64,000 nucleotides of DNA from Actinokineospora pegani (GTDB lineage Bacteria; Actinomycetota; Actinomycetes; Mycobacteriales; Pseudonocardiaceae), in assembly GCF_009745975.1 (NCBI RefSeq), contig NZ_WHOL01000121.1:1-64000 (forward strand). The letters run 5' to 3'. Every line of letters begins with the position of its first letter. The stretch's first letter is position 1. Made by a program: the position numbers and the translations under genes. Below are positions 1 through 64,000 of the stretch, piece after piece. The notes below the pieces were generated by a model. That model saw only the letters and a list, made by a program, of their open reading frames with translations, was not told the DNA's origin and searched no databases.

Positions 1-3000
1 GCCGCAGCCCAGCGGGCAGCGATGGCGGAACAAGCGCGCGTCGCCCAGGAAGAGGCGGCAGCCGAGCAAGCACGCATCGCCGAACAAGAAGCCGCAGCCC
101 AGCAAGCGGCAGCCGCCGAACAAGCGGCTGCCGCCCAGCGAGCGGCCATCGCCGAGCAGGAAGCCGCCGCGCGGGAAGCGGCAGCCGCCGAACAGGCCCG
201 CATCGCCGAGCAGGAAGCGGCAGCCGAGCAGGCGCGCGTGGCTCAGCTCGCCGCCGCGGCCCAGCAAGCAGCCGCCGAACAAGCGCGGATCGCCCAGCAA
301 AAGGCCGCAGCCGAGGCAGCGGCCGCCGAACAAGCGGCTGCCGCCCAGCGAGCGGCCATCGCCGAGCAAGAGGCCGCCGCGCGGGAAGCGGCGGCAGCCG
401 AACAAGCACGCATCGCCGAACAAGAGGCCGCAGCCCGGCAAGCAGCAGCCGCAGCCGAACAAGCACGCATCGCCGAGCAAGCAGCCGCAGCCGAAAAAGC
501 GGAGGCCATCCGGACGGCAGCCGCCGAACAAGCACGCACCGCCCAACAAGAAGCCGCCGCACGAGAAGCCGCAGCCGCCGAACAAGCACGCACCGCCGAG
601 CGAGCCGCCCTCGCTCAGCGAGAGGCCGCCGCTGTCGAGCAGGAGGCCGCGGCCCAGCAAGCGGCTACTGGCCAGCAGCAGTCCCCTGCCGAGCAAGTGC
701 CCGTGTCCGAGCGTCCTGTCCCGGCACAGCAGGCGGCGGTCAGCCAGTCGGATGACGTCGGGGCGCCTGAGCAGGCGGTCGAGCGGCCCGCCGAGCAGGC
801 GGAGGGGCCGCGGCAGGACTCCGAAGGTGTCACCGCGGAGATCGCGACCGGGTTGGACTTCACGCCGCGGCAGTTCCAGATCGATGTGCAGGAGTGGGAG
901 AAGGCGCTCGCGCCGTACACGCCGTTCCGGACGCCGGACCTGATCGCCCCGGTCCTCGGGGTGCGGGAGCCCGACGTGGGCGAGCAGACGCTGCGGATGT
1001 CGCCGATCTCGTTGGGGGCGACGGAGGCTGGGCGGCAGGAGGCGGCGGCGCTGGCCGACGCTGAGGAGGCCCGGGTCGCGGCGGAGGAGCAGCGGGTCGC
1101 CGAGGAGCAGGCGGCGGCGGAGCAGCCCGCGGCGCAGGCGTCCGAGGCGCCGCCGTTCATCCAGGCGGCGCCGCAGCAGCCTGCTGTCGCCGGACCGGTG
1201 ACACCGGAGCTGCCGCAGATCATCGAGGGGGTCGTCACCGGGCAGGGGGCCCCACAGCACCCGTACGGGACGCGGCAGCCGGACCAGGGGCAGCCGTTCC
1301 CCGACGCCGCGTCGTTCGGCCAGCCCGCCGAGGAGCAGGACAAGGCCAAGCCGGCCGGGCGCCAGGGGGCCTCGCACCGCAAGAAGGAACGCGGCTTCCG
1401 GCAGTGGCTTGCCGTGGCGATGGGCAAGCAGCGCGGCACCTTCTCCTTGTCCGGCAAGGCCGGGCAGCCGGACGCGGCCGAGGACGAGTCGGTGACCAAC
1501 TCGACCAGCAACGCCATGCGGGCGACGCAGGTGAGCAGCTTCTTCACCTCGGCCAAGCAGGCCAGGCCGCAGGACGGCGCCGCGCCTGCCCGGCCCAGTT
1601 GGGCCCAGGAGCCCGCCGAGCCCGCCTTCGACCCGAGCGAGGCGCAGCCGTTCACCAGCCAGCCGGGCCAGGACGCCGTCCACCCCCTGCCCGGCCCCTC
1701 CCCGTTCGAGCCGGGGCAGCGGGCGGCGTGGCAGAACGTCGGCCAGGCGGTGGCCGCCCAGGGGTCGGCCTGGCCCCCGGCAGGCAACGGCGTGGCGGGT
1801 CGGCCGGTCCCCGACCGGAGCACGCCCACCCCGGACCCCGGGCACGCGCCCAGCCCGAACGGGACGCGGGACGCAGCGAGCCAGCCGACCACCGCGGAGG
1901 ACTCAGCCGGCACGGTCCAGCAGGACGCTGGCTGGACCACCGCGCACCAGGGCACACTCCCCCAGACAGCCGAGCAGGTCGCCCCGACGCACGCGGGCGA
2001 CGACGCCGCCCCGCAGGCGGTGGAGCAGCCCGTGGCGAGCCGGCAGAGCCCCGCGCCCGGCTTGGGGGAGAACGGGCAGCCGTGGCTCGGGGGGCGGGTG
2101 GCGGCGGTCCGGCCGTGGCTGACCGAGCCCGCACCGCTGCCGCTGCCGCCGTTGTCCGAGCGACGTGGCGGTGGGGCGGGACGGCTGCCGATCCGACAGC
2201 CCTCAGCCCAGCGGCAGGCCAGCAGGCAGGCGGCCAAGGTCCAGGCAGAGCAGGGCGACGTCTCGCTGTTCAACGAGCCGGTCGAACAGCCGCAGCCCAC
2301 CCAAGAACCCCAGCAGCCCACGCCACCCGCCCAGCCCATGCCCATCCGGCAGCCATCAGCGCAGCGGCAAGCAGCCAGGCTCCAGGCAACGCGAGGCAAC
2401 GGCCCGCTGCCCAACGAGCCGACCGAACAAGCAGACCCCCACCAGCCCACGCCACCCGCCCAACCCGTACCCATCCGGCAGCCATCAGCACAGCGGCAAG
2501 CGAGCAGGCAGGCGGCCAAGGCCCGAGCGGAGCAAGCCCCGCAGGAGCCCCAGCAGGCGCGGCAGGTCGCGCCGCCCGCCCAGTTGCCGCCCACGGTGCG
2601 GCACGTGCAGCCGGTGCCGGTCATCCAGCTCGGCGAGTCGGCGCTGTTCGACATGGACGCCAAGCCGCCGCTGGTGCTCAAGGCGGACGACAACGCGGCG
2701 CCGTTGCCGGTGCGGCAGCGGATGACGGTCCCGCTGACGCTGCCGCCCGCCGCCAAGAAGAAGAAAGAGGAGCCGGAGCTCAAGTCCGAGCTGCCGCCGC
2801 TCGAGGAGGGGCCCGCGCGCCCGTGGCACCCGTGGCGGGCGGGCGGGGTGCGCATCCCGTTCAAGCAGTCCCTTGCCGACAGTCCGACCGCGCTCGGTGG
2901 GGGCGGCGAGCAGGCCCCCGAGGAGAAGCGGCAGCTCGAGAAGCCCAAGGGCAAGGCCACCCCGCCCGGGCGCCTGGTCCGCCCGCCCCGCGCGGGCGAC

Positions 3001-4062
3001 GGCCGCAGCCGCCCCTGGCACCCGCGCCAGGGCGAGCTGGACATCACGCGCCAGCCGGACAAGCCCACCGACTCCACTGCGGACGTCCCTGGACCACCGC
3101 GGCCCGAGCCGGAGCAGGCAGCCGTCTCGCTGTTCAGCGAGCCGGTCGAGCAGGTCACGCCCGAGCAGGAACCCGACGTCCCCCTCTTCGGCGAGCCAGT
3201 CGAGCAGGCGCCTGCCGAGCAGAGCGCCGACCCCGCCGACACCCCCGCCGATGACGTGCTCACCGAGCCGGACGACCCGTTGGCCGACGAGCTCGACGAG
3301 CTGGCGGAGGAGTCCGGCGCCCGCGCGGAGAACGTCGTGTCGGGGCCGGGCAAGGCCCAGGGCGTGCAGTCCGGCACGATGCTCGAGGTCGTCGCGCTCG
3401 GGTTGCCGGTGGCCGGGTTCCTGCCGCTGTGGCACGACGACGGCCGGGCCACCTACTGGCGGGTCGAGTCGCCCCGGCAGCTCCTCGACCGGTTGGGCCA
3501 GGGCATCGTGTCCCGCACCGAGATCGACACCCAGCGCTTCCGCGAGGTCGCCGCGGTCGACATGGTCAGCGGCACGATGCTGCTGATGGACCGCTTCCGC
3601 AACGCCGAGGGCGGGGTCGCGGGCGAGTCGGTAAAGCTGCACCAGGCCACCGAGGAGCAGGCGCGCGCGGCGGCGACGGCGGAGGCGCGGGCCGAGCTGT
3701 ACGCGTGGCTGGGTGAGACGGTGCGCGCCGCGTCCGACCGCGGGGAGTTCATCGCGGTGGAGACCGGCGGCTGGGAGGTGCCGCTGCGCCCGTGCGTGCT
3801 GATCATGGTGCGCCCCGGCCCGGACGGCCAGTCGTTCTCGGTGGTGGAGGCCTCCCCGGTGCCCGAGGGCGCGCCGATCTGGGTCGACCGGCAGCCGGTG
3901 GCGACCAAGGGCCAGGTGCTCGCCTCGCCGGTGACCGACGTGGCGCTGCGCGCGGCGGGCCCGCTGACCGGGTTCGCCGTCGACGCCTGGGGGATGCACC
4001 CGTTCCAACTCGGCCTGTCATTCGGTCCGAACCCGACGCTGGCGGCCGACCGGACCGGGTAG
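1..4062 (+). CDS. Giant Ala/Gln/Glu-rich coiled-coil protein, 5' end outside window
   Basis: The reading frame is open at the first base, so the true start lies upstream; at least 1353 codons are present. Residues 1 to about 215 are variants of AEQARIAEQEAAA in tandem, an Ala-rich heptad-like coiled coil. A Pro/Gln-rich linker follows, carrying repeated modules (PIRQPSAQRQA three times; LFNEPVEQ, LFSEPVEQ and LFGEPVEQ). The last 230 residues or so (from about 3361) are low in repeats and look globular, with WHDDGRATYWRVES and ETGGWEVPLRPCVL segments. No family was recognised for this terminal domain. The architecture (long low-complexity stalk, unique C-terminal domain, YezG-like gene next door) is that of actinobacterial polymorphic toxins or secretion-linked effectors, but no known toxin motif such as TNT is visible. 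Function is therefore open; a surface or scaffold protein is equally possible. Confidence 0.85.
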   Translation, partial: AAAQRAAMAEQARVAQEEAAAEQARIAEQEAAAQQAAAAEQAAAAQRAAIAEQEAAAREAAAAEQARIAEQEAAAEQARVAQLAAAAQQAAAEQARIAQQKAAAEAAAAEQAAAAQRAAIAEQEAAAREAAAAEQARIAEQEAAARQAAAAAEQARIAEQAAAAEKAEAIRTAAAEQARTAQQEAAAREAAAAEQARTAERAALAQREAAAVEQEAAAQQAATGQQQSPAEQVPVSERPVPAQQAAVSQSDDVGAPEQAVERPAEQAEGPRQDSEGVTAEIATGLDFTPRQFQIDVQEWEKALAPYTPFRTPDLIAPVLGVREPDVGEQTLRMSPISLGATEAGRQEAAALADAEEARVAAEEQRVAEEQAAAEQPAAQASEAPPFIQAAPQQPAVAGPVTPELPQIIEGVVTGQGAPQHPYGTRQPDQGQPFPDAASFGQPAEEQDKAKPAGRQGASHRKKERGFRQWLAVAMGKQRGTFSLSGKAGQPDAAEDESVTNSTSNAMRATQVSSFFTSAKQARPQDGAAPARPSWAQEPAEPAFDPSEAQPFTSQPGQDAVHPLPGPSPFEPGQRAAWQNVGQAVAAQGSAWPPAGNGVAGRPVPDRSTPTPDPGHAPSPNGTRDAASQPTTAEDSAGTVQQDAGWTTAHQGTLPQTAEQVAPTHAGDDAAPQAVEQPVASRQSPAPGLGENGQPWLGGRVAAVRPWLTEPAPLPLPPLSERRGGGAGRLPIRQPSAQRQASRQAAKVQAEQGDVSLFNEPVEQPQPTQEPQQPTPPAQPMPIRQPSAQRQAARLQATRGNGPLPNEPTEQADPHQPTPPAQPVPIRQPSAQRQASRQAAKARAEQAPQEPQQARQVAPPAQLPPTVRHVQPVPVIQLGESALFDMDAKPPLVLKADDNAAPLPVRQRMTVPLTLPPAAKKKKEEPELKSELPPLEEGPARPWHPWRAGGVRIPFKQSLADSPTALGGGGEQAPEEKRQLEKPKGKATPPGRLVRPPRAGDGRSRPWHPRQGELDITRQPDKPTDSTADVPGPPRPEPEQAAVSLFSEPVEQVTPEQEPDVPLFGEPVEQAPAEQSADPADTPADDVLTEPDDPLADELDELAEESGARAENVVSGPGKAQGVQSGTMLEVVALGLPVAGFLPLWHDDGRATYWRVESPRQLLDRLGQGIVSRTEIDTQRFREVAAVDMVSGTMLLMDRFRNAEGGVAGESVKLHQATEEQARAAATAEARAELYAWLGETVRAASDRGEFIAVETGGWEVPLRPCVLIMVRPGPDGQSFSVVEASPVPEGAPIWVDRQPVATKGQVLASPVTDVALRAAGPLTGFAVDAWGMHPFQLGLSFGPNPTLAADRTG

Positions 4063-4102
4063 GGTCTCCCGCGCACGATGGGGGACGGACCGGGGGGTCG
4101 GC

Positions 4103-4837
4103 ATGACTACAGCGGACGGCACAGGCACGCCCGGGGGCGAGGGCGTGTCGGTGAAGCGGATGACCAAGCAGGTCGGTCGCGCGCTGGTGCGCGCGGCCGG
4201 ACCGGACTGGACGCACATCCGCGCCGAGTACCGCTCGGCGGGCAGGCACATCGAGGTCGACCTGATCATCGCCGGGGCGGACGGCGCGCCCCGGCTGGTG
4301 CGCCCGCCCGCGGAGGTCGTCGAGGGCCTGGGGCGGATCCGGCGGGCCATGTACCGACCGGGCGAGGGCACCTGGCTCAGCGCGATCTACGAGATCTCCC
4401 CGGACGGCTCCTACACCTGGGAGTGCGAGCCGAACCTGGAGCCGGTGTGGCGGCGCGTGCCGCCGCCCATCGGCTTCCAGGACGAGCTGCGCGAGCACCC
4501 GCGCGACGAGGCGAACACCCCCGACTGGCTGCGCGCCCGCGCGGGCCTGCCGCCCCGCCCGGTCGAGCCCGTGCCGGACACGCCCACACCGCCGCGCCCG
4601 ATGAGCGCCCAGACGCCCGGACCGGGTCCCGCGCCCCACCAGGCAGGCGCGCGGCGCCCGACGGCCCCGCCACCCCCCGGCACCCCACCACCAGGCTTCC
4701 CGCCGCCCGCGCCCGGCACCCCGCCGTCGGGCTTCCCGCCGCGCCCGGCCGGGCCCCGGCACCGGGGGCGCACCCCGATCCCGCCCCGGCGCGGACCAGA
4801 ACCGTGGGGGCCGCCCGCCCAGGGCCGTCAGGCCTGA
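4103..4837 (+). CDS. YezG/DUF600-like protein with Pro-rich tail
   Basis: 244 residues. The N-terminal 150 contain a pattern recalled from YezG-like (DUF600) domains that accompany TNT-type toxins in actinomycetes: AMYRPGEGTWLSAIYEIS, then a Glu-Pro-rich stretch, then DEANTPDWLRARAG. In polymorphic toxin loci such domains act as immunity proteins or as parts of the toxin polypeptide. The C-terminal 90 residues are almost pure Pro/Ala/Gly/Arg and probably disordered. It lies 40 nt after the giant coiled-coil gene on the same strand, so a co-transcribed effector/immunity pair is plausible. Its stop overlaps the 3' end of the convergent methyltransferase gene by 10 bp. Family placement is from memory of the motif, not a search. 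Confidence 0.7.
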   Translation: MTTADGTGTPGGEGVSVKRMTKQVGRALVRAAGPDWTHIRAEYRSAGRHIEVDLIIAGADGAPRLVRPPAEVVEGLGRIRRAMYRPGEGTWLSAIYEISPDGSYTWECEPNLEPVWRRVPPPIGFQDELREHPRDEANTPDWLRARAGLPPRPVEPVPDTPTPPRPMSAQTPGPGPAPHQAGARRPTAPPPPGTPPPGFPPPAPGTPPSGFPPRPAGPRHRGRTPIPPRRGPEPWGPPAQGRQA

Positions 4838-6024
4838 GCGGGTTCCAGCAGCGCCACGCACTCCACGTGGTGGGTCATCGGGAAGGTGTCGAAGGCCCGC
4901 AGCCCGGTCAGGGCGTACCCGTGCCCGGCGAACAGCGCCACGTCGCGGGCCAGCGCGGCCGGGTCGCAGGCGACGTAGACGACCCGGCGCGGGGCGCGGG
5001 CGGCGATGGCGTCGACCACCGGGCGGCCCGCGCCCTTGCGCGGCGGGTCGAGGACGACCACGTCCGGGTCTGGCAGTGACGCCGACTCGACGACGTGCTC
5101 GACCCGGCCCGCGAACGTGCGCACCCAGGGCATGTCGACCAGGTTGTCGGCGCTGTCCTCGGCGGCCCGCCGCGACGACTCGACGGCGATCACCTCGCCC
5201 CCGGGCCCGACCGCGCGCCCGAGCACCGAGGCGAACAGGCCGACGCCGGAGTACAGGTCCCAGGCCACCGCGCCCTCGGCCGGGGCGGCCCACTGCCCCG
5301 CGACCTCCGCGAGCAGGTCCGCGGCGTCCGGGTGCACCTGCCAGAACCCGCGCGCGTCCAGCGTCCACTCCCGACGGGCGGCGCGCTCCACCGCGACCGG
5401 GCCGCCCAGCACCCGGGTGCCGCGCTTGCCGACGACCTCGCTGGCGTGCGTGCGGCCGGTGGCGTCGATGGCGACCTCGACCGACGAGCCCGGCGTCCAG
5501 GAGCGCTCCACCAGCACGTCGACCGTGCCGGGGGCGGCGATGACGCACTCGCGCACCGGGATGACCGAGTGGCTGCGGTGCCGGTGGAAGCCGACCCGGC
5601 CCGCGCGGTCGACGGCCAGCCGGACCCGGGTGCGCCAGTGCTCCAGGCCGCCCGCCAGCTCCTCGACCTCGACGTCCCAGTCGAGCCCGGCCAGGCGCTG
5701 GAGCTGCTCGGCGACCACGACCGCCTTGAGCCTGCGCTGCTCGGCGGCCGAGGCGTGCTGCCAGTCGCAGCCGCCGCAGCCGCCGGGGGCGGCCAGCTCG
5801 CACGGGGCGTCGACCCGCTCGGGCGAGGCGGTGAGCACCCGCACGGCGTCGCCGCGGCAGAACGAGCCGCCCTTGTCCTCGGTGATCTCCACGACGACGC
5901 GCTCGCCGGGCAGCGCGTGCCGGACGAAGACCACCCGCCCGTCGGCGCGGGCGACGCAGTGCCCGCCGTGGGCGACGGCGCCGACCTCGACCTCGATGCG
6001 TCGTCCGACCCAGTTCTCGCTCAC
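4828..6024 (-). CDS. TRAM-domain class I SAM-dependent RNA methyltransferase (TrmA/RlmD type)
   Basis: 398 residues, equivalent in position to Rv2689c. An N-terminal TRAM domain (residues 5-60) is followed by a CELAAPGGCGGCDWQH segment, the Cys cluster that in RlmD-type enzymes holds a [4Fe-4S] cluster. The methyltransferase core has the SAM motif WDLYSGVGLFA, the DPPRKGAG motif and the catalytic CDPAALARD loop. It probably makes 5-methyluridine in 23S rRNA or tRNA. The start is GTG at 6024, whose GTGA overlaps the stop of the upstream permease gene, so translation is coupled. A longer in-frame ORF extending upstream is only the shadow of the permease gene. Confidence 0.93.
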   Translation of the reverse strand: MSENWVGRRIEVEVGAVAHGGHCVARADGRVVFVRHALPGERVVVEITEDKGGSFCRGDAVRVLTASPERVDAPCELAAPGGCGGCDWQHASAAEQRRLKAVVVAEQLQRLAGLDWDVEVEELAGGLEHWRTRVRLAVDRAGRVGFHRHRSHSVIPVRECVIAAPGTVDVLVERSWTPGSSVEVAIDATGRTHASEVVGKRGTRVLGGPVAVERAARREWTLDARGFWQVHPDAADLLAEVAGQWAAPAEGAVAWDLYSGVGLFASVLGRAVGPGGEVIAVESSRRAAEDSADNLVDMPWVRTFAGRVEHVVESASLPDPDVVVLDPPRKGAGRPVVDAIAARAPRRVVYVACDPAALARDVALFAGHGYALTGLRAFDTFPMTHHVECVALLEPAQA

Positions 6025-8036
6025 TTGCCCTGCTCCTTGCCCTCTGCGGTGAGGCCCCGGCGCACCGCGCCGGGGGCCACGACGTCGCGCTCGGCGACCT
6101 TCTGCGACGACGCGAGCTGCCACGGGACGCTGGTGACCATCACGCCCGGCTGGAACAGCAGCCTGCCCTTGAGCCGCAGCGCGCTCTGGTTGTGCAGGAC
6201 CTGCTCCCACCACCGGCCGACGACGTACTCCGGGATGAACACGGTGACCACGTCGCGCGGGTTGTCGGTGCGGATGCGACGGACGTAGTCCAGCACCGGC
6301 TTGGTGATCTCGCGGTAGGGCGACTCGATGACCTTGAGCGGCACCCGGAAGCCCTCCTTGTCCCAGGCCGAGACCAGCCGCTTGGTGTCGACGTTGTCGA
6401 CGTTGACGGTGATCGCCTCCAGCACGTCCGGGCGGGTGGCCTTGGCGTAGGCCAGCGCGCGCCGGGTCGGCAGGTGCAGCTTGGAGACCAGGACGATGGA
6501 GTGCACGCGCGAGGGCAGCACGAACTTGCGGTCGCGCTCCCCCTCGGCGCGGGCGAGCTCGGCGGCGACCCGGTCGTAGTGGCGGCGGATGCCGGTCATC
6601 AGCAGGTAGATCACCGCCATCGCGGCAATGGCGATCCACGCGCCGAGCAGGAACTTCGTGATCAGCACGACCACGAGGACCGAGCCGGTCATCGCCAGGC
6701 CGAGCACGTTGATGGCCTGGGAGCGGCGCATGCGGCGGCGCTCGGCCTCGTCGGTCTCGTCGGCCAGCAACCGGTTCCAGTGCCGGATCATGCCGGTCTG
6801 GCTCAGGGTGAAGGAGACGAACACGCCCACGATGTAGAGCTGGATGAGCTTGGTGACCTCGGCGTCGAACGCGACGACCAGCACGATCGCGAACCCGGCC
6901 AGGCCGATGATGCCGTTGGAGAAGGCCAGCCGGTCGCCGCGGGTGTGCAGCTGGCGGGGCAGGTAGCGGTCCTGGGCGAGGATGGAGCCCAGGACCGGGA
7001 AGCCGTTGAACGCGGTGTTGGCGGCCAGCACCAGGATCAGCGCGGTGACGACGGTGATGAAGAAGAACCCGATCGGGAAGCCTGCGAACACCGCCTCGGC
7101 GATCTGGGCGACCATCGTCTTCTGCTCGTAGTCCGCCGGGGCGCCGACGAGCTGGTGTTCGGGGTCCTCGGCGATGCGCACGCCGGTCAACTGGGCCAGC
7201 ACGATCAGGCCCATCAACATGACGACGGCGAACCCGCCCATGAGCAGCAGCGTGCTGGCGGCGTTCTTGGACTTGGGCTTGCGGAACGCGGGCACCCCGT
7301 TGGAGATCGCCTCGACGCCGGTCAGCGCGGCGCAGCCGGAGGAGAACGCGCGCAGCACCAGGAACACCAGGGCCAGGCCCGCCAGCTCGCCGTGCTCGGT
7401 GCGCACGTCGAACCCGGCGGACTCGGCGGGCATGTCCTCGCCCAGGACGACGCCGCGGAACAGGCCGAACGCGATCATGAGCACGATCCCGGCCATGAAC
7501 GCGTAGGTCGGGATGGCGAAGGCGGCCCCGGACTCGCGGACGCCGCGCAGGTTGACCGCGGTGAGCAGCACGATCGCGCCGACGGCGAACACGGCCTTGT
7601 GCTCGCCCACGAACGGGATGGCCGAGCCGATGTTGGCCATCGCCGCGGCGATCGACACCGCCACCGTGAGCACGTAGTCGACCAGCAGGGCGCTGGCCAC
7701 GGTCAGCCCGGCCTGCTTGCCCAGGTTGACCGTGGCGACCTCGTAGTCGCCGCCGCCGGAGGGGTAGGCGCGCACGTTCTGCCGGTAGCTGGCGACGACG
7801 GTGAGCATGACGACCACGACCACGACGCCCACCCACGGGGCCATCGTGTAGGCGGACAGCCCGGCCACCGACAGGACCAGGAAGATCTCCTCCGGCGCGT
7901 AGGCCACCGACGACATCGCGTCCGAGGCGAACACCGGGAGCGCGATGCGCTTGGGCAGCAGCGTGTGCGCCAGCCGGTCGCTGCGGAACGGCCTGCCGAC
8001 CACGAGGCGCTTGGCCGCGGTGGAGAACTTGGACAC
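6021..8036 (-). CDS. APC-superfamily amino acid permease (Rv2690c type)
   Basis: 671 residues. About 12 hydrophobic segments fill residues 35-480, starting with FASDAMSSVAYAPEEI, the usual first-helix signature of this permease family. A soluble C-terminal domain of some 190 residues follows (KFVLPSRVHSIVLVSKLHLP), resembling a universal-stress-like fold. It likely imports an amino acid or other cation across the cytoplasmic membrane. The next gene in the operon is the RNA methyltransferase, joined by a 4-bp overlap. Divergent to it are two TrkA regulatory proteins, an arrangement also found in Mycobacterium. Start GTG at 8036; a TACGCT hexamer sits 8 nt upstream, so the mRNA may be leaderless or nearly so. 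Confidence 0.93.
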   Translation of the reverse strand: MSKFSTAAKRLVVGRPFRSDRLAHTLLPKRIALPVFASDAMSSVAYAPEEIFLVLSVAGLSAYTMAPWVGVVVVVVMLTVVASYRQNVRAYPSGGGDYEVATVNLGKQAGLTVASALLVDYVLTVAVSIAAAMANIGSAIPFVGEHKAVFAVGAIVLLTAVNLRGVRESGAAFAIPTYAFMAGIVLMIAFGLFRGVVLGEDMPAESAGFDVRTEHGELAGLALVFLVLRAFSSGCAALTGVEAISNGVPAFRKPKSKNAASTLLLMGGFAVVMLMGLIVLAQLTGVRIAEDPEHQLVGAPADYEQKTMVAQIAEAVFAGFPIGFFFITVVTALILVLAANTAFNGFPVLGSILAQDRYLPRQLHTRGDRLAFSNGIIGLAGFAIVLVVAFDAEVTKLIQLYIVGVFVSFTLSQTGMIRHWNRLLADETDEAERRRMRRSQAINVLGLAMTGSVLVVVLITKFLLGAWIAIAAMAVIYLLMTGIRRHYDRVAAELARAEGERDRKFVLPSRVHSIVLVSKLHLPTRRALAYAKATRPDVLEAITVNVDNVDTKRLVSAWDKEGFRVPLKVIESPYREITKPVLDYVRRIRTDNPRDVVTVFIPEYVVGRWWEQVLHNQSALRLKGRLLFQPGVMVTSVPWQLASSQKVAERDVVAPGAVRRGLTAEGKEQGK

Positions 8037-8044
8037 GGGGGCAC

Positions 8045-8050
8045 AGCGTA
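8045..8050 (-). promoter_or_regulatory. Putative -10 (TACGCT) of permease operon
   Basis: TACGCT on the minus strand lies 8 nt before the GTG start and no ribosome-binding site is present between them. This fits a near-leaderless transcript. Inference from position only. Confidence 0.4.
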
Positions 8051-8136
8051 GGCGGTCCCGTCACCGTTTCGGCCCAGCGGCCGGTAGGTTCGTCGCGAGT
8101 CCCGCAGGCGGGGGTCATCGACAAGGGAGGGTGCGC

Positions 8137-8799
8137 GTGCACGTGGTGATCATGGGCTGCGGTCGGGTCGGGGCCTCGATGGCCACCGCCCTCGAACGGC
8201 TGGACCACACCGTGGCCGTCATCGACAAGGACGCCCAGGCGTTCCGCAGGCTGGGGCCGGAGTTCCACGGGCAGCAGGTGGTCGGTCCCGGGTTCGACCG
8301 CCAGGTCATGGTGGAGGCCGGGATCGAGCGGGCGGCGGCGTTCGCCGCGGTGTCCAACGGCGACAACTCCAACATCATCTCCGCCAGGGTGGCGCGGGAG
8401 ACCTTCGGCGTTGAGCACGTCGTGGCCCGCATCTACGACCCCAAGCGCGCCGAGGTCTACGAGCGGCTCGGCATCCCCACCGTGGCCACCGTGCCGTGGA
8501 CGACCGACCGGCTGCTGCGCACCCTGCTGCCCGACGGCGTCGCCTCGGCGTGGCGCGACCCGACGGGCAAGGTGGCGCTGCTGCAGGTGCCCCTCGACGA
8601 AGGCTGGGTCGGGCGCACGGTCAAGGACTTCCAGCAGGCCACGGGCTCGCGGGTGGCGTTCATCATCCGGTTCGGCACCGGGGTGCTGCCGGAGACCAAG
8701 ACGGTCATCCAGGCCGACGACCAGGTGTACGTGGCCGCGCTGTCCGGCACGGTCAGCGACGTGACCGCGGCCGCGGCGCAGGCGCCGGAGGAGGGGTAG
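8137..8799 (+). CDS. ceoB: TrkA-family potassium uptake regulator, first copy
   Basis: 220 residues. An N-terminal Rossmann fold (MGCGRVGASMA, the NAD-binding GxGxxG; VIDKDAQAF with the acidic end of strand 2) makes the RCK_N domain, followed by an RCK_C domain (residues about 135-215). TrkA proteins bind NAD(H) and gate Trk/Ktr potassium channels from the cytoplasm. GTG at 8137 is preferred over GTG at 8131 because GGGAGG at 8125-8130 then sits 6 nt upstream. The paralogous trkA-like gene follows 2 nt after the stop. The pair corresponds to Rv2691-Rv2692 (ceoB-ceoC). Confidence 0.93.
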   Translation: MHVVIMGCGRVGASMATALERLDHTVAVIDKDAQAFRRLGPEFHGQQVVGPGFDRQVMVEAGIERAAAFAAVSNGDNSNIISARVARETFGVEHVVARIYDPKRAEVYERLGIPTVATVPWTTDRLLRTLLPDGVASAWRDPTGKVALLQVPLDEGWVGRTVKDFQQATGSRVAFIIRFGTGVLPETKTVIQADDQVYVAALSGTVSDVTAAAAQAPEEG

Positions 8800-8801
8800 G
8801 C

Positions 8802-9461
8802 ATGCGGGTCGCGATCGCCGGGGCCGGGGCCGTCGGCCGGTCCATCGCCGCGGAGCTGCTGGCCGGTGAGCACCACGTCATGCTCATCGAGCGGGAGGCG
8901 CGGCAGTTCGAGCCGCACACCGTCGAGCAGGCCGAGTGGGTGCTGGCCGACGCCTGCGAGCTGGCCTCGCTGGAGGACGCCGGGCTGCAGTTGTGCGACT
9001 GCGTCATCGCCGCGACCGGCGACGACAAGGTCAACCTGGTGGTGTCGCTGCTGGCCAAGACGGTGTTCGCGGTGAAGCGGGTGGTGGCGCGGGTCAACCA
9101 CCCGGACAACGAGTGGCTGTTCAACTCCGCGTGGGGTGTGGACGTGGCGGTGTCGACCCCGCGCGTGCTGGCCGCGATGGTGGAGGAGGCGGTGAGCGTC
9201 GGCGGGCTGGTGCAACTGCTGACCCTGCGCCAGGGCCAGGCCAACCTGGTGGAGATGACGCTGCCGGAGGACACCCGGTGGGCGGGCCGCCCGGTGGCCG
9301 ACATCCACCTGCCGCGCGACGCCGCGCTGGTCACCATCCTGCGCGGCGGGCGGGTCATCGTGCCGCAGCCCGACGACCCGCTCGAGGGCGGCGACGAGCT
9401 GCTGTTCGTGGCCTCGGCGAACGTCGAGGGCGAGATCCGCAAAGCCTTCGACGCGCCTTAG
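8802..9461 (+). CDS. ceoC: TrkA-family potassium uptake regulator, second copy
   Basis: 219 residues with the same layout as its neighbour: RCK_N Rossmann fold (AGAGAVGRSIA, then LIEREARQF) and RCK_C (residues about 135-215, ending DELLFVASANVEGEI). It probably forms a hetero-octameric gating ring with the preceding protein. ATG at 8802 begins 2 nt after the upstream stop, and the end of that gene (GGAGGAGGGG) provides the ribosome site. A short imperfect hairpin (9470-9495) follows the stop and may terminate the transcript. Confidence 0.93.
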   Translation: MRVAIAGAGAVGRSIAAELLAGEHHVMLIEREARQFEPHTVEQAEWVLADACELASLEDAGLQLCDCVIAATGDDKVNLVVSLLAKTVFAVKRVVARVNHPDNEWLFNSAWGVDVAVSTPRVLAAMVEEAVSVGGLVQLLTLRQGQANLVEMTLPEDTRWAGRPVADIHLPRDAALVTILRGGRVIVPQPDDPLEGGDELLFVASANVEGEIRKAFDAP

Positions 9462-9515
9462 CCGCACGGGCTCTCCCGGGTCTTCCGGGGGAGACCCCAC
9501 CCCTGCGGGGCGGGC

Positions 9516-9635
9516 TCAGGCGGCGCGCAGCGTGGCCTGCCCGGCTGGGGTCGGCCAGCGCACGCCCCAGGCCCAGCCCGCCTTCTCGAACAGCCGGATC
9601 ACCCGGGCGGAGATGTCGACCTGGCCACGACTCAC
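9516..9635 (-). CDS. 39-residue ORF, possible peptidase remnant
   Basis: GTG start 12 nt downstream of the DUF3159 stop with a weak AGG site. The peptide contains SARVIRLFEKAGWAWGVRW, which resembles the GW-W motif near the C-terminus of M15-type D,D-carboxypeptidases. It is far too short for such an enzyme, so it is either a degraded 3' fragment or a genuine small protein. Low certainty. Confidence 0.25.
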   Translation of the reverse strand: MSRGQVDISARVIRLFEKAGWAWGVRWPTPAGQATLRAA

Positions 9636-9647
9636 CGGGACCTGCGG

Positions 9648-10415
9648 TCACGCCGGGTCGGCGTACTTCTCCCGCAGTCGGTCCTCGACCTCGGCGTCGG
9701 TCTCGCGCTGCTCGACCTCCTGTGCGGTGTGCCGGATCTGCGCCCGGCGCACCGCCCACACCGTCACCGCCAGCGCGATGGCGAACAGGGGGTATCCCAT
9801 GGCCAGGCGGGCGAACGCCAGCCAGCCGGTGAGGTCCTCGTCGTAGAGCCACTTCTGCACGACGTAGCGGGCCGCGAACACCGCGACGAAGGTCAGCGTG
9901 GCGATGTCGTAGCCCAGCCGGGCCTTGCGGTCGCGCCGCCAGCCCCGGCCGTGCCCGTTGAGGGTGGACCAGATGACGCCGACCAGCGGCCACCGGACCA
10001 GCACCGAGGCCAGGAACACCCCGCCGTAGAGCAGGCTGGTCCAGATGCCGAAGAGGAAGAACCCCTTGGCCGAGCCGGTGCGGTAGGCGATGAACGCCGC
10101 GATGGCCACGCCGAAGAAGCCGGAGAAGGCGGGCTGCAACGGCTCCTTGCGCACGAGCCGCAGCACGGTGATGCCCACCGCGACACCGATCGCGGCCCAG
10201 ATGCCGACGGTCAGCCCGAAGAAGGTGTTGGCCAGCACGAACACCACGACCGGCACCGAGGAGTAGATCAGGCCGCCGATGCCGCCCATCTGCTCGAGCA
10301 GCGTCGGGGCGCGCTCCTCGTCGACGGGGTCCTGCCCCGGGGGTGTCTGGCTGGACTCGTCCGGGGGTGTCTGGCTGGACTTGTCCGGGTCCGCCTCGGG
10401 GGCCGGTCGGGTCAT
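9648..10415 (-). CDS. DUF3159 membrane protein (Rv2693c type)
   Basis: 255 residues. An acidic Pro/Gln-rich N-terminus with a near-duplicated SSQTPP stretch is followed by five or six hydrophobic segments between about residues 45 and 215 (for example VPVVVFVLANTFFGLTVGIW) and a charged C-terminal tail. The membrane pattern and the position after an OB-fold gene match the conserved DUF3159 family of actinobacteria. Its function is unknown. It starts 13 nt after the OB-fold gene and should share its transcript. Confidence 0.9.
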   Translation of the reverse strand: MTRPAPEADPDKSSQTPPDESSQTPPGQDPVDEERAPTLLEQMGGIGGLIYSSVPVVVFVLANTFFGLTVGIWAAIGVAVGITVLRLVRKEPLQPAFSGFFGVAIAAFIAYRTGSAKGFFLFGIWTSLLYGGVFLASVLVRWPLVGVIWSTLNGHGRGWRRDRKARLGYDIATLTFVAVFAARYVVQKWLYDEDLTGWLAFARLAMGYPLFAIALAVTVWAVRRAQIRHTAQEVEQRETDAEVEDRLREKYADPA

Positions 10416-10428
10416 GTCACCGATTTCG

Positions 10429-10815
10429 TCAGGGAGCCGTCTGCAGCTCGTAGTACGGGTTGTAGAGCACCTTGCGGCCGTTGCGGACCGCGAGCCTGCC
10501 CTGCGCCTTGACCGTGCGACCGGGCTCGATGCCCGCGATCCGGCGGCGCCCCAACCAGACTAATGTCACGCCCTCGGTCCCGTCGAACAGCTCCGCCTCC
10601 AGCGTGGCGGCCGCGTCCAGCGGGCACAGCTCCACGCTGCGCAGGCGGCCGTAGACCGTCACCACCTCACCGGAGCTGCAATCGCACGCTCGGCGGGCCC
10701 CCTGGGCCGCGGCGTGCTCGGACAGGTCGTCCGCGTCGAGCTCGGCCACGTCCGTGGTGAGCTTCTTGACCAGACGGTGCCAGTACCCGTCCCCTTTGGC
10801 CGTCGACAGGCCCAT
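10429..10815 (-). CDS. OB-fold nucleic-acid-binding protein (Rv2694c type)
   Basis: 128 residues with a single OB-fold (GEVVTVYGRLRSVELCP through TLVWLGRRRIAGIEPGR). Orthologs are annotated as OB-fold nucleic acid binding proteins; the exact partner is unknown. The frame is open further upstream, but ATG at 10815 (MGLSTAKGDGYW) is chosen because GGAGCGG lies 9 nt before it and the upstream extension is not protein-like. First gene of a two-gene unit with DUF3159. Confidence 0.88.
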   Translation of the reverse strand: MGLSTAKGDGYWHRLVKKLTTDVAELDADDLSEHAAAQGARRACDCSSGEVVTVYGRLRSVELCPLDAAATLEAELFDGTEGVTLVWLGRRRIAGIEPGRTVKAQGRLAVRNGRKVLYNPYYELQTAP

Positions 10816-10910
10816 GTCGCACCGCTCCTGGTAGTGGGGACCGGCCCCGACACCGATCCATGCACAATCAGCGTAACCGTGCCCAGAGCCGCGCAATAGG
10901 GGGTCGCAAC

Positions 10911-11648
10911 GTGGATGTGACACAGCCGCGCACCGGCGGTCACACGGCCGTGCTGCTGCCCGGCACCGGCTCCGACGACCGGTTCGTCCGGGCCGTGTTC
11001 GAACGCCCGCTGGCGATCGTCGGCGTGCGGCTCGTGGCGCCCCGCCCCCAGCCCGGTCCCGACCTGCTCACGGCCCATCTGGCGGCCCTGGACGAGGCCG
11101 CGGCGCACGGCCCGGTCCTGGTCGGCGGGATCTCGCTGGGCGCGCACCTGGCGGCCGAGTGGGCGGGCCGCAACCCCGACCGGTGCGCCGGTCTGCTGCT
11201 GGCACTGCCGGGCTGGACGGGTGAGCCCGACGAGGCCCCGGCGGCGGTCGCCGCCACCCACGGCGCGGCGGACGTGCGGGCGCGGGGTGTCGAGGCCGCG
11301 CTGGAGACCGCCGTGGCGGGGGTGGCGCCGTGGCTGGCCGAGGAGCTGACCCGCGCGTGGACCGGCTACGGCCCCGCGCTGGCCGACTCGATGCTGGCCG
11401 CCGCGGGCCACGCCGCGCCGACGGCCGAGGAGCTGGCCCGGCTGGACGTGCCCGCCGGGGTCGCCACCTGCCTCGACGACCCGGTGCACCCGACCGAGGT
11501 GGCCAGGCGGTGGGCGCGGGCGCTGCCGAGGGCGGCGCTGACGACCACGCGCCTGGACATCATGGGGGCCGACCGCGAGGCGCTCGGGCGCGCCGCGGTG
11601 CTCGGACTGCTGCGCGCCCGCTCCGGGCAGACCTTCCAGCCCGGCTAG
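10911..11648 (+). CDS. Alpha/beta hydrolase (Rv2695 type)
   Basis: 245 residues. An LLPGTGSDDRF oxyanion-side loop and a GISLGAHLA nucleophile elbow (GxSxG) are clear; no lid domain is evident. The substrate is unknown. GTG at 10911 has AGGGGG 5-10 nt upstream. Its TAG stop shares bases with the stop of the convergent DUF3710 gene: the two stop codons lie inside one CTAG (11645-11648). Confidence 0.87.
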   Translation: MDVTQPRTGGHTAVLLPGTGSDDRFVRAVFERPLAIVGVRLVAPRPQPGPDLLTAHLAALDEAAAHGPVLVGGISLGAHLAAEWAGRNPDRCAGLLLALPGWTGEPDEAPAAVAATHGAADVRARGVEAALETAVAGVAPWLAEELTRAWTGYGPALADSMLAAAGHAAPTAEELARLDVPAGVATCLDDPVHPTEVARRWARALPRAALTTTRLDIMGADREALGRAAVLGLLRARSGQTFQPG

Positions 11649-12310
11649 CCGGGCTGGCCCGGCTGCTGCTCGCCCTGCTGGGCGGCGGCGATGTGCTCGA
11701 CGATGGCCTGCGGCAGGTCGATCTGCAGCGGGGTGCGCACCGGCATCGGCTGCCCGCCGCGGACCACGACGGTGTTGCGGATCAGCTCGCGCAGGCCCAT
11801 CGCGGAGTTGTCCGCGAGCTGCGGCGGGCCAGCGACCACGCCGCGCAGCATCCAGCGCGGGCCGTCGACGCCGATGAACCGCAACTGCACCTCACCGAGC
11901 GAGGCCGAGAGCTCCTGGCCCCAGTCGCCGACGACGCTGCGGACCGTGGCCCCGTCGGCGCGCAGCTGCTCGGCGAGTTCGCCGCACACCTCCTTCCACA
12001 GCCCGCCCGACTTCGGCGCGGCGTAGCCGTTGAGGGTGAGCTGGCCGAGCTGGGTCAGGATGTGCACCGCGCGCACCGGCCCGGCCGGGTCCATCTCGAC
12101 CTGCAACTGGGCGCCGTCGGGCACCGGGATTCGCAGTGAGCCCAGGTCGAGCCGGGCGAACTGGTCGTCGGGGGCGTCAGCCTCGTCGTAGGGACCCGTC
12201 TCGCCGTCGTCGTCGGCGTCCACGGTGTCCACGTCGTCGAGGACCTCGTCCCGACGCGCCGCGCCCGAACCGTGCCCCACGGCGCCCTTGCGGCGACCGA
12301 ACAGTGCCAC
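11645..12310 (-). CDS. DUF3710 protein (Rv2696c type)
   Basis: 221 residues. After an acidic N-terminus (residues 15-50, Asp/Glu-rich) the conserved DUF3710 core follows (RLDLGSLRIPVPDG, WGQELSASLGEVQLRFIGVD, GPRWMLRGVVAGPP). The family is restricted to actinobacteria, lies next to dut in many genomes, and has no known activity. GTG start at 12310 with GGAGG 4 nt upstream. Confidence 0.92.
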   Translation of the reverse strand: MALFGRRKGAVGHGSGAARRDEVLDDVDTVDADDDGETGPYDEADAPDDQFARLDLGSLRIPVPDGAQLQVEMDPAGPVRAVHILTQLGQLTLNGYAAPKSGGLWKEVCGELAEQLRADGATVRSVVGDWGQELSASLGEVQLRFIGVDGPRWMLRGVVAGPPQLADNSAMGLRELIRNTVVVRGGQPMPVRTPLQIDLPQAIVEHIAAAQQGEQQPGQPG

Positions 12311-12343
12311 TGCTCCTCCGTCCCGACTTCCCTCGTGCGCGGC

Positions 12344-12365
12344 GGACCGGCCGATCTGCCGGTCC
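12344..12365 (-). terminator. Hairpin downstream of dut
   Basis: GGACCGG and CCGGTCC pair across an 8-nt loop, 14 nt after the dut stop and before the DUF3710 start. No T-run, as is usual in high-GC actinomycetes. Confidence 0.4.
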
Positions 12366-12379
12366 CCCAGTCATGCAAG

Positions 12380-12847
12380 CTAGTCCTGCTGTCCAGTGAG
12401 CACAGCGTGCCCGCCGGTCGACCCGTGCCCGCCGGCTCCGCGCTCGGTGTCGTCGAGCGCCTCGACCACGCGGAACACCGCCTGCTCGACCCGCTGCACC
12501 ACCAACTGCGCTATCCGGTCCCCGCGCCGCAGTGCGATCGGCTCCACCGGGTCGTGGTTGACCAGGCAGACCAGCACCTCGCCGCGGAAGCCGGAGTCGA
12601 TCGTGCCCGGCGCGTTGACGATGCCCAGCCCGGTGCGGGCGGCCAGGCCGGAGCGCGGGTGCACGAACCCGGCGTACCCCGCGGGCAGCGCGAGCGCCAC
12701 CCCGGTGCCCACGACCGCCCTGGCACCCGGTTGGAGCACCACGTCGGTCGTCGTCGCCAGGTCCGCCCCCGCATCACCCGGACGGGCGTACGCGGGCAGC
12801 GGGACCCCGGGATCGAGGTGGACGAGCGGGACCTCCACGACGGACAC
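12380..12847 (-). CDS. dut: dUTP diphosphatase
   Basis: 155 residues, the usual length of trimeric dUTPase. All five motifs can be followed: PGDAGADL (motif 1), [14 protein letters not shown] (2), [14 protein letters not shown] (3), [10 protein letters not shown] (4) and the C-terminal Arg/Gly-rich [11 protein letters not shown] (5). It converts dUTP to dUMP plus pyrophosphate, keeping uracil out of DNA and feeding dTMP synthesis. GTG at 12847 is preferred by length and by a TAGTCT -10 box 8 nt upstream; GTG at 12838 is also in frame. Confidence 0.95.
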
Positions 12848-12855
12848 GAGCGGCG

Positions 12856-12865
12856 AGACTACCCT
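12856..12865. promoter_or_regulatory. Shared bidirectional -10 element (dut / DUF3093)
   Basis: AGACTACCCT reads as TACCCT on the plus strand, 6 nt before the DUF3093 GTG, and as TAGTCT on the minus strand, 8 nt before the dut GTG. The two boxes overlap at a central TA. Only 24 bp separate the two start codons, so both mRNAs should be leaderless or nearly so and the promoters should exclude each other. Confidence 0.65.
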
Positions 12866-12871
12866 GGTGCC

Positions 12872-13363
12872 GTGACCGACTCCTCGGGCGGCACGCGCCC
12901 AGAAGCGACCTCCCCGCCCGCCTACGCCGAGCGGCTGCACGTCACCTGGTACTGGTGGCCGCTGCCCCTGCTGGCAGGCGCCCTCCTCGCCGCGGAGATC
13001 CACATGGGCTACCCCGGCGTGCGGGCGTGGCTGCCCTACGTGATCGTGCTGCCGCTGGTGCTGGTGATGCTGTGGCGCGCCGGGCGGACGCCGGTGCGGG
13101 TGCGCGACGGCAAGCTGCTCGTCGCCGAGGCGAACCTGCCGCTGGAGCACGTCGGCGAGGTCGAGGTGTTCGGCAAGGACGACAAGCGCCAGGTCCTCGG
13201 CAGGCGGCTGGACCCGGCGGCGTTCGTCGCGCACCGCGGTTGGGTGGGCCCGGTGGTGCGGGTGCGCGTGGAGGACCCCGCGGACCCGACCCCGTACTGG
13301 CTGTTCTCCACCCGGCACCCCGAGCGGCTGGCCGCGGCGCTGCGGGCCCGCAGCACGGCGTGA
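12872..13363 (+). CDS. DUF3093 membrane protein (Rv2698 type)
   Basis: 163 residues. Two hydrophobic segments ([18 protein letters not shown] and [16 protein letters not shown], residues about 30-70) precede a cytoplasmic PH-like domain containing [17 protein letters not shown] and [17 protein letters not shown]. The family is conserved beside dut across actinobacteria, with no known function. GTG at 12872 lacks a Shine-Dalgarno but has TACCCT at -12 to -7, so it is probably translated from a leaderless mRNA. Confidence 0.9.
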
Positions 13364-13365
13364 AC

Positions 13366-13411
13366 GGCCAGGGAGCCGGGCGCCTCGGGTGAGGCGCCCG
13401 GCTCCCTGGCC
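13366..13411. terminator. Bidirectional terminator hairpin, 21-bp perfect stem
   Basis: The arms 13366-13386 and 13391-13411 are exact reverse complements around a GGGT loop. It lies between the convergent DUF3093 and DUF4193 genes and can serve both. Confidence 0.85.
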
Positions 13412-13463
13412 GTGCTGGTCCTGATCGTCCGCGGCGGGGTCTCGGCGGTTCGCCGAGCCTGGC

Positions 13464-13772
13464 TCAGGCGCAGTCGCGGCAGATGTAGGTGCCGCCGCTG
13501 TCCTCCGCCAGTCTGCTGCGGTGGTGCACCAGGAAGCACTTCGAGCAGGTGAACTCGTCAGCCTGCTTGGGGACGACGCGGACAGTCAGGTCCTCGCCGG
13601 AGAGCGCGGACAGGTCCGCGCCCGGCAGCTCGAAGCTCTCCGCTGTGTCGGTCTCGTCGACGTCCACGACGCCGGACTGGTTCTCGTTGCGGCGCGCCTT
13701 AAGCTCCTCGAGGGAGTCCTCGGCGAGGTCGTCGGCCTCGCTGCGCCGTGGTGCGTCGTAGTCGGTCGCCAT
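13464..13772 (-). CDS. DUF4193 zinc-ribbon protein (Rv2699c type)
   Basis: 102 residues: [12 protein letters not shown] start, an acidic middle, and a C-terminal zinc-ribbon-like segment with [15 protein letters not shown] and YICRDCA (two CxxC pairs). DUF4193 is a small, highly conserved actinobacterial family of unknown function. An AGGGG ribosome site lies 8 nt before the ATG. Confidence 0.93.
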
Positions 13773-14285
13773 CTAGTTCACCCCTGCGGTCCTTCAGGAT
13801 GTGGGTCGTGCCGCTGGTCAACGATCCACAGCCCCAGTTTGTGCCCGCCCATTCGCGTGACGGAGGTCTCGCCGGCGACGGTGGGGTCCGGTGCCCGGAA
13901 CAGACGTCCGGGAACAGCGAAGATGATCCCGGCCGAGCCCCGCCGCCACCGGAGCGGCCAGAGGGTAGCCCATGGGGTCCGTGGGTGCGCACACCCCGCC
14001 CAGTGGCGTGTCCGAGCCGTGTCCGTGCTGTGTCCCGGCGCCCACGATCGGGGAGGGCCCCTTGTCGGACCTGCCTCGACGTGGTGCGATCGAGCGGGCA
14101 ACAGGTCACCATGCGCGCTCGGGCGGTCGCGTTCGGCGATCAGGGCTGGTGAGCAACACCCCTTCGCCCGGGTGCCACGCATCCGCCTGGAGCGAATAGG
14201 CTGACCACAACGACAGCCGAACCGGGTCGAGGCCCGGTTCCGATGCCCTCGGGGGTGGGCCGTGGGGCCGATGGGAGGGTCGTCA
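13773..14285. other. Intergenic region between DUF4193 and cei
   Basis: 513 bp with no convincing gene on either strand. It holds divergent regulatory sequence: a TTGACC hexamer on the minus strand (13820 region) that could be a -35 for the DUF4193 gene, and the cei promoter described separately. An 8-bp hairpin (GAACCGGG / CCCGGTTC, 14219-14240) lies in the cei leader. Confidence 0.5.
14172..14202 (+). promoter_or_regulatory. Putative promoter of cei
   Basis: GTGCCA (14172-14177) and TAGGCT (14197-14202) are spaced 19 bp, giving a start near 14209 and a leader of about 77 nt that contains the 8-bp hairpin at 14219-14240. Inference only. Confidence 0.4.
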
Positions 14286-14993
14286 GTGGCTGTCGGTGAG
14301 CGCAGCGCGGGGAACTCGGCGGACCAGCCGTACCGCAGGCGCAGGCCGTTGCCCGCCTTGATCTTCCTGGCCGTGCTCAGCGTGCTGGCCGCGGTGGTGT
14401 GGGTCATCGTCCTGCGGGGCCAGGACGACCCCAACGCGGCCAAGCGCTGCCAGCCCCCGCCCACCTCGCCCGCCCCGCCCGCCGACGGGCAGGCCGTCCC
14501 GACGCTCGGGCAGACGCTCACCCCGGAGTCCCTGGACAAGGTCTCCCCGGCCGCGCCCTCGGGGGTGCTGGCCAGGGTGGTCAACGCCAGCGGCCAGCGC
14601 CGCCAGGCGGGCGCGGTCACCGAGGCGCTGCGCGAGCTGGGCTTCACCCAGGTCACCGACCCGGCCAACGACCTCATCTACTCCGGCGGGACGCTCACCT
14701 GCCGCGCGCAGATCCGGTTCGGGCAGCAGGGCGCGGCCGCGGCCCGAACGCTCAGCATCATCGAGCCGTGCGCCGAACTGGTCCGCGACGAGCGCCAGGA
14801 CGCCACCGTCGACCTGGCCATCGGGCAGCGCTACACCTACCTGCGGCCCAACGCCGACGCGCGCCGCATCCTCGAGCAGCTCATCGACTGGGCGCAGAAC
14901 GGCCCGGTCCAGGGCGGTCTGCAGAACGCCGACGGCACCGGTCCCGCGCTCGACCCGGCCCTCGTCGCGGCGGCCAGGTCCACCCGCTGCTGA
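14286..14993 (+). CDS. cei: Envelope integrity protein Cei
   Basis: 235 residues. A short basic cytoplasmic start (YRRRRPLPA) leads into one membrane helix (ALIFLAVLSVLAAVVWVIVL, residues about 22-41). The extracytoplasmic part carries a LytR C-terminal-type domain (VLARVVNASGQRRQAGAVTEALRELGF). In Mycobacterium the ortholog Rv2700 is needed for cell-envelope integrity. The start at GTG 14286 is fixed by GGGAGGG 6 nt upstream; an in-frame GTG at 14262 lacks such a site. The stop is 4 nt from that of convergent suhB. Confidence 0.9.
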   Translation: MAVGERSAGNSADQPYRRRRPLPALIFLAVLSVLAAVVWVIVLRGQDDPNAAKRCQPPPTSPAPPADGQAVPTLGQTLTPESLDKVSPAAPSGVLARVVNASGQRRQAGAVTEALRELGFTQVTDPANDLIYSGGTLTCRAQIRFGQQGAAAARTLSIIEPCAELVRDERQDATVDLAIGQRYTYLRPNADARRILEQLIDWAQNGPVQGGLQNADGTGPALDPALVAAARSTRC

Positions 14994-14997
14994 CCGG

Positions 14998-15822
14998 TCA
15001 GTCGTACTCGCCGACACCGCACTCGACCAGCGCCGCGCGCAACCCGTCCGCGATCGAGGGCGCGGCGGCGAAGACGATGTCCGCGCCCATCTCGTCGGCC
15101 TCGCCGGGCAGCACGACCCTGGCCCCGGCCTCGCGGGCGATCAGCGCCCCGGCCGCCCAGTCCCACCGGTTGAGGCCGCGCTCGGCGTAGCCGTCGACCC
15201 ACCCGGCCGCGACCGCGCACAGGTCCAGCGCCGCCGACCCGCCCCGGCGCACGTCCCGGACGCGGCCCAGCAGCCGGGCCACGACCTGGGCGTGCTCGGT
15301 GCGGCGGCGCCGGTCGTAGGCGAACCCGGTGGCGAACAGCGTGGTCTCCAGCGACACCGGCGAGTTCACCGACAGCCGCTCGCCGTCGAGGAAGGCCCCC
15401 TGCCCGAGCGCCGCCCGCCACCGCCGCCCGCTCAGCGGCTCCACGACCGCGCCCGCCAGCGAGACGCCGTCGCGCTGCACGGCGACGGACACGGCGTAGA
15501 AGGGGTGGCCGTAGAGGTAGTTGACCGTGCCGTCGATCGGGTCGACGACCCAGGTCAGGCCCGCGCCCTCGACACCGCCCGCTTCCTCCCCCAGCACCGG
15601 CTCGCCGGGCCGCAGCTCGGCCAGCCGGTCGCGGATGAGCTGCTCGGCGGCCCGGTCCCCGGCGGTGACGACGTCGGTGACCGTCGACTTGGTGTCGACG
15701 TCGCGGATGGCCGTCTCCCGGGTGTCCTGGGCGAGCCGGGCGGCGAGCACGGCGACCTGCTCCGCGGTGGCGGCGAGGTCGGCCGGGGTGCTCAGGTCGG
15801 GATCTGTTTCCGTCGTGCCCAC
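14998..15822 (-). CDS. suhB: Inositol monophosphatase family protein
   Basis: 274 residues. The metal-binding signatures are complete: LGEEAGG (first Glu), [15 protein letters not shown] (DPxDGT) and the C-terminal [15 protein letters not shown] (WDxAAG). It dephosphorylates inositol-1-phosphate or related sugar phosphates using Mg2+, which feeds inositol lipid and mycothiol synthesis in actinobacteria. GTG at 15822 is chosen because the family begins near [15 protein letters not shown]. Divergent to ppgK as in Mycobacterium (Rv2701c/Rv2702). Confidence 0.93.
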
Positions 15823-15904
15823 CCGTCCATCCGACCACAGCGCGGCGGCGGCGGCTAATGTCACGGGCCAACGCCTCACTGAATCGAATTGGAAAGGACC
15901 GGGG

Positions 15905-16666
<762 letters not shown>

Positions 16667-16760
16667 CGCGCCCGCCCCGGATGACCCCGTCTCGGACACC
16701 TGAGCAGGTGCACGAGCACATTTCGGGCTTGGCGCGTCCTCGCGACACGCCGCCCGTCGC

Positions 16761-16766
16761 TACAAT
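16761..16766 (+). promoter_or_regulatory. Putative sigA promoter -10 (TACAAT)
   Basis: TACAAT is a near-consensus -10 hexamer in a very GC-rich context, 111 nt before the sigA start. The -35 region is weak. A start near 16773 would leave a leader of about 105 nt. Confidence 0.5.
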
Positions 16767-16877
16767 GGAACAGGCCCGCGGCTTTCCAGCCCTCCGGGCA
16801 CTCCCCGAACTCCGGCAGCGACCAGGCGTTTTCCGCTTCCGGCCGCAGCCGTGATGGACAGTTGTGAAAGGGCGTAC

Positions 16878-18212
<1,335 letters not shown>

Positions 18213-18227
18213 ACCGCGAGCACCCGC

Positions 18228-18267
18228 CGAGGGGCCGTTCCCGACACTCGTCCGGGGCGGCCCCTCG
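18228..18267 (+). terminator. sigA terminator hairpin
   Basis: A 10-bp perfect stem (CGAGGGGCCG at 18228-18237, CGGCCCCTCG at 18258-18267) lies 16 nt after the sigA stop. Confidence 0.75.
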
Positions 18268-18682
18268 CGGCTGTCCGGGGCGGTCGGTGACAGAGCCCGC
18301 CCCACCCCGGCACCCTGCGTGGCCGCAAAACCATGTGAATCTTATTCAGGTTCACTCCCGACCCCCCGCCCCGAAGCACCCGTTCGGCCGATCAAGTCCA
18401 GATCGTGGTCGCCGGGCCCGTTCGCCCATGGTGAACGAGGTCTCAGGACACCTGCGGTTCAGCCGCCGTTTGGCGGACATATCCCCAGCTCCAGGCCTAT
18501 TTCCGCTCGTCAGTGGGGGTATGGGTCGAGTGACCGGTGATAAATCCTCGCTCGGGAACACTGCCGGGCCGCCGAACGTCTGTAAGAGTAGGAAGTGCGA
18601 CCACGGCGGAGTTTCCGCCTCCGTGACCGCAGCCGAAGAGGGTGCCGGAATCAACCGGCGCCGGGACGGAGGGAGAACTCCC
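18268..18682. other. Intergenic region between sigA terminator and DUF7455 gene
   Basis: No gene is supported. It is less GC-rich than its surroundings and contains an inverted repeat GTGAATC-N7-GGTTCAC (18335-18355; 6 of 7 positions pair), possibly an operator, and a small GGCGGA/TCCGCC hairpin (about 18607-18621) in the presumed leader of the downstream gene. Confidence 0.4.
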
Positions 18683-18868
18683 ATGACGACGACTACGACG
18701 CTCACCCGCCCCGAGCTGACCGCTGCCGACCGCTGCGACCGCTGCGGGGCCGCCGCACAGGTTCGCGCCGTACTTTCCTCCGGAGGAGAGCTCCTGTTCT
18801 GCGGCCACCACGCCCGCGCCCACGAGACCCGCCTGCGCGAGCTGGAGGCCGAGCTCCAGAAGGGCTGA
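18683..18868 (+). CDS. DUF7455 small zinc-ribbon-like protein
   Basis: 61 residues, recalled as the actinobacterial DUF7455 family found just downstream of sigA. Thr-rich start, then RCDRCGAAAQVRAVL and LLFCGHHARAHE, so one CxxC and a CxHH-like pair that could bind a metal. GGAGGGAGAA ends 5 nt before the ATG. Function unknown. Confidence 0.85.
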   Translation: MTTTTTLTRPELTAADRCDRCGAAAQVRAVLSSGGELLFCGHHARAHETRLRELEAELQKG

Positions 18869-18891
18869 CGGTCGAGCGCTGACCGAGACCT

Positions 18892-18929
18892 GCCGAGGGC
18901 CGGCACCCACCAGGGTGCCGGCCCTCGGC
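18892..18929 (+). terminator. Terminator hairpin, 17-bp stem
   Basis: Perfect stem 18892-18908 / 18913-18929 with loop ACCA, 23 nt after the DUF7455 stop. Confidence 0.85.
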
Positions 18930-19082
18930 CCGTCGCTACCGCCCTCGACTGGGCCGTTCCCGACCTCAACCGCCATGTCGCGGCGTACTCGGCGCAGGCG
19001 TCGGCCCCGACCGAGCGGACCGCGAGCGCAGATCCCGTGCGCGACGCTTCACACGCCCCTGGGCTGGACGTTGCTGCGGGGC

Positions 19083-19266
19083 ATGGCAGAGCTGGCCCAG
19101 GAGGTAGACGGGGGCTGGTTCGAGTGGCAGGGGCTGTCCGCGCGGACGGGGGAACGTCGGGGACTCCTCGCTGCTCTACGAGCGAAGCGGACCTGACGAG
19201 CGGCCCGTCTTCCGAATGACGCCCGAGGTGGCCGCCAGAGTGGTCGCCGAAGCCGACCGGCGCTGA
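19083..19266 (+). pseudogene. Frameshifted remnant of a small gene
   Basis: From ATG 19083 one frame reads MAELAQEVDGGWFEWQGLS, then loses protein character near 19154. The next frame reads sensibly from there: SLLYERSGPDERPVFRMTPE to VVAEADRR and a stop at 19266. A single-base change joins them into one 60-residue acidic protein. No family was recognised and no clear ribosome site is present. The rest of 18930-19275 shows nothing else. Confidence 0.3.
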
Positions 19267-19275
19267 GACCGCGGC

Positions 19276-20448
19276 TCAGACGGAGTCGAGGACGGGTTCG
19301 AAGGCCAGTTCGGCGGCCCCGATCAGTTTGACGTCGGAGCCCATGGTGGAGGCCATGACGCGGGTGCCGCCCACGGCGCGGCTGACGAGGGAGCGGCGGG
19401 AGACCTCGGCGCCCAGGTCGGCGATCAGGGGCGGGGGCAGGGCGGTGAACAGGTCGCCCAAGACCACCAGTTCGGGACCGAACACGTTGACGATGTTGAC
19501 CAGGCCGACCGTCAGGAACTCGCGGAACTCGCCCAGCACGTCGGCGATCTGGCGGGGGGTGGTCAGGGCGCGCAGCTCGGCGACCACGGCGCCGCGCGGG
19601 GTGCCCTCGGGCAGGCGCAGGGCGCGGCACAGGGCCAGTTCGCCCACCTCGGTCTCCCAGCAGCCCCGGCTGCCGCAGTAGCAGGGGCGGCCGCGGTGGT
19701 CGACCACCATGTGGCCGAGTTCGCCCAGGTAGCCCGCCGTGCCGCGCAGGGTGACGCCGTCGGAGATGACGCCGCCGCCGACGCCGATGTCGGCGGAGAT
19801 GTAGACGGCGTCGAGGGAGCCGCGGGCGGCGCCGCGCAGGTGTTCGGCGAGGGCGGCGATCTCGGCGTCGTTGGCGACGCGGACCGGGACGCCGAGGGCG
19901 GCGCTGAGCCGCTCCCCCAGCGGCAGGCGCGACCACCGCAGGTTGGGCGCCTCGTGCACGAAGCCGTCGGAGCGGCGGACGACGCCGGGGACCGACACGC
20001 CGACGCCGATCGTGGGCACGCCCAGGTCGGCGGCGAGGACCTGGGTGGACTCGATGACGTGGGTGATGACCTCGTCCGGCTCGCTGGCCCGGCCGTGCAG
20101 GTTCCAGCTGTTGCGGCCCAGCATCTCCCCGCCCAGGCCGACAACGGCGATGGCGACCTGGTCGACGCGGATGTCGACGGCCACGACCACCGCGGCGTGG
20201 GCCTGGGGCAGCACCAGCAACGACGGGCGCCCCGCGCCCGAGCGGGCGCGGGGCAGCCGTTCCTCGACCACACCGGACTCGGCGAGGCCGTCGACGAGGG
20301 CCTTGATGGTGCTGCGGTTGAGCCCCAGCTCCGTAGCCAGCGCGGCCCGGGTGGTCGGGCCCGCGACGTGCAGGCGCCGCAGCAGGGCGGTGCGGTTGTG
20401 CCTGCGCACCTCGTCGGGTCGGGCGCCCGCCGTGGGTGTGCTGGTCAC
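19276..20448 (-). CDS. ROK-family transcriptional regulator
   Basis: 390 residues. An N-terminal winged helix-turn-helix (NRTALLRRLHVAGPTTRAAL, GLNRSTIKALVDGL) is fused to a ROK sugar-kinase-like domain with the zinc motif CYCGSRGCWE and ELGHMVVDH. ROK repressors bind a sugar and release their operator. It is the last gene of the xylF-G-H unit (32 nt after the permease), so it most likely controls this transporter through the 19-bp palindrome upstream of the binding-protein gene. GTG start at 20448 with AGGAAGG upstream. The sugar is inferred from the neighbour, not from this protein. Confidence 0.92.
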   Translation of the reverse strand: MTSTPTAGARPDEVRRHNRTALLRRLHVAGPTTRAALATELGLNRSTIKALVDGLAESGVVEERLPRARSGAGRPSLLVLPQAHAAVVVAVDIRVDQVAIAVVGLGGEMLGRNSWNLHGRASEPDEVITHVIESTQVLAADLGVPTIGVGVSVPGVVRRSDGFVHEAPNLRWSRLPLGERLSAALGVPVRVANDAEIAALAEHLRGAARGSLDAVYISADIGVGGGVISDGVTLRGTAGYLGELGHMVVDHRGRPCYCGSRGCWETEVGELALCRALRLPEGTPRGAVVAELRALTTPRQIADVLGEFREFLTVGLVNIVNVFGPELVVLGDLFTALPPPLIADLGAEVSRRSLVSRAVGGTRVMASTMGSDVKLIGAAELAFEPVLDSV

Positions 20449-20480
20449 CTGTCCGCCTTCCTGGGCTCGGGCCGCAGGGC

Positions 20481-21902
20481 CTAGCGGGAGGAAACCGCCG
20501 CGCGCCTGCGGGAGAGCGCGTCGACGGTGGCCGCGAGCAGCAGCACCAGGCCAGTGACGATGTTGACCACCGCGGCGGGTTGCTTGAGCAGGCCGAGACC
20601 ATTCTCCACCACCGCCAGCACCAATCCGCCGACGACGGCGTGGAACACCTTGCCACGTCCGCCGAACAGGGACGTGCCGCCGATGACGGCCGCGCCGACG
20701 GCGAACAGCAGCGTGTTGAGCCCACCGGCCTGCGGGTCGACGGAGCCGACCTTCGAGGAGTACACGATCGCGCCCAGGGCCGCCAGCGATGAGGCGACGA
20801 CGAACACGCTGGCCCGGATCTTGGACACGTTGATGCCCGCCCGGCGCGCGGCCTCGGCGTTGCCGCCCACGGCGTAGACGTGGCGGCCGTAGCGGGTGCG
20901 GTTGAGCGCGTAGGTGCCGATGACCAGCACGACGAGCACGATCGGGACCACGTAGGGCACGCCCCGGATGGTCACGAAGTCGTTGGAGGAGCGGTTGAGC
21001 GTCAGCGCCCAGGTCGCCAGCGCGGAGATCACCGTGACCCCCGCGACCTTGCCCAGCACCAGCGGCGTGGGCATGGTCACCAGCCCGCGCTTGAGCCGGG
21101 AGAAGTGCTCGCCCAGCACCACGAGGGCGTACCCGCCCGCGGCGACCAGGAACAGCAGCCAGCTCCCCAGCACCGACAGGTTGCCGTTGGCCACGGCGAA
21201 CAGCGTGGGCTCGGTGCCGATGCCCAGCACGCCGCCCTCGCCGATGAACTGCAGGATGACGCCCTGCCAGGTGATGAACAGCGCCAGGGTCACCACGAAC
21301 GACGGCATGCCGATCTTGGAGACCAGGAAGCCGGTGACCACGCCGATGGCGGTGCCGACCGACACGGCCAGCAGCATCTCGATCCAGGCGTTGGGCGCCA
21401 CGCCCAGCATGGCGATCGCGATGGCGATGGCGGCCATCACCGCGCCGACCCAGATGCGCATGTACAGCGCCAGGCCCGCGGCGACCACCAGGCCGAGCAC
21501 GAAGACGTAGAACACGGTGGAGCCCATGCCGCCGAGCAGGTTGCCCGAGCGCACGTAGTGCATGGCCATCACCGCGGCGCAGACGCCGGACGCGGTGCCC
21601 GCGGACAGGTCGATCTCGCCCAGCAGCAGGACGAACACCAGGCCCATCGCAATGATCATCTTGCCCGCGCCCTGGGCCAGCAGGTTGGCGGTGTTGTCCA
21701 GAGTCAGGAAGCTGTCCGACAGCAGCCAGAACACGATGACCAGCGCGCCGAGGCCGAACAGGGCGGGCAGCGAGCCGAGCTCGCCGCCGCGCAGCCGGGC
21801 GAGGTAGTCGCGCACGGCCTCGCCGCTGGACTGGCTGGTGGTGTCGATGCCGAAGTCGGAGATGGCGCCGCCGGGGTCCTTGGCGGTCGGTGTGTCAGTC
21901 AT
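20481..21902 (-). CDS. xylH: Xylose-type sugar ABC transporter permease
   Basis: 473 residues, BPD_transp_2 family, with about 12 hydrophobic segments. Diagnostic stretches are LGEIDLSAGTASGVCAA and VYAVGGNAEAARRAGINVSK, the latter the conserved loop of RbsC/XylH permeases. The N-terminal 45 residues are cytoplasmic. It forms the membrane channel with the ATPase and binding protein encoded just upstream. The length and sequence fit XylH better than RbsC, but substrate assignment is by similarity. Confidence 0.9.
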   Translation of the reverse strand: MTDTPTAKDPGGAISDFGIDTTSQSSGEAVRDYLARLRGGELGSLPALFGLGALVIVFWLLSDSFLTLDNTANLLAQGAGKMIIAMGLVFVLLLGEIDLSAGTASGVCAAVMAMHYVRSGNLLGGMGSTVFYVFVLGLVVAAGLALYMRIWVGAVMAAIAIAIAMLGVAPNAWIEMLLAVSVGTAIGVVTGFLVSKIGMPSFVVTLALFITWQGVILQFIGEGGVLGIGTEPTLFAVANGNLSVLGSWLLFLVAAGGYALVVLGEHFSRLKRGLVTMPTPLVLGKVAGVTVISALATWALTLNRSSNDFVTIRGVPYVVPIVLVVLVIGTYALNRTRYGRHVYAVGGNAEAARRAGINVSKIRASVFVVASSLAALGAIVYSSKVGSVDPQAGGLNTLLFAVGAAVIGGTSLFGGRGKVFHAVVGGLVLAVVENGLGLLKQPAAVVNIVTGLVLLLAATVDALSRRRAAVSSR

Positions 21903-21930
21903 GGGGATGCCTCAAGGTTCGCGGCGGCGG

Positions 21931-22704
21931 TCAGACGGTGGCGGACTCGGGGCGGGCCAGGCCCAGGTCCCCGGAGCGGCCCGCGGTGATCAGCTCGACG
22001 ACCTGGGCGTGGGTGACGTCCCTGGTCGGGACCTGGGCGACCATGCGGCCCAGGTACAGCGTGGCGATGCGGTCGGCCACCTCGAACACGTCGGCCATGT
22101 TGTGGCTGATGAGCACCACGCCCAGGCCCTGCTCGGCCAGCCTGCGCACCAGGTCGAGCACCTGGCGGGTCTGTGCGACGCCGAGGGCGGCGGTCGGCTC
22201 GTCGAGGAGCACGACCTTGCTCTCCCACAGCACCGACTTGGCGATGGCCACGGTCTGGCGCTGACCGCCGGACAGCGACGCGACGGGGGTGCGCACCGAC
22301 TTGACCGTGCGCACCGACAGCGACGCGAGGGTGTCGCGGGCGGCCTTCTCCATGCTGGCCTCGTCGAGCAGCCACCCGCTGCCGCGCTCGCGGCCGAGGA
22401 ACATGTTCTGCACGATGTCGAGGTTGTCGGCCAGCGCGAGGTCCTGGTAGACGACCTCGATGCCCAGGTCCGCGGCGTCGCGCGGGCCGTTGATGCTGAC
22501 CGGCCCGCCGTTGAACGCCACCCGGCCGGAGTCCGTCGGGTGGATGCCCGCGATGCACTTGACCAGGGTCGACTTGCCCGCGCCGTTGTCGCCGACGAGC
22601 GCGGTGACCTCGCCCGCGCGGACGGTCAGGTCCACGTCGTGCAGGACGTGGACCGGGCCGAAGCTCTTGTTGAGCCCGGTGATCTCGAGAATGGGGTCGC
22701 TCAT
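21931..22704 (-). CDS. xylG: Sugar ABC transporter ATP-binding protein, single nucleotide-binding domain
   Basis: 257 residues. Walker A GDNGAGKSTLVK, Q-loop VVYQDLALAD, signature LSGGQRQ, Walker B VVLLDEPTAALG and the switch His in LISHNMAD are all intact. Enteric XylG/RbsA proteins carry two such domains in about 500 residues; this is a single-domain version, common in actinobacterial xylose-type systems, which must work as a homodimer. The stop is 28 nt from the permease start. Much of a longer in-frame ORF upstream is a shadow of the binding-protein gene. Confidence 0.93.
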   Translation of the reverse strand: MSDPILEITGLNKSFGPVHVLHDVDLTVRAGEVTALVGDNGAGKSTLVKCIAGIHPTDSGRVAFNGGPVSINGPRDAADLGIEVVYQDLALADNLDIVQNMFLGRERGSGWLLDEASMEKAARDTLASLSVRTVKSVRTPVASLSGGQRQTVAIAKSVLWESKVVLLDEPTAALGVAQTRQVLDLVRRLAEQGLGVVLISHNMADVFEVADRIATLYLGRMVAQVPTRDVTHAQVVELITAGRSGDLGLARPESATV

Positions 22705-22784
22705 CGCACGCTCCTGCGGCTGCGGCCGCACCCGGCGCGGCGCGAGGGGGAGCGCGCCGCGCCAGGTGCGGGGGTCTGTGCTGG

Positions 22785-23906
22785 TTAGCTGATGCCGAGC
22801 TCGGCGCAGGTCGCGGCCAGGTCGCCACCGCAGATGTCGGCGGCCTTGACGTAACCCGCGGTCACGACGTCCTTGACGGTGTCCTTGGTGGTCAGCTTCG
22901 GCTCGAGCAGCACGGACTTGACCTGGCGGTCGCCCTCGGGGTCCTCGCTGGTCTGCTTGGCCAGCGCGTCGGCGGCCGCGGTGTCGCCCTTGGCCAGCAG
23001 CGCGGCCAGCTCGGCGGTGTTCTCGGCCTCTTCCTTGATCGGCTTGAACACGGTCATGTACTGGTCGCCGCGCAGCACGGCCATCAGGCCGTCGACGGTC
23101 GCGTCCTGGCCGGTGACCGGCACGGTGCCCGCGAGGCCGTTCTTGCGCAGCACGGTGATGACCGCGCCCGCGAGCCCGTCGTTGGCGGCGACGACGCCGT
23201 CGACCTTGCCGCCGTTGCCGGTCAGGATCTGCTCGAAGGTGGTGCCGCCCTTCTGGTTGTCCCAGTTGTCGATCTTCTGGGACTGCACCAGCTTGAGCGC
23301 GCCGCTGTCGTAGAGCGGCTTGAGGACCTTCTGCTGGCCCTCGTAGAACAGGGTGGCGTTGTTGTCGGTCGGGGCGCCCTCGATCTCGATGACCTGCGCG
23401 CCCGGCTTGTCCTTGAGCGCGTCCGCGAGCCCCTGGCCCTGCAGCTCGCCGACCTTCACGTTGTCGAACGACACGTAGTAGTCGGAGCTGCCGCCGAGGT
23501 TGAGGCGGTCGTAGTCGATGGTGGGGATGCCGCGGGCCTTGGCCTTGGCGGCCACCGTGGTGCCGACCTCGGAGTTGATCGAGGCGATCACCAGGACCTT
23601 GACGCCCTGGCTGATCATGCCGTCGGCCAGGGTGGAGAACTTCTGCACGTCGCCCTGGGCGTTCTGGATGTCGGGGTCGAGGCCCTTGGCCCGCATGGCC
23701 GCGTCGAGCATGGGCTTGTCGAAGCCCTCCCAGCGCGCGGAGGTCGCGGTCTCCGGCAGGATCACGCCCACCGGGATGCCCCCGCCGCCGCTCGCGGTGT
23801 CGGAGCCCCCCTCGTTGGACGGGGCGGCCTGGTTCGCGCCGCACGCCGACAGGGCCAGGGCAGTGCCCAGTCCTGCGGCGACAAGTGCCAGAGTCTTGCT
23901 GCGCAT
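22785..23906 (-). CDS. xylF: XylF-like sugar-binding lipoprotein
   Basis: 373 residues. A lipoprotein signal (LALVAAGLGTALALSAC-G) places the lipid anchor on the Cys of LSAC, about residue 22. The periplasmic-binding fold follows, with DYDRLNLGGSSDYYVSFDN and KVGELQGQ, close to the d-xylose-binding protein XylF. It delivers sugar to the XylG/XylH transporter at the outer face of the membrane. ATG 23906 is chosen over an upstream ORF start because of the signal peptide and AAAGGGA site. First gene of the operon. Confidence 0.93.
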   Translation of the reverse strand: MRSKTLALVAAGLGTALALSACGANQAAPSNEGGSDTASGGGGIPVGVILPETATSARWEGFDKPMLDAAMRAKGLDPDIQNAQGDVQKFSTLADGMISQGVKVLVIASINSEVGTTVAAKAKARGIPTIDYDRLNLGGSSDYYVSFDNVKVGELQGQGLADALKDKPGAQVIEIEGAPTDNNATLFYEGQQKVLKPLYDSGALKLVQSQKIDNWDNQKGGTTFEQILTGNGGKVDGVVAANDGLAGAVITVLRKNGLAGTVPVTGQDATVDGLMAVLRGDQYMTVFKPIKEEAENTAELAALLAKGDTAAADALAKQTSEDPEGDRQVKSVLLEPKLTTKDTVKDVVTAGYVKAADICGGDLAATCAELGIS

Positions 23907-23965
23907 CTCGTGTCCCTTTCGATGCCGCTGACCGTTCCGCCGGGCCCAGGCGGTGAACCGTCGTG

Positions 23966-23991
23966 AAGTTAAATGTTGTGCGGCACAACAT
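23966..23991 (-). promoter_or_regulatory. xyl operon promoter and 19-bp palindromic operator
   Basis: ATGTTGTGC-G-GCACAACAT (23973-23991) is a perfect palindrome around one central base. Immediately downstream on the minus strand is TAACTT (23966-23971), a TANNNT -10 box, so the palindrome occupies the spacer/-35 zone where a bound repressor would block polymerase. It is the likely site of the ROK regulator encoded at the operon's end. Confidence 0.75.
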
Positions 23992-24171
23992 ATGCCCCCG
24001 ACCGCCGTGGCGGAAGCCGGGCTTACTCGATTCAGACGCCATGTGCCGGACACGGTTTGCTAACGGTGGCGAAATCTAACGGCAATGAACCCGTCCGGTC
24101 GCACGCACCGCGTCCGACCGGACGCTCTCCGACACCCCCGGTCGCGGACCGCACGAAGGAGGAACGAGGCC

Positions 24172-24498
24172 ATGCTCGACGAGATCGAGTCCCCCAGCGC
24201 CTACGGCGTCGTCACGTGGCGCACCGCCGCCGAGGGCGGGCGTGTGAGCGGACCCCCGACCGCACCGGTCTACGCGGCGACCTGCGCCTTCGTCGTCGAC
24301 GGCGAAGTCGAGGAAGTCCAGTTGAGCATCTTGCTGCAACCGGTGGCCGACAACGGCCGGGTAGCGGTGGGCTTCATGGCCACCGAGCTCGCCCGGCCCA
24401 AGCTGCGGGTCGGCGGCCGGGTCCAGGTGCTGGAAGGGCCCAAGGTGGTCGGCGACGTGATCCTGACCGAGATCACGGCGACCGACCAGCCCGGCTAG
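24172..24498 (+). CDS. Conserved hypothetical protein, beta-rich
   Basis: 108 residues with no recognised domain. Predicted beta-strand pattern (YAATCAFVVDGEVEEVQLSI, GRVAVGFMATELARPKLRVG, RVQVLEGPKVVGDVIL) suggests a small beta-barrel. A strong AAGGAGG lies 9 nt before the ATG, so it is very probably expressed. It stands alone between the xyl operon and the helicase gene. Confidence 0.7.
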   Translation: MLDEIESPSAYGVVTWRTAAEGGRVSGPPTAPVYAATCAFVVDGEVEEVQLSILLQPVADNGRVAVGFMATELARPKLRVGGRVQVLEGPKVVGDVILTEITATDQPG

Positions 24499-24578
24499 TC
24501 GGGGACCACCGAGACCGGCGAACACCTGGGCCGGCGCTGTGCCCTCGCGGGTGGAACCGCCTCAGCGGTGAGGTCGGG

Positions 24579-26369
24579 TCACCAGGAGCGCAGGGTCGCG
24601 ATCCGCTCTTCCAACTGCTCGACGGTGGCCATCGCCGTGGGCGGGCCGCCGCAGGTGCGGCGGAGGTCGCCGTGGATCATGCCGTGGGGTTTGCCGGTGC
24701 GGTGGTGGGCCATGCCGACCAGGGCGTTGAGTTCCTTGCGCAGGGTGGCCAGGCGTTCCTGGACGGACTGGGGGCGGGCCTGCGGGGGCTCCTTGGGCTT
24801 CGCGGCCGCCTCCGCGGCGCGGCGGGAGCGCTCGGCGAGCTGGCCGTCCTGGCGCTGCTTGAGCAGGGTGCGGACCTGGTCGGGCTCGAGCAGGCCGGGC
24901 AGTCCGAGGTACTCCTGCTCCTCGTCGGACCCGGCGAAGGCCGCCGTGCCGAAGGACGAGCCGTCGTAGATGACCTGGTCGAGTTCGGCGGAGGCGCCCA
25001 GGGAGGTGAAGGACTTCTCGTCCTCGCCGAGTTCGTCCTTGGTGCGGTTGGCCTCGGCCAGCAGGCCGTCCTCCCAGCCGTCGTTCTCGCGGTGGGGCTT
25101 GCCGAGGACGTGGTCGCGCTCGGCCTCGAGCTGGCTGGCCAGCTCCAGCAGGACCGGCACCGAGGGCAGGAAGACGCTGGCGGTCTCCCCCGGGCGGCGG
25201 GCGCGCACGTAGCGGCCGATGGCCTGGGCGAAGAACAGCGGGGTGGAGGCGCTGGTGGCGTAGACGCCGACAGCCAACCTGGGGACGTCGACGCCCTCGG
25301 AGACCATGCGGACCGCGACGAGCCAGCGGGTGTCGCCGTCGGCGAACTCCTGGATGCGCGCCGAGGCCTTGGGGTCGTCGGAGAGCACCAGGGCCGGTTC
25401 CTCGCCGGTCATGGTGTGCAGGATCTTGGCGTAGGCCTTGGCCGTGACGTGGTCGGAGGCGATGACCAGGCCGCCCGCGTCGGGCACCCCGCCCTGGCGC
25501 TTCTGGGTGAGCCGGGTGTTGGCCGCGCCGAGCACCGAGGGGATCCACTCCCCCGCCGGGTCCAGCGCGGTGCGCCACGCCCGGGAGGTCTGCTCGGCGG
25601 TCAGCGGCTCGCCGAGGCGGGCGGTGAACTCCTCGCCCGCGCTGGTGCGCCAGCTCGCCTCGCCGGAGTAGGCCAGGAAGATGACCGGCCGGACGACGCC
25701 GTCCTTGAGCGCGTCGGAGTAGCCGTAGACGTGGTCGGCTCGCGACTTGAGGAAACCGGTGCCGTCCGGCTCGTACTCGACGAACGGGATGGGCGAGTCG
25801 TCGCTGCGGAAGGGGGTCCCGGTCAGCGCCAGCCTGCGCACCGCGGGGGTGAAGGCCTCGCGGATGCCCTCGCCCCAGCTCTTGGCGTCGCCGCCGTGGT
25901 GGATCTCGTCGAGGATGACCAGCGTCTTGCGCTGCTCGGTGCGCACCCGGTGCAGCGACGGGTGCGCGGCGACCTGGGCGTAGGTGACCGCGACGCCGAG
26001 GTAGTCCGACGAGGTCTGGCCCATCGAGTTGGTGAAGTTCGGGTCGATCGGGATGCCCGCGGCGGCCGCGGCGCCCGCCCACTGGTGCTTGAGGTGCTCG
26101 GTCGGGGCGACGATGGTGACCCGCTCGACCGTGCGGTCGGCGAGCAGCTCGGCGGCCACCCGCAGGCCGAACACGGTCTTGCCCGCGCCCGGGGTCGCGA
26201 CGGCGAGGAAGTCCTTCGGTTGGCGCGTCAGGTACATCGTCAGCGCCCGCCGCTGCCAGGCCCGCAGCGGGCGGGAAGGTGGCTGGGCACGCGCTGCGTC
26301 GATCTCAGATTCCGGTTCCACTTCGGCCCGGGTCACGGGGTGCCCCAGCTCCTTCCAAGTCTCCGGCAC
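24579..26369 (-). CDS. SF2 DEAD/DEAH-box helicase
   Basis: 596 residues from GTG 26369. Motif I ATPGAGKT (about residue 58), motif II LDEIHH (about 152), motif III LTGTPFRSD, motif V VRMVSEGVDVPRL and motif VI FFAQAIGRYVRAR give a complete RecA pair of the type III restriction/RadD-like branch. The C-terminal 150 residues are charged with Lys/Arg/Ala-rich helices. Role is probably DNA repair or RNA/DNA unwinding. The ORF is open further upstream but that part is Pro/Arg-rich and not protein-like. GAGGG lies 8 nt before the chosen start, inside an inverted repeat. Confidence 0.88.
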   Translation of the reverse strand: MPETWKELGHPVTRAEVEPESEIDAARAQPPSRPLRAWQRRALTMYLTRQPKDFLAVATPGAGKTVFGLRVAAELLADRTVERVTIVAPTEHLKHQWAGAAAAAGIPIDPNFTNSMGQTSSDYLGVAVTYAQVAAHPSLHRVRTEQRKTLVILDEIHHGGDAKSWGEGIREAFTPAVRRLALTGTPFRSDDSPIPFVEYEPDGTGFLKSRADHVYGYSDALKDGVVRPVIFLAYSGEASWRTSAGEEFTARLGEPLTAEQTSRAWRTALDPAGEWIPSVLGAANTRLTQKRQGGVPDAGGLVIASDHVTAKAYAKILHTMTGEEPALVLSDDPKASARIQEFADGDTRWLVAVRMVSEGVDVPRLAVGVYATSASTPLFFAQAIGRYVRARRPGETASVFLPSVPVLLELASQLEAERDHVLGKPHRENDGWEDGLLAEANRTKDELGEDEKSFTSLGASAELDQVIYDGSSFGTAAFAGSDEEQEYLGLPGLLEPDQVRTLLKQRQDGQLAERSRRAAEAAAKPKEPPQARPQSVQERLATLRKELNALVGMAHHRTGKPHGMIHGDLRRTCGGPPTAMATVEQLEERIATLRSW

Positions 26370-26433
26370 GCGAACGCCCTCGGCTGCGCCGGTCGCGGGC
26401 GGCGGCGCCCGCCCCGGGTCGAGGGCGTTCGCG
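26369..26433 (-). promoter_or_regulatory. 14-bp inverted repeat over the helicase start
   Basis: CGCGAACGCCCTCG (26369-26382) and CGAGGGCGTTCGCG (26420-26433) are exact reverse complements 37 nt apart. In the mRNA they would fold over the GAGGG ribosome site and first base of the GTG. A TATTGT hexamer (26434-26439, minus strand) abuts the outer arm. It may be an operator or a translation-blocking hairpin. Confidence 0.5.
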
Positions 26434-26517
26434 ACAATACCCGCCGCCGCGCGGTGGTCGCCGCGTGACGCGACACGCACGTAACAATCGGGCGGGTGTC
26501 CAGCCGATCGGTCGCGC

Positions 26518-27669
26518 ATGGACCATGCTGTGGACGCGATGAACCCGCTGCCTGGACCCCGGCCCGGCCGCGACGGCTCGCCCGGGGAGCGCGCGGCGCG
26601 CCGGGGGCCGTGGCGGCTGTTCAAGTGCACGCTGTCCAAGGCGTGGGGCGGGAACCTGTTCTCGGAGGCCGCCGAGTCGGCGTTCTGGCAGGTGCTCTCG
26701 CTGCCGCCGCTGCTGCTGGGTCTGCTGGGCAGCCTGGGCTACGTCGCGGAGTGGGTGGGCCGCGACGTCGTCGGCACGGTGCAGGCCAACATCATCAACA
26801 TCTCCCGCACCGCGTTCAGCTCGAACGTGGTGACCCAGATCATCGAGCCCACGGTCAAGGACATCCTCACCGTCGGCCGCGGCGAGATCGTCTCCATCGG
26901 CTTCCTGATCTCGCTGTGGGCGGGCTCGTCGGCGATGTCGTCGTTCGTCGACGCCATCACCGTGGCCCACGACCAGTACGGGGTGCGCAACGAGGTGTGG
27001 CAGCGGATCTTCTCGCTGCTGATCTACATGGCCAGCCTGGTGCTGCTCGTGGTGGGCCTGCCGGTGCTGACGCTGGGCCCGGACCTGCTGCCGAACCTGT
27101 TCCCCGAGGACTGGCGGCCCACCGTCGTCGACTGGCTCAGCACCACCTACTACCCGGCGATCGCGGTGCTCATCGTGCTGGCGCTGGCGACGCTGTACAA
27201 GCTGGCGCTGCCGCGCAAGCTGCCGTGGCACCGCGGCCTGCCCGGGGCGCTGCTGGCGATGATCGTGTTCGTCTTCTCCAGCATCGGCCTGCGCCTCTAC
27301 ATCACCGGGATCACCTCGACCGGCTACACCTACGGCGCGCTGGCGACCCCGATCGCGTTCCTGCTGTTCGCCTACTTCATCGGGCTGGCCGTGGTGGTCG
27401 GGGCGTACTTCAACGCCGCCATCCAGGAGCTCTACCCGGCGAAGCTGACCCGCAGGGAGCGGCGTCGGTGGCGGCGGCTGGAGCTGGAGCGCGCCGCGGA
27501 GCGCATCCGCGCGGACGAGCAGGCGCAGGCCTGGACCGACGACGAGCAGGCCGAGGCCCCTGCGGACGGGCGGGCGGCCGCCGACACCCCCGAGGTGACC
27601 GCCGAGCTGCCCGCGGTGCGCGAGCGGGCCTCAGACCGCGACCAGGATCACCCGGACATCCGCTCGTAG
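26518..27669 (+). CDS. YihY/BrkB-family inner membrane protein
   Basis: 383 residues. SEAAESAFWQVLSLPPLLLGLLG begins the family, followed by about six membrane helices to residue 300 (including the conserved LWAGSSAMSSFVDAI and TYGALATPIAFLLFAYFIG). The C-terminus is a long charged cytoplasmic tail. The family was once called ribonuclease BN; its true transport role is unsettled. ATG 26518 and ATG 26539 are both possible starts. The 3' end overlaps the convergent DUF3039 gene by 22 bp. Confidence 0.9.
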   Translation: MDHAVDAMNPLPGPRPGRDGSPGERAARRGPWRLFKCTLSKAWGGNLFSEAAESAFWQVLSLPPLLLGLLGSLGYVAEWVGRDVVGTVQANIINISRTAFSSNVVTQIIEPTVKDILTVGRGEIVSIGFLISLWAGSSAMSSFVDAITVAHDQYGVRNEVWQRIFSLLIYMASLVLLVVGLPVLTLGPDLLPNLFPEDWRPTVVDWLSTTYYPAIAVLIVLALATLYKLALPRKLPWHRGLPGALLAMIVFVFSSIGLRLYITGITSTGYTYGALATPIAFLLFAYFIGLAVVVGAYFNAAIQELYPAKLTRRERRRWRRLELERAAERIRADEQAQAWTDDEQAEAPADGRAAADTPEVTAELPAVRERASDRDQDHPDIRS

Positions 27670-27884
27670 ACCTTCTTGCAGTCCGGGCAGACCGGGGAGC
27701 CGGGCTTGGGCGACTTGGTCACCGGGAAGACCTCGCCGCACAGGGCGACCACCATGTTCCCCATGACCGCGCTCTCGGCGATCTTGTCCTTGCGGACGTA
27801 GTGGAACACCTCCGGCGTGTCGTCGCTGGTGGTCTCGGTGCCTTCGGGCCGAGTGTCGGGCCGTACCTGGGTGGGAGCGCTCAT
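27648..27884 (-). CDS. DUF3039 zinc-binding protein
   Basis: 78 residues. VFHYVRKDKIAESAVMGNMV, VALCGEVF and VCPDCKKVYERM are typical of DUF3039; the Cys residues (one CGE, one CPDC) suggest a zinc site. The function is unknown. The start has no ribosome site; CATCAT sits 6 nt upstream of the ATG in the leaderless arrangement seen elsewhere in this window. Confidence 0.92.
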   Translation of the reverse strand: MSAPTQVRPDTRPEGTETTSDDTPEVFHYVRKDKIAESAVMGNMVVALCGEVFPVTKSPKPGSPVCPDCKKVYERMSG

Positions 27885-27966
27885 GACCCAATGATGCACC
27901 AGGCAGTCCGGCCAAACGTGCCCGATCCCCCGACTGGCCGCCCGGGGGTCCTCGACCGGTCCGATG

Positions 27967-27972
27967 CAGGAT
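27967..27972 (+). promoter_or_regulatory. Putative leaderless -10 of psuG (CAGGAT)
   Basis: CAGGAT lies exactly 6 nt before GTG 27979. It supports that start over ATG 27964. Confidence 0.4.
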
Positions 27973-27978
27973 GGGGCG

Positions 27979-28908
27979 GTGAACCACGAGCACATCGCCC
28001 TGTCCGACGAGGTCGCCGACGCGCTGAGCGCTGGTCTCGGCGTGGTCGCGCTGGAGAGCACCCTCCTGGCGCACGGCCTGCCCGCCTCGGTGAGCCTGGA
28101 CGTCGCCCACCGCCTGGAATCGGTCGTGCGCGCCCAGGGCGCGGTCCCGGCCACGATCGCCGTGCTGGGCGGACGGGCCAGGGTCGGCCTCGACGCCGAC
28201 CAGCTCGCCCGGGTGTGCGCCGACGACGCGGGCCTGGTCAAGCTGTCGCGGCGGGACCTGGCGCCCGCGCTGGCCCTGGGCCGCGACGGGGCCACCACCG
28301 TGGCCGGGACCGCGACGCTGGCCGCGCAGGCGGGCGTCGGCGTGTTCGCCACCGGCGGCCTGGGCGGGGTGCACCTGGCCGAGCCGGGCGCCCAGGCCTG
28401 GGACGTGTCCGCCGACCTGGACGTGCTCGCCTCGACGCCGGTCGCGGTGGTCTGCTCCGGGGTGAAGTCGGTGCTCGACATCGCCGCGACCGTGGAGGTG
28501 CTGGAGACCCGCTCGATCCCGGTCCTGGGCTTCGGCACCGACTCGTTCCCCAGCTTCTACCTGCGCGAGTCCGCGTTCGGGGTGCCCTGGCGGGTCGACT
28601 CGGCCGCAGCGGCCGCCGCGGTGGTCGCCGCGCACCGCGACCACGTGCCCGGCGGCTCGGGGGTGCTGGTGGTCAACCCGGTGCCTGCCGAGCACGAGCT
28701 GGACCGGGACCTGCACGACCGGCTGCTCGCCGACGGCATGGCGCTGCTGCGCGAGCGCGGGGTGCGCGGCAAGGACGTCACCCCGGTGCTGCTCGACCAC
28801 TTCCACACCAGCAGCGGCGGTGCGAGCCTGACGACCAACATCGAACTGGTCGTCAGCAACGCCCTGGTCGCGGCCCAGATCGCGGTCGAGCTGGCGCGGC
28901 CCCGGTAG
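27979..28908 (+). CDS. psuG: Pseudouridine-5'-phosphate glycosidase
   Basis: 309 residues from GTG 27979. VVALESTLLAHGLP, GAVPATIAVLGGR, KLSRRDLAPAL, TVAGTATLAAQAGVGVFATGG-GGVH and LGFGTDSFPSFY follow the PsuG family throughout, including the catalytic Lys and Glu regions. It splits pseudouridine 5'-phosphate to uracil and ribose 5-phosphate. A PfkB-family kinase gene downstream would supply the substrate. E. coli PsuG begins shortly before the VVALEST strand, which favours this start; ATG 27964 is the alternative. Confidence 0.95.
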   Translation: MNHEHIALSDEVADALSAGLGVVALESTLLAHGLPASVSLDVAHRLESVVRAQGAVPATIAVLGGRARVGLDADQLARVCADDAGLVKLSRRDLAPALALGRDGATTVAGTATLAAQAGVGVFATGGLGGVHLAEPGAQAWDVSADLDVLASTPVAVVCSGVKSVLDIAATVEVLETRSIPVLGFGTDSFPSFYLRESAFGVPWRVDSAAAAAAVVAAHRDHVPGGSGVLVVNPVPAEHELDRDLHDRLLADGMALLRERGVRGKDVTPVLLDHFHTSSGGASLTTNIELVVSNALVAAQIAVELARPR

Positions 28909-29091
28909 AGCCTGGCCGCGAAGTCGTCGACGCCGGGCTCGCGCACCGACAGGTCGCGCGGCGGTGATGGTGCGCCGCGAGCCGCGGCGGGCGTGCCGCA
29001 CGCCGCGTTCGACGGGAAGTCCACATCGGACACAACAGCGCGTTCCCGCGGAACCGGCCCAGCCACCGCCACTCCCCGCGACTCCGTTTCC

Positions 29092-29097
29092 TACCCT
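29092..29097 (+). promoter_or_regulatory. Putative leaderless -10 of PfkB kinase gene (TACCCT)
   Basis: TACCCT-GGCGCC-ATG: the same hexamer and spacing as at the DUF3093 start, and no Shine-Dalgarno. Confidence 0.6.
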
Positions 29098-29103
29098 GGC
29101 GCC

Positions 29104-29976
29104 ATGCGCGAGCGCCAGCACACCAGCCACCCGCGGACCGTCGTGGTGGTGGGCGACGCGGCGCTCGACGTCGTCGCCCGGCACGAGGGGGCGCTGGCGC
29201 ACGGGGACGACACCCCCGCCAGCGTGCTGACCGCGGTGGGCGGGGCGGGGGCGAACACCGCCACGTGGCTGGTCCACCTCGGCGTTCCGACCACGCTCGT
29301 CACCCGCGTCGGCGCGGACCCGGCGGCCGGTCTGCTGCGCGGCGGGCTCGCGAACCGGGGCGTGGCCTGCGCGCTCACCACCGACCCCGGCGCCGCGACC
29401 GGCTGCGTGGTCGTCCTGGTCGACTCGACCGGCCAGCGCACGATGCTGCCCGACCGCGGCGCCAACGCGCGGTTGCGCGCCGAGGACCTCCCCGATCTCG
29501 GCCCGGCCACCCACCTGCACCTGTCCGGCTACGTCCTGCTCGACGACCGCTCCCGCCAGGCGGGCCTGGCCGCGTTGCGCCGGGCCGCGGCGGCGGGCCT
29601 CACCACGTCGGTCGACCCGCAGTCCGCCGCCCTGCTGGACGGGCGGACCGACGACTTCCTCACCTGGGTGGAGGGCGTGGACCTGTTGCTGCCCAACGCC
29701 ACCGAGTTGGAGGCCCTGGGCGTCGACCGCGCCCTGCGCTCAGTCGAGGCCATCGCCTCGACCGACGGTCGCGACGGTGCGACCTGGCGCGACGGGACCA
29801 CCGAGGTCAGCGTCCCGGCGGGCGCGGGCGGGCCGGACACGACCGGGGCGGGAGACGCGTTCAACGCGGGCCTGCTGGCCGCCTGGCTGGGCGGGGCCGG
29901 GCCGGTGGACGCGCTGCGCGCGGGCGTCGCGGCGGGGACCTCCGCGACGCTGGCGGTGGGTGCTAGCCCTCGATGA
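29104..29976 (+). CDS. PfkB-family carbohydrate kinase, probably pseudouridine kinase
   Basis: 290 residues. The PfkB signature 1 region (VGGAGANTATWLVHLG) and signature 2 DTTGAGDAFNAGLLAAWL, which includes the catalytic Asp, are intact. VVVVGDAALDVVARHEG is the usual N-terminal strand and substrate Asp. Placed after psuG on the same strand, it most likely phosphorylates pseudouridine to feed the glycosidase, as PsuK does; ribokinase-like activity cannot be excluded. It has its own promoter (TACCCT) despite the proximity to psuG. The 3' end overlaps the convergent DUF3099 gene by 14 bp. Confidence 0.9.
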   Translation: MRERQHTSHPRTVVVVGDAALDVVARHEGALAHGDDTPASVLTAVGGAGANTATWLVHLGVPTTLVTRVGADPAAGLLRGGLANRGVACALTTDPGAATGCVVVLVDSTGQRTMLPDRGANARLRAEDLPDLGPATHLHLSGYVLLDDRSRQAGLAALRRAAAAGLTTSVDPQSAALLDGRTDDFLTWVEGVDLLLPNATELEALGVDRALRSVEAIASTDGRDGATWRDGTTEVSVPAGAGGPDTTGAGDAFNAGLLAAWLGGAGPVDALRAGVAAGTSATLAVGASPR

Positions 29977-30277
29977 CCTGGCGGTTCTTGGCCTCGATCT
30001 CCAGGACCTCGCGCTCGTAGCGGCTCATCTTGTTCGCCCTGCGCGGCGGCCGGTCGTTGGCGATGAGCACGGCGATCCACGGCAGCGGGACCGACAGCGC
30101 GACGAAGCCCAGCGCCAGCCACCAGGTGTCGTGGAAGATCCCGGCGAGGACGAGGCAGGGGATGCGCATGCTCATCATGACCATGTACTTGCGCTTGCGA
30201 GCGGCGAACTGCTCCTCGTACGACAGCTCGGCCTCAGTGATCAGGACCGGGGTGTCGTCCCTGGAAGTGCCCTTCAC
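29963..30277 (-). CDS. DUF3099 membrane protein
   Basis: 104 residues. VLITEAELSYEEQFAARKRKY is followed by two hydrophobic helices (MSMRIPCLVLAGIFHDTWWL, ALGFVALSVPLPWIAVLIAN) and a basic tail. DUF3099 is an actinobacterial family without known function. GTG at 30277 is supported by AGGAGG 7 nt upstream; the longer ORF is not. Confidence 0.88.
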   Translation of the reverse strand: MKGTSRDDTPVLITEAELSYEEQFAARKRKYMVMMSMRIPCLVLAGIFHDTWWLALGFVALSVPLPWIAVLIANDRPPRRANKMSRYEREVLEIEAKNRQVIEG

Positions 30278-30402
30278 GACACCACCTCCTCGCTCATCGT
30301 CCCACCGGCCATGGTCGCACCGAACACCCCATCTTGCGCCATCCGGGTGGACCTGCGCCGGGGACCTGAAGGCGATTCGGGTCACGCCGGTATGAACGGG
30401 GT

Positions 30403-30972
30403 ATGACGGGGACGCGGCGGCACGCGGTGCTCGACGGGTTGCGCTACCGGGCGGCGGGGGCGAACCTCGCCCGCCACCTCGGCCCGGACCCGGTCCGGGT
30501 GCTCGACCTGGCGGGCGGGTCGGGCGGCGACGCGCTGCCGCTGGCCGCGGGCGGGCACTGGGTGACCGTCGTCGACCCGGCGGGCGCGCTGCTGGACCGG
30601 TTGCTGCGCCGGGCCTACGGGCTGGCCGGGCGGGTCGACGTGGTGCAGGCGCGGGCCGAGGACGTGCCCGCGCTGTTCCCCGCCGCGGAGTTCGACGTCG
30701 TGCTCTGCCACGGGCTGCTCCAGCACGTCGAGGGCGCCCCGGCCAGGGTGGACCTGCTGCGCGCGGCGACCGCGCCGCTGGCCCCTGGCGGGTTGCTGTC
30801 GGTGATCGCGCCCGCGCCGCACGACTCGGCGCTGGCCGCGCACCCCGGGTGCACCGCGGAGCGGGTGCTCGACCACCTCCGCGTGGCGGGCCTCACCGCG
30901 CCGTCGCGGTACCGCATCCCGGCCGAGGAGGGCGCGCCCGGGTTCTTCCAGGTGATCGGCGCGCTGGCCTGA
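30403..30972 (+). CDS. Class I SAM-dependent methyltransferase
   Basis: 189 residues with motif I VLDLAGGSGGDALPLA, motif II VTVVDPAG and motif IV FDVVLCHGLLQHVEG, typical of Methyltransf_11/25. It lacks a substrate-recognition domain, so the target is unknown. ATG at 30403 has no Shine-Dalgarno, but TATGAA lies exactly 6 nt upstream. Confidence 0.87.
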   Translation: MTGTRRHAVLDGLRYRAAGANLARHLGPDPVRVLDLAGGSGGDALPLAAGGHWVTVVDPAGALLDRLLRRAYGLAGRVDVVQARAEDVPALFPAAEFDVVLCHGLLQHVEGAPARVDLLRAATAPLAPGGLLSVIAPAPHDSALAAHPGCTAERVLDHLRVAGLTAPSRYRIPAEEGAPGFFQVIGALA

Positions 30973-30984
30973 GATCATGCGCGG

Positions 30985-32490
30985 GTGTCCACCGAGCCCC
31001 CAGTCCTGACCGACGACTTCTGCCACCGCCTCGCCGAGTCCCTGCTCGAGGCCGACTACGACGGCGACGGGGTGGTGGCGGCGCTCGGCGAGCAGGCGCA
31101 CGCCGCCCTGGGCCGCAACGAGCCGGAGCCCGCCCGCCGCGCCACCCGCGGCGGCTCCCCGGTCGAGACGCTCGTCCGGCTGTTCCTCGTCGGCGACGCC
31201 GAGCCCGCCGCCGCCGTCCAGCGGGCGCTGGGCCGCCTCGACCTGGCCGAGGTCGCCGCCACCGGCCTGCTGCGCCTCGACGGCGACCGGGTGCGCGCCG
31301 GGCTGGACCTGCGTCCGCACGCCGACGAGGCGGGGTCCTGGTGGGTGCTGGCCGACCTGGACTCAGACCAGCTCGGCGGGCCGGTCGGGGCGGACCACGT
31401 GCTCGGCATCGGGCACGCGTCGCTGAGCCTGGCCCGCGCCACCACCCGCCGCCCGGTGGGCACCGTGCTCGACCTGGGCACCGGCTGCGGGGTGCAGGCG
31501 CTGCACGCGAGCAGGCACGCGGGGGCGATCACCGCCACCGACCTGTCCTCGCGGGCTCTGGCGCTGGCCTCGGCGACCTTCCGGCTCAACGGGCTGAAGG
31601 TGCAGACGCTGCGCGGCTCCTGGTTCGAGCCGGTCGAGGGCCGCGCGTTCGACCAGGTCGTGTGCAACCCGCCGTTCGTGGTCGGGCCGCCGCGGGTGGA
31701 CTACGTCTACCGCGACTCCGGGCTCGCGGGCGACGACGCCAGCGCGCTGGTCGTGCGCGGGGTGCCGAAGGTGCTCAACCCCGGCGGCGTGGGGCAGTTC
31801 CTGGCCTCCTGGCTGCACAAGCGCGGCGAGGACTGGGGCGACCGGGTCACCTCCTGGCTGCCCGACGAGGGCGTCGACGCCTGGTTCGTCCAGCGCGACG
31901 TCGCCGAGCCCGCGCTCTACGTCGGCACCTGGCTGCGCGACGCCGGGATCGACCCGCGCTCGGCGGAAGGGGCGGCGAAGGCCTCGGCGTGGCTGGACTG
32001 GTTCGACGACAACGACGTCACCGGGATCGGTTTCGGCTTCGTCACCCTGCGCGCCACCGGCAGCGACACCGAGGTGGCCTGCGAGGACCTGCGCCACGCC
32101 TACGACGACCCGCTGGGCGAGGAGGCGGGCCGCTGGCTGGACCGGGTCGCCTGGCTGCGTGCGCACGCGGCGCCGGAGGCGCTGCTGTCGGCGGTGTTCA
32201 CCACCGCGCCGACGGTCGTGCTCGAGCGCGTCGCCGAGCCGGGTCCCGAGGGCTGGCGGGAGCTGGTGCGCAGGCTGCACCGCACCGACGGGCCGGGCTG
32301 GCAGCAGGAGACCGACGAGCTGGTGACCTCGCTGCTGGCGGGCTGCCAGGGGGTGCTGCCGCTGGGCGAGCTGCTGGCGCTGCTGGCGGCGGGTCAGGGC
32401 CTGCCCGCGGACGCGGTGGTGCGCGCGGCGGTCCCCGTGGTGGCCGACCTGGTCGCGCACGGGATGCTGCTGCCCGCGGAGCTGGTGTGA
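30985..32490 (+). CDS. MTS-type methyltransferase with N-terminal extension
   Basis: 501 residues. The N-terminal 140 residues (DUF7059-like) precede a methyltransferase-small core: GTVLDLGTGCGVQALHAS (motif I) and VVCNPPFVVGPP, the NPPF motif of N- or RNA/protein-modifying enzymes such as PrmC and RlmG. The C-terminal 150 residues contain helical segments of unknown role. It probably modifies a translation component, consistent with dtd being coupled to it by a GTGA overlap. A hexamer GATCAT lies 6 nt before GTG 30985. Confidence 0.87.
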   Translation: MSTEPPVLTDDFCHRLAESLLEADYDGDGVVAALGEQAHAALGRNEPEPARRATRGGSPVETLVRLFLVGDAEPAAAVQRALGRLDLAEVAATGLLRLDGDRVRAGLDLRPHADEAGSWWVLADLDSDQLGGPVGADHVLGIGHASLSLARATTRRPVGTVLDLGTGCGVQALHASRHAGAITATDLSSRALALASATFRLNGLKVQTLRGSWFEPVEGRAFDQVVCNPPFVVGPPRVDYVYRDSGLAGDDASALVVRGVPKVLNPGGVGQFLASWLHKRGEDWGDRVTSWLPDEGVDAWFVQRDVAEPALYVGTWLRDAGIDPRSAEGAAKASAWLDWFDDNDVTGIGFGFVTLRATGSDTEVACEDLRHAYDDPLGEEAGRWLDRVAWLRAHAAPEALLSAVFTTAPTVVLERVAEPGPEGWRELVRRLHRTDGPGWQQETDELVTSLLAGCQGVLPLGELLALLAAGQGLPADAVVRAAVPVVADLVAHGMLLPAELV

Positions 32491-32912
32491 GGGCGGTGGT
32501 CGCCCGGGTCGCCAGCGCGTCGGTGACCGTCGGCGACGAGGTCGTCGGGGCCATCGACGAGCCGGGGCTGCTGGTGCTGCTGGGGGTGCACGTCGAGGAC
32601 AGTGCGGGCAAAACCGCTGTGATGGCGCGAAAACTTCACGAACTGCGCCTGCTCCGCGACGAGGAGTCCTGCGCGACGACGGGCGCCCCACTGTTGATGG
32701 TGAGCCAATTCACATTGTACGGGGACGTCAGGAAGGGCCGCAGGCCGTCGTGGACGGCGGCGGCCCGACCCGAGGTCGCCGAGCCGCTCGTCGACGCCGT
32801 GGTGGCCGATCTGCGGGCCAGGGGCGCCCGGGTGGAGACCGGTCGCTTCGGCGCGGAGATGGCCGTGGCGAGCGTCAACGACGGCCCATTCACCGTGGTG
32901 CTGGACATCTGA
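32487..32912 (+). CDS. dtd: D-aminoacyl-tRNA deacylase
   Basis: 141 residues, normal DTD length. The two signatures of the active site are present: SQFTLYGDVRKGRRPSW and the C-terminal NDGPFTVVLDI (the Gly-cisPro-type loop is GP here). It hydrolyses D-amino acids from tRNA and so proofreads chirality. GTG at 32487 overlaps the preceding stop (GTGA), so it is translated in coupling with the methyltransferase. Confidence 0.96.
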   Translation: MRAVVARVASASVTVGDEVVGAIDEPGLLVLLGVHVEDSAGKTAVMARKLHELRLLRDEESCATTGAPLLMVSQFTLYGDVRKGRRPSWTAAARPEVAEPLVDAVVADLRARGARVETGRFGAEMAVASVNDGPFTVVLDI

Positions 32913-32918
32913 GGTCCG

Positions 32919-32963
32919 CGCGTCCCCCTCGACCGTCTCGCGTGGACGGTCGAGGGGGACGCG
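32919..32963 (+). terminator. dtd terminator hairpin, 19-bp stem
   Basis: Arms 32919-32937 and 32945-32963 are exact complements, 6 nt after the dtd stop. Confidence 0.85.
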
Positions 32964-33022
32964 GATCGCGGGCGGCACGTGTAGCGGGCACCGAACCGGG
33001 TACTCCGGGGTTCTCAGCCAAA

Positions 33023-33040
33023 GCTCAGGTAAACCTGAGC
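33023..33040 (+). promoter_or_regulatory. 18-bp palindrome upstream of sigB
   Basis: GCTCAGGT-AA-ACCTGAGC is a perfect palindrome, about 40 bp upstream of the sigB -35 element. A related TCTCAGC lies just before it. A regulator binding site is likely; in Mycobacterium sigB is also controlled by the two-component regulator MprA through CTCAG-containing repeats, but identity here is unproven. Confidence 0.5.
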
Positions 33041-33080
33041 AACCGCCCAGGTCCCAGTGGCGTCATCCATGTGGGGAAGC

Positions 33081-33107
33081 GGGAACGAATCCAGCTCTCG
33101 CCACGTT
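33081..33107 (+). promoter_or_regulatory. ECF-type promoter of sigB
   Basis: GGGAAC (33081-33086) and CGTT (33104-33107) are spaced 17 bp, matching GGAAC-N16-18-GTT promoters used by SigE/SigH/SigR-type factors. In Mycobacterium sigB is transcribed by SigE and SigH from such a promoter. Confidence 0.7.
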
Positions 33108-33146
33108 TTGACTCACAGAACCACCGCGACAGGGGGAGGGAGCACC

Positions 33147-34121
33147 ATGACGGTCCCGCAGCAGCGAGAGCCCGAGCAGCTCGCCTACGAAGCCGACCTC
33201 GACGCCCAAGGACCCGCCGCCGACCTCGTCCGGGTGTACCTCAACGGAATCGGCCGCACGGCGCTGCTCACCGCGGCGCAGGAGGTCGAGCTCGCCAGGC
33301 GGATCGAGGCCGGGGTGTTCGCCCAGCACATGCTCGACACCGCCGCGGGCACCTCGCCCGCGCGCCGGGCCGAGCTGCGGGCGCTGGTCGCCGACGGCCA
33401 CACGGCCAAGAACCACCTGCTCGAGGCCAACCTGCGCCTGGTGGTGTCGCTGGCCAAGCGCTACACCGGCCGGGGCATGCCGCTGCTGGACCTGATCCAG
33501 GAGGGCAACCTGGGCCTGATCCGCGCGGTGGAGAAGTTCGACTACGCCAAGGGCTTCAAGTTCTCCACCTACGCGACGTGGTGGATCCGCCAGGCCATCA
33601 CCCGCGGCATGGCCGACCAGGGCCGCACCATCCGGCTGCCCGTCCACCTCGTCGAGCAGGTGAACAAGCTGGCCAGGATCAAGCGCGACCTGCACCAGTC
33701 GCTGGGCCGCGAGGCCACGATGGAGGAACTGGCCGCCGAGGCCGGGCTGACCACCGGGAAGGTCTCCGACCTGCTCGACCACGCCCGCGACCCGGTGAGC
33801 CTGGACATGCCGGTCGGCAGTGACGAGGACGCCCCGCTGGGCGACTTCATCGAGGACGGCGAGGCCACCGACGCCGAGTCGGCGGTCATCGCGGGCCTGC
33901 TGCAGGACGACATGCGCCGCGTGCTGGCCACCCTCGACGACCGCGAGCAGCACGTCATCCGCCTGCGCTACGGCCTCGACGACGGCCAGCCCCGCACCCT
34001 CGACCAGATCGGCAAGCGCTTCGGCCTCAGCCGCGAGCGCGTCCGCCAGATCGAGCGCGAGGTCATGTCCAAGCTCCGCCAGGGCGAGCGCGCCGAGAAG
34101 CTCCGCGCCTACGCCAGCTAA
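33147..34121 (+). CDS. sigB: Group 2 sigma factor SigB
   Basis: 324 residues, nearly the length of mycobacterial SigB. It lacks the long N-terminal extension of SigA but has regions 1.2 ([16 protein letters not shown]), 2 ([39 protein letters not shown]), 3 ([15 protein letters not shown]) and 4 ([21 protein letters not shown]). Residues of 2.4 and 4.2 are nearly identical to SigA in this window, so the promoters should overlap. The start at ATG 33147 is fixed by AGGGGGAGGG 6 nt upstream. A general stress factor in this group. Confidence 0.95.
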
Positions 34122-34141
34122 GACGTTCGACGAACAACGCA

Positions 34142-34173
34142 GGTCAAGCCGGTCCCCCGGGACCGGCTTGACC
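34142..34173 (+). terminator. sigB terminator hairpin, 15-bp stem
   Basis: GGTCAAGCCGGTCCC and its exact complement are separated by two bases (34142-34156, 34159-34173), 20 nt after sigB. Confidence 0.8.
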
Positions 34174-34256
34174 CATGAGCGGAACTTTCTGCCCCCGGGG
34201 GGCAACCTTCCACCCCACACCCCCGTCTTGGAATATGAGTCGCTTGAACCTGCCCG

Positions 34257-34278
34257 TTGACATGTGACGCCTGTCACG
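34257..34278 (+). promoter_or_regulatory. TTGACA overlapped by CRP/FNR-like site
   Basis: TTGACA (34257-34262) is followed at once by TGTGA-N6-TCACG (34263-34278), which fits the CRP-family consensus TGTGA-N6-TCACA of enteric and mycobacterial Crp. It lies about 375 bp before fumarase. No clear -10 at 17 bp. Confidence 0.5.
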
Positions 34279-34431
34279 GCAGCGTAGGCGCACAGACTTG
34301 GTGGCCCCGGGCAATCCCCGGACGCCACCCGCGACGGGAGGTCGGGACAGCCGGGGGCTGCCCCGGCCTTCCGGCATTCGGCACCCTGTTCGCGCTTCGC
34401 GCTCCCTTGGGGGTGCCGGGTCGGTCCTTCT

Positions 34432-34452
34432 TCTGGGGGGCGACCCCCCAGA
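34432..34452. repeat. G6/C6 hairpin within a likely dispersed intergenic element
   Basis: TCTGGGGGG-CGA-CCCCCCAGA forms a 9-bp stem. The surrounding 34380-34500 looks like a non-coding dispersed element of actinomycete genomes, judged by recollection. No second copy was seen in this window. Confidence 0.4.
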
Positions 34453-34651
34453 CCCCCACGGTGCTTGCTCCTCGCCTGGGCGGACGCTGGGCGCGATGGA
34501 TGATGACCAGCAGACCAGGGTCCATCGTTGGGTGAGGTAAGGCTGGGGGTGTGGTGCGGGTTACCGGGGGGGCGGGATCACACGTAGGGCGCCGCAGGTG
34601 GGGGGTAGGTTCCTTGCACCGAATTGACGCGTGTGCAAGGGAGCCCGCTTC

Positions 34652-36313
<1,662 letters not shown>

Positions 36314-36354
36314 GGTCCGCCGCCTTGTCCTAACTGGACTGACGAGAGCACCGA

Positions 36355-36388
36355 ACGGGGGCCGCGCCTTGACGGGCACGGCCCCCGT
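36355..36388 (+). terminator. Fumarase terminator hairpin
   Basis: ACGGGGGCCG (36355-36364) pairs perfectly with CGGCCCCCGT (36379-36388), 41 nt after the stop. Confidence 0.7.
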
Positions 36389-36468
36389 GGTGTCTGATCT
36401 TCGTCGTCGCGTGTCCCAGGGGCGCTCCGCTCGGGGCATGGAGGCACATATCGCTGAGGATCTCTCTC

Positions 36469-36858
36469 ATGCCAATCCAGTTCAACCACACCGTGGTCGC
36501 GTGCGTCGACCGCGAGAAGTCAGCGGCGTTCTTCGTCGACTTGTTCAACCTGCCGGAGCCGGTCGAGTTCGGGCCGTTCCTGGCCGTGCACCTGGCCAAC
36601 AACTGCTCGCTGGACTTCGCCCAGCAGCCAGCCGACCAGGGCGAGGTCGCGCCGCAGCACTACGCGTTCCTGGTCTCCGAGGACGAGTTCGACCACGTGC
36701 ACCAGCGCATCCAGGAACTCGGCCTGGACCACTGGGCCGACCCGCGCCAGCACGGGGTCAACCAGATCAACCACAACGACGGCGGCAGGGGCGTGTACTT
36801 CCTCGACCCGTCCGGCCACTACCTCGAGGCCATCACCGTCCCCTACGGCGGCTGGTAA
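36469..36858 (+). CDS. VOC/glyoxalase-fold protein
   Basis: 129 residues, one VOC domain of two beta-alpha-beta-beta-beta units: FNHTVVACVDREKSAAFFVDLF starts the first and GRGVYFLDPSGHYLEAITVPYG ends the second. Putative metal ligands are His7, His at the second unit (QHYAFLV) and Glu in YLEAIT. The family spans dioxygenases, lyases and antibiotic-binding proteins; the substrate is unknown. Its stop is 3 nt from that of the convergent lipoprotein gene. Confidence 0.88.
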   Translation: MPIQFNHTVVACVDREKSAAFFVDLFNLPEPVEFGPFLAVHLANNCSLDFAQQPADQGEVAPQHYAFLVSEDEFDHVHQRIQELGLDHWADPRQHGVNQINHNDGGRGVYFLDPSGHYLEAITVPYGGW

Positions 36859-36861
36859 GCC

Positions 36862-37407
36862 CTAGAGAACGGCCGACAGCACCAGGGTTCGGGCGCCGAG
36901 GTCGGACGAGAGCGGCACGACCACCACCCGCTGGGTGAGGACCTGCGCGCAGATCGGCCCGTCCACGGCCCCGCCCTGGGGCGCCGCCATCGGCGCCAGC
37001 CGCACCCGCACGCTCGTCTCGTCGGTGGACTCCACGATGCCCTCAACGCCGGAGCACGCGTCGCGGGCCAGCCCGAGCACCCGCACGCTGAGGCCGTCCG
37101 GGGCGACGTGGGCGCGCCGCGGGTAGTCGGCGGGCAGGGCGCTCGTGTCGAGGCGGTCGGCGGGGAGTTCCCGGTAGCCCTCGGGCACCGTGCCGACCGT
37201 CGGCCCCGGCGGCCACGAGGGCGGCACGATCACGGGCATACCGGGCTGCGGCTTGTCGGGCGGCACGAGGGTGGCCCCCGGCGGCGGGCCGACGGGTTCC
37301 ATGGTCGCGTACAGGCGCTGCTGCGGGGCCGGGGCGCTCTCGGCGGTCTCACCCGCCGCGCACCCGCCCAGCAGGACCAGGACCGCACCGACCAGCATCG
37401 CTCTCAT
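36862..37407 (-). CDS. Putative lipoprotein
   Basis: 181 residues. MRAMLVGAVLVLLGGC is a lipoprotein signal with the anchor Cys in LLGGC (residue 16). A Pro-rich linker follows, then a soluble domain with one Cys pair (RDACSGVEGIV and DGPICAQVL) that could form a disulfide. No known family. Start at ATG 37407 is set by the signal peptide. Possibly linked to the next lipoprotein gene, 89 bp upstream in transcription order. Confidence 0.75.
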   Translation of the reverse strand: MRAMLVGAVLVLLGGCAAGETAESAPAPQQRLYATMEPVGPPPGATLVPPDKPQPGMPVIVPPSWPPGPTVGTVPEGYRELPADRLDTSALPADYPRRAHVAPDGLSVRVLGLARDACSGVEGIVESTDETSVRVRLAPMAAPQGGAVDGPICAQVLTQRVVVVPLSSDLGARTLVLSAVL

Positions 37408-37495
37408 AACCCCAGGACGGACCGCGGGTGCGGGTGGTTGCACGCGAAGGCGCCCCCGATCGGCGGGGCATGCCGACCAGGGGCGCCGGACTGGG

Positions 37496-37984
37496 TCAGG
37501 CCTGGCGCTTCTCGCTGGTCAGGGCGACCTCGCGGGCACCGAGCGGCTGATCCAGCTCCAGGGTCAGCTTCGGGTAGCGCAGGTCCATGGTGCACATCTG
37601 CTTGTCCGCGGGCGTGGTCTCCACCAGCTTCACCGCGACCTGGCTGTCGGACTGCTCGGTCACCTCCGCGCTCGCCTTGCCGCAGCCGCCCTCCTGGGCG
37701 ACGACGCCGAGCGTGGTGCCGTCGTCGACCGTCCAGACCATGACGGGGTACCCCTCCGCCAGGCCCGCCGGGTCGATCTGGGCCTCGGGGACCTCGGCGC
37801 CGCCCTCCGGGGGCGTCCTGGCGGGCTGGCGGTCGGGTTGGTCACCGGGCTCCTGCGTCGCGGTGGCGGGCGGGGGCGCCGCGGCGTAGCCGTCCTGTGT
37901 GTCCTGCGCGCCGCCGCAAGCGGACAGGGCCGCGAACAGAACGCCCGCGCCGACAAGGGTGTTGAGGGAGTTGAGGCGATTCAT
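37496..37984 (-). CDS. Putative lipoprotein with Cys-pair domain
   Basis: 162 residues. MNRLNSLNTLVGAGVLFAALSACG gives a lipobox LSAC (anchor Cys23). A Thr/Pro/Gln linker leads to a domain with EGGCGKASAEV and DKQMCTMDLRYPKLTLEL, ending in PLGAREV, a pattern seen in other secreted actinobacterial lipoproteins of unknown function. Start at ATG 37984 is set by the signal peptide. A sugar or wall ligand is possible but unsupported. Confidence 0.78.
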   Translation of the reverse strand: MNRLNSLNTLVGAGVLFAALSACGGAQDTQDGYAAAPPPATATQEPGDQPDRQPARTPPEGGAEVPEAQIDPAGLAEGYPVMVWTVDDGTTLGVVAQEGGCGKASAEVTEQSDSQVAVKLVETTPADKQMCTMDLRYPKLTLELDQPLGAREVALTSEKRQA

Positions 37985-38028
37985 GACCAGTGGACGGGCC
38001 GGGCCCCGCGCCGGGTTGCACGCGATCG

Positions 38029-38970
38029 CTAGACGACCGCTATCTCCTTGCCCTTCAACGGCCGCGAACAGGCAGAACACAGCAGCAGGACGGAGAAGGC
38101 GTGGTCGCCGCCGCGGTGGTGGAAGACCACGGCCGGGCCCTCCGGGGCGATGAACCAGCGCTGCCCCCACTCGATCGCGGCCATCACCACGGGGAAGAAC
38201 GCCCGCCCCTTGTCGGTGAGCCGGTACTGGTGTCGGTCGGCGCGGTCGGCGTCACCGAAGGCCTCCAGCACGCCGAGCCGGTTGAAGGTGCGCAGCCGGT
38301 CGGCGATGACCGTCGCGGGGGCGCCCAGGCGCCGCTGGAACTCCGAGAACCGGTGCGCGCCCAGGTAGGCCGCGCCGAGCATGGCCGCCGACCAGCGGTT
38401 GCCGATCAGCGCCCGGCTCTCCGGGTAGAAGCCGGGCCCGAGGTTGGACGACCCGCTCGACCGCCTGCGCATGGTGGTGTTGGGCGCCGAGCGCGGCCAC
38501 GAGCCGCTGGGCCCGAACGACCCGGTGACCTCGCGCGGGGAGACCGCCTCGCCGCAGGTGCGGCAGGCCATCAGCGGGGAGAACAGGTTCCCGCAGGTCA
38601 GGTGGCGCATGGCGGGCAGGTTCTCCGGGTGCCCCTCGGCCCAGCGCACCTCCCAGGCCCAGATCGCGACCATCATCGGCCACATCGCCGCGCCGCGCGG
38701 GGTCAGGTGGTACTCGTGCCGCACGGGGTTGCGGTCGTACTCGACCGGGGTGAGGATGCCCAGCTCCGCCAGCCTGCGCAGCCGCGAGGTCAGCACGGCG
38801 GTGGAGATGGGCAGGATCTCCTGCCAGTGCTGGAAGCGGCGGACGCCGTCCTGCAGGGCGTGGCGCAGGATCACCAGGGTCCACTCGTCGGCGGCGACCC
38901 CGATCGCGAAGGCGATGGCGTTGTCGCCGCCCGCGCCGAGTCTGCTGGGCCGGTCGGGCGGGTGGATCAC
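38029..38970 (-). CDS. Tandem HxlR-family regulator
   Basis: 313 residues with two HxlR winged helices: first WTLVILRHALQDGVRRFQHW to YHLTPRGAAMWPM, second NRWSAAMLGAAYLGAHRFSEF to YRLTDKGRAFFPVVMA. Each is followed by a CxxC-containing segment (ACRTCGEAVSPREV; LLCSACSRPLKGKEI), possibly metal-binding. Typical HxlR proteins have one domain and act as dimers; the fusion makes a covalent pair. GTG 38970 overlaps the carotenoid oxygenase stop (GTGA), so it is translated with it and probably controls that gene. Confidence 0.9.
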   Translation of the reverse strand: MIHPPDRPSRLGAGGDNAIAFAIGVAADEWTLVILRHALQDGVRRFQHWQEILPISTAVLTSRLRRLAELGILTPVEYDRNPVRHEYHLTPRGAAMWPMMVAIWAWEVRWAEGHPENLPAMRHLTCGNLFSPLMACRTCGEAVSPREVTGSFGPSGSWPRSAPNTTMRRRSSGSSNLGPGFYPESRALIGNRWSAAMLGAAYLGAHRFSEFQRRLGAPATVIADRLRTFNRLGVLEAFGDADRADRHQYRLTDKGRAFFPVVMAAIEWGQRWFIAPEGPAVVFHHRGGDHAFSVLLLCSACSRPLKGKEIAVV

Positions 38971-40508
38971 CGGCGGCGCGCGCCCGGTCCGGCGAGGCCG
39001 ACCGCGGCGGCCGGGTCCTGCGCGGTGCGCCAGCCGGGCAGGTCGGCCCCGGGGGCCCACGTGCTGTGCGTGCCGCTGGAGACGCGCTCCGGCAGCCGGA
39101 CCCGGGCAACCGGGCCGTCGGTGACGCGGGTGGCGTCGAAGACCAGGCACTCGGACCGGTCCTCGGTCATGTCGGTGGTCATGGTGATCAGGTAGCCGTC
39201 GTCCTCGCTCCGCGCCCCCACCCTGGGGGCGACCGCGGTCTCGCTGCCGTACACGCCGTCGCCGTAGCGGTAGCGCTCCTCGGCCCCGGTGAGCAGGTCG
39301 TGCTTGACCAACCCGTCGAACAGGAACCAGCCGGGCCTGCCCGTGGAGGCGTAGGTGTAGCGGTAGGGACGGCCCGCGTGACCACCGTTGATCATACCGA
39401 ACTCGGTGATCGAGTCGGTGAGCCGCTCCTCCTTGGTCTCCCCGGTGGCCAGGTTCAGCCGCCAGCGGTGCAGGCGGGTCTGCACACCGTCCAGCGAGAG
39501 CATGCGGAACATCTTCGCGTGGGCGGGGTCGTCCGGGAAGGCCGCGCTGCCCCGGCCCTCCGGGTCGGACTGGAAGAAGCCGTCGAGGACGATCTCGTCG
39601 CCGTCCTCGTAGGCGTTGACGAAGTGCAGCACGAACGTCGACTCGGCCTCGAACCAGCGGATCTCCCGGCCGTCGCCGCGCTTGGGCAGCACCCCGATGC
39701 GCAGCGGCAGGTCGGGGTGGAAGCGGGCCGAGTGCGCGCCCTTGGCCAGCATCTCCGGCCGCCAGAACAGCGGCGGGTCGTTGAGGATGGCGTAGTTCTC
39801 GGTGAACGCCATGTCGTGCGGCAGCCGGGGGCCGGGCAGCTCGACGCCGGTGTAGTGCGCGAGCTTGTCGTCCGGGCCGATGACGCCGTAGTGCAGGTAC
39901 GGGGCGTCTTTTCCGTAGTTGAAGAACAGCAGGTCGCCGTTGGGGTCGACCTTGGGGTGCGCGGACACGCCCGCGCTGGGGAACGCCCCGCCCCAGGTCG
40001 ACTTGCCCAGGGTCTCGAGGGTGAGCGGGTCGAGCCGGTAGAGCTCGCCGCACTGGTAGAAGCTGGTGAGCGCGACCCCGGCGTGCACGACGACGTCGGT
40101 GCTGGACGCGTCCTTCATCCGCCCGCGCGCGCCCCAGCCGTCGCGGCGGCGGGCGACCTCGGGGCGCTCGGCGATGCCCGCCCACAGCGAGCCGCCCGCC
40201 TCCTGCTCGGCGAGGAAGCCGTCGGTGCGCACGAACCGGTTGCGGTAGAAGGCCTTGCCGTCGCGGAAGCCGACGACGTGCACCATCCCGTCGCCGTCGA
40301 AGGGGTGGTAGTTGGCGAGCGCGGGGTGCACCGGGTTCTCGGTGTTGCGCAGGTAGACACCGTCCAGGTCGGCGGGGATGTCACCGACGACCTCGCACTC
40401 GGGCACGGCCCGCTCCACCGTCTGCGGCCGCCACGGGCCGCTGCGGTAGGGGTGCTCGTCGTCGTCGGGCAGCGTGCTGAGCGCCCGTCCCAGGATCTCC
40501 ACGTCCAT
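38967..40508 (-). CDS. Carotenoid cleavage oxygenase (RPE65 family)
   Basis: 513 residues, the usual length. GDIPADLDGVYLRNTENP and YHPFDGDGMVH are the family N-terminus. Four iron-binding His lie in AHPKVDPNG, LPHDMAFTEN, VLHFVNAYEDG and GTHSTWAPG. The enzyme cleaves a C=C bond of a carotenoid or stilbene-type compound with O2 and Fe2+. ATG 40508 is preferred over TTG 40517 because GGGGAG lies 9 nt upstream. No carotenoid biosynthesis genes are in the window. Confidence 0.93.
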   Translation of the reverse strand: MDVEILGRALSTLPDDDEHPYRSGPWRPQTVERAVPECEVVGDIPADLDGVYLRNTENPVHPALANYHPFDGDGMVHVVGFRDGKAFYRNRFVRTDGFLAEQEAGGSLWAGIAERPEVARRRDGWGARGRMKDASSTDVVVHAGVALTSFYQCGELYRLDPLTLETLGKSTWGGAFPSAGVSAHPKVDPNGDLLFFNYGKDAPYLHYGVIGPDDKLAHYTGVELPGPRLPHDMAFTENYAILNDPPLFWRPEMLAKGAHSARFHPDLPLRIGVLPKRGDGREIRWFEAESTFVLHFVNAYEDGDEIVLDGFFQSDPEGRGSAAFPDDPAHAKMFRMLSLDGVQTRLHRWRLNLATGETKEERLTDSITEFGMINGGHAGRPYRYTYASTGRPGWFLFDGLVKHDLLTGAEERYRYGDGVYGSETAVAPRVGARSEDDGYLITMTTDMTEDRSECLVFDATRVTDGPVARVRLPERVSSGTHSTWAPGADLPGWRTAQDPAAAVGLAGPGARRR

Positions 40509-40517
40509 GCCGCGCAA

Positions 40518-40884
40518 CTCCCCCTCGTCAGCGGATCTGTCCGAAAGTCGAGGCTACAACTAGCAGAGTCACCAGGCCAGACCCCATTTTTGCCGTCCCG
40601 CACCCGTAAAGCACCGCTCGGGGCACAGCCCTGACGACCGGGCCGCCCCCGTGCCCCAGGTCTCATCAAATGGGATGCCGACGGTGTCCGCGCTCACATC
40701 CGCTCAGCGTCACAGCCGCGTTACCTGGCTCCCGTGACAAGTTCTCAAAGGATCACAGAAATGCCTTGCCAACGGGTTGCCAGGTTAGGGAATTACCGAC
40801 TAGCTTCATTTTCAGTAGCCCGGACTTCCGGTAACTACCTGATTTCACCTGACTGTTCATCTCAACGACGAGGAGGAACTGCCA
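40518..40884. other. Divergent regulatory region (carotenoid oxygenase / secreted protein)
   Basis: 367 bp, with unusually AT-rich stretches between 40735 and 40860. No gene is supported. It carries the promoter of the secreted protein gene. Confidence 0.5.
40777..40806 (+). promoter_or_regulatory. Putative promoter of secreted protein gene
   Basis: TTGCCA (40777-40782) and TAGCTT (40801-40806) are spaced 18 bp, giving a leader of about 72 nt and a GAGGAGGAA ribosome site. Inference. Confidence 0.5.
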
Positions 40885-41484
40885 GTGACGACCACTATGG
40901 CGGGAAAGAAGAAGCGCGCCCTCGCAGGTGGCGGAGTCATCGCCGCCCTGACTGCCATCGCCCTGTTCCTGTTCGGTTCAGGCAGCGCGCTCGCCGCGGA
41001 GAAGACACTGACCTTCTCCGGTGAGTTCCCGCTGATCGGCGTGCAGCAGGTCTCCACCGCGATCAACGTGGAGATCCCCGCGAGCGCCACCCCCGGCGAG
41101 TCCGTGCAGGTGCCGTTCAGCATCAACGTCGACGCGGGCGCCTCCGCCACCGACGGCCTCCGCCTGGTCGGGGCCACCACGGTGTCGGGCTCCATCGCCG
41201 CCGCCGCGACGGTGACCCTGTCCGACGGCCAGACCGTCGACATCCCGATCGAGCTGCCGATCACCGAGACCCCGGTCCCGGCCGAGGGCTCGCTGACCTT
41301 CCCGGCCGAGGGCACGGTCGACTTCACGGTGCCGACCGGTGTCGCCGCCGGTGACGCCACCGTCGCGGTGGCCGCCACCGCGACCTCGCACATCGTGACC
41401 GACTCCAGCCTGGGCGAGTTCGACGTGAACCTGACCCAGGACGAGGGCCAGGACGCGGTTCTGGGCACCACCACCATCGGCTGA
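40885..41484 (+). CDS. Secreted protein, DUF6801-like
   Basis: 199 residues. A basic start (GKKKRALAGGG) plus hydrophobic core and SALAAEK give a Sec-type signal cleaved near residue 38. The mature part is rich in Ala/Thr/Val and beta-strands (TLTFSGEFPLIGVQQVS, VEIPASATPGESVQVPFSI), similar to DUF6801 extracellular proteins. No Cys. The start GTG 40885 has GAGGAGGAA upstream. Function unknown; a strong terminator follows. Confidence 0.8.
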   Translation: MTTTMAGKKKRALAGGGVIAALTAIALFLFGSGSALAAEKTLTFSGEFPLIGVQQVSTAINVEIPASATPGESVQVPFSINVDAGASATDGLRLVGATTVSGSIAAAATVTLSDGQTVDIPIELPITETPVPAEGSLTFPAEGTVDFTVPTGVAAGDATVAVAATATSHIVTDSSLGEFDVNLTQDEGQDAVLGTTTIG

Positions 41485-41546
41485 CCTCCCGGGTTGTCGA
41501 GGGACACGGGAACAGCTTGGTTGAGAGTGTGAAGTAATTCCGCGTC

Positions 41547-41580
41547 AGCGGGGGACATGGGAAACCATGTCCCCCGCTTT
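41547..41580 (+). terminator. Strong terminator, 14-bp stem, GAAA loop, short T-run
   Basis: AGCGGGGGACATGG and its exact complement close a GAAA tetraloop, ending with TTT. Located 62 nt after the secreted protein gene. Confidence 0.9.
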
Positions 41581-41690
41581 CGTCGTCTTGGAGCTGGACA
41601 ACAAGATGCCGCCAGGATTTCGGCGGCGCCCATTCACCCCCGCCCACCCCATTGCCCCGGTCGCACGACCGGGGCTTTACCGCTCTGTTA

Positions 41691-44435
41691 TCAGCCTGGG
41701 GGCGATTGTGCCGGGCGGTTGTCGCGAATGGCGAGCAGCCTGCGCGGCCCGGTGTCGTGCCGGGACGGCGACTCCCCCACGGTGGCCCGCCCGCCGGTCA
41801 CGAACGCCCCGGCCGCCGAGACCAGGATCGGCTCCAGCGTCGCCGCGCGCAGCTCGGGGACGTCGTCGGCCAGCGCCGCCACCCGCAGCACCAGCCGCTC
41901 CAGCGCGCCGAGGTCGGCGGGCTCGCGACCGCCGTACCCGGCCAGCAGCGGGGCCGAGCGCGGCGCGCGCACCAGCGACGCGGCGTCGACGTCGGTCAGC
42001 GGCACCGCCCGGTGCGCCCGGTCGCCGAGCAGGTCGGAGACCACACCCGCCAGGCCGAAGGACACCAGCGTGCCGAACGACGGGTCGTCCTGCAGGCCGA
42101 TGGAGCAGGAGAACCCCTTGGGGGCCATGCCCTGCACGAACACCCCGTCCTCGCCGGAGACCGACAGCAGGTCGGCGTAGGCGCGGCGCACCGCGTCGTC
42201 TGTGCTCAGGTCCAGCCGCACCCCGACCAGGTCGGCCCGGTGCCGGAACGCCCGGTTGCTCGTCTTGAGCACCACCGGCCCGCCCAGCTCCCGCGCCGCG
42301 GCGACGGCGGCCTCGGCGTCGTGCACCACCCGGAACGGCAGCACCTCGACGCCGTAGCACCCCAGCAGCTCCACCACCTGGTCGTCGGTGAGGTCCACCG
42401 GCCCCGCGGCCCCGTCCAGCGCCCGCTCGACCACCGCCCGGGCCCCGGCCCGGTCGATCCCCTCCGGGCGGACGAACTGCCCCGCGGGCGACAAGCGCCA
42501 GCGCGCGTACCCGGTGGCCCGCGCCAGCGCCAGCACCGCCCGCTCCGGGCTCGGGTAGGACGGCACCGACCCGCGGCCCGGCGTGCCCGTCGGCCCCGGC
42601 ACGGCCAGCTCGGCCGGGATCCCCTCGGCGGCGAGGAAGGTGCTGACTATCGGCTTGCTGCCCGCCTCCGCCAGACCGGCGACGGCCTCGCGCAGCGCCC
42701 GCGCGTAGGCGGTCCCGGGGATCGCGACCGGCGGCACGAACACCACCACCAGCGCGTCCACGTCCGAGCGGCGCAGCGCCTCGGCCACCGCCCCGGCGAA
42801 CACATCGGGCCCGGCCTGGGCCCCCACGTCCACCGGGTCGCCCGCCAGCGTCAGCCCCTGCCCGAGCGCGGCGTCGGCGGCCAGCAGGCCGATCGCCGAG
42901 GAGTTGCCCACGACCGCGACCCGGTCGCCCGGCGGGAGGGGCTGGTGGGCCAGCAGCAGCGCGGTGTCGAAGAGCTGCGCGATCGAGTCGACCCGGATCA
43001 CCCCGGCCTGCTCGAACAGCGCCTGCACACTCGCCTCGTCGACAGCGACGCCGGTGGCGGCCAGCGCGGGCAGCACCCCGCGCGCCCTGGACTTCACCGC
43101 GACGACCGGCTTGGTCCGGCTCAGCCGCCTGGCCAGCCGGGCGAACTTGCGCGGGTTGCCGAAGGTCTCCAGGTAGAGCAGCACGACGTCGGTGTTGGGG
43201 TCGGTCTGCCAGAACTGCAGCAGGTCGTTGCCGGACACGTCGGCCCGGTTTCCCGCGGAGACGAAGGTCGACAGGCCCAGGCCGCGCGCGGCGGCGTCGG
43301 CGAGGATGGCCGTGCCCAGCGCGCCGGACTGGCAGAAGAACCCGGTGCGCCCGGCGCCGGGCAGCGTCGGGGCCAGCGTGGCGTTGAGCCGCACGGCCGG
43401 GTCCAGGTTGACCACGCCCAGCGCGTTGGGCCCGACCAGCCGCATCCCGTGCGCCCGCGCCTCCTCGGCCAGCCGCCGCTCCGCTCCGCGCCCGTCCGGC
43501 CCGGTCTCGCCGAACCCGGAGGTGACGACCATCAGCGTCTTGACACCCTTGGCCAGGCAGCCGTCCATGACCTCGTCCAGGCTGGCCGCGGGCACGGTCA
43601 CCACAGCCAGGTCGACCGGGTCGGGGATGTCGAGCACCGACGGGTAGGCCCGCACCCCGCGCACCGACCGGTGCTCGGCGTTGACCGGGTACACCGGCCC
43701 GGCGAAGTCGGCGGCCAGCAGGTTGCCCAGCACCGTCCACCCGATCTTGGTGCGGTCGGTCGACGCCCCGATCACCGCCACCGAGGTCGGGTGCAGCAGG
43801 TTGTGCACGCTGCGCGCCTCGGCCGCCTGCTCGCGCGCGTGCGCGACCTCGACGGAGGCCTCGGTGGGGTCGATGTCGAACTCCAGGTGCAGCACGCCCT
43901 CGTCGAAGGCGCGGCTGACCTGGTAACCGGCGTCGCGGAACACCCGCACCATCTGCGCGTTGTCCGAGAGCACCTCGGCCTCGAACCGCCCCACCCCGCA
44001 CTCGCGGGCCGCCGCGGCCAGGTGCTCGAGCAGGATGGACCCCAGCCCGCGGCCCTGGTGGTCGTCCTCGACCACGAACGCCACCTCGGCCGAGCGCCCG
44101 TCCGGCATCCCCTCGTACCGGCCGACGGCGATGATCTCGTCGCCGAGCAGCGCGATGAACGCCACCCGCCGCTCGTGGTCGACGGTGCTGAACCGGCGCA
44201 GGTCGCGGTCCGGGATGCGCGGGTAGGGGCCGAAGTAGCGCAGGTACCGGGTCCGCTGCGACAACCTGCCGTGGAAGGCGCGCAGGACATCAGCGTCACT
44301 GGGCAGGATGGGTCGCAGGTGGACGGTCCCGCCGTCGGACAGGACGACGTCGGCCTCCCAGTGCCGGGGGTAGTCGAAGGGGTCCGGCCCATCCCCCGGC
44401 GCGGCTGTCCCGGTCGTGCCGTCCGTGTCGGACAT
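41691..44435 (-). CDS. GNAT acetyltransferase fused to acyl-CoA-synthetase-like domain (Pat type)
   Basis: 914 residues. Residues 25-190 form a GNAT domain with the acetyl-CoA loop DDHQGRGLGSILLEHL. Then come a CoA-binding domain (SVAVIGASTDRTKIGWTVLG), a ligase-CoA domain (CQSGALGTAILADAAARG) and an ATP-grasp domain (residues about 690-900). Normal ADP-forming acetyl-CoA synthetases have a phosphorylated His in SHTGALAG; here the position reads LAATGVAV, so the His is missing. This is the state found in Pat-type protein acetyltransferases, in which the ligase part is a regulatory relic. It probably acetylates lysines, for example of acetyl-CoA synthetase. The acuC deacetylase is 63 nt upstream on the same strand. 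Note that the order (GNAT first) is that of Pat proteins with N-terminal catalysis. Confidence 0.9.
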   Translation of the reverse strand: MSDTDGTTGTAAPGDGPDPFDYPRHWEADVVLSDGGTVHLRPILPSDADVLRAFHGRLSQRTRYLRYFGPYPRIPDRDLRRFSTVDHERRVAFIALLGDEIIAVGRYEGMPDGRSAEVAFVVEDDHQGRGLGSILLEHLAAAARECGVGRFEAEVLSDNAQMVRVFRDAGYQVSRAFDEGVLHLEFDIDPTEASVEVAHAREQAAEARSVHNLLHPTSVAVIGASTDRTKIGWTVLGNLLAADFAGPVYPVNAEHRSVRGVRAYPSVLDIPDPVDLAVVTVPAASLDEVMDGCLAKGVKTLMVVTSGFGETGPDGRGAERRLAEEARAHGMRLVGPNALGVVNLDPAVRLNATLAPTLPGAGRTGFFCQSGALGTAILADAAARGLGLSTFVSAGNRADVSGNDLLQFWQTDPNTDVVLLYLETFGNPRKFARLARRLSRTKPVVAVKSRARGVLPALAATGVAVDEASVQALFEQAGVIRVDSIAQLFDTALLLAHQPLPPGDRVAVVGNSSAIGLLAADAALGQGLTLAGDPVDVGAQAGPDVFAGAVAEALRRSDVDALVVVFVPPVAIPGTAYARALREAVAGLAEAGSKPIVSTFLAAEGIPAELAVPGPTGTPGRGSVPSYPSPERAVLALARATGYARWRLSPAGQFVRPEGIDRAGARAVVERALDGAAGPVDLTDDQVVELLGCYGVEVLPFRVVHDAEAAVAAARELGGPVVLKTSNRAFRHRADLVGVRLDLSTDDAVRRAYADLLSVSGEDGVFVQGMAPKGFSCSIGLQDDPSFGTLVSFGLAGVVSDLLGDRAHRAVPLTDVDAASLVRAPRSAPLLAGYGGREPADLGALERLVLRVAALADDVPELRAATLEPILVSAAGAFVTGGRATVGESPSRHDTGPRRLLAIRDNRPAQSPPG

Positions 44436-44498
44436 GTGCGCTCCCGCGGTCTCTCGCTGGTCGGTGGGCTCGTCGTCGATCCCGGTCCTGCCCGCCCC

Positions 44499-45677
44499 TC
44501 AGTCCCTCGGGTCGTCGGGGTCCAAGCCGTGCAACGGGAACAGCGCCCGCCGCGCGTCCCGGATGGCCGCGTCGACCGGGGTCTCCAGGACCCCGTCCCA
44601 CGCGGCGAACGCCGTCTCGGCCCCCTCCCCCATCAGCAGCGGCAGGTCGGCGTTCGGCGCCACCTCGCGCACCGCGGCGAGCCACTCGCCCGGCACCGGG
44701 GCGCCGAGGTCGACGTCGCGGTCGAGCACCGTGGCCAGCAGGTGCGTCCACGAGCGGGGCACCACCCGCAACAACTGGTACCCGCCCCCGCCGGTGGCCA
44801 ACCACCGCCCGTCGGCGTGCTCCTCGGCCAGCGCCCGCAGCGTCCGGTAGACCGCGCGGTGCCCGTCGACCGAGAGCGACAGGTCGGCCAGCGGGTCCTC
44901 GCGGTGGCTGTCCACACCGCACTGGGTCACCAGCACCTGCGGCTTGAACGCCCCCAGCAGGGAGGGCACCACGGCGTGGAAGGCCCGCTGCCACTGCGCG
45001 TCCCGCGTCCCCGGCGGCAGCGGCACGTTGACCGCGCTGCCCTGCGCGCCCCGCGCCCCGAGCTCCGAGACGAACCCGGTGCCCGGCCACAGCGTCGCCG
45101 GGTGCTGGTGCACCGAGACCGTCAGCACCCGCGGGTCGTCGTAGAACGCCGCCTGCACCCCGTCGCCGTGGTGCACGTCCACGTCGATGTAGGCGACGCG
45201 GTCGAACCCGTTGTCCAGCAGCCACGAGATCGCCACGGCGCAGTCGTTGTAGACGCAGAACCCGGCCGCCCGGTCCGGCATGGCGTGGTGCAGCCCGCCC
45301 GCGATGCTGACCGCGCGCTTGCTGTGCCCCGCCGCGATCCGCTTCGCCGCCAGCAGCGTCCCGCCGACCACCAGCGCCGACGCGGCGTGCATCTTGTCGA
45401 AGACCGGGTTGTCCGCGGTCCCCAACCCGTGCCCGACGTCCCAGGACGCCATCGGCGCCTCCCGCACCGCGGACACGTAGGAGACGTCGTGCACGCGCTG
45501 CAACTCGGCGTCGGTGGCCGCCTCCGGCGAGTGCAGCTCCACCCCGTCGAGCACCCCGAGCGCCCGAGCCAACCGCATGGTCAGCTCCAGCCGGATCGGG
45601 TTGAACGGGTGGTCGCCGCCCATGTCGTAGTCAAGCAACGCGGCGTCCCACACAACGGTGGCGGCTCCATCACCCAT
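44499..45677 (-). CDS. acuC: AcuC-type class II histone deacetylase-like protein
   Basis: 392 residues. The zinc deacetylase core is complete: GGLHHAMPDRAAGFCVYND (catalytic His pair), YIDVDVHHGDGVQ (zinc Asp and His) and CGVDSHREDPL (third ligand). In Bacillus AcuC removes acetyl groups from acetyl-CoA synthetase added by AcuA; here the downstream partner is the GNAT fusion protein. A TAAGGT hexamer lies 6 nt before the ATG with no ribosome site, so a leaderless mRNA is likely. Confidence 0.95.
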   Translation of the reverse strand: MGDGAATVVWDAALLDYDMGGDHPFNPIRLELTMRLARALGVLDGVELHSPEAATDAELQRVHDVSYVSAVREAPMASWDVGHGLGTADNPVFDKMHAASALVVGGTLLAAKRIAAGHSKRAVSIAGGLHHAMPDRAAGFCVYNDCAVAISWLLDNGFDRVAYIDVDVHHGDGVQAAFYDDPRVLTVSVHQHPATLWPGTGFVSELGARGAQGSAVNVPLPPGTRDAQWQRAFHAVVPSLLGAFKPQVLVTQCGVDSHREDPLADLSLSVDGHRAVYRTLRALAEEHADGRWLATGGGGYQLLRVVPRSWTHLLATVLDRDVDLGAPVPGEWLAAVREVAPNADLPLLMGEGAETAFAAWDGVLETPVDAAIRDARRALFPLHGLDPDDPRD

Positions 45678-45683
45678 GGCTGC

Positions 45684-45689
45684 ACCTTA
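45684..45689 (-). promoter_or_regulatory. Putative leaderless -10 of acuC (TAAGGT)
   Basis: TAAGGT-GCAGCC-ATG on the minus strand; TANNNT at the 6-nt spacing repeated in this window. Confidence 0.55.
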
Positions 45690-45750
45690 ACGCCGCCACG
45701 CCCCCGCCCCAGCCCCCCGCGCCCACCCGACCCGCCCGGCAGGGGCTCGC

Positions 45751-46644
45751 TCACCCGTGCGCGGCGCCACCCGGCGCGTCCCCGGTGGCCACCGGCCGCC
45801 CCGGGTCAGCCGACCACGCCGACCACGACCCGGCGAACAGCGGCGCGGGCGCCGCCGCGGAACTGATCCCGGCCACCTCCAACGCCAACACCACCGACGC
45901 CGCGGTCACCCCGGACCCGCAGTAGGCGCCGACCGGCACCCCCGCGACCGCGCCCAGCCCAGCGAACCGCGCGGCCAGCACCGACGGGTCCAGCCACCGC
46001 CCGTCAGCCCCGACGTGCCCGGCGAACGGCGCGTTGACCGCCCCCGGCACGTGTCCGGCCCTCGGGTCCACCGGCTCCACCTCGCCCCGGTACCGCTCCG
46101 GCGCACGGGCGTCGAGCAGCAGCCCCACCGCCGCCAGCTCGGCGGCCCCGTCGGCGTCGAGCACCGGCATGCCCCCCGGCCGCACCTCGATGTCGCCCGC
46201 CCCCGGCCGCACCGCCTCGGCGCTGACCGCGCCCCCGTCGGCCACCCAGGCGGCGAACCCGCCGTCGAGCACCGCGACGTCGGTGTGCCCGGCCCACCGC
46301 AGCAGCCACCACGCCCGCGCCGCCACCGACCCGTTGTCCGCGTCGTAGACGACCACCGGCGCCCCCGCCCGGACCCCGGCCGCGCGCAGCACGCGTTGCA
46401 GGTCGGCGGGCTCCGGCAGCGGGTGCCTGCCGCCCACCCCGGTCCCGGCGGGCGCTGCCAGCTCGGTGTCCAGGTCGACGAACACCGCGCCCGGCACGTG
46501 CCCGGCGGCGTGGGCCTCGCGCCCCGGTGGACCACCGAGGCTCCACCGGGTGTCGAGCACCGCGGGCGGGTTCGGACCGCCCAGCGCGGTGGACAGGTCG
46601 GAGGTGGACACGAGCGGACGCGAAAGGGCTGCCACCCCGCCCAT
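45751..46644 (-). CDS. Two-domain rhodanese (sulfurtransferase)
   Basis: 297 residues with two rhodanese domains. The first (LDTRWSLGGPPGREAHAAGHVPGA) is inactive; the second has the active-site loop YCGSGVTAA with the catalytic Cys, in a form close to thiosulfate/3-mercaptopyruvate sulfurtransferases such as SseA. It moves sulfane sulfur from thiosulfate or mercaptopyruvate to cyanide or thiols. Start at ATG 46644 is inferred from the family; a longer start is possible at 46671. Confidence 0.92.
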   Translation of the reverse strand: MGGVAALSRPLVSTSDLSTALGGPNPPAVLDTRWSLGGPPGREAHAAGHVPGAVFVDLDTELAAPAGTGVGGRHPLPEPADLQRVLRAAGVRAGAPVVVYDADNGSVAARAWWLLRWAGHTDVAVLDGGFAAWVADGGAVSAEAVRPGAGDIEVRPGGMPVLDADGAAELAAVGLLLDARAPERYRGEVEPVDPRAGHVPGAVNAPFAGHVGADGRWLDPSVLAARFAGLGAVAGVPVGAYCGSGVTAASVVLALEVAGISSAAAPAPLFAGSWSAWSADPGRPVATGDAPGGAAHG

Positions 46645-46750
46645 CCTGCCCGACTGGCGCTCCCCGGACACCCCTGGTCACGGTCAGCGATGGGGCCAGT
46701 GCCCCGCCGTGGGGAACGGCTAACATTGACGGCGACGAAGGGGAAGCGCC

Positions 46751-47446
46751 GTGAACGAGCTCATCGACACCACCGAGATGTACCTGCGGACCATCTACGA
46801 GCTCGAGGAAGAGGGTGTCGTCCCCCTGCGCGCCCGCATCGCCGAGCGGCTCAACCAGAGCGGTCCGACGGTCAGCCAGACGGTGGGCCGGATGGAGCGC
46901 GACGGCCTGGTGGTGGTCGCGGGCGACCGGCACCTGGAGCTGACCGAGCACGGCCGGTCACTGGCCATCGCGGTCATGCGCAAGCACCGCCTCGCCGAGC
47001 GCCTGCTGGTCGACGTGATCGGCCTGGAGTGGGAGCACGTGCACAGCGAGGCGTGCCGCTGGGAGCACGTCATGAGCGAGGCCGTCGAGCGCAAGCTGGT
47101 GCGCCTGCTGGGCAACCCGACCACCTCCCCGTACGGCAACCCCATCCCCGGCCTGGACAAGCTCGGCGACGGCGAGCCCGCCCCGCCGCTGGAGGCGGGC
47201 CTGGTGCGCATCGACGAGGTCGCCCGCCGCGGCGGCGGCAAGGTCGAGGTGCGCCGCATCGCCGAGCACGTGCAGATGGACCCCGACCTCATGGCCGACC
47301 TGCGCGTGGTGGGCATGATCCCCGGCCAGATCGTCACCGTCGGCCCGTCCAAGGGCGACGGCAACTCGATCGAGATCAGCGGCAACGGCTCCACCGCCGA
47401 ACTCGACCCCGCGGTGCTGCACGCCGTTCTGGTCCGCGCGCTGTGA
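46751..47446 (+). CDS. ideR: Iron-dependent repressor IdeR/DtxR
   Basis: 231 residues. The DNA-binding winged helix (NQSGPTVSQTVGRMERDGLV) and both metal sites are preserved: Met10, His79, Glu83, His98, Cys102, Glu105 and His106 fall at the mycobacterial IdeR positions. The C-terminal SH3-like domain is present. With Fe2+ it represses siderophore and activates storage genes. GTG 46751 has GAAGGGG upstream and a TAACAT hexamer at 46731. Its stop overlaps galK (GTGA). Confidence 0.96.
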   Translation: MNELIDTTEMYLRTIYELEEEGVVPLRARIAERLNQSGPTVSQTVGRMERDGLVVVAGDRHLELTEHGRSLAIAVMRKHRLAERLLVDVIGLEWEHVHSEACRWEHVMSEAVERKLVRLLGNPTTSPYGNPIPGLDKLGDGEPAPPLEAGLVRIDEVARRGGGKVEVRRIAEHVQMDPDLMADLRVVGMIPGQIVTVGPSKGDGNSIEISGNGSTAELDPAVLHAVLVRAL

Positions 47447-48621
47447 ATCCCGCGCAGACCGCCGACAAGCAGTACCGGCGGCTGCTCGGCCATCCCCCGA
47501 CCGGGGTGTGGTCCGCCCCCGGTCGGGTGAACCTCATCGGGGAGCACACCGACTACAACGACGGCTTGGTGCTGCCGTTCGCCCTCCCGCACCGCATCGC
47601 GGTCGCCGCGTCGCGCCGCGAGGACGGGCTGCTGGCCGTCACCACCGTCGGCTCCGACCACAACGCCCAGCGCGCCGCCCCGGTCGCGGTCGCCGACCTG
47701 GAACCGGGCTTGGTCACCGGGTGGGCGGCCTTCCCCGCGGGCGTGGCGTGGGCGCTGCGCACGGCCGGGGTGGCCGAGGGCGGCGCCGACCTGGTCATCT
47801 CCGGCGACGTCCCGGCGGGCGCCGGGCTCTCGTCGTCGCACGCGCTGCAGTGCGCGGTCGCGCTGGCCCTGCTCGGACTGGCCGGGATCACCCCGGACGA
47901 GTCCGCGTCGCCGACGCTGGCCGAGATCGCCCGGTGGGTGCAGCGCTCGGAGAACGACTTCGTCGGCGCCCCGACCGGCCTGCTCGACCAGACCGCGTCG
48001 CTGTGCTGCGAGCGGTCGCACGCCCTGTTCCTCGACGTGCGCAGCGGCGAGCGCGAGCAGGTGCCGTTCGACGCGGGCGCGGACGGCCTCGAGGTGCTGG
48101 TGGTCGACACCCGGGCCAAGCACTCGCTCGCCGACTCCGCCTATGGCGAGCGCAGGCGCGGCTGCGAGCGCGCCGCGGGCCTGCTCGGGGTGCCCGCCCT
48201 GCGCGACGTGCCCGCCGAGGGCCTGGCCGAGGCGCTGGCCGCGCTGCCCGGGGACCTGCGCCCGCTGGTGCGGCACGTCGTCACCGAGAACGCGCGGGTG
48301 CTGGCCGTGGTGGACCGGCTGCGGGCCGGGGACCTGGTCGCGACCGGCGAGCACCTGACCGCCTCGCACGTGAGCCTGCGCGACGACTACCGGGTCTCCT
48401 GCGTGGAGCTGGACGTCGCCGTGGAGGCGGCGCTGGGCTCCGGGGCGCTGGGTGCCAGGATGACCGGCGGCGGCTTCGGCGGCTCGGCGATCGCGCTGGT
48501 CCCCACCGACCGGTCCGCCGCGGTGCGCGAGGCCGTGCGGACCGCGTTCGCCGGGGCCGGGCTGACCGCGCCGCGGCTGTTCACGGCGGCGCCTTCCGCG
48601 GGCGCGCACCGCGACCGCTGA
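47443..48621 (+). CDS. galK: Galactokinase
   Basis: 392 residues, GHMP kinase family. [20 protein letters not shown] is the galactokinase signature; the ATP site is [15 protein letters not shown]; the third motif is [14 protein letters not shown]. It phosphorylates galactose to galactose-1-phosphate. GTG 47443 overlaps the ideR stop, coupling iron control and galactose metabolism on one mRNA. galE follows 67 nt later. Confidence 0.95.
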
Positions 48622-48688
48622 GCGGGCCAAGGCGAGAACCCGGGGCACCAGGGCCGGGCACATCCACGAGACGAAGGCGAGGAACACG

Positions 48689-49645
48689 GTGAAGCTGCTC
48701 GTGACGGGCGGGGCGGGATACGTCGGGAGCGTGTGCGCTGCCCGGTTGGTCGAGTCCGGCCACGAGGTCGTGGTCGTCGACGACCTGAGCACCGGCCACG
48801 AGGACGCGGTCCCCGAGGGCGCCCGCTTCGTGCGCGCCGACATCGGCGAGGCCGCGCGCGACCTGCTCGCCGAAGGCTTCGACGGCGTGCTGCACTTCGC
48901 GGCCAAGTCGCTGGTCGGCGAGTCGATGGTGGACCCGGCCAAGTACTGGGACGGCAATGTCCTGACCTCCTTGAAGCTGTTGGCCGCCATGCGCGAGCAC
49001 GGCACGCCCCGACTGGTCTTCTCCTCCACGGCGGCCACCTACGGCGAGCCGGAGCAGGTCCCGATCCTCGAGACCGCGCCCACCCGCCCCACCAACACCT
49101 ACGGGGCCACCAAGCTGGCGATCGACCACGCGATCACCTCCTACGCCGCCGCGCACGGCCTGGCCGCGGTGAGCCTGCGCTACTTCAACGTCGCGGGCGC
49201 CTACGGCCGCTTCGGCGAGCGGCACACCACCGAGACCCACCTGATCCCGATCGTGCTGCAGGTCGCGATGGGCACCAGGGACAAGATCTCGATCTACGGC
49301 GAGGACTACCCCACCGAGGACGGGACCTGCGTCCGCGACTACATCCACGTCCTGGACCTGGCCACCGCCCACCTGCTGGCGCTGGACCACGCGGTCAAGG
49401 GCGAGCACCAGGTCTTCAACCTCGGCACCGGCACGGGCTTCTCCAACCGGCAGGTCGTGCAGACCTGCCGCGAGGTCACCGGCCACCCGATCCCGGCCGA
49501 GTTCGCCCCGCGCCGCTCCGGCGACCCGGCGACGCTGGTGGCCTCCGCCGACGCCGCCGCGTCGGTGCTGGGCTGGCGCCCGGAGCGGGCCGACCTGCAC
49601 ACGATCATCAGCGACGCCTGGGAGTTCACCCGCGCCCGCGGCTGA
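48689..49645 (+). CDS. galE: UDP-glucose 4-epimerase
   Basis: 318 residues of an SDR-extended fold: NAD loop TGGAGYVGS, catalytic SSTAATYG and YGATK (Tyr-xxx-Lys), and RYFNVAGA. It interconverts UDP-glucose and UDP-galactose, needed for the Leloir pathway and for galactose in the cell wall. GTG 48689. In Corynebacterium galE is co-transcribed with dtxR; here galK is inserted between them. A 13-bp hairpin follows. Confidence 0.95.
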
Positions 49646-49651
49646 TCCACC

Positions 49652-49684
49652 CCCGGTGCGGGCGCCTCGGCCGCCCGCACCGGG
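49652..49684. terminator. Bidirectional terminator, 13-bp stem
   Basis: CCCGGTGCGGGCG (49652-49664) and its exact complement (49672-49684) lie between convergent galE and the DUF4192 gene, one base from the latter's stop. Confidence 0.8.
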
Positions 49685-50688
49685 TCAGCCCGACCACCCG
49701 GCGCTCCGGTCCACCGCCTCGGTCATGATCCGGCGCAGCTCCTCCGGCGGCATCGCCTGGCCCAGCGCGGTGCTGAGCAGCCGGGCCAGCGGGTGGTCCC
49801 CGTCGGCCTCCAGCGCCGCGGTGACCGCGATGCGCGCGAGGGTCCCGTCGCCGCGCAGGTAGGCGTGCACGGCCACCAGGGCCGCGGGCCCGGCCCGGTA
49901 GGGGGCGGGCAACGCCCGCGTCAGCCTCGTCCAGAGCCGTTCGGCGACCTCGGCCTGCGGGGTCAGGGCGATCTCGAGCGCCCGCCCGCGTCCTTCCGTC
50001 GTGGCCAGGACCGCACCGAGTTCCGCCACGCGCGACTCGGGTATCTCCGGTTCGGGAACCGGTGGGTCCGCGATGTCGAGGTAGGCCGAGGACACCACCG
50101 CCTGGTCGATGACCGCGATGTCCGGGGCGCTGCCCGCCGCCCGGCTGATCCGCGCGCGCCGTGCCTCCGGGGCGTCCCCGGGTTCCGGGTCGAGGGTGGC
50201 GGCCAGGGACGCGCGATCGGGGTGGCGCACCAGGCCCATGACGGTCATCGCCGCGCCCAGGGCGGACGAGTCCGGGTCGGCCACCGTCCCGGAGCAGTCG
50301 CAATCGGCGTAGCACCGCCAGAGCGCGCCGTGCACGACACCGGGGGCCCACAACGAGTGCGGGACGGTGATCCCGCGGCGGCCATCTCCGACTCGACCGA
50401 GGCCACGAGATCGCGGTGCGGGTGGTGGTGCGCCGCGACGACGACCGGCAGCACGGCCGTGCTCGCGTGGTCGGCGGCGATGCCCGCGAGGTGGCGGGCC
50501 ATGTCCGGTGGGTCGGCGCAGGGCAGGTCGGCGCGCATGACCGTGCCGACGGCCGCCTCGTCCCCGGTCTCGGTGATGGACACGACGACCAGGGAGTCGG
50601 CCGGGGTGAAGCCGACCAGGTGGGGCAGGGCCGCGATCAGGTCTCCGCCGTCTCGAAGGGACAGTGTGGCGTTCGATTTCGTCGTCAT
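49685..50688 (-). pseudogene. DUF4192 protein, split by a one-base deletion
   Basis: From ATG 50688 the frame reads the DUF4192 N-terminus (SLRDGGDLIAALPHLVGFTP, ADSLVVVSITETG) up to SVESEMAAAG. It then shifts: the second frame continues with ITVPHSLWAPGVVHGALW and runs to the natural stop at 49685. Inserting one base near 50371-50372 (GGN-ATC) gives one continuous product of about 334 residues. Family function is unknown. Either a recent pseudogene, a sequencing error, or programmed frameshifting; the first two are likelier because no slippery sequence is visible. Confidence 0.85.
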
Positions 50689-50765
50689 GCCAACACTGTG
50701 GCGGCGCTGCGGACCGGTTCCAAGAGGTGCTCGTCCGCTGTGGATGGTTTCGGACCCTGTGGACA

Positions 50766-50802
50766 GGACAGGCCCGACAGGGTCAACCTGTCGGGCCTGT
50801 CC
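50766..50802 (-). terminator. M23 peptidase terminator, 16-bp stem
   Basis: GGACAGGCCCGACAGG and its exact complement with loop GTCAA lie 17 nt downstream of the peptidase stop. Confidence 0.85.
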
Positions 50803-50819
50803 GGTATACGCGCGTGCGG

Positions 50820-51680
50820 TCAGCCGCAGTGCTGGAACGGGCTGGCGAAGCTCGACGACCCCGCCGAACCGCCCCACTTGACGCACTTGCCCGGGGCCGA
50901 CTTCTTCACCGGGCCCGCGTAGTAGGCGAACGACCCGGAGTCGGTCGACCTGGTGCCGCCCTGCACCTCGAGGAACGCCGACACCGACGACGCGGTGCCC
51001 ACCGAGGTGCTCTTGATCGTGGTCACGCAGTTGTAGCCGGTGGAGGCGTTGTACATCAGGTACACGCGGCCCGCGCTGCCCAGCGCCGCCGAGTTGATCT
51101 GGGTGAAGCCCGAGCCGCAGACCTCGGACGGGGTGTAGGGGTTGGTGCTGCCCCCGCCGCACCTGTTCCTGCTGGTGTAGTTCTTCGTGCCCCAGTAGAG
51201 CGCCTGGGCGCCGTTGAACACGATCCGCTGCGCGGAACCGTTCAGCAGTTGCTCGAAGTGCAGGTGCGCGCCGGTGGAGCCGCCGGTGTTGCCGACGTTT
51301 CCGATGGTCTGGCCCTGCGACACCGACTGGCCGACGGACACCCGCTGCGCGGACAGGTGCGCGTAACGCGAGCGCCAGCCGCTGCCGTGGTCGATCTCGA
51401 TCCAGCGGCCGTAGCTGGTGCTGCCCGTGTTCGCGACGCGGGTGACGGTGCCGCCCGCGGACGCGACCACCGCGTCGCCCTCGTCGTTGGCGCGGTTGAA
51501 GTCGATCGCGTTCGCCGGGCTGTGGTTGGTACGGGTCTGCCCCGACCACACCTGGTTGCACGGGAACGGGAGCTGGAAGGAGGGGGCCGCCGAGGCGACC
51601 CCGGCGCCGCCCACGACGAGCGCGCCCGCGGTGGCGGCGACGATGCCCGCCATGCTGAGCAGCTTCCTCAGTTTGACCAT
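50820..51680 (-). CDS. Secreted M23-family peptidase
   Basis: 286 residues. Signal peptide MVKLRKLLSMAGIVAATAGA to about residue 31. Zinc peptidase core: NHSPANAIDFN (the metal Asp) and GAHLHFEQL (HxH). The C-terminal 110 residues contain two Cys pairs (EVCGSGFTQIN, NCVTTIK, GKCVKWGG) resembling a secreted beta-rich module. It probably cleaves peptidoglycan or a protein outside the cell, in lysostaphin/alpha-lytic style. A hairpin terminates it. Confidence 0.92.
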   Translation of the reverse strand: MVKLRKLLSMAGIVAATAGALVVGGAGVASAAPSFQLPFPCNQVWSGQTRTNHSPANAIDFNRANDEGDAVVASAGGTVTRVANTGSTSYGRWIEIDHGSGWRSRYAHLSAQRVSVGQSVSQGQTIGNVGNTGGSTGAHLHFEQLLNGSAQRIVFNGAQALYWGTKNYTSRNRCGGGSTNPYTPSEVCGSGFTQINSAALGSAGRVYLMYNASTGYNCVTTIKSTSVGTASSVSAFLEVQGGTRSTDSGSFAYYAGPVKKSAPGKCVKWGGSAGSSSFASPFQHCG

Positions 51681-51842
51681 GTCTACCTCCGCAAGCAGCA
51701 GTTTGCGACGATACGACCACGCAGTGTGTGATCGAAGAACCTGTTTCGGGGGTGATTAGGGGGTCGGAGCCTTGCGAACAAGGGTGGGTCCGGGTGAGCG
51801 GGTGACCGAGCGGAACCCGGTACGGGGGTCGGGACGGGGTAC

Positions 51843-51848
51843 TAACCT
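51843..51848 (+). promoter_or_regulatory. Putative leaderless -10 (TAACCT)
   Basis: TAACCT-GCCCGC-GTG upstream of the DUF4139 gene, matching the 6-nt spacing of the other leaderless starts. Confidence 0.55.
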
Positions 51849-51854
51849 GCCCGC

Positions 51855-53414
51855 GTGCTGACACGAGTCGAGGCCCCCATCATCGCGGTCACCGTCTACC
51901 CCGGACAGGCCAGGATCACCAGGCGCGGCGTCGTCGCGGTCAAGACCGGTGAGCACAAGGCCGTCGTGGGTGGTCTGCCCCTGGCCCTGCACGCGGACTC
52001 CGTGCGGGTCAGCGGGCGTGGTGCGGCGACCGTGCTCGGCGTGGACGTGGTCCCCGAGCACCACGCGCAGACCCAGGACGAGGCGCTGGCCGGGTTGGAG
52101 GAGCGGCGCGACGCGCTGCGCGGGCGGCTGGACCGGTTCGACGACCAGGACACCGTGCTCGCCGCGCGGGCGGAGCTGCTGGGCGCGCTGAGCGCGCGCA
52201 CGGGCGGGGCGTTCGCCCAGGCGCTGGCCAAGGGCGAGGCCGAGCCCGCACGGGTGGCCGAGGTGGGCGACGCGCTGGCCGGGCAGTACGCGGACGTGCT
52301 GGCCCAGCGGCGCGAGCTGGCCGAGGCGCGGCAGCGGGTCCAGTCCGAGCACGACGAGGCGCAGCGGCGCGTCCTCGACCGCGGCCGCGCGCGCACCCCC
52401 GACCAGACCGCGGTCGAGGTCGAGCTGGACGCGGTCCAGGACGGCGAGGTGGAGCTGGAGGTCTCCTACCTGGTCGACTCGGCGGGCTGGACGTCGCGCT
52501 ACGACGTGCGGCTCACCGCGGGTCGGCTGCGGCTGACCTGGTACGGGCTGGTCAGCCAGCACAGCGGCGAGGACTGGCCGGAGTGCGACCTGCGGCTGTC
52601 GACCGCGCGGCCGACCAGGTCGGTGGTCGTCCCGGAGCTCTCGCCCTGGTACCTCCGCGCGCACCACCCGCTGCCCCAGCCCATGGCCGCGATGGCCGCG
52701 AGCGCCGGGCCGCCGCCGACCAGTCCCGCGGGGCCGGCGCGCGGTGGGCCCGTCCCGGCGCCGATGGCCGAGGCGGTGGCCGCGGTCGAGCACGGCGCCG
52801 CCGCCGCGACCTACCAGCCCACCCGGCCGGTCGCGGTCCCGACCGGGGGCAGCTCGCACCGGACGACGGTGGCGGTGGTGGACCTGCCCGCGGCGGTCGA
52901 CCACGTGACGGTGCCGCTGCGCGGTCCGGAGGCCTACCTGCGCGCGACAGTCGCGAACACCTCCGAGCACACCCTGCGCCCGGGACGCGCGTCGGTGTTC
53001 CACGACAGCGAGTTCGTCGGCGTCACCGACCTGGAGCTGTGGGCGCCGGGCGAGGAGGTGGAGCTGGCCCTGGGCGTGGACGACCGGGTCCGCGTGGAGC
53101 GGGAGCTGACCAAGCGCTCGGTGGGCAAGGCGGTGATGGGCGGCGCCCGCAAGCAGGAGGTCGCGTACCGGATCAAGGTGGGCAACTTCGGCCCGGACAC
53201 CGCGCGCGTGACCGTGCTCGACCAGTTGCCCGTCTCCCAGGCGGAGGCGGCGGTCGTGCGCGAGGTGGTGACGCGGCCGCAGCCCGCGCGGACGACCGAG
53301 CTGGGCGAGGTGACCTGGCGGCTGGACCTGCCGCCCGGCCGGACCGAGGAGATCATCTTCGGCTTCCGGGTCGACGTCGCCAAGGGCGTGGCGATCACGG
53401 GTTGGCGCGACTGA
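51855..53414 (+). CDS. DUF4139/MuiA-family protein
   Basis: 519 residues. An N-terminal DUF4140 domain (APIIAVTVYPGQARITRRG) is followed by a coiled-coil segment (residues about 75-175, ARQRVQSEHDEAQRRV) and the DUF4139 core (YLVDSAGWTSRYDVRL, SQHSGEDWPECDLRLSTARP, FRVDVAKGVAITGW). A Pro/Ala-rich insertion (residues 275-330) interrupts it. Relatives include the mucoidy inhibitor MuiA. No enzymatic function is known. The promoter appears leaderless. Confidence 0.9.
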   Translation: MLTRVEAPIIAVTVYPGQARITRRGVVAVKTGEHKAVVGGLPLALHADSVRVSGRGAATVLGVDVVPEHHAQTQDEALAGLEERRDALRGRLDRFDDQDTVLAARAELLGALSARTGGAFAQALAKGEAEPARVAEVGDALAGQYADVLAQRRELAEARQRVQSEHDEAQRRVLDRGRARTPDQTAVEVELDAVQDGEVELEVSYLVDSAGWTSRYDVRLTAGRLRLTWYGLVSQHSGEDWPECDLRLSTARPTRSVVVPELSPWYLRAHHPLPQPMAAMAASAGPPPTSPAGPARGGPVPAPMAEAVAAVEHGAAAATYQPTRPVAVPTGGSSHRTTVAVVDLPAAVDHVTVPLRGPEAYLRATVANTSEHTLRPGRASVFHDSEFVGVTDLELWAPGEEVELALGVDDRVRVERELTKRSVGKAVMGGARKQEVAYRIKVGNFGPDTARVTVLDQLPVSQAEAAVVREVVTRPQPARTTELGEVTWRLDLPPGRTEEIIFGFRVDVAKGVAITGWRD

Positions 53415-53480
53415 CCAGGTCGGGGACGGGCCTGTGGACAACTTCGACGGGCACCCGGCAACCGGTGGCAAACTGGCGGC

Positions 53481-55529
53481 ATGACCGAGCAGGACACGAC
53501 CCCCGACCCCTACCTCTGGCTGGAGGACGTCACCGGCGACAAGGCCCTGGACTGGGTCAAGCAGCGCAACGCCGAGGCGGTGTCCGCCCTGACCGGCGGG
53601 GAGCGCTTCGAGCAGATCCGGACCGGGCTGCGCGAGGTGCTCGACGCCGACGACCGCATCCCGTACCCGAGACGGCGGGGTGAGTTCCTCTACAACTTCT
53701 GGCAGGACGCCACCCACCCCAAGGGCGTGTGGCGGCGCACCACGCTGGAGGAGTACCGCGGCGGCGACCCGGCCTGGGACGTGCTGCTCGACGTCGACGC
53801 GCTCGCCGAGGCCGAGGGCGAGAACTGGGTGTGGGCCGGGGCCGCGGTGCTGCGCCCGGAGTACCGGCGCGCGCTGGTGGAGCTCTCGCGCGGCGGGGCG
53901 GACGCCGCGGTCGTGCGCGAGTTCGACCTGGTGGAGCGGGCTTTCATCGACGACGGGTTCACCCTGCCCGAGGCGAAGTCGCGGGTCGGCTGGATAGATG
54001 ACGACACCGTGTACGTGGGCACCGACTTCGGCGAGGGGTCGATGACCACCTCGGGGTACCCGCGGGTGATGAAGGTGTGGCGGCGCGGCACGCCGCTGGC
54101 CGAGGCGGAGACGGTGTTCGAGGCCGGGCCCGAGGACATGTCCGTCTACGCCTACCGCGACCACACCCCCGGGTTCGAGCGGGATTTCGTCGGCAAGCGC
54201 CCGGCGTTCTTCTCCAGCGAGGAGTACCTGCGCGGGGCCGACGGGTCGCTGACCAAGATCGAGGTGCCCGACGACGCGACGTCCGACGTGCACCGCGAGT
54301 GGCTGCTGATCTCGTTGCGCACCGACTGGGAGGTGGCCGGGACGACGTACTCGGCCGGCTCGCTGCTCGTGGCGGACTTCGAGGCGTACCTGGCCGGGGC
54401 GCGGGAGTTGACCGCGCTGTTCGAGCCGGACGAGCACACCTCGCTCAGCGGCTACGCCTGGACCCGCAACCACCTGATCCTCGACAAGCTCGAGGACGTC
54501 AAGACCCGGCTCGAGGTGCTCACCCCCGGACCGGACGGGTGGGCGCGCGAGACGCTGCCCGGCGCTCCAGAGCTGGGCTCGGCCGCGGTGATGGGCACCG
54601 ACCCGGACGCCTCCGACGAGTACCTGCTCAACGTCAGCGGCTACCTGCAGCCCTCGACGCTGCTGCGCGGCGAGATCGGCGGGGAGGTGGAGGTGCTGCG
54701 GCGCGCGCCCGCGTTCTTCTCCACCGAGGGCCTGTGGGTGGAGCAGCGGTTCGCGACGTCCGAAGACGGCACCAAGGTCCCGTACTTCATCGTGCGCGGG
54801 GAGAGCACCGACGGTCCGACGCTGCTCTACGGCTACGGCGGGTTCGAGATCTCCCTGACCCCGGGCTACTCCGGCGGGATGGGTCGGAGCTGGCTCGAGC
54901 GCGGCGGGACCTACGTGGTGGCCAACATCCGCGGCGGCGGCGAGTACGGGCCCGCGTGGCACCGGGCGGCGCTGCGGGAGAACCGGCCGCGCGCCTACGA
55001 GGACATGGCCGCGGTGGCCAGGGACCTCGTCGACAAGGGCGTCACGACGCCCGAGCGGCTCGGCGTGCAGGGCGGCAGCAACGGCGGACTGCTGGCCGGG
55101 GTGATGCTGACCCGCTACCCGGAGCTGTTCGGGGCGGTGGTCAGCCAGGTGCCGCTGCTGGACATGCGCCGCTACCACCTGCTGCTGGCGGGGGCGTCGT
55201 GGATGGCCGAGTGGGGCGACCCGGACGACCCGGCGGATTGGGCGTTCCTCAAGGAATTCTCCCCGTACCACAACCTCCACAGTGGAACGAAATACCCGCC
55301 GGTGTTCTTCGTGACCTCCACGCGCGACGACCGGGTGCACCCCGGCCACGCGCGCAAGATGGCCGCGCGCATGCGGGAGCTGGGCTTCGAGCCCGACTAC
55401 TACGAGAACATCGAGGGCGGGCACGGCGCGGCCTCGGACAACGCGCAGCGCGCGTTCATGTCGGCCGTCGTCTACGAGTTCCTGCTGCGCAAGCTGTCCC
55501 CCGACGAGACTGTCGGTGCCGAGAAGTAA
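53481..55529 (+). CDS. Prolyl oligopeptidase family protein (S9A)
   Basis: 682 residues. The N-terminal beta-propeller part (DPYLWLEDVTGDKALDWV) precedes the alpha/beta hydrolase domain with nucleophile QGGSNGGLLAG (about residue 533), Asp in TSTRDDRVHPG (about 615) and His in IEGGHGAASDN (about 648). It is cytoplasmic, cleaving short peptides after Pro or a related residue. CAAACT lies 6 nt before the ATG. The stop codon TAA supplies the -10 of the next gene. Confidence 0.95.
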   Translation: MTEQDTTPDPYLWLEDVTGDKALDWVKQRNAEAVSALTGGERFEQIRTGLREVLDADDRIPYPRRRGEFLYNFWQDATHPKGVWRRTTLEEYRGGDPAWDVLLDVDALAEAEGENWVWAGAAVLRPEYRRALVELSRGGADAAVVREFDLVERAFIDDGFTLPEAKSRVGWIDDDTVYVGTDFGEGSMTTSGYPRVMKVWRRGTPLAEAETVFEAGPEDMSVYAYRDHTPGFERDFVGKRPAFFSSEEYLRGADGSLTKIEVPDDATSDVHREWLLISLRTDWEVAGTTYSAGSLLVADFEAYLAGARELTALFEPDEHTSLSGYAWTRNHLILDKLEDVKTRLEVLTPGPDGWARETLPGAPELGSAAVMGTDPDASDEYLLNVSGYLQPSTLLRGEIGGEVEVLRRAPAFFSTEGLWVEQRFATSEDGTKVPYFIVRGESTDGPTLLYGYGGFEISLTPGYSGGMGRSWLERGGTYVVANIRGGGEYGPAWHRAALRENRPRAYEDMAAVARDLVDKGVTTPERLGVQGGSNGGLLAGVMLTRYPELFGAVVSQVPLLDMRRYHLLLAGASWMAEWGDPDDPADWAFLKEFSPYHNLHSGTKYPPVFFVTSTRDDRVHPGHARKMAARMRELGFEPDYYENIEGGHGAASDNAQRAFMSAVVYEFLLRKLSPDETVGAEK

Positions 55530-55532
55530 CCT
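55527..55532 (+). promoter_or_regulatory. Putative -10 (TAACCT) overlapping the peptidase stop
   Basis: TAACCT-CGGACC-ATG: the -10 uses the TAA of the oligopeptidase as its first three bases, then 6 nt to the ATG of the SNF2 gene. Confidence 0.5.
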
Positions 55533-55538
55533 CGGACC

Positions 55539-58500
55539 ATGCTGGCGCTGCACTGCCTCGCCACCGACGCGGGCGACGTGGCGCTGTGGGCAGAGGACTC
55601 GGACAAACCCGCCCGGCGGCCTGGCCGCGCTCCCCGGGGCGCGGCCGGGCACCCGTTCGCGGTGCCCGCGGACGAGTTGGCCGGGCTGCTCGGGCTGAGC
55701 CTCGACGCGGACCCGGTCGAGGTCAGGGTGCTGCTGCCGTCGCGGCCGTCGGCTCCGGTGGCCTCGCCGGAGCTCGTGCGCGACCCGCTGGCCGCCGGGC
55801 AGACCCCGCGGGGGCAGGTGCGGCTGGTCCCGTGGCTGGTGCCCGCGCTGCGCCTGTCCGCGGCCGACGCGGTGGCGGCCACCTCCGCCGAGGCGCTGGG
55901 GGCGGTCGAGGTGCGCCCCGGCGCGGCGGTGCGCTACCTGGCCCGCGTGCTGGCTCTGGCCGAGGACCTGGTCGCGCGCGGCCGGGTGCTGCCCGCGCTC
56001 GTCGAGGAGGCGGGCGGCCAGGCCGCGCGGTGGCGGCCGGTGCTGGCGGGGGCGGACTCGGCCCGCTACGTGCGGCTGCGCGACGCGCTGCCGCCGGTGG
56101 TGCGTGCCGAGCAGCGCGACCCGGCGGTGGCCGAGGGGCGGCTGGGCGATGAGGTGCTGCGCGGGCTGGTCGAGGCGCTGGTGGACGGGGTGGTCCGGGC
56201 CAGGGTCGCCGGGGTCCGGCTGGCGCCGCGCGGCCGGTTCGCCGCGGCGGAGGTGGCGGCGGGCGGGGTGTTGCGCGGGCTCACCTCGGTCGACGGGGAG
56301 GTCGAGGCGGGGGCGGAGCAGGCGCGGCGGTTGGCCGGGCAGTTGCGGACCTGGGCTGACGGGGCGGCGCACGACGGGCCGGTGCGGGCGTGCTTCCGGC
56401 TGCGCCCACCGGACCCGGACGCTGAGCCGGACGAGGCGGTGTGGCGGCTGGAGTTCCTGCTGCAAGCCGCCGACGACCCGAGCGTCCTGGTGCCCGCTGG
56501 CAAGGTGTGGCACGGCGACCGGGGCGCGGTGCTGCGCCGGTGGGTGGCCCGGCCGCAGGAGCTGCTGCTGACCGACCTGGGCAAGGCGGCGCGGACGTTC
56601 CCGGCGCTGGACGCGGCGCTGCGCGAGCGGCACCCGACGGGGCTGGACCTGGACACCGCGGGCGCGCACAGCTTCCTGAGCAGCGCGGCGGCGCTGGACC
56701 AGGCCGGGTTCGGGGTGCTGCTGCCGCGGTGGTGGAAGGCTTCCAGCGGTGTCGGGCTGCGGCTGACCACGACCAGCGCAGGCACTCCGGGGACGGTGAC
56801 GCGCACGAGTGTGCTCGGTCGCGAAGAGCTCGTGGACTACCGGTGGGACGTCTCCCTGGGCGACATGAAGCTGACCGAGGAGGAGCTGCGGCAGCTCGCC
56901 GAGGCCAAGGTGCCGCTGGTGCGGGTGCGCGGCCGGTGGGCCCACGTCGACCAGCGCAGGCTGGCGGCGGGGCTGGCGTTCCTGGAGAAGGCGGGCTCCG
57001 GGCAGATGACCGTCGACGAGGTGCTCGCGGTGGCCGGGCTGCCCGCCGACGACGAGGCCGTCGGCGTGCCGGTGGTGGGGGTGGGCGGCACCGGCTGGGT
57101 GGCCGACCTGCTCTCCGGCGAGGTGGCGCAGGCGCTGGAGCCGATGGACCCGCCGCCGGGGTTCGGCGCGGTGCTGCGGCCCTACCAGCGGCGCGGGCTG
57201 GCCTGGCTGGCGTTCCTGGACCGGTTGGGGCTCGGCGCGTGCCTGGCCGACGACATGGGCCTGGGCAAGACGGTGCAACTGCTCGCGCTGGAGGCGCTGT
57301 GCCGCCATGGGCGCTCGCGGCCGCCGACGCTGCTGGTCTGCCCGATGTCGTTGGTGGGCACCTGGTTGCGGGAGGCCGAGCGGTTCACCCCGGGGCTGCG
57401 GGTGCACGTGCACCACGGCGCCGACCGGGCCGCCGGGTCGGCGCTGGCCGAGCGGATCGACGGCGTCGACCTGGTGATCACCACCTACACCACCGCCACG
57501 CGCGACGCCGAGGAGCTCGCGGAGCTGCGGTGGGACCGGGTGGTGCTCGACGAGGCGCAGAACATCAAGAACAGCGCGGCCAGGCAGTCGCGGGCGGTGC
57601 GGACGCTGCCCGCGCGGCACCGCGTCGCGCTCACCGGCACCCCGGTGGAGAACCGGCTGGCCGAGCTGTGGTCGGTGCTGGACTTCGCCAACCCGGGCAT
57701 GCTCGGTCCGCTGCACACCTTCCGCGCCCGGTACGCGGTGCCGGTGGAGCGCCACGGCGACGAGGAGGCGGCCGGGCGGCTGCGGCGCATCACCCGGCCG
57801 TTCGTGCTGCGGCGGGTCAAGACCGACCCGACGGTGATCTCCGACCTGCCGGACAAGCTGGAGATGAAGCAGCTCTGCACGCTGACCGCGGAGCAGGCGT
57901 CGCTGTACAAGGCCGTCGTGGACGACATGATGTCCCAGGTCGACGAGAGCGAGGGCATCCAGCGCAAGGGCCTGGTGCTGGCGACGATGAGCAAGCTCAA
58001 GCAGGTGTGCAACCACCCGGCGCAGTTCCTCGGCGACGGGTCGCGGGTCGCGGGCCGGTCGGGGAAGCTGGCCCGCTTGGAAGAGCTGTTGGATCAGGTG
58101 CTCGCCGACGGGGACCGGGCGCTGTGCTTCACCCAGTTCGCGGCGTTCGGCGGGATGCTGGTGCCGCACCTGGCCGCCCGGCTGGACACCGAGGTGGCGT
58201 TCCTGCACGGCGGCACGCCGGCGCGCCAGCGCGACCGGATGGTGGAGCGGTTCCAGTCCGGCAAGGGGCCGTCGGTGATGCTGTTGTCGCTCAAGGCCGG
58301 TGGCACCGGGCTGACGCTGACGGCGGCGAACCACGTGCTGCACCTGGACCGGTGGTGGAACCCGGCGGTGGAGGACCAGGCGACCGACCGGGCGTTCCGC
58401 ATCGGGCAGCGGCGGGCGGTGCAGGTGCGCAAGTTCGTCTGCGTCGGCACGCTGGAGGAGCGCATCGACACGATGATCGAGCAGAAGAAGGCGTTGGCGC

Positions 58501-58598
58501 GGATGGTGGTCGGCGCGGGCGAGTCCTGGCTCGGCGACCTGTCCACAGCGGAGATCCGGGAACTGGTCGCCCTCTCGAGCGAAGCGGTGGGTGAGTAG
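55539..58598 (+). CDS. helZ: SNF2-family helicase (HelZ type)
   Basis: 1019 residues. The N-terminal half (about 540 residues) is a poorly conserved SNF2-associated domain. The motor has motif I DDMGLGKTVQL (about residue 573), motif II VVLDEAQNIKN (about 670), motif III ALTGTPVENR, and in the second lobe LLSLKAGGTGLTLTAANHVLHLD (V) and QATDRAFRIGQ (VI). It translocates on double-stranded DNA. Size and neighbours (SWIM protein) match Rv2101/Rv2102. Start ATG 55539; the next gene begins 2 nt after the stop. Confidence 0.95.
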   Translation: MLALHCLATDAGDVALWAEDSDKPARRPGRAPRGAAGHPFAVPADELAGLLGLSLDADPVEVRVLLPSRPSAPVASPELVRDPLAAGQTPRGQVRLVPWLVPALRLSAADAVAATSAEALGAVEVRPGAAVRYLARVLALAEDLVARGRVLPALVEEAGGQAARWRPVLAGADSARYVRLRDALPPVVRAEQRDPAVAEGRLGDEVLRGLVEALVDGVVRARVAGVRLAPRGRFAAAEVAAGGVLRGLTSVDGEVEAGAEQARRLAGQLRTWADGAAHDGPVRACFRLRPPDPDAEPDEAVWRLEFLLQAADDPSVLVPAGKVWHGDRGAVLRRWVARPQELLLTDLGKAARTFPALDAALRERHPTGLDLDTAGAHSFLSSAAALDQAGFGVLLPRWWKASSGVGLRLTTTSAGTPGTVTRTSVLGREELVDYRWDVSLGDMKLTEEELRQLAEAKVPLVRVRGRWAHVDQRRLAAGLAFLEKAGSGQMTVDEVLAVAGLPADDEAVGVPVVGVGGTGWVADLLSGEVAQALEPMDPPPGFGAVLRPYQRRGLAWLAFLDRLGLGACLADDMGLGKTVQLLALEALCRHGRSRPPTLLVCPMSLVGTWLREAERFTPGLRVHVHHGADRAAGSALAERIDGVDLVITTYTTATRDAEELAELRWDRVVLDEAQNIKNSAARQSRAVRTLPARHRVALTGTPVENRLAELWSVLDFANPGMLGPLHTFRARYAVPVERHGDEEAAGRLRRITRPFVLRRVKTDPTVISDLPDKLEMKQLCTLTAEQASLYKAVVDDMMSQVDESEGIQRKGLVLATMSKLKQVCNHPAQFLGDGSRVAGRSGKLARLEELLDQVLADGDRALCFTQFAAFGGMLVPHLAARLDTEVAFLHGGTPARQRDRMVERFQSGKGPSVMLLSLKAGGTGLTLTAANHVLHLDRWWNPAVEDQATDRAFRIGQRRAVQVRKFVCVGTLEERIDTMIEQKKALARMVVGAGESWLGDLSTAEIRELVALSSEAVGE

Positions 58599-58600
58599 CC

Positions 58601-59449
58601 GTGCCCGACGACGAGTGGTGGCGCGACGACCCGCCGAGCCCGGCGATCCGGGTCGAGGGCGGGGTGCGGGCGCGCAGCCAGCGCGGCGAGATCGCCCGCA
58701 CCTGGTGGTCGCGGCGGTTCCTGTCGGTGTTGGAGTCCCTGGGCCTGGCCGGGCGGCTGGACCGGGGTCGCCGGTACGCGCGGCAGGGCCAGGTGCTGAG
58801 CATGAACCTGTCGACCAGCATCGTGGTGGCGCAGGTGCAGGGGTCGCGGCCGGAGGCCTACCGGGTGCGGATCGGGATGCGGGCGTTCACCCCGGAGCAG
58901 TGGGCGGAGGTGGAGAAAGCGCTTGCGGGCCAGGCGTTGTTCCTGGCGAAGCTGCTGGCGGGCGAGATGCCCGAGGACATCGAGGCGGTCTTCGCGCAGG
59001 TCGGCCTCACGCTGTTCCCCAACGACGTGCGGGACCTGTCGATGGACTGCTCGTGCCCGGACTGGCAGGTGCCCTGCAAGCACCTCGCCGCGGCGACCTA
59101 CCTGCTCGCCGAGTCCTTCGACGCCGACCCGTTCGAGTTCCTGGCCTGGCGGGGCCGCCGCCGCGGTGAGCTGCTGGACAACCTGCGCGCTCTGCGCGAC
59201 CAGGCGCCCGCCACACCGCAGGATGAGCTCGAACGGCCGCTGTCGGCGCTGGTGGACGAGTTCTGGGGCGCGCCCGCCACTGCCCCGCCGCCCCCGGCCC
59301 CGGCCCTCGCCACCGCGCCGGACGCGGTGCTCGACCAGGTCGACGCGCTGCCCGTGACAGCGCGCGGCAGGCCGTTCGTGGACTGGTTGCGCCCGGCGTA
59401 CCGGGCCATGACGACAGATCCCGAGGTGGAAGGGACGACGGACGGGTGA
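58601..59449 (+). CDS. SWIM zinc-finger protein
   Basis: 282 residues. The SWIM motif is CSCPDWQVPCKHL (CxCx6CxH) at about residues 150-162. The N-terminal 140 residues and the Pro/Ala-rich C-terminus have no recognised fold. SWIM proteins pair with SNF2 helicases across bacteria and are thought to bind DNA or protein. GTG 58601 is 2 nt after the helicase stop. Its own stop overlaps the next start (GTGA). Confidence 0.93.
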   Translation: MPDDEWWRDDPPSPAIRVEGGVRARSQRGEIARTWWSRRFLSVLESLGLAGRLDRGRRYARQGQVLSMNLSTSIVVAQVQGSRPEAYRVRIGMRAFTPEQWAEVEKALAGQALFLAKLLAGEMPEDIEAVFAQVGLTLFPNDVRDLSMDCSCPDWQVPCKHLAAATYLLAESFDADPFEFLAWRGRRRGELLDNLRALRDQAPATPQDELERPLSALVDEFWGAPATAPPPPAPALATAPDAVLDQVDALPVTARGRPFVDWLRPAYRAMTTDPEVEGTTDG

Positions 59450-60504
59450 GTGGCCGGTTGGCCCGGCGGGTTGCCGAGGTCGCGGAGGAGTTGTTGGGGC
59501 GCAAGGGGGTTGTCACACCGCTGGACGTGCTCAACGGCCTGGGTTGGTTGAGCAGCCGCGTGGTGCGGTCCTGGGAGCTGGGGGCGGTCCCGGTGCTGGA
59601 CGCGACCGCGGCCGTGCCCGCGGAGCGGATCGCCGAGGCCGTGGCGAGCCTGCACGAGTGGGCAGCCGGACGTGGGCTCACGGTGTCGGAGGCGGAGTTC
59701 GTCGCGGCGACCCGCGACCGCAGGGCGCTGCGGTTCACCGACGGGGGCGACGAGCGCCGGTTCCACGTGCGCTGGGTCGATCCCGGCCTGTCGGGGGCGA
59801 AGCTGGCGAGGGCGACCGCGCCGAAGGCCCCCGAGCTGATGGTGCTCATCGCCGAGCGCGGCTGGCACTGCGGCCTGTGCGGGGAACCCGGCGCTGCGGA
59901 CGGGCACCACTTCGTGGAGGACGAGAAGCCGGTCTGCCTGGACTGCGCCGACTTCGGGCACCTGGTCTTCCTGCCCTCCGGCGACGCCGCACTGACCAGG
60001 CGGGCGCGCAAGGCCACCGGCCTCGCCGCCGTGGTCGCCAGGTGGAACCGCTCGCGCAAACGCTTCGACCGGCGGGGCCTGCTGGTCGAGCAGGCGGCGC
60101 TGGAGGAAGCCGAGCGTTCCTGCCTGGCCGACGAGGACGCCAGGGAGCGCCGTCGCGAGCGCGACCGGGTGCGCCGCGCGGCCGAGGACGTGGACTTCCA
60201 GGCCGCCTTCGCCCTGCGCATCGCCGAACTGTTCCCCGCGCTGGAGCGCTCCCGCGCCCACGCCATCGCCGAGCACGCGGGCACCCGGGGCAGCGGCCGC
60301 GTCGGCCGGTCGGCACAGGGCCGCGCCCTCGACGAGCACGCCGTCACCCTGGCCGTGGTCGCCGCCATCCGCCACGAGGAGACCGACTACGACGCCATGC
60401 TCATGGCGGGCGTCCCCCGAGCTGAGGCCAGGGAACGCATCCGCGACGAGATCGACCGCGTGCTCGTCCGGTGGCGCGAAGGTCTCGTTCGACGAGGGTC
60501 GTGA
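59446..60504 (+). CDS. DUF2293 protein with zinc ribbon
   Basis: 352 residues. Residues 140-170 have two CxxC knuckles (Cys142/145 and 164/167; WHCGLCGEP and VCLDCADFGHLV), a likely zinc ribbon with a His pair between. A charged helical segment precedes the DUF2293 C-terminal domain (SRAHAIAEHAGTRGSGRVGR, HEETDYDAMLMAGV, ARERIRDEIDRVLVRW). The function is unknown. It is translationally coupled to the SWIM gene, which suggests a complex with the SNF2 helicase. Confidence 0.9.
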   Translation: MSGRLARRVAEVAEELLGRKGVVTPLDVLNGLGWLSSRVVRSWELGAVPVLDATAAVPAERIAEAVASLHEWAAGRGLTVSEAEFVAATRDRRALRFTDGGDERRFHVRWVDPGLSGAKLARATAPKAPELMVLIAERGWHCGLCGEPGAADGHHFVEDEKPVCLDCADFGHLVFLPSGDAALTRRARKATGLAAVVARWNRSRKRFDRRGLLVEQAALEEAERSCLADEDARERRRERDRVRRAAEDVDFQAAFALRIAELFPALERSRAHAIAEHAGTRGSGRVGRSAQGRALDEHAVTLAVVAAIRHEETDYDAMLMAGVPRAEARERIRDEIDRVLVRWREGLVRRGS

Positions 60505-60680
60505 TCGGTGCCGTCAGCGGTCGCTCTGGCGCGGCTATCGCAGGCAGGGCTTGAGGCGTTTGCCCGGTATCCGCGGTTCCACAGCACTGCTGGGCGGGTG
60601 CCGGGAGGATCGAGTACTGGTTCCCCGGCAACCCGGCCAGGCGGGTCGCGACGGGGTGGGCGTCCTGGCTGGGCCGGCCG

Positions 60681-61565
60681 CTAGCTGACCTCGTGGTCGG
60701 GAGCGGACCAGGTGTCGCAGCCCGCGGGGGTGGCCGACCGCTTGCCCGCCGCCGCCCAGTGGACCTGGTTCTCGGCGGAGCCGTGGGAGTCGCTGCTGGT
60801 GGTGTCGGCGAAGCTGCTGTCGGCGTCGTCGACCAAGTTGGGGGCGAGTCGCGCCGCGGCGAGAAACACGCCCGCCAGGCAGTTGGCCTGGAGTTCGGCG
60901 CGTCTGCTCACCTCGGCGGCGCCTGCCTCGTCCAGGTCGAACTCCAGGAGCGCGGCGTCCTCGAGGATGCCGCTGAGCAGTTGGAGGTGGTGGCCGTACT
61001 CGTGGGCCAGGACGGCGAGGTGGTAGCCGGCGTTGTCGTCCGCGGTGCGGATCATGCGGCTGTGCGGCATGGCGATCATGCGGTCGCCGGGGCAGTAGAA
61101 CGCCAGCGCCTCGTCCTCGGCTGGGGTGAACCCGCAGCGGGTCGACGACCACTCGGTGACCGTGACCCTGGGGACGGTGAACGGCACGCCGCGCGCTGCG
61201 AGGACCGGCCGCCACGTCGCGTCGAGGCAGGCCAGGGCAGCCTGGTAGAAGGCCAGCAGCCCCGGCTCGGTGGTGTCGATCGCGGGCAGGGGGCAGTCAC
61301 CCCGGGGCGCCGGGGCGCCCTCGGCCATCAGCTTGTTGGCCGCGAGGTCGTCGAGGGTCACCGCGCCGGGGCGCGAGCGGGCCGACCGCTCCCCCACCGC
61401 GAACGCCTGACCATAGACAACGGTCGTCTTGCCGCCGTTGATGATCCGCCCGGCGGCGCCGATCGAGAAGACCGACACGGCCAGAATGACCATCACGGCC
61501 ACGATCACGAACGGGTTGTTGCCCTTGTGATCCGGGGCGGGCCCGATCATCCCTGCGACTTGCAC
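60681..61565 (-). CDS. Membrane-anchored zinc metallopeptidase (YpfJ-like)
   Basis: 294 residues (GTG 61565) or 289 (ATG 61550). One N-terminal membrane helix (NPFVIVAVMVILAVSVFSIG) precedes an outside domain with the zincin motif LAHEYGHHLQL, a downstream Glu in ELQANCLAG and Cys residues. Family members are neutral zinc metallopeptidases of unknown substrate. Neither start has a convincing ribosome site. Confidence 0.85.
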   Translation of the reverse strand: MQVAGMIGPAPDHKGNNPFVIVAVMVILAVSVFSIGAAGRIINGGKTTVVYGQAFAVGERSARSRPGAVTLDDLAANKLMAEGAPAPRGDCPLPAIDTTEPGLLAFYQAALACLDATWRPVLAARGVPFTVPRVTVTEWSSTRCGFTPAEDEALAFYCPGDRMIAMPHSRMIRTADDNAGYHLAVLAHEYGHHLQLLSGILEDAALLEFDLDEAGAAEVSRRAELQANCLAGVFLAAARLAPNLVDDADSSFADTTSSDSHGSAENQVHWAAAGKRSATPAGCDTWSAPDHEVS

Positions 61566-61823
61566 AGGCGGGACGGGCGCGCGGCGGGCTCGAGCGCCGG
61601 AGCGCCCTCCCCCGCACTCACCTGCGGATCAGGCCAGGCCAAGCTCGCCATCACCAGGCTCACGGTCATCTCGATATCCTCCCAGTCACGTGCTCTGGAC
61701 GCCATCGTGGCACCGCGCACCGACAAGCCGCGAGAGTTTTCCGCCCGGGAGCCAGCGGATTCACGAAAATCTCCGCAGGTACCCCATTTCAGGTGGGGAT
61801 AACCCAACTTTGGGGTCGATCCG

Positions 61824-62290
61824 TCACCACGTCCAGACGCCGCTGCGCCAGTGGCGTGCGCTCCAGTGTCCACAACGGTCCAACGAAGCCTGCCACGCTC
61901 TCTTCGAGTTCAGCCGGGGATCTCTCGGTTCATGCGGCAAGCGGTTGTCCGCAGCAGCGACCTGGTCTGCGGTGGGGGCATTGTCCGGGTCTGTGAGCCA
62001 CTGCAAGGCCACCCCGACGAGCAGCGAATAGTCTCGTCCAGTCCTGCGAATGCGGCGGCAAGGGCCTCACGGGAACGGCGAACGCGCTCGGCGCGTTCCT
62101 CGGCAGCCGCGCGCGGGTTAATGGAGGATCGGATGCCGGAAGGGATGCCACGGTCGGATCGTCGGCGCAGGATCGCCGCGGGCGCCGCGATCCTCGCCGG
62201 CTTGGGGGCGTCGAGCGCGTCGGCGGACCGCCACCAATGCCTGACCGGCTCAGCCGAGGGCTTGGTGGAGCAACGTTCCCCAAGCCAGGG
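61824..62290 (-). pseudogene. Degraded gene downstream of toxin gene, frameshifted
   Basis: On the minus strand one frame (from about 62290) reads protein-like: EPVRHWWRSADALDAPKPAR, then INPRAAAEERAERVRRSREA to AAFAGLDE. It breaks near 62031, and the next frame carries on with YSLLVGVALQWLTDPDNAPT to HEPRDPRLNSKRAWQASLDR and a stop at 61824. One missing base (GAC GAG AC-TAT) would rejoin them. There is no in-frame start codon, because a TAA lies just upstream, so the 5' end is also lost. No family recognised. The remaining part of 61566-62304 shows no other gene. Confidence 0.4.
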
Positions 62291-62304
62291 TTACCGCCGC
62301 GTGG

Positions 62305-62733
62305 TCAACCGGCCTCTGTCCAATAGCGCTGGAGCCTGGCGACCGCCTCGTCCTTGCTCATCACCGCCACCTCGGACTCGTCGAGGCCGACGCGTGAGAT
62401 CAACATATGCACGAGGTCGGCGGGTAGCGCTTGCGTTGGCGGGTCAGGCGTTCCACGAGGTGGTTTGACACCGTCCTGGGCGCAAGCCCAGAAAGCTGGC
62501 TCTTCGACGTCGAGTTGATCGCGGAGGATGTGCTTCCACAGGTCCTGCCCGTAGTCGCTGCGGTCTACCGGGTGCGAAATCCGAGTGCGCAGGACTCTGC
62601 CGTCGGGGAGGTCGAGCTCGTAGGTGACGTGATGCGTGCCGGTTCGCCCCCGCGCGTCGCGCACCTTCCGCCACTCTTCGTTCTGGCAGAACGCGTCGTG
62701 GGCCTTGCGCGTCGGCTGCGGCCAGGAAGTCAC
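62305..62733 (-). CDS. Toxin of a type II toxin-antitoxin pair
   Basis: 142 residues from GTG 62733. WPQPTRKAHDAFCQNEEWRK, GRTGTHHVTYELDLPDGR, TRISHPVDRSDYGQDLWKHI and DEAVARLQRYW match, from memory, the actinobacterial proteins called 'cytotoxic translational repressor of toxin-antitoxin stability system', a HicA/RelE-associated group that acts on mRNA. The start GTGA overlaps the antitoxin stop. An earlier in-frame Met (62754) is inside the antitoxin gene and unlikely to be used. Confidence 0.8.
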   Translation of the reverse strand: MTSWPQPTRKAHDAFCQNEEWRKVRDARGRTGTHHVTYELDLPDGRVLRTRISHPVDRSDYGQDLWKHILRDQLDVEEPAFWACAQDGVKPPRGTPDPPTQALPADLVHMLISRVGLDESEVAVMSKDEAVARLQRYWTEAG

Positions 62734-63146
62734 CGCGCGGCACCAACCAGCCACTCGCGCAACTGGTCGTCGTCGCTGAAAACGATCAAGTGCACCAGAC
62801 CCCAGTTGTCACGGTGGTTCGGAGCGTTGAGGAGGCGTTCCTGCCAGTCGTCGGCGTACTCCCGCAACGCGCCGACCATCTCGGCGATCGCTTCATCGAA
62901 CGACGCCCCGTCAGCCGACACCGGCAGCCCTGGGATGAACACCGACCAACCGCCAGTCTCCGGCACGACCTGCGCGCGCGAGGGGACGATCGAGGCGAGA
63001 AAGTGGCGCAGTCGTCGGACGTCCACGACGGCGCTAATGGCGGAGTCACGTCGGACGGTGGCGGTCACCCCCTTCTCGGCGGCGTTCAGCAGGTCTTTGA
63101 GATGCGCGCGGGCCTCGGTGAAGCTGTCGTAGTGAACAGCGGTCAT
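62730..63146 (-). CDS. Antitoxin, Phd/YefM-type N-terminus with HicB-like C-terminus
   Basis: 138 residues. MTAVHYDSFTEARAHLKDLL and GVTATVRRDSAISAVVDVRRL form a Phd/YefM DNA-binding dimer domain. The C-terminal part (GWSVFIPGLPVSADGASFDE, AIAEMVGALREYADDW) resembles the HicB fold. It should neutralise the toxin and repress the operon through the operator upstream. AGGAGG lies 5-6 nt before ATG 63146. Its stop overlaps the toxin start by 4 bp. Confidence 0.85.
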   Translation of the reverse strand: MTAVHYDSFTEARAHLKDLLNAAEKGVTATVRRDSAISAVVDVRRLRHFLASIVPSRAQVVPETGGWSVFIPGLPVSADGASFDEAIAEMVGALREYADDWQERLLNAPNHRDNWGLVHLIVFSDDDQLREWLVGAAR

Positions 63147-63191
63147 GCCAGCCTCCTGGAGTGGTCCGCGTTCAGAGTGCCACACAAGTCC

Positions 63192-63217
63192 AAGTACGTC
63201 AAGTACGTCAAGTACTT
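63192..63217 (-). promoter_or_regulatory. Iterated GTAC operator of toxin-antitoxin operon
   Basis: AAGTACGTC, AAGTACGTC and AAGTACTT follow in tandem 46-71 bp upstream of the antitoxin start. On the minus strand the array contains TTGACG twice, which can serve as -35 boxes, so repressor binding here would block the promoter. Confidence 0.75.
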
Positions 63218-63249
63218 ACACGGCGGATCTTGCCGAGACAGAAACGGCT

Positions 63250-63288
63250 CTGGCCGGGTGGATGACGGGAGGTCATCCACCCGGCCAG
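63250..63288 (-). terminator. nrdJ terminator, 17-bp stem
   Basis: Arms 63250-63266 and 63272-63288 are exact complements, 28 nt after the nrdJ stop. Confidence 0.88.
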
Positions 63289-63316
63289 TGTCCCTGGACC
63301 GGAGTCGCGTTCAGGC

Positions 63317-64000
63317 TCAGCTGCAGCCGGAGGTGGAGCCGCAGCCCTCGCACAGGTAGCAGGAGCCCGCGGGGCGCATCTTGGTGCCGCAGGTCATGCA
63401 GAGCGGAGCGTCGGCGGCCTTGCCGAGGTGGAGTTCCAGCAGCTCGGTGGAGCTGTGGGCCTCGGTGGGCTTGGCCTTGGCCTCCTCGATGGCGGGAGTG
63501 GCCGGGGAGGCCTCCACCGAGGTGCGCAGGCCCTCCAGGTCGTAGTCGGTGGAGCCGCCGCCGTATTCGGCCTCGACCATGGCGGTGCGCTCGTTGGCGG
63601 TGAAGATGCCCAGTTCGGCGCGGCGGTCGTAGCTCAGGTAGTCCAAGGCCAGCCTGCGGAACAGGTAGTCCATGACACTGGTCGCCATGCGGACGTCCGG
63701 GTCGTCGGTCATGCCCGCGGGCTCGAAGCGCAGGTTCTGGAACTTCGAGACGTAGAACTCCAGGGGGATGCCGTACTGCAGGCCGACCGAGATCGACATG
63801 GAGAACGCGTCCATCACCCCGGCCAGGGTCGAGCCCTGCTTGCCCAGCTTGACGAAGATCTCGCCGAGGCCGTTGTCGGGGTAGGAGCCCGCGTGCAGGT
63901 AGCCCTCGGCGCCGCCGACGGTGAAGGAGACGGTCTGGCTGGGGCGCTTCTTGGGCAGGCGCTTGCGGATCGGCTTGTACTCGACGATCTTCTCCGGCTC
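63317..64000 (-). CDS. nrdJ: Vitamin B12-dependent class II ribonucleotide reductase, 3' part
   Basis: The 5' end lies outside the window; 227 residues are seen. GLGEIFVKLGKQGSTLAGVM, SISVGLQYGIPLEFYVSKF, RFEPAGMTDDPDVRMATSVM and ATSVMDYLFRRLALDYLS are conserved NrdJ C-terminal segments. It ends in a zinc-ribbon tail (CMTCGTKMRPAGSCYLCEG), typical of actinobacterial NrdJ. The enzyme reduces ribonucleotides using adenosylcobalamin without oxygen. The regulator nrdR and lexA usually lie upstream, beyond the window. A strong hairpin ends the transcript. Confidence 0.93.
   Translation of the reverse strand, partial: EPEKIVEYKPIRKRLPKKRPSQTVSFTVGGAEGYLHAGSYPDNGLGEIFVKLGKQGSTLAGVMDAFSMSISVGLQYGIPLEFYVSKFQNLRFEPAGMTDDPDVRMATSVMDYLFRRLALDYLSYDRRAELGIFTANERTAMVEAEYGGGSTDYDLEGLRTSVEASPATPAIEEAKAKPTEAHSSTELLELHLGKAADAPLCMTCGTKMRPAGSCYLCEGCGSTSGCS

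Follow-up and report, generated by a model that had tools for sequence, protein, structure and literature searches.

The dut and DUF3093 genes of Actinokineospora pegani are divergently transcribed, and the 24 bp between their start codons hold the whole of a 10-bp element, AGACTACCCT, in which a predicted -10 hexamer on one strand overlaps a second one on the other strand. From comparison of sequences, and with a probability of about 0.8, this element is read as a SigA-type bidirectional promoter with a single TA core, predicted to give two leaderless mRNAs. Concerning its novelty, the best reading is that it would be a deeply conserved new case of a known kind of promoter. The element lies in a "window" of 64,000 nucleotides (positions 1 to 64,000 of contig NZ_WHOL01000121.1), and the features around it are collected in Table 1.

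Table 1. The shared element and the surrounding features in the window, with start codons taken from sequence.
Feature	Positions	Strand	Details
DUF3710 gene	11645..12310	-	3' of dut
dut (deoxyuridine triphosphatase)	12380..12847	-	155 aa; PF00692 (E 6.4e-29)
dut GTG start codon and predicted transcription start (G 12847)	12845..12847	-	start predicted from spacing
Shared double -10 element AGACTACCCT	12856..12865	both	TA 12860-12861 common to both hexamers
-10 hexamer TAGTCT of dut	12856..12861	-	8 nt gap to GTG; GGG (SRN) ahead, 12864-12862
-10 hexamer TACCCT of DUF3093	12860..12865	+	6 nt gap to GTG; GAC (SRN) ahead, 12857-12859
DUF3093 GTG start codon and predicted transcription start	12872..12874	+	start predicted from spacing
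DUF3093 protein gene	12872..13363	+	163 aa; PF11292 (E 3.3e-54)

An earlier note, made from the letters of the window, had named both genes and placed the element, its two hexamers, their gaps of 6 and 8 nt and the 24 bp between the starts; the placements are exact in the sequence, and the gene names hold by the Pfam matches of Table 1. The DUF3710 gene is possibly cotranscribed with dut, judging from its orientation. The DUF3093 protein displays hydrophobic stretches (by eye), which perhaps locate it in the membrane. In M. smegmatis, dut is essential, and its complementation made use of a 337-bp upstream fragment (PMC3360063). In M. kansasii, a DUF3093 gene is found in an essentiality-prediction table, with an insertion-site caveat (PMC10470612).

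Both genes possess a TANNNT about 7-12 bp ahead of an RTG at the predicted +1, and each predicted start is a G preceded by a C. No consensus -35/-10 pair occurs within positions 12300-13400, and a standard promoter of this type was rejected on that count. These traits are those of mycobacterial and actinobacterial leaderless promoters, with TANNNT near an RTG, an SRN triplet and no -35 (PMC3898074, PMC4633059, PMC6448022, PMC3160421). In M. tuberculosis, the SRN triplet precedes 49% of TANNNT promoters without being obligatory, and no -35 motif is reported (PMC3898074). Mycobacteria translate mRNAs starting with ATG or GTG (PMC4633059), and M. smegmatis prefers G at +1 and C at -1 (PMC6448022). 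Unlike in such promoters, the two hexamers here lie on opposite strands and each contributes to the motif of its partner.

Divergent promoters made of overlapping symmetric -10 hexamers, to which the earlier note had likened the element, are indeed known: those described by Warman et al. 2021, as reported in PMC10268837, have -10 elements that reciprocally overlap on opposite strands. The divergent starts of these "-10-symmetry" promoters are 7-25 bp apart, most commonly 18 bp with positions -7 and -11 coinciding, and on the chromosome they are biased to intergenic regions of divergent genes (PMC10268837). The dut/DUF3093 element resembles them in the overlap of its hexamers on opposite strands, the feature that defines the kind, in its divergent genes, and in a distance between starts (12847 and 12872) predicted from spacing at 25 bp, within the 7-25 bp range. 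It differs from the 18-bp class in that the hexamers have only the TA step (-12/-11) in common; the -7/-11 coincidence, absent here, is a trait of that class and not part of the definition. According to the same source, promoters of this kind arise frequently from -10 symmetry, and their second transcript is in many cases a non-coding antisense RNA, whereas both products here are coding and predicted to be leaderless. M. tuberculosis also possesses closely juxtaposed divergent promoters, and in one example, Rv1130 and Rv1129c, both mRNAs are leaderless (PMC3898074). The present pair is likewise divergent and close, its leaderless state being a prediction, and in the pertinent passages of PMC3898074 there is no description of a -10 core common to both strands and no mention of the dut/DUF3093 pair. 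No account of a shared dut/DUF3093 element was found among the literature matches listed (titles and abstract starts), which is not proof of absence, and Rv2698 as a whole word was not mentioned in the literature searched.

Spacing across genes was examined in a sample of 1047 called genes (contig C121, on which the window lies, and contig C61 of the window's own genome G000, contig C5 of G100, and 400 kb of G012, this last stretch being without its own copy of the locus). A TANNNT precedes an in-frame start at a gap of 6, 7 or 8 nt in 78, 45 and 26 genes, respectively, against a mean background of 10.2 genes per gap over 9-60 nt. A simpler caller, applied to 301 genes of the window's own genome, gives 32, 6 and 9 at the same gaps versus 3.4 per gap over 20-60 nt. 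By these counts, the leaderless signature of the sampled genomes is a TANNNT with a gap of 6-8 nt to the start. Of these gaps, the 8 nt observed at dut occurs least often (26 vs 78 and 45). Among 190 divergent pairs, only two carry a doubly leaderless shared element, and both are this locus (in G000 and G100). The simpler caller lost dut under a long DUF3093 frame, so its own pair count misses the locus; the caller used for the 1047 genes, which trims starts by codon usage, recovers dut.

A second match to the flanked pattern is observed at C61:76998-77027 of G000 (L143 1501-1530) and may represent another TA-sharing element. On one strand, TAGGGT is followed after 6 nt by the GTG of a possibly leaderless gene that resembles a sigma factor (by eye); TACCGT stands on the other strand, with the next ATG ~43 nt downstream of that hexamer. 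It was rejected as a second doubly leaderless pair because its minus side runs into a stop (by eye).

The comparison with orthologs that the earlier note had proposed was run on loci in which a script located in-frame starts near the aligned regions and sought TANNNT 5-8 nt (plus strand) or 5-9 nt (minus strand) upstream. Rows dropped before counting were L001, L125, L142 and L144 (repeats of the window's own genome), L127 (from the genome already represented by L045) and L143 (a different locus); the relatives counted are not independent of each other. DUF3093 is present in 120 of the 120 genomes drawn from the window's family, two of which, G100 and G119, belong to the window's genus code g1. 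All 120 loci were read (window + 30 + 80 + 9), and the shared TA occurs in the double register in 113 of them. The remainder comprises four loci with separate boxes, all four from genus g43, two with the plus-strand box only (g37), and one without a dut match (G045). Outside the family but within the order, 26 genomes with DUF3093 give 18 shared elements (17 in g47, one in g51), six split loci and two others. Outside the order but within the class, where 192 genomes have a DUF3093 match, the 33 examined yield no shared element, two two-box loci and 23 others, the remaining 8/33 being without a dut match in the stretch. Since the double arrangement is kept in 113/120 family and 18/26 other order genomes, the element is, by its conservation, far beyond chance. 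By expectation, a window would hold the exact 10-mer 0.01 times, and a chance 10-mer was rejected on the same conservation.

Named records, which overlap the unnamed set so that the two counts are not additive, give a second survey: the best 80 of 588 confirmed loci comprise 75 shared elements, among them those of Mycolicibacterium sp. GF69 and Mycobacterium sp. IS-3022, one split locus (Nocardia transvalensis) and four others. The intergenic sequences of genus g47 match the named Mycobacterium loci L277 and L279, and this genus looks Mycobacterium-like on that basis. One record, L225, is titled Nocardia sp. NRRL S-836 and is probably misnamed, its DUF3093 being 66% identical to the window's, as compared with 52% for the Nocardia loci L283 and L284.

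Several individual loci depart from the common arrangement. In L030 and L081 (g37) and in L238 (Thermocrispum agreste), the element ACATTACTCT is present with the dut start farther off, which would give dut a leader there. In G045 (L127 around 1250-1450), a congener of the window's organism, ~110 codons are missing in frame from within dut, which leaves a frame of 47 codons beside an intact shared element, and no match to the dUTPase family was found elsewhere in that genome (E up to 0.001); the shortening may be either a real loss or an assembly error. L134 (g51) carries the shared element AGACTACGCT, the other two sampled members of its clade having separate boxes, and its core may be retained or newly fused.

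The geometry of the 131 shared loci is tight. The dut gap measures 8 nt in 129/131, and a distance of 24-26 bp between the starts is likewise found in 129/131. DUF3093 gaps of 6, 7 and 8 nt number 86, 40 and 5, and start codons are RTG in all 131 and GTG/GTG in 120. When several in-frame starts are allowed, further dut gaps show a box as well (17 nt in 55/131, for example), and given these further starts a later dut codon with a short leader could be used. The palindromic consensus ASRNTANYST, which is the mycobacterial SRN-TANNNT box read on both strands, fits 128/131 loci, so that SRN precedes TANNNT on each strand there, and three break it. Positions A1, T5, A6 and T10 define the shared class, hence their invariance is by construction and provides no separate evidence. 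The other six positions were free to vary: position 2 is G or C in 130/131, position 3 A or G in 131, position 8 C or T in 129, and position 9 C or G in 131. By comparison, generic boxes 6-8 nt before starts (n=149, 1.18-Mb sample) display SRN in 50% and SRN plus opposite-strand YS in 22%. Position 7 is C in 131/131 and position 4 only C or T, a constancy that exceeds what the -10 model requires.

Fourteen order-level loci lack the shared form. Ten of these possess a TANNNT of their own for each gene, 6-8 nt ahead; in these split loci the dut box is at 8 nt in nine and at 6 nt in one. In all 14 loci, DUF3093 has its box 6-7 nt ahead. Each gap outside 5-9 nt is occupied, on average, in 0.17 (dut) and 0.06 (DUF3093) loci. 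The spacing to each gene is thus kept when the core is not shared. The loss of a hexamer in close relatives that still express both genes had been raised by the earlier note as a point that would count against it, and such a loss was looked for on sequence: genus g43 (four sampled genomes) has lost the shared core, and each gene there has its own TANNNT, at 8 nt for dut and at 6-7 nt for DUF3093. In the 25 class loci outside the order that have dut, the dut box is at 6, 7 or 8 nt in 4, 2 and 8 loci (14 in total) and the DUF3093 box at 6-7 nt in three, which makes leaderless dut look older than the fusion. As none of these 25 loci is shared, the fused state is probably derived. A tree was built from 87 rows chosen among the loci, with a single shared locus for each genus apart from g47 and with short-protein rows left out; on it, the fewest changes between shared and not shared are four, three of them forced by starred branches, against a shuffled mean of 21.1. 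The tree fits one fusion followed by several splits as well as several fusions, and genus g43 sits in it on a long branch, apart from its family.

Other explanations of the conserved block were weighed against the bidirectional promoter. It is unlikely that only one hexamer, most probably TACCCT of DUF3093, is a real -10 and that dut starts elsewhere, the other hexamer being a by-product of the conserved TA. This would suit the DUF3093 box, which sits at the commonest leaderless spacing (6 nt), as well as the two g37 loci that keep the element though their dut start has moved. It sits badly with a dut box that holds its distance almost without exception in shared loci and, at 8 nt or in one case 6 nt, in split ones, and that outside the order is met at leaderless spacing far more often than the DUF3093 box (14/25 vs 3/25). 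Conservation of the block as coding sequence, in an N-terminal extension of either gene, can scarcely be right. The window shows an open frame upstream of each gene, and a further upstream in-frame start comes before a stop in 98/131 loci for dut and 44/131 for DUF3093, but a stop precedes any other in-frame start in 15/131 and 26/131, respectively, and changes at position 4 hit the first codon position of the dut frame. The three DUF3093 gaps moreover place the block in all three frames, on which ground coding conservation was rejected.

An operator for a DNA-binding regulator of both genes, including a locus-specific one, would account for conservation above the need of a bare -10, with an invariant C at position 7 and strongly kept adjoining bases (CG on the left, G on the right). 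This reading is very improbable, as the accepted substitutions obey the double SRN-TANNNT pattern and TANNNT is kept at each gene in split loci. The pattern AGAYTACCCT has a single match in the 6.44-Mb genome (vs two for a reversed-pattern control), so that, for this pattern, it does not recur at other promoters; a dispersed operator was rejected on this match count. The role of both hexamers as -10 boxes of leaderless genes, put forward in the earlier note, is backed by comparative evidence: the register, the substitutions, the split loci and the 6-8 nt peak.

Under the bidirectional-promoter reading, the primary (SigA/HrdB-type) RNA polymerase would use the 10-bp element as its core promoter. 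The TANNNT hexamers on the opposite strands have one TA step in common, and the SRN triplet ahead of each lies within the other, a mutual placement that makes the whole element palindromic. Polymerase bound one way would start at the DUF3093 GTG and, bound the other way, at the dut GTG, the two initiations yielding two leaderless mRNAs. The predicted G at +1 preceded by C in both genes, together with the M. smegmatis preference, points to a SigA-type core used both ways. As a single core cannot melt in both directions at once, the two initiations are expected from the geometry to compete, and each half-site, together with its spacer, would contribute to the ratio of the outputs. The earlier note had proposed that one polymerase at a time could "decide" which mRNA is made. 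No sign of a regulator or switch at the element was found in this analysis, and a competition that keeps the ratio fixed is therefore a more fitting sense of the word than switching. It may be, more tentatively, that dUTPase and DUF3093 are coupled without a regulator, one core serving one gene at a time and fixing the ratio of their mRNAs. Selection might then have kept the boxes fused through the family and the Mycobacterium-like genus, neither gene being able to leave without copying the core; this remains a doubtful proposal.

PMC10268837 speculates that evolution gradually removes bidirectional promoters; here, such a promoter appears as a conserved design. Two coding genes, both predicted to be leaderless, with dut being essential in M. 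smegmatis (PMC3360063), would depend on one TA core, whose tolerated changes fit the promoter rules of both strands, and natural lineages exist in which the two boxes are separate. The fused and split lineages may thus serve as a comparative system for two questions, namely whether initiations in the two directions compete and whether fusion of the boxes matters.
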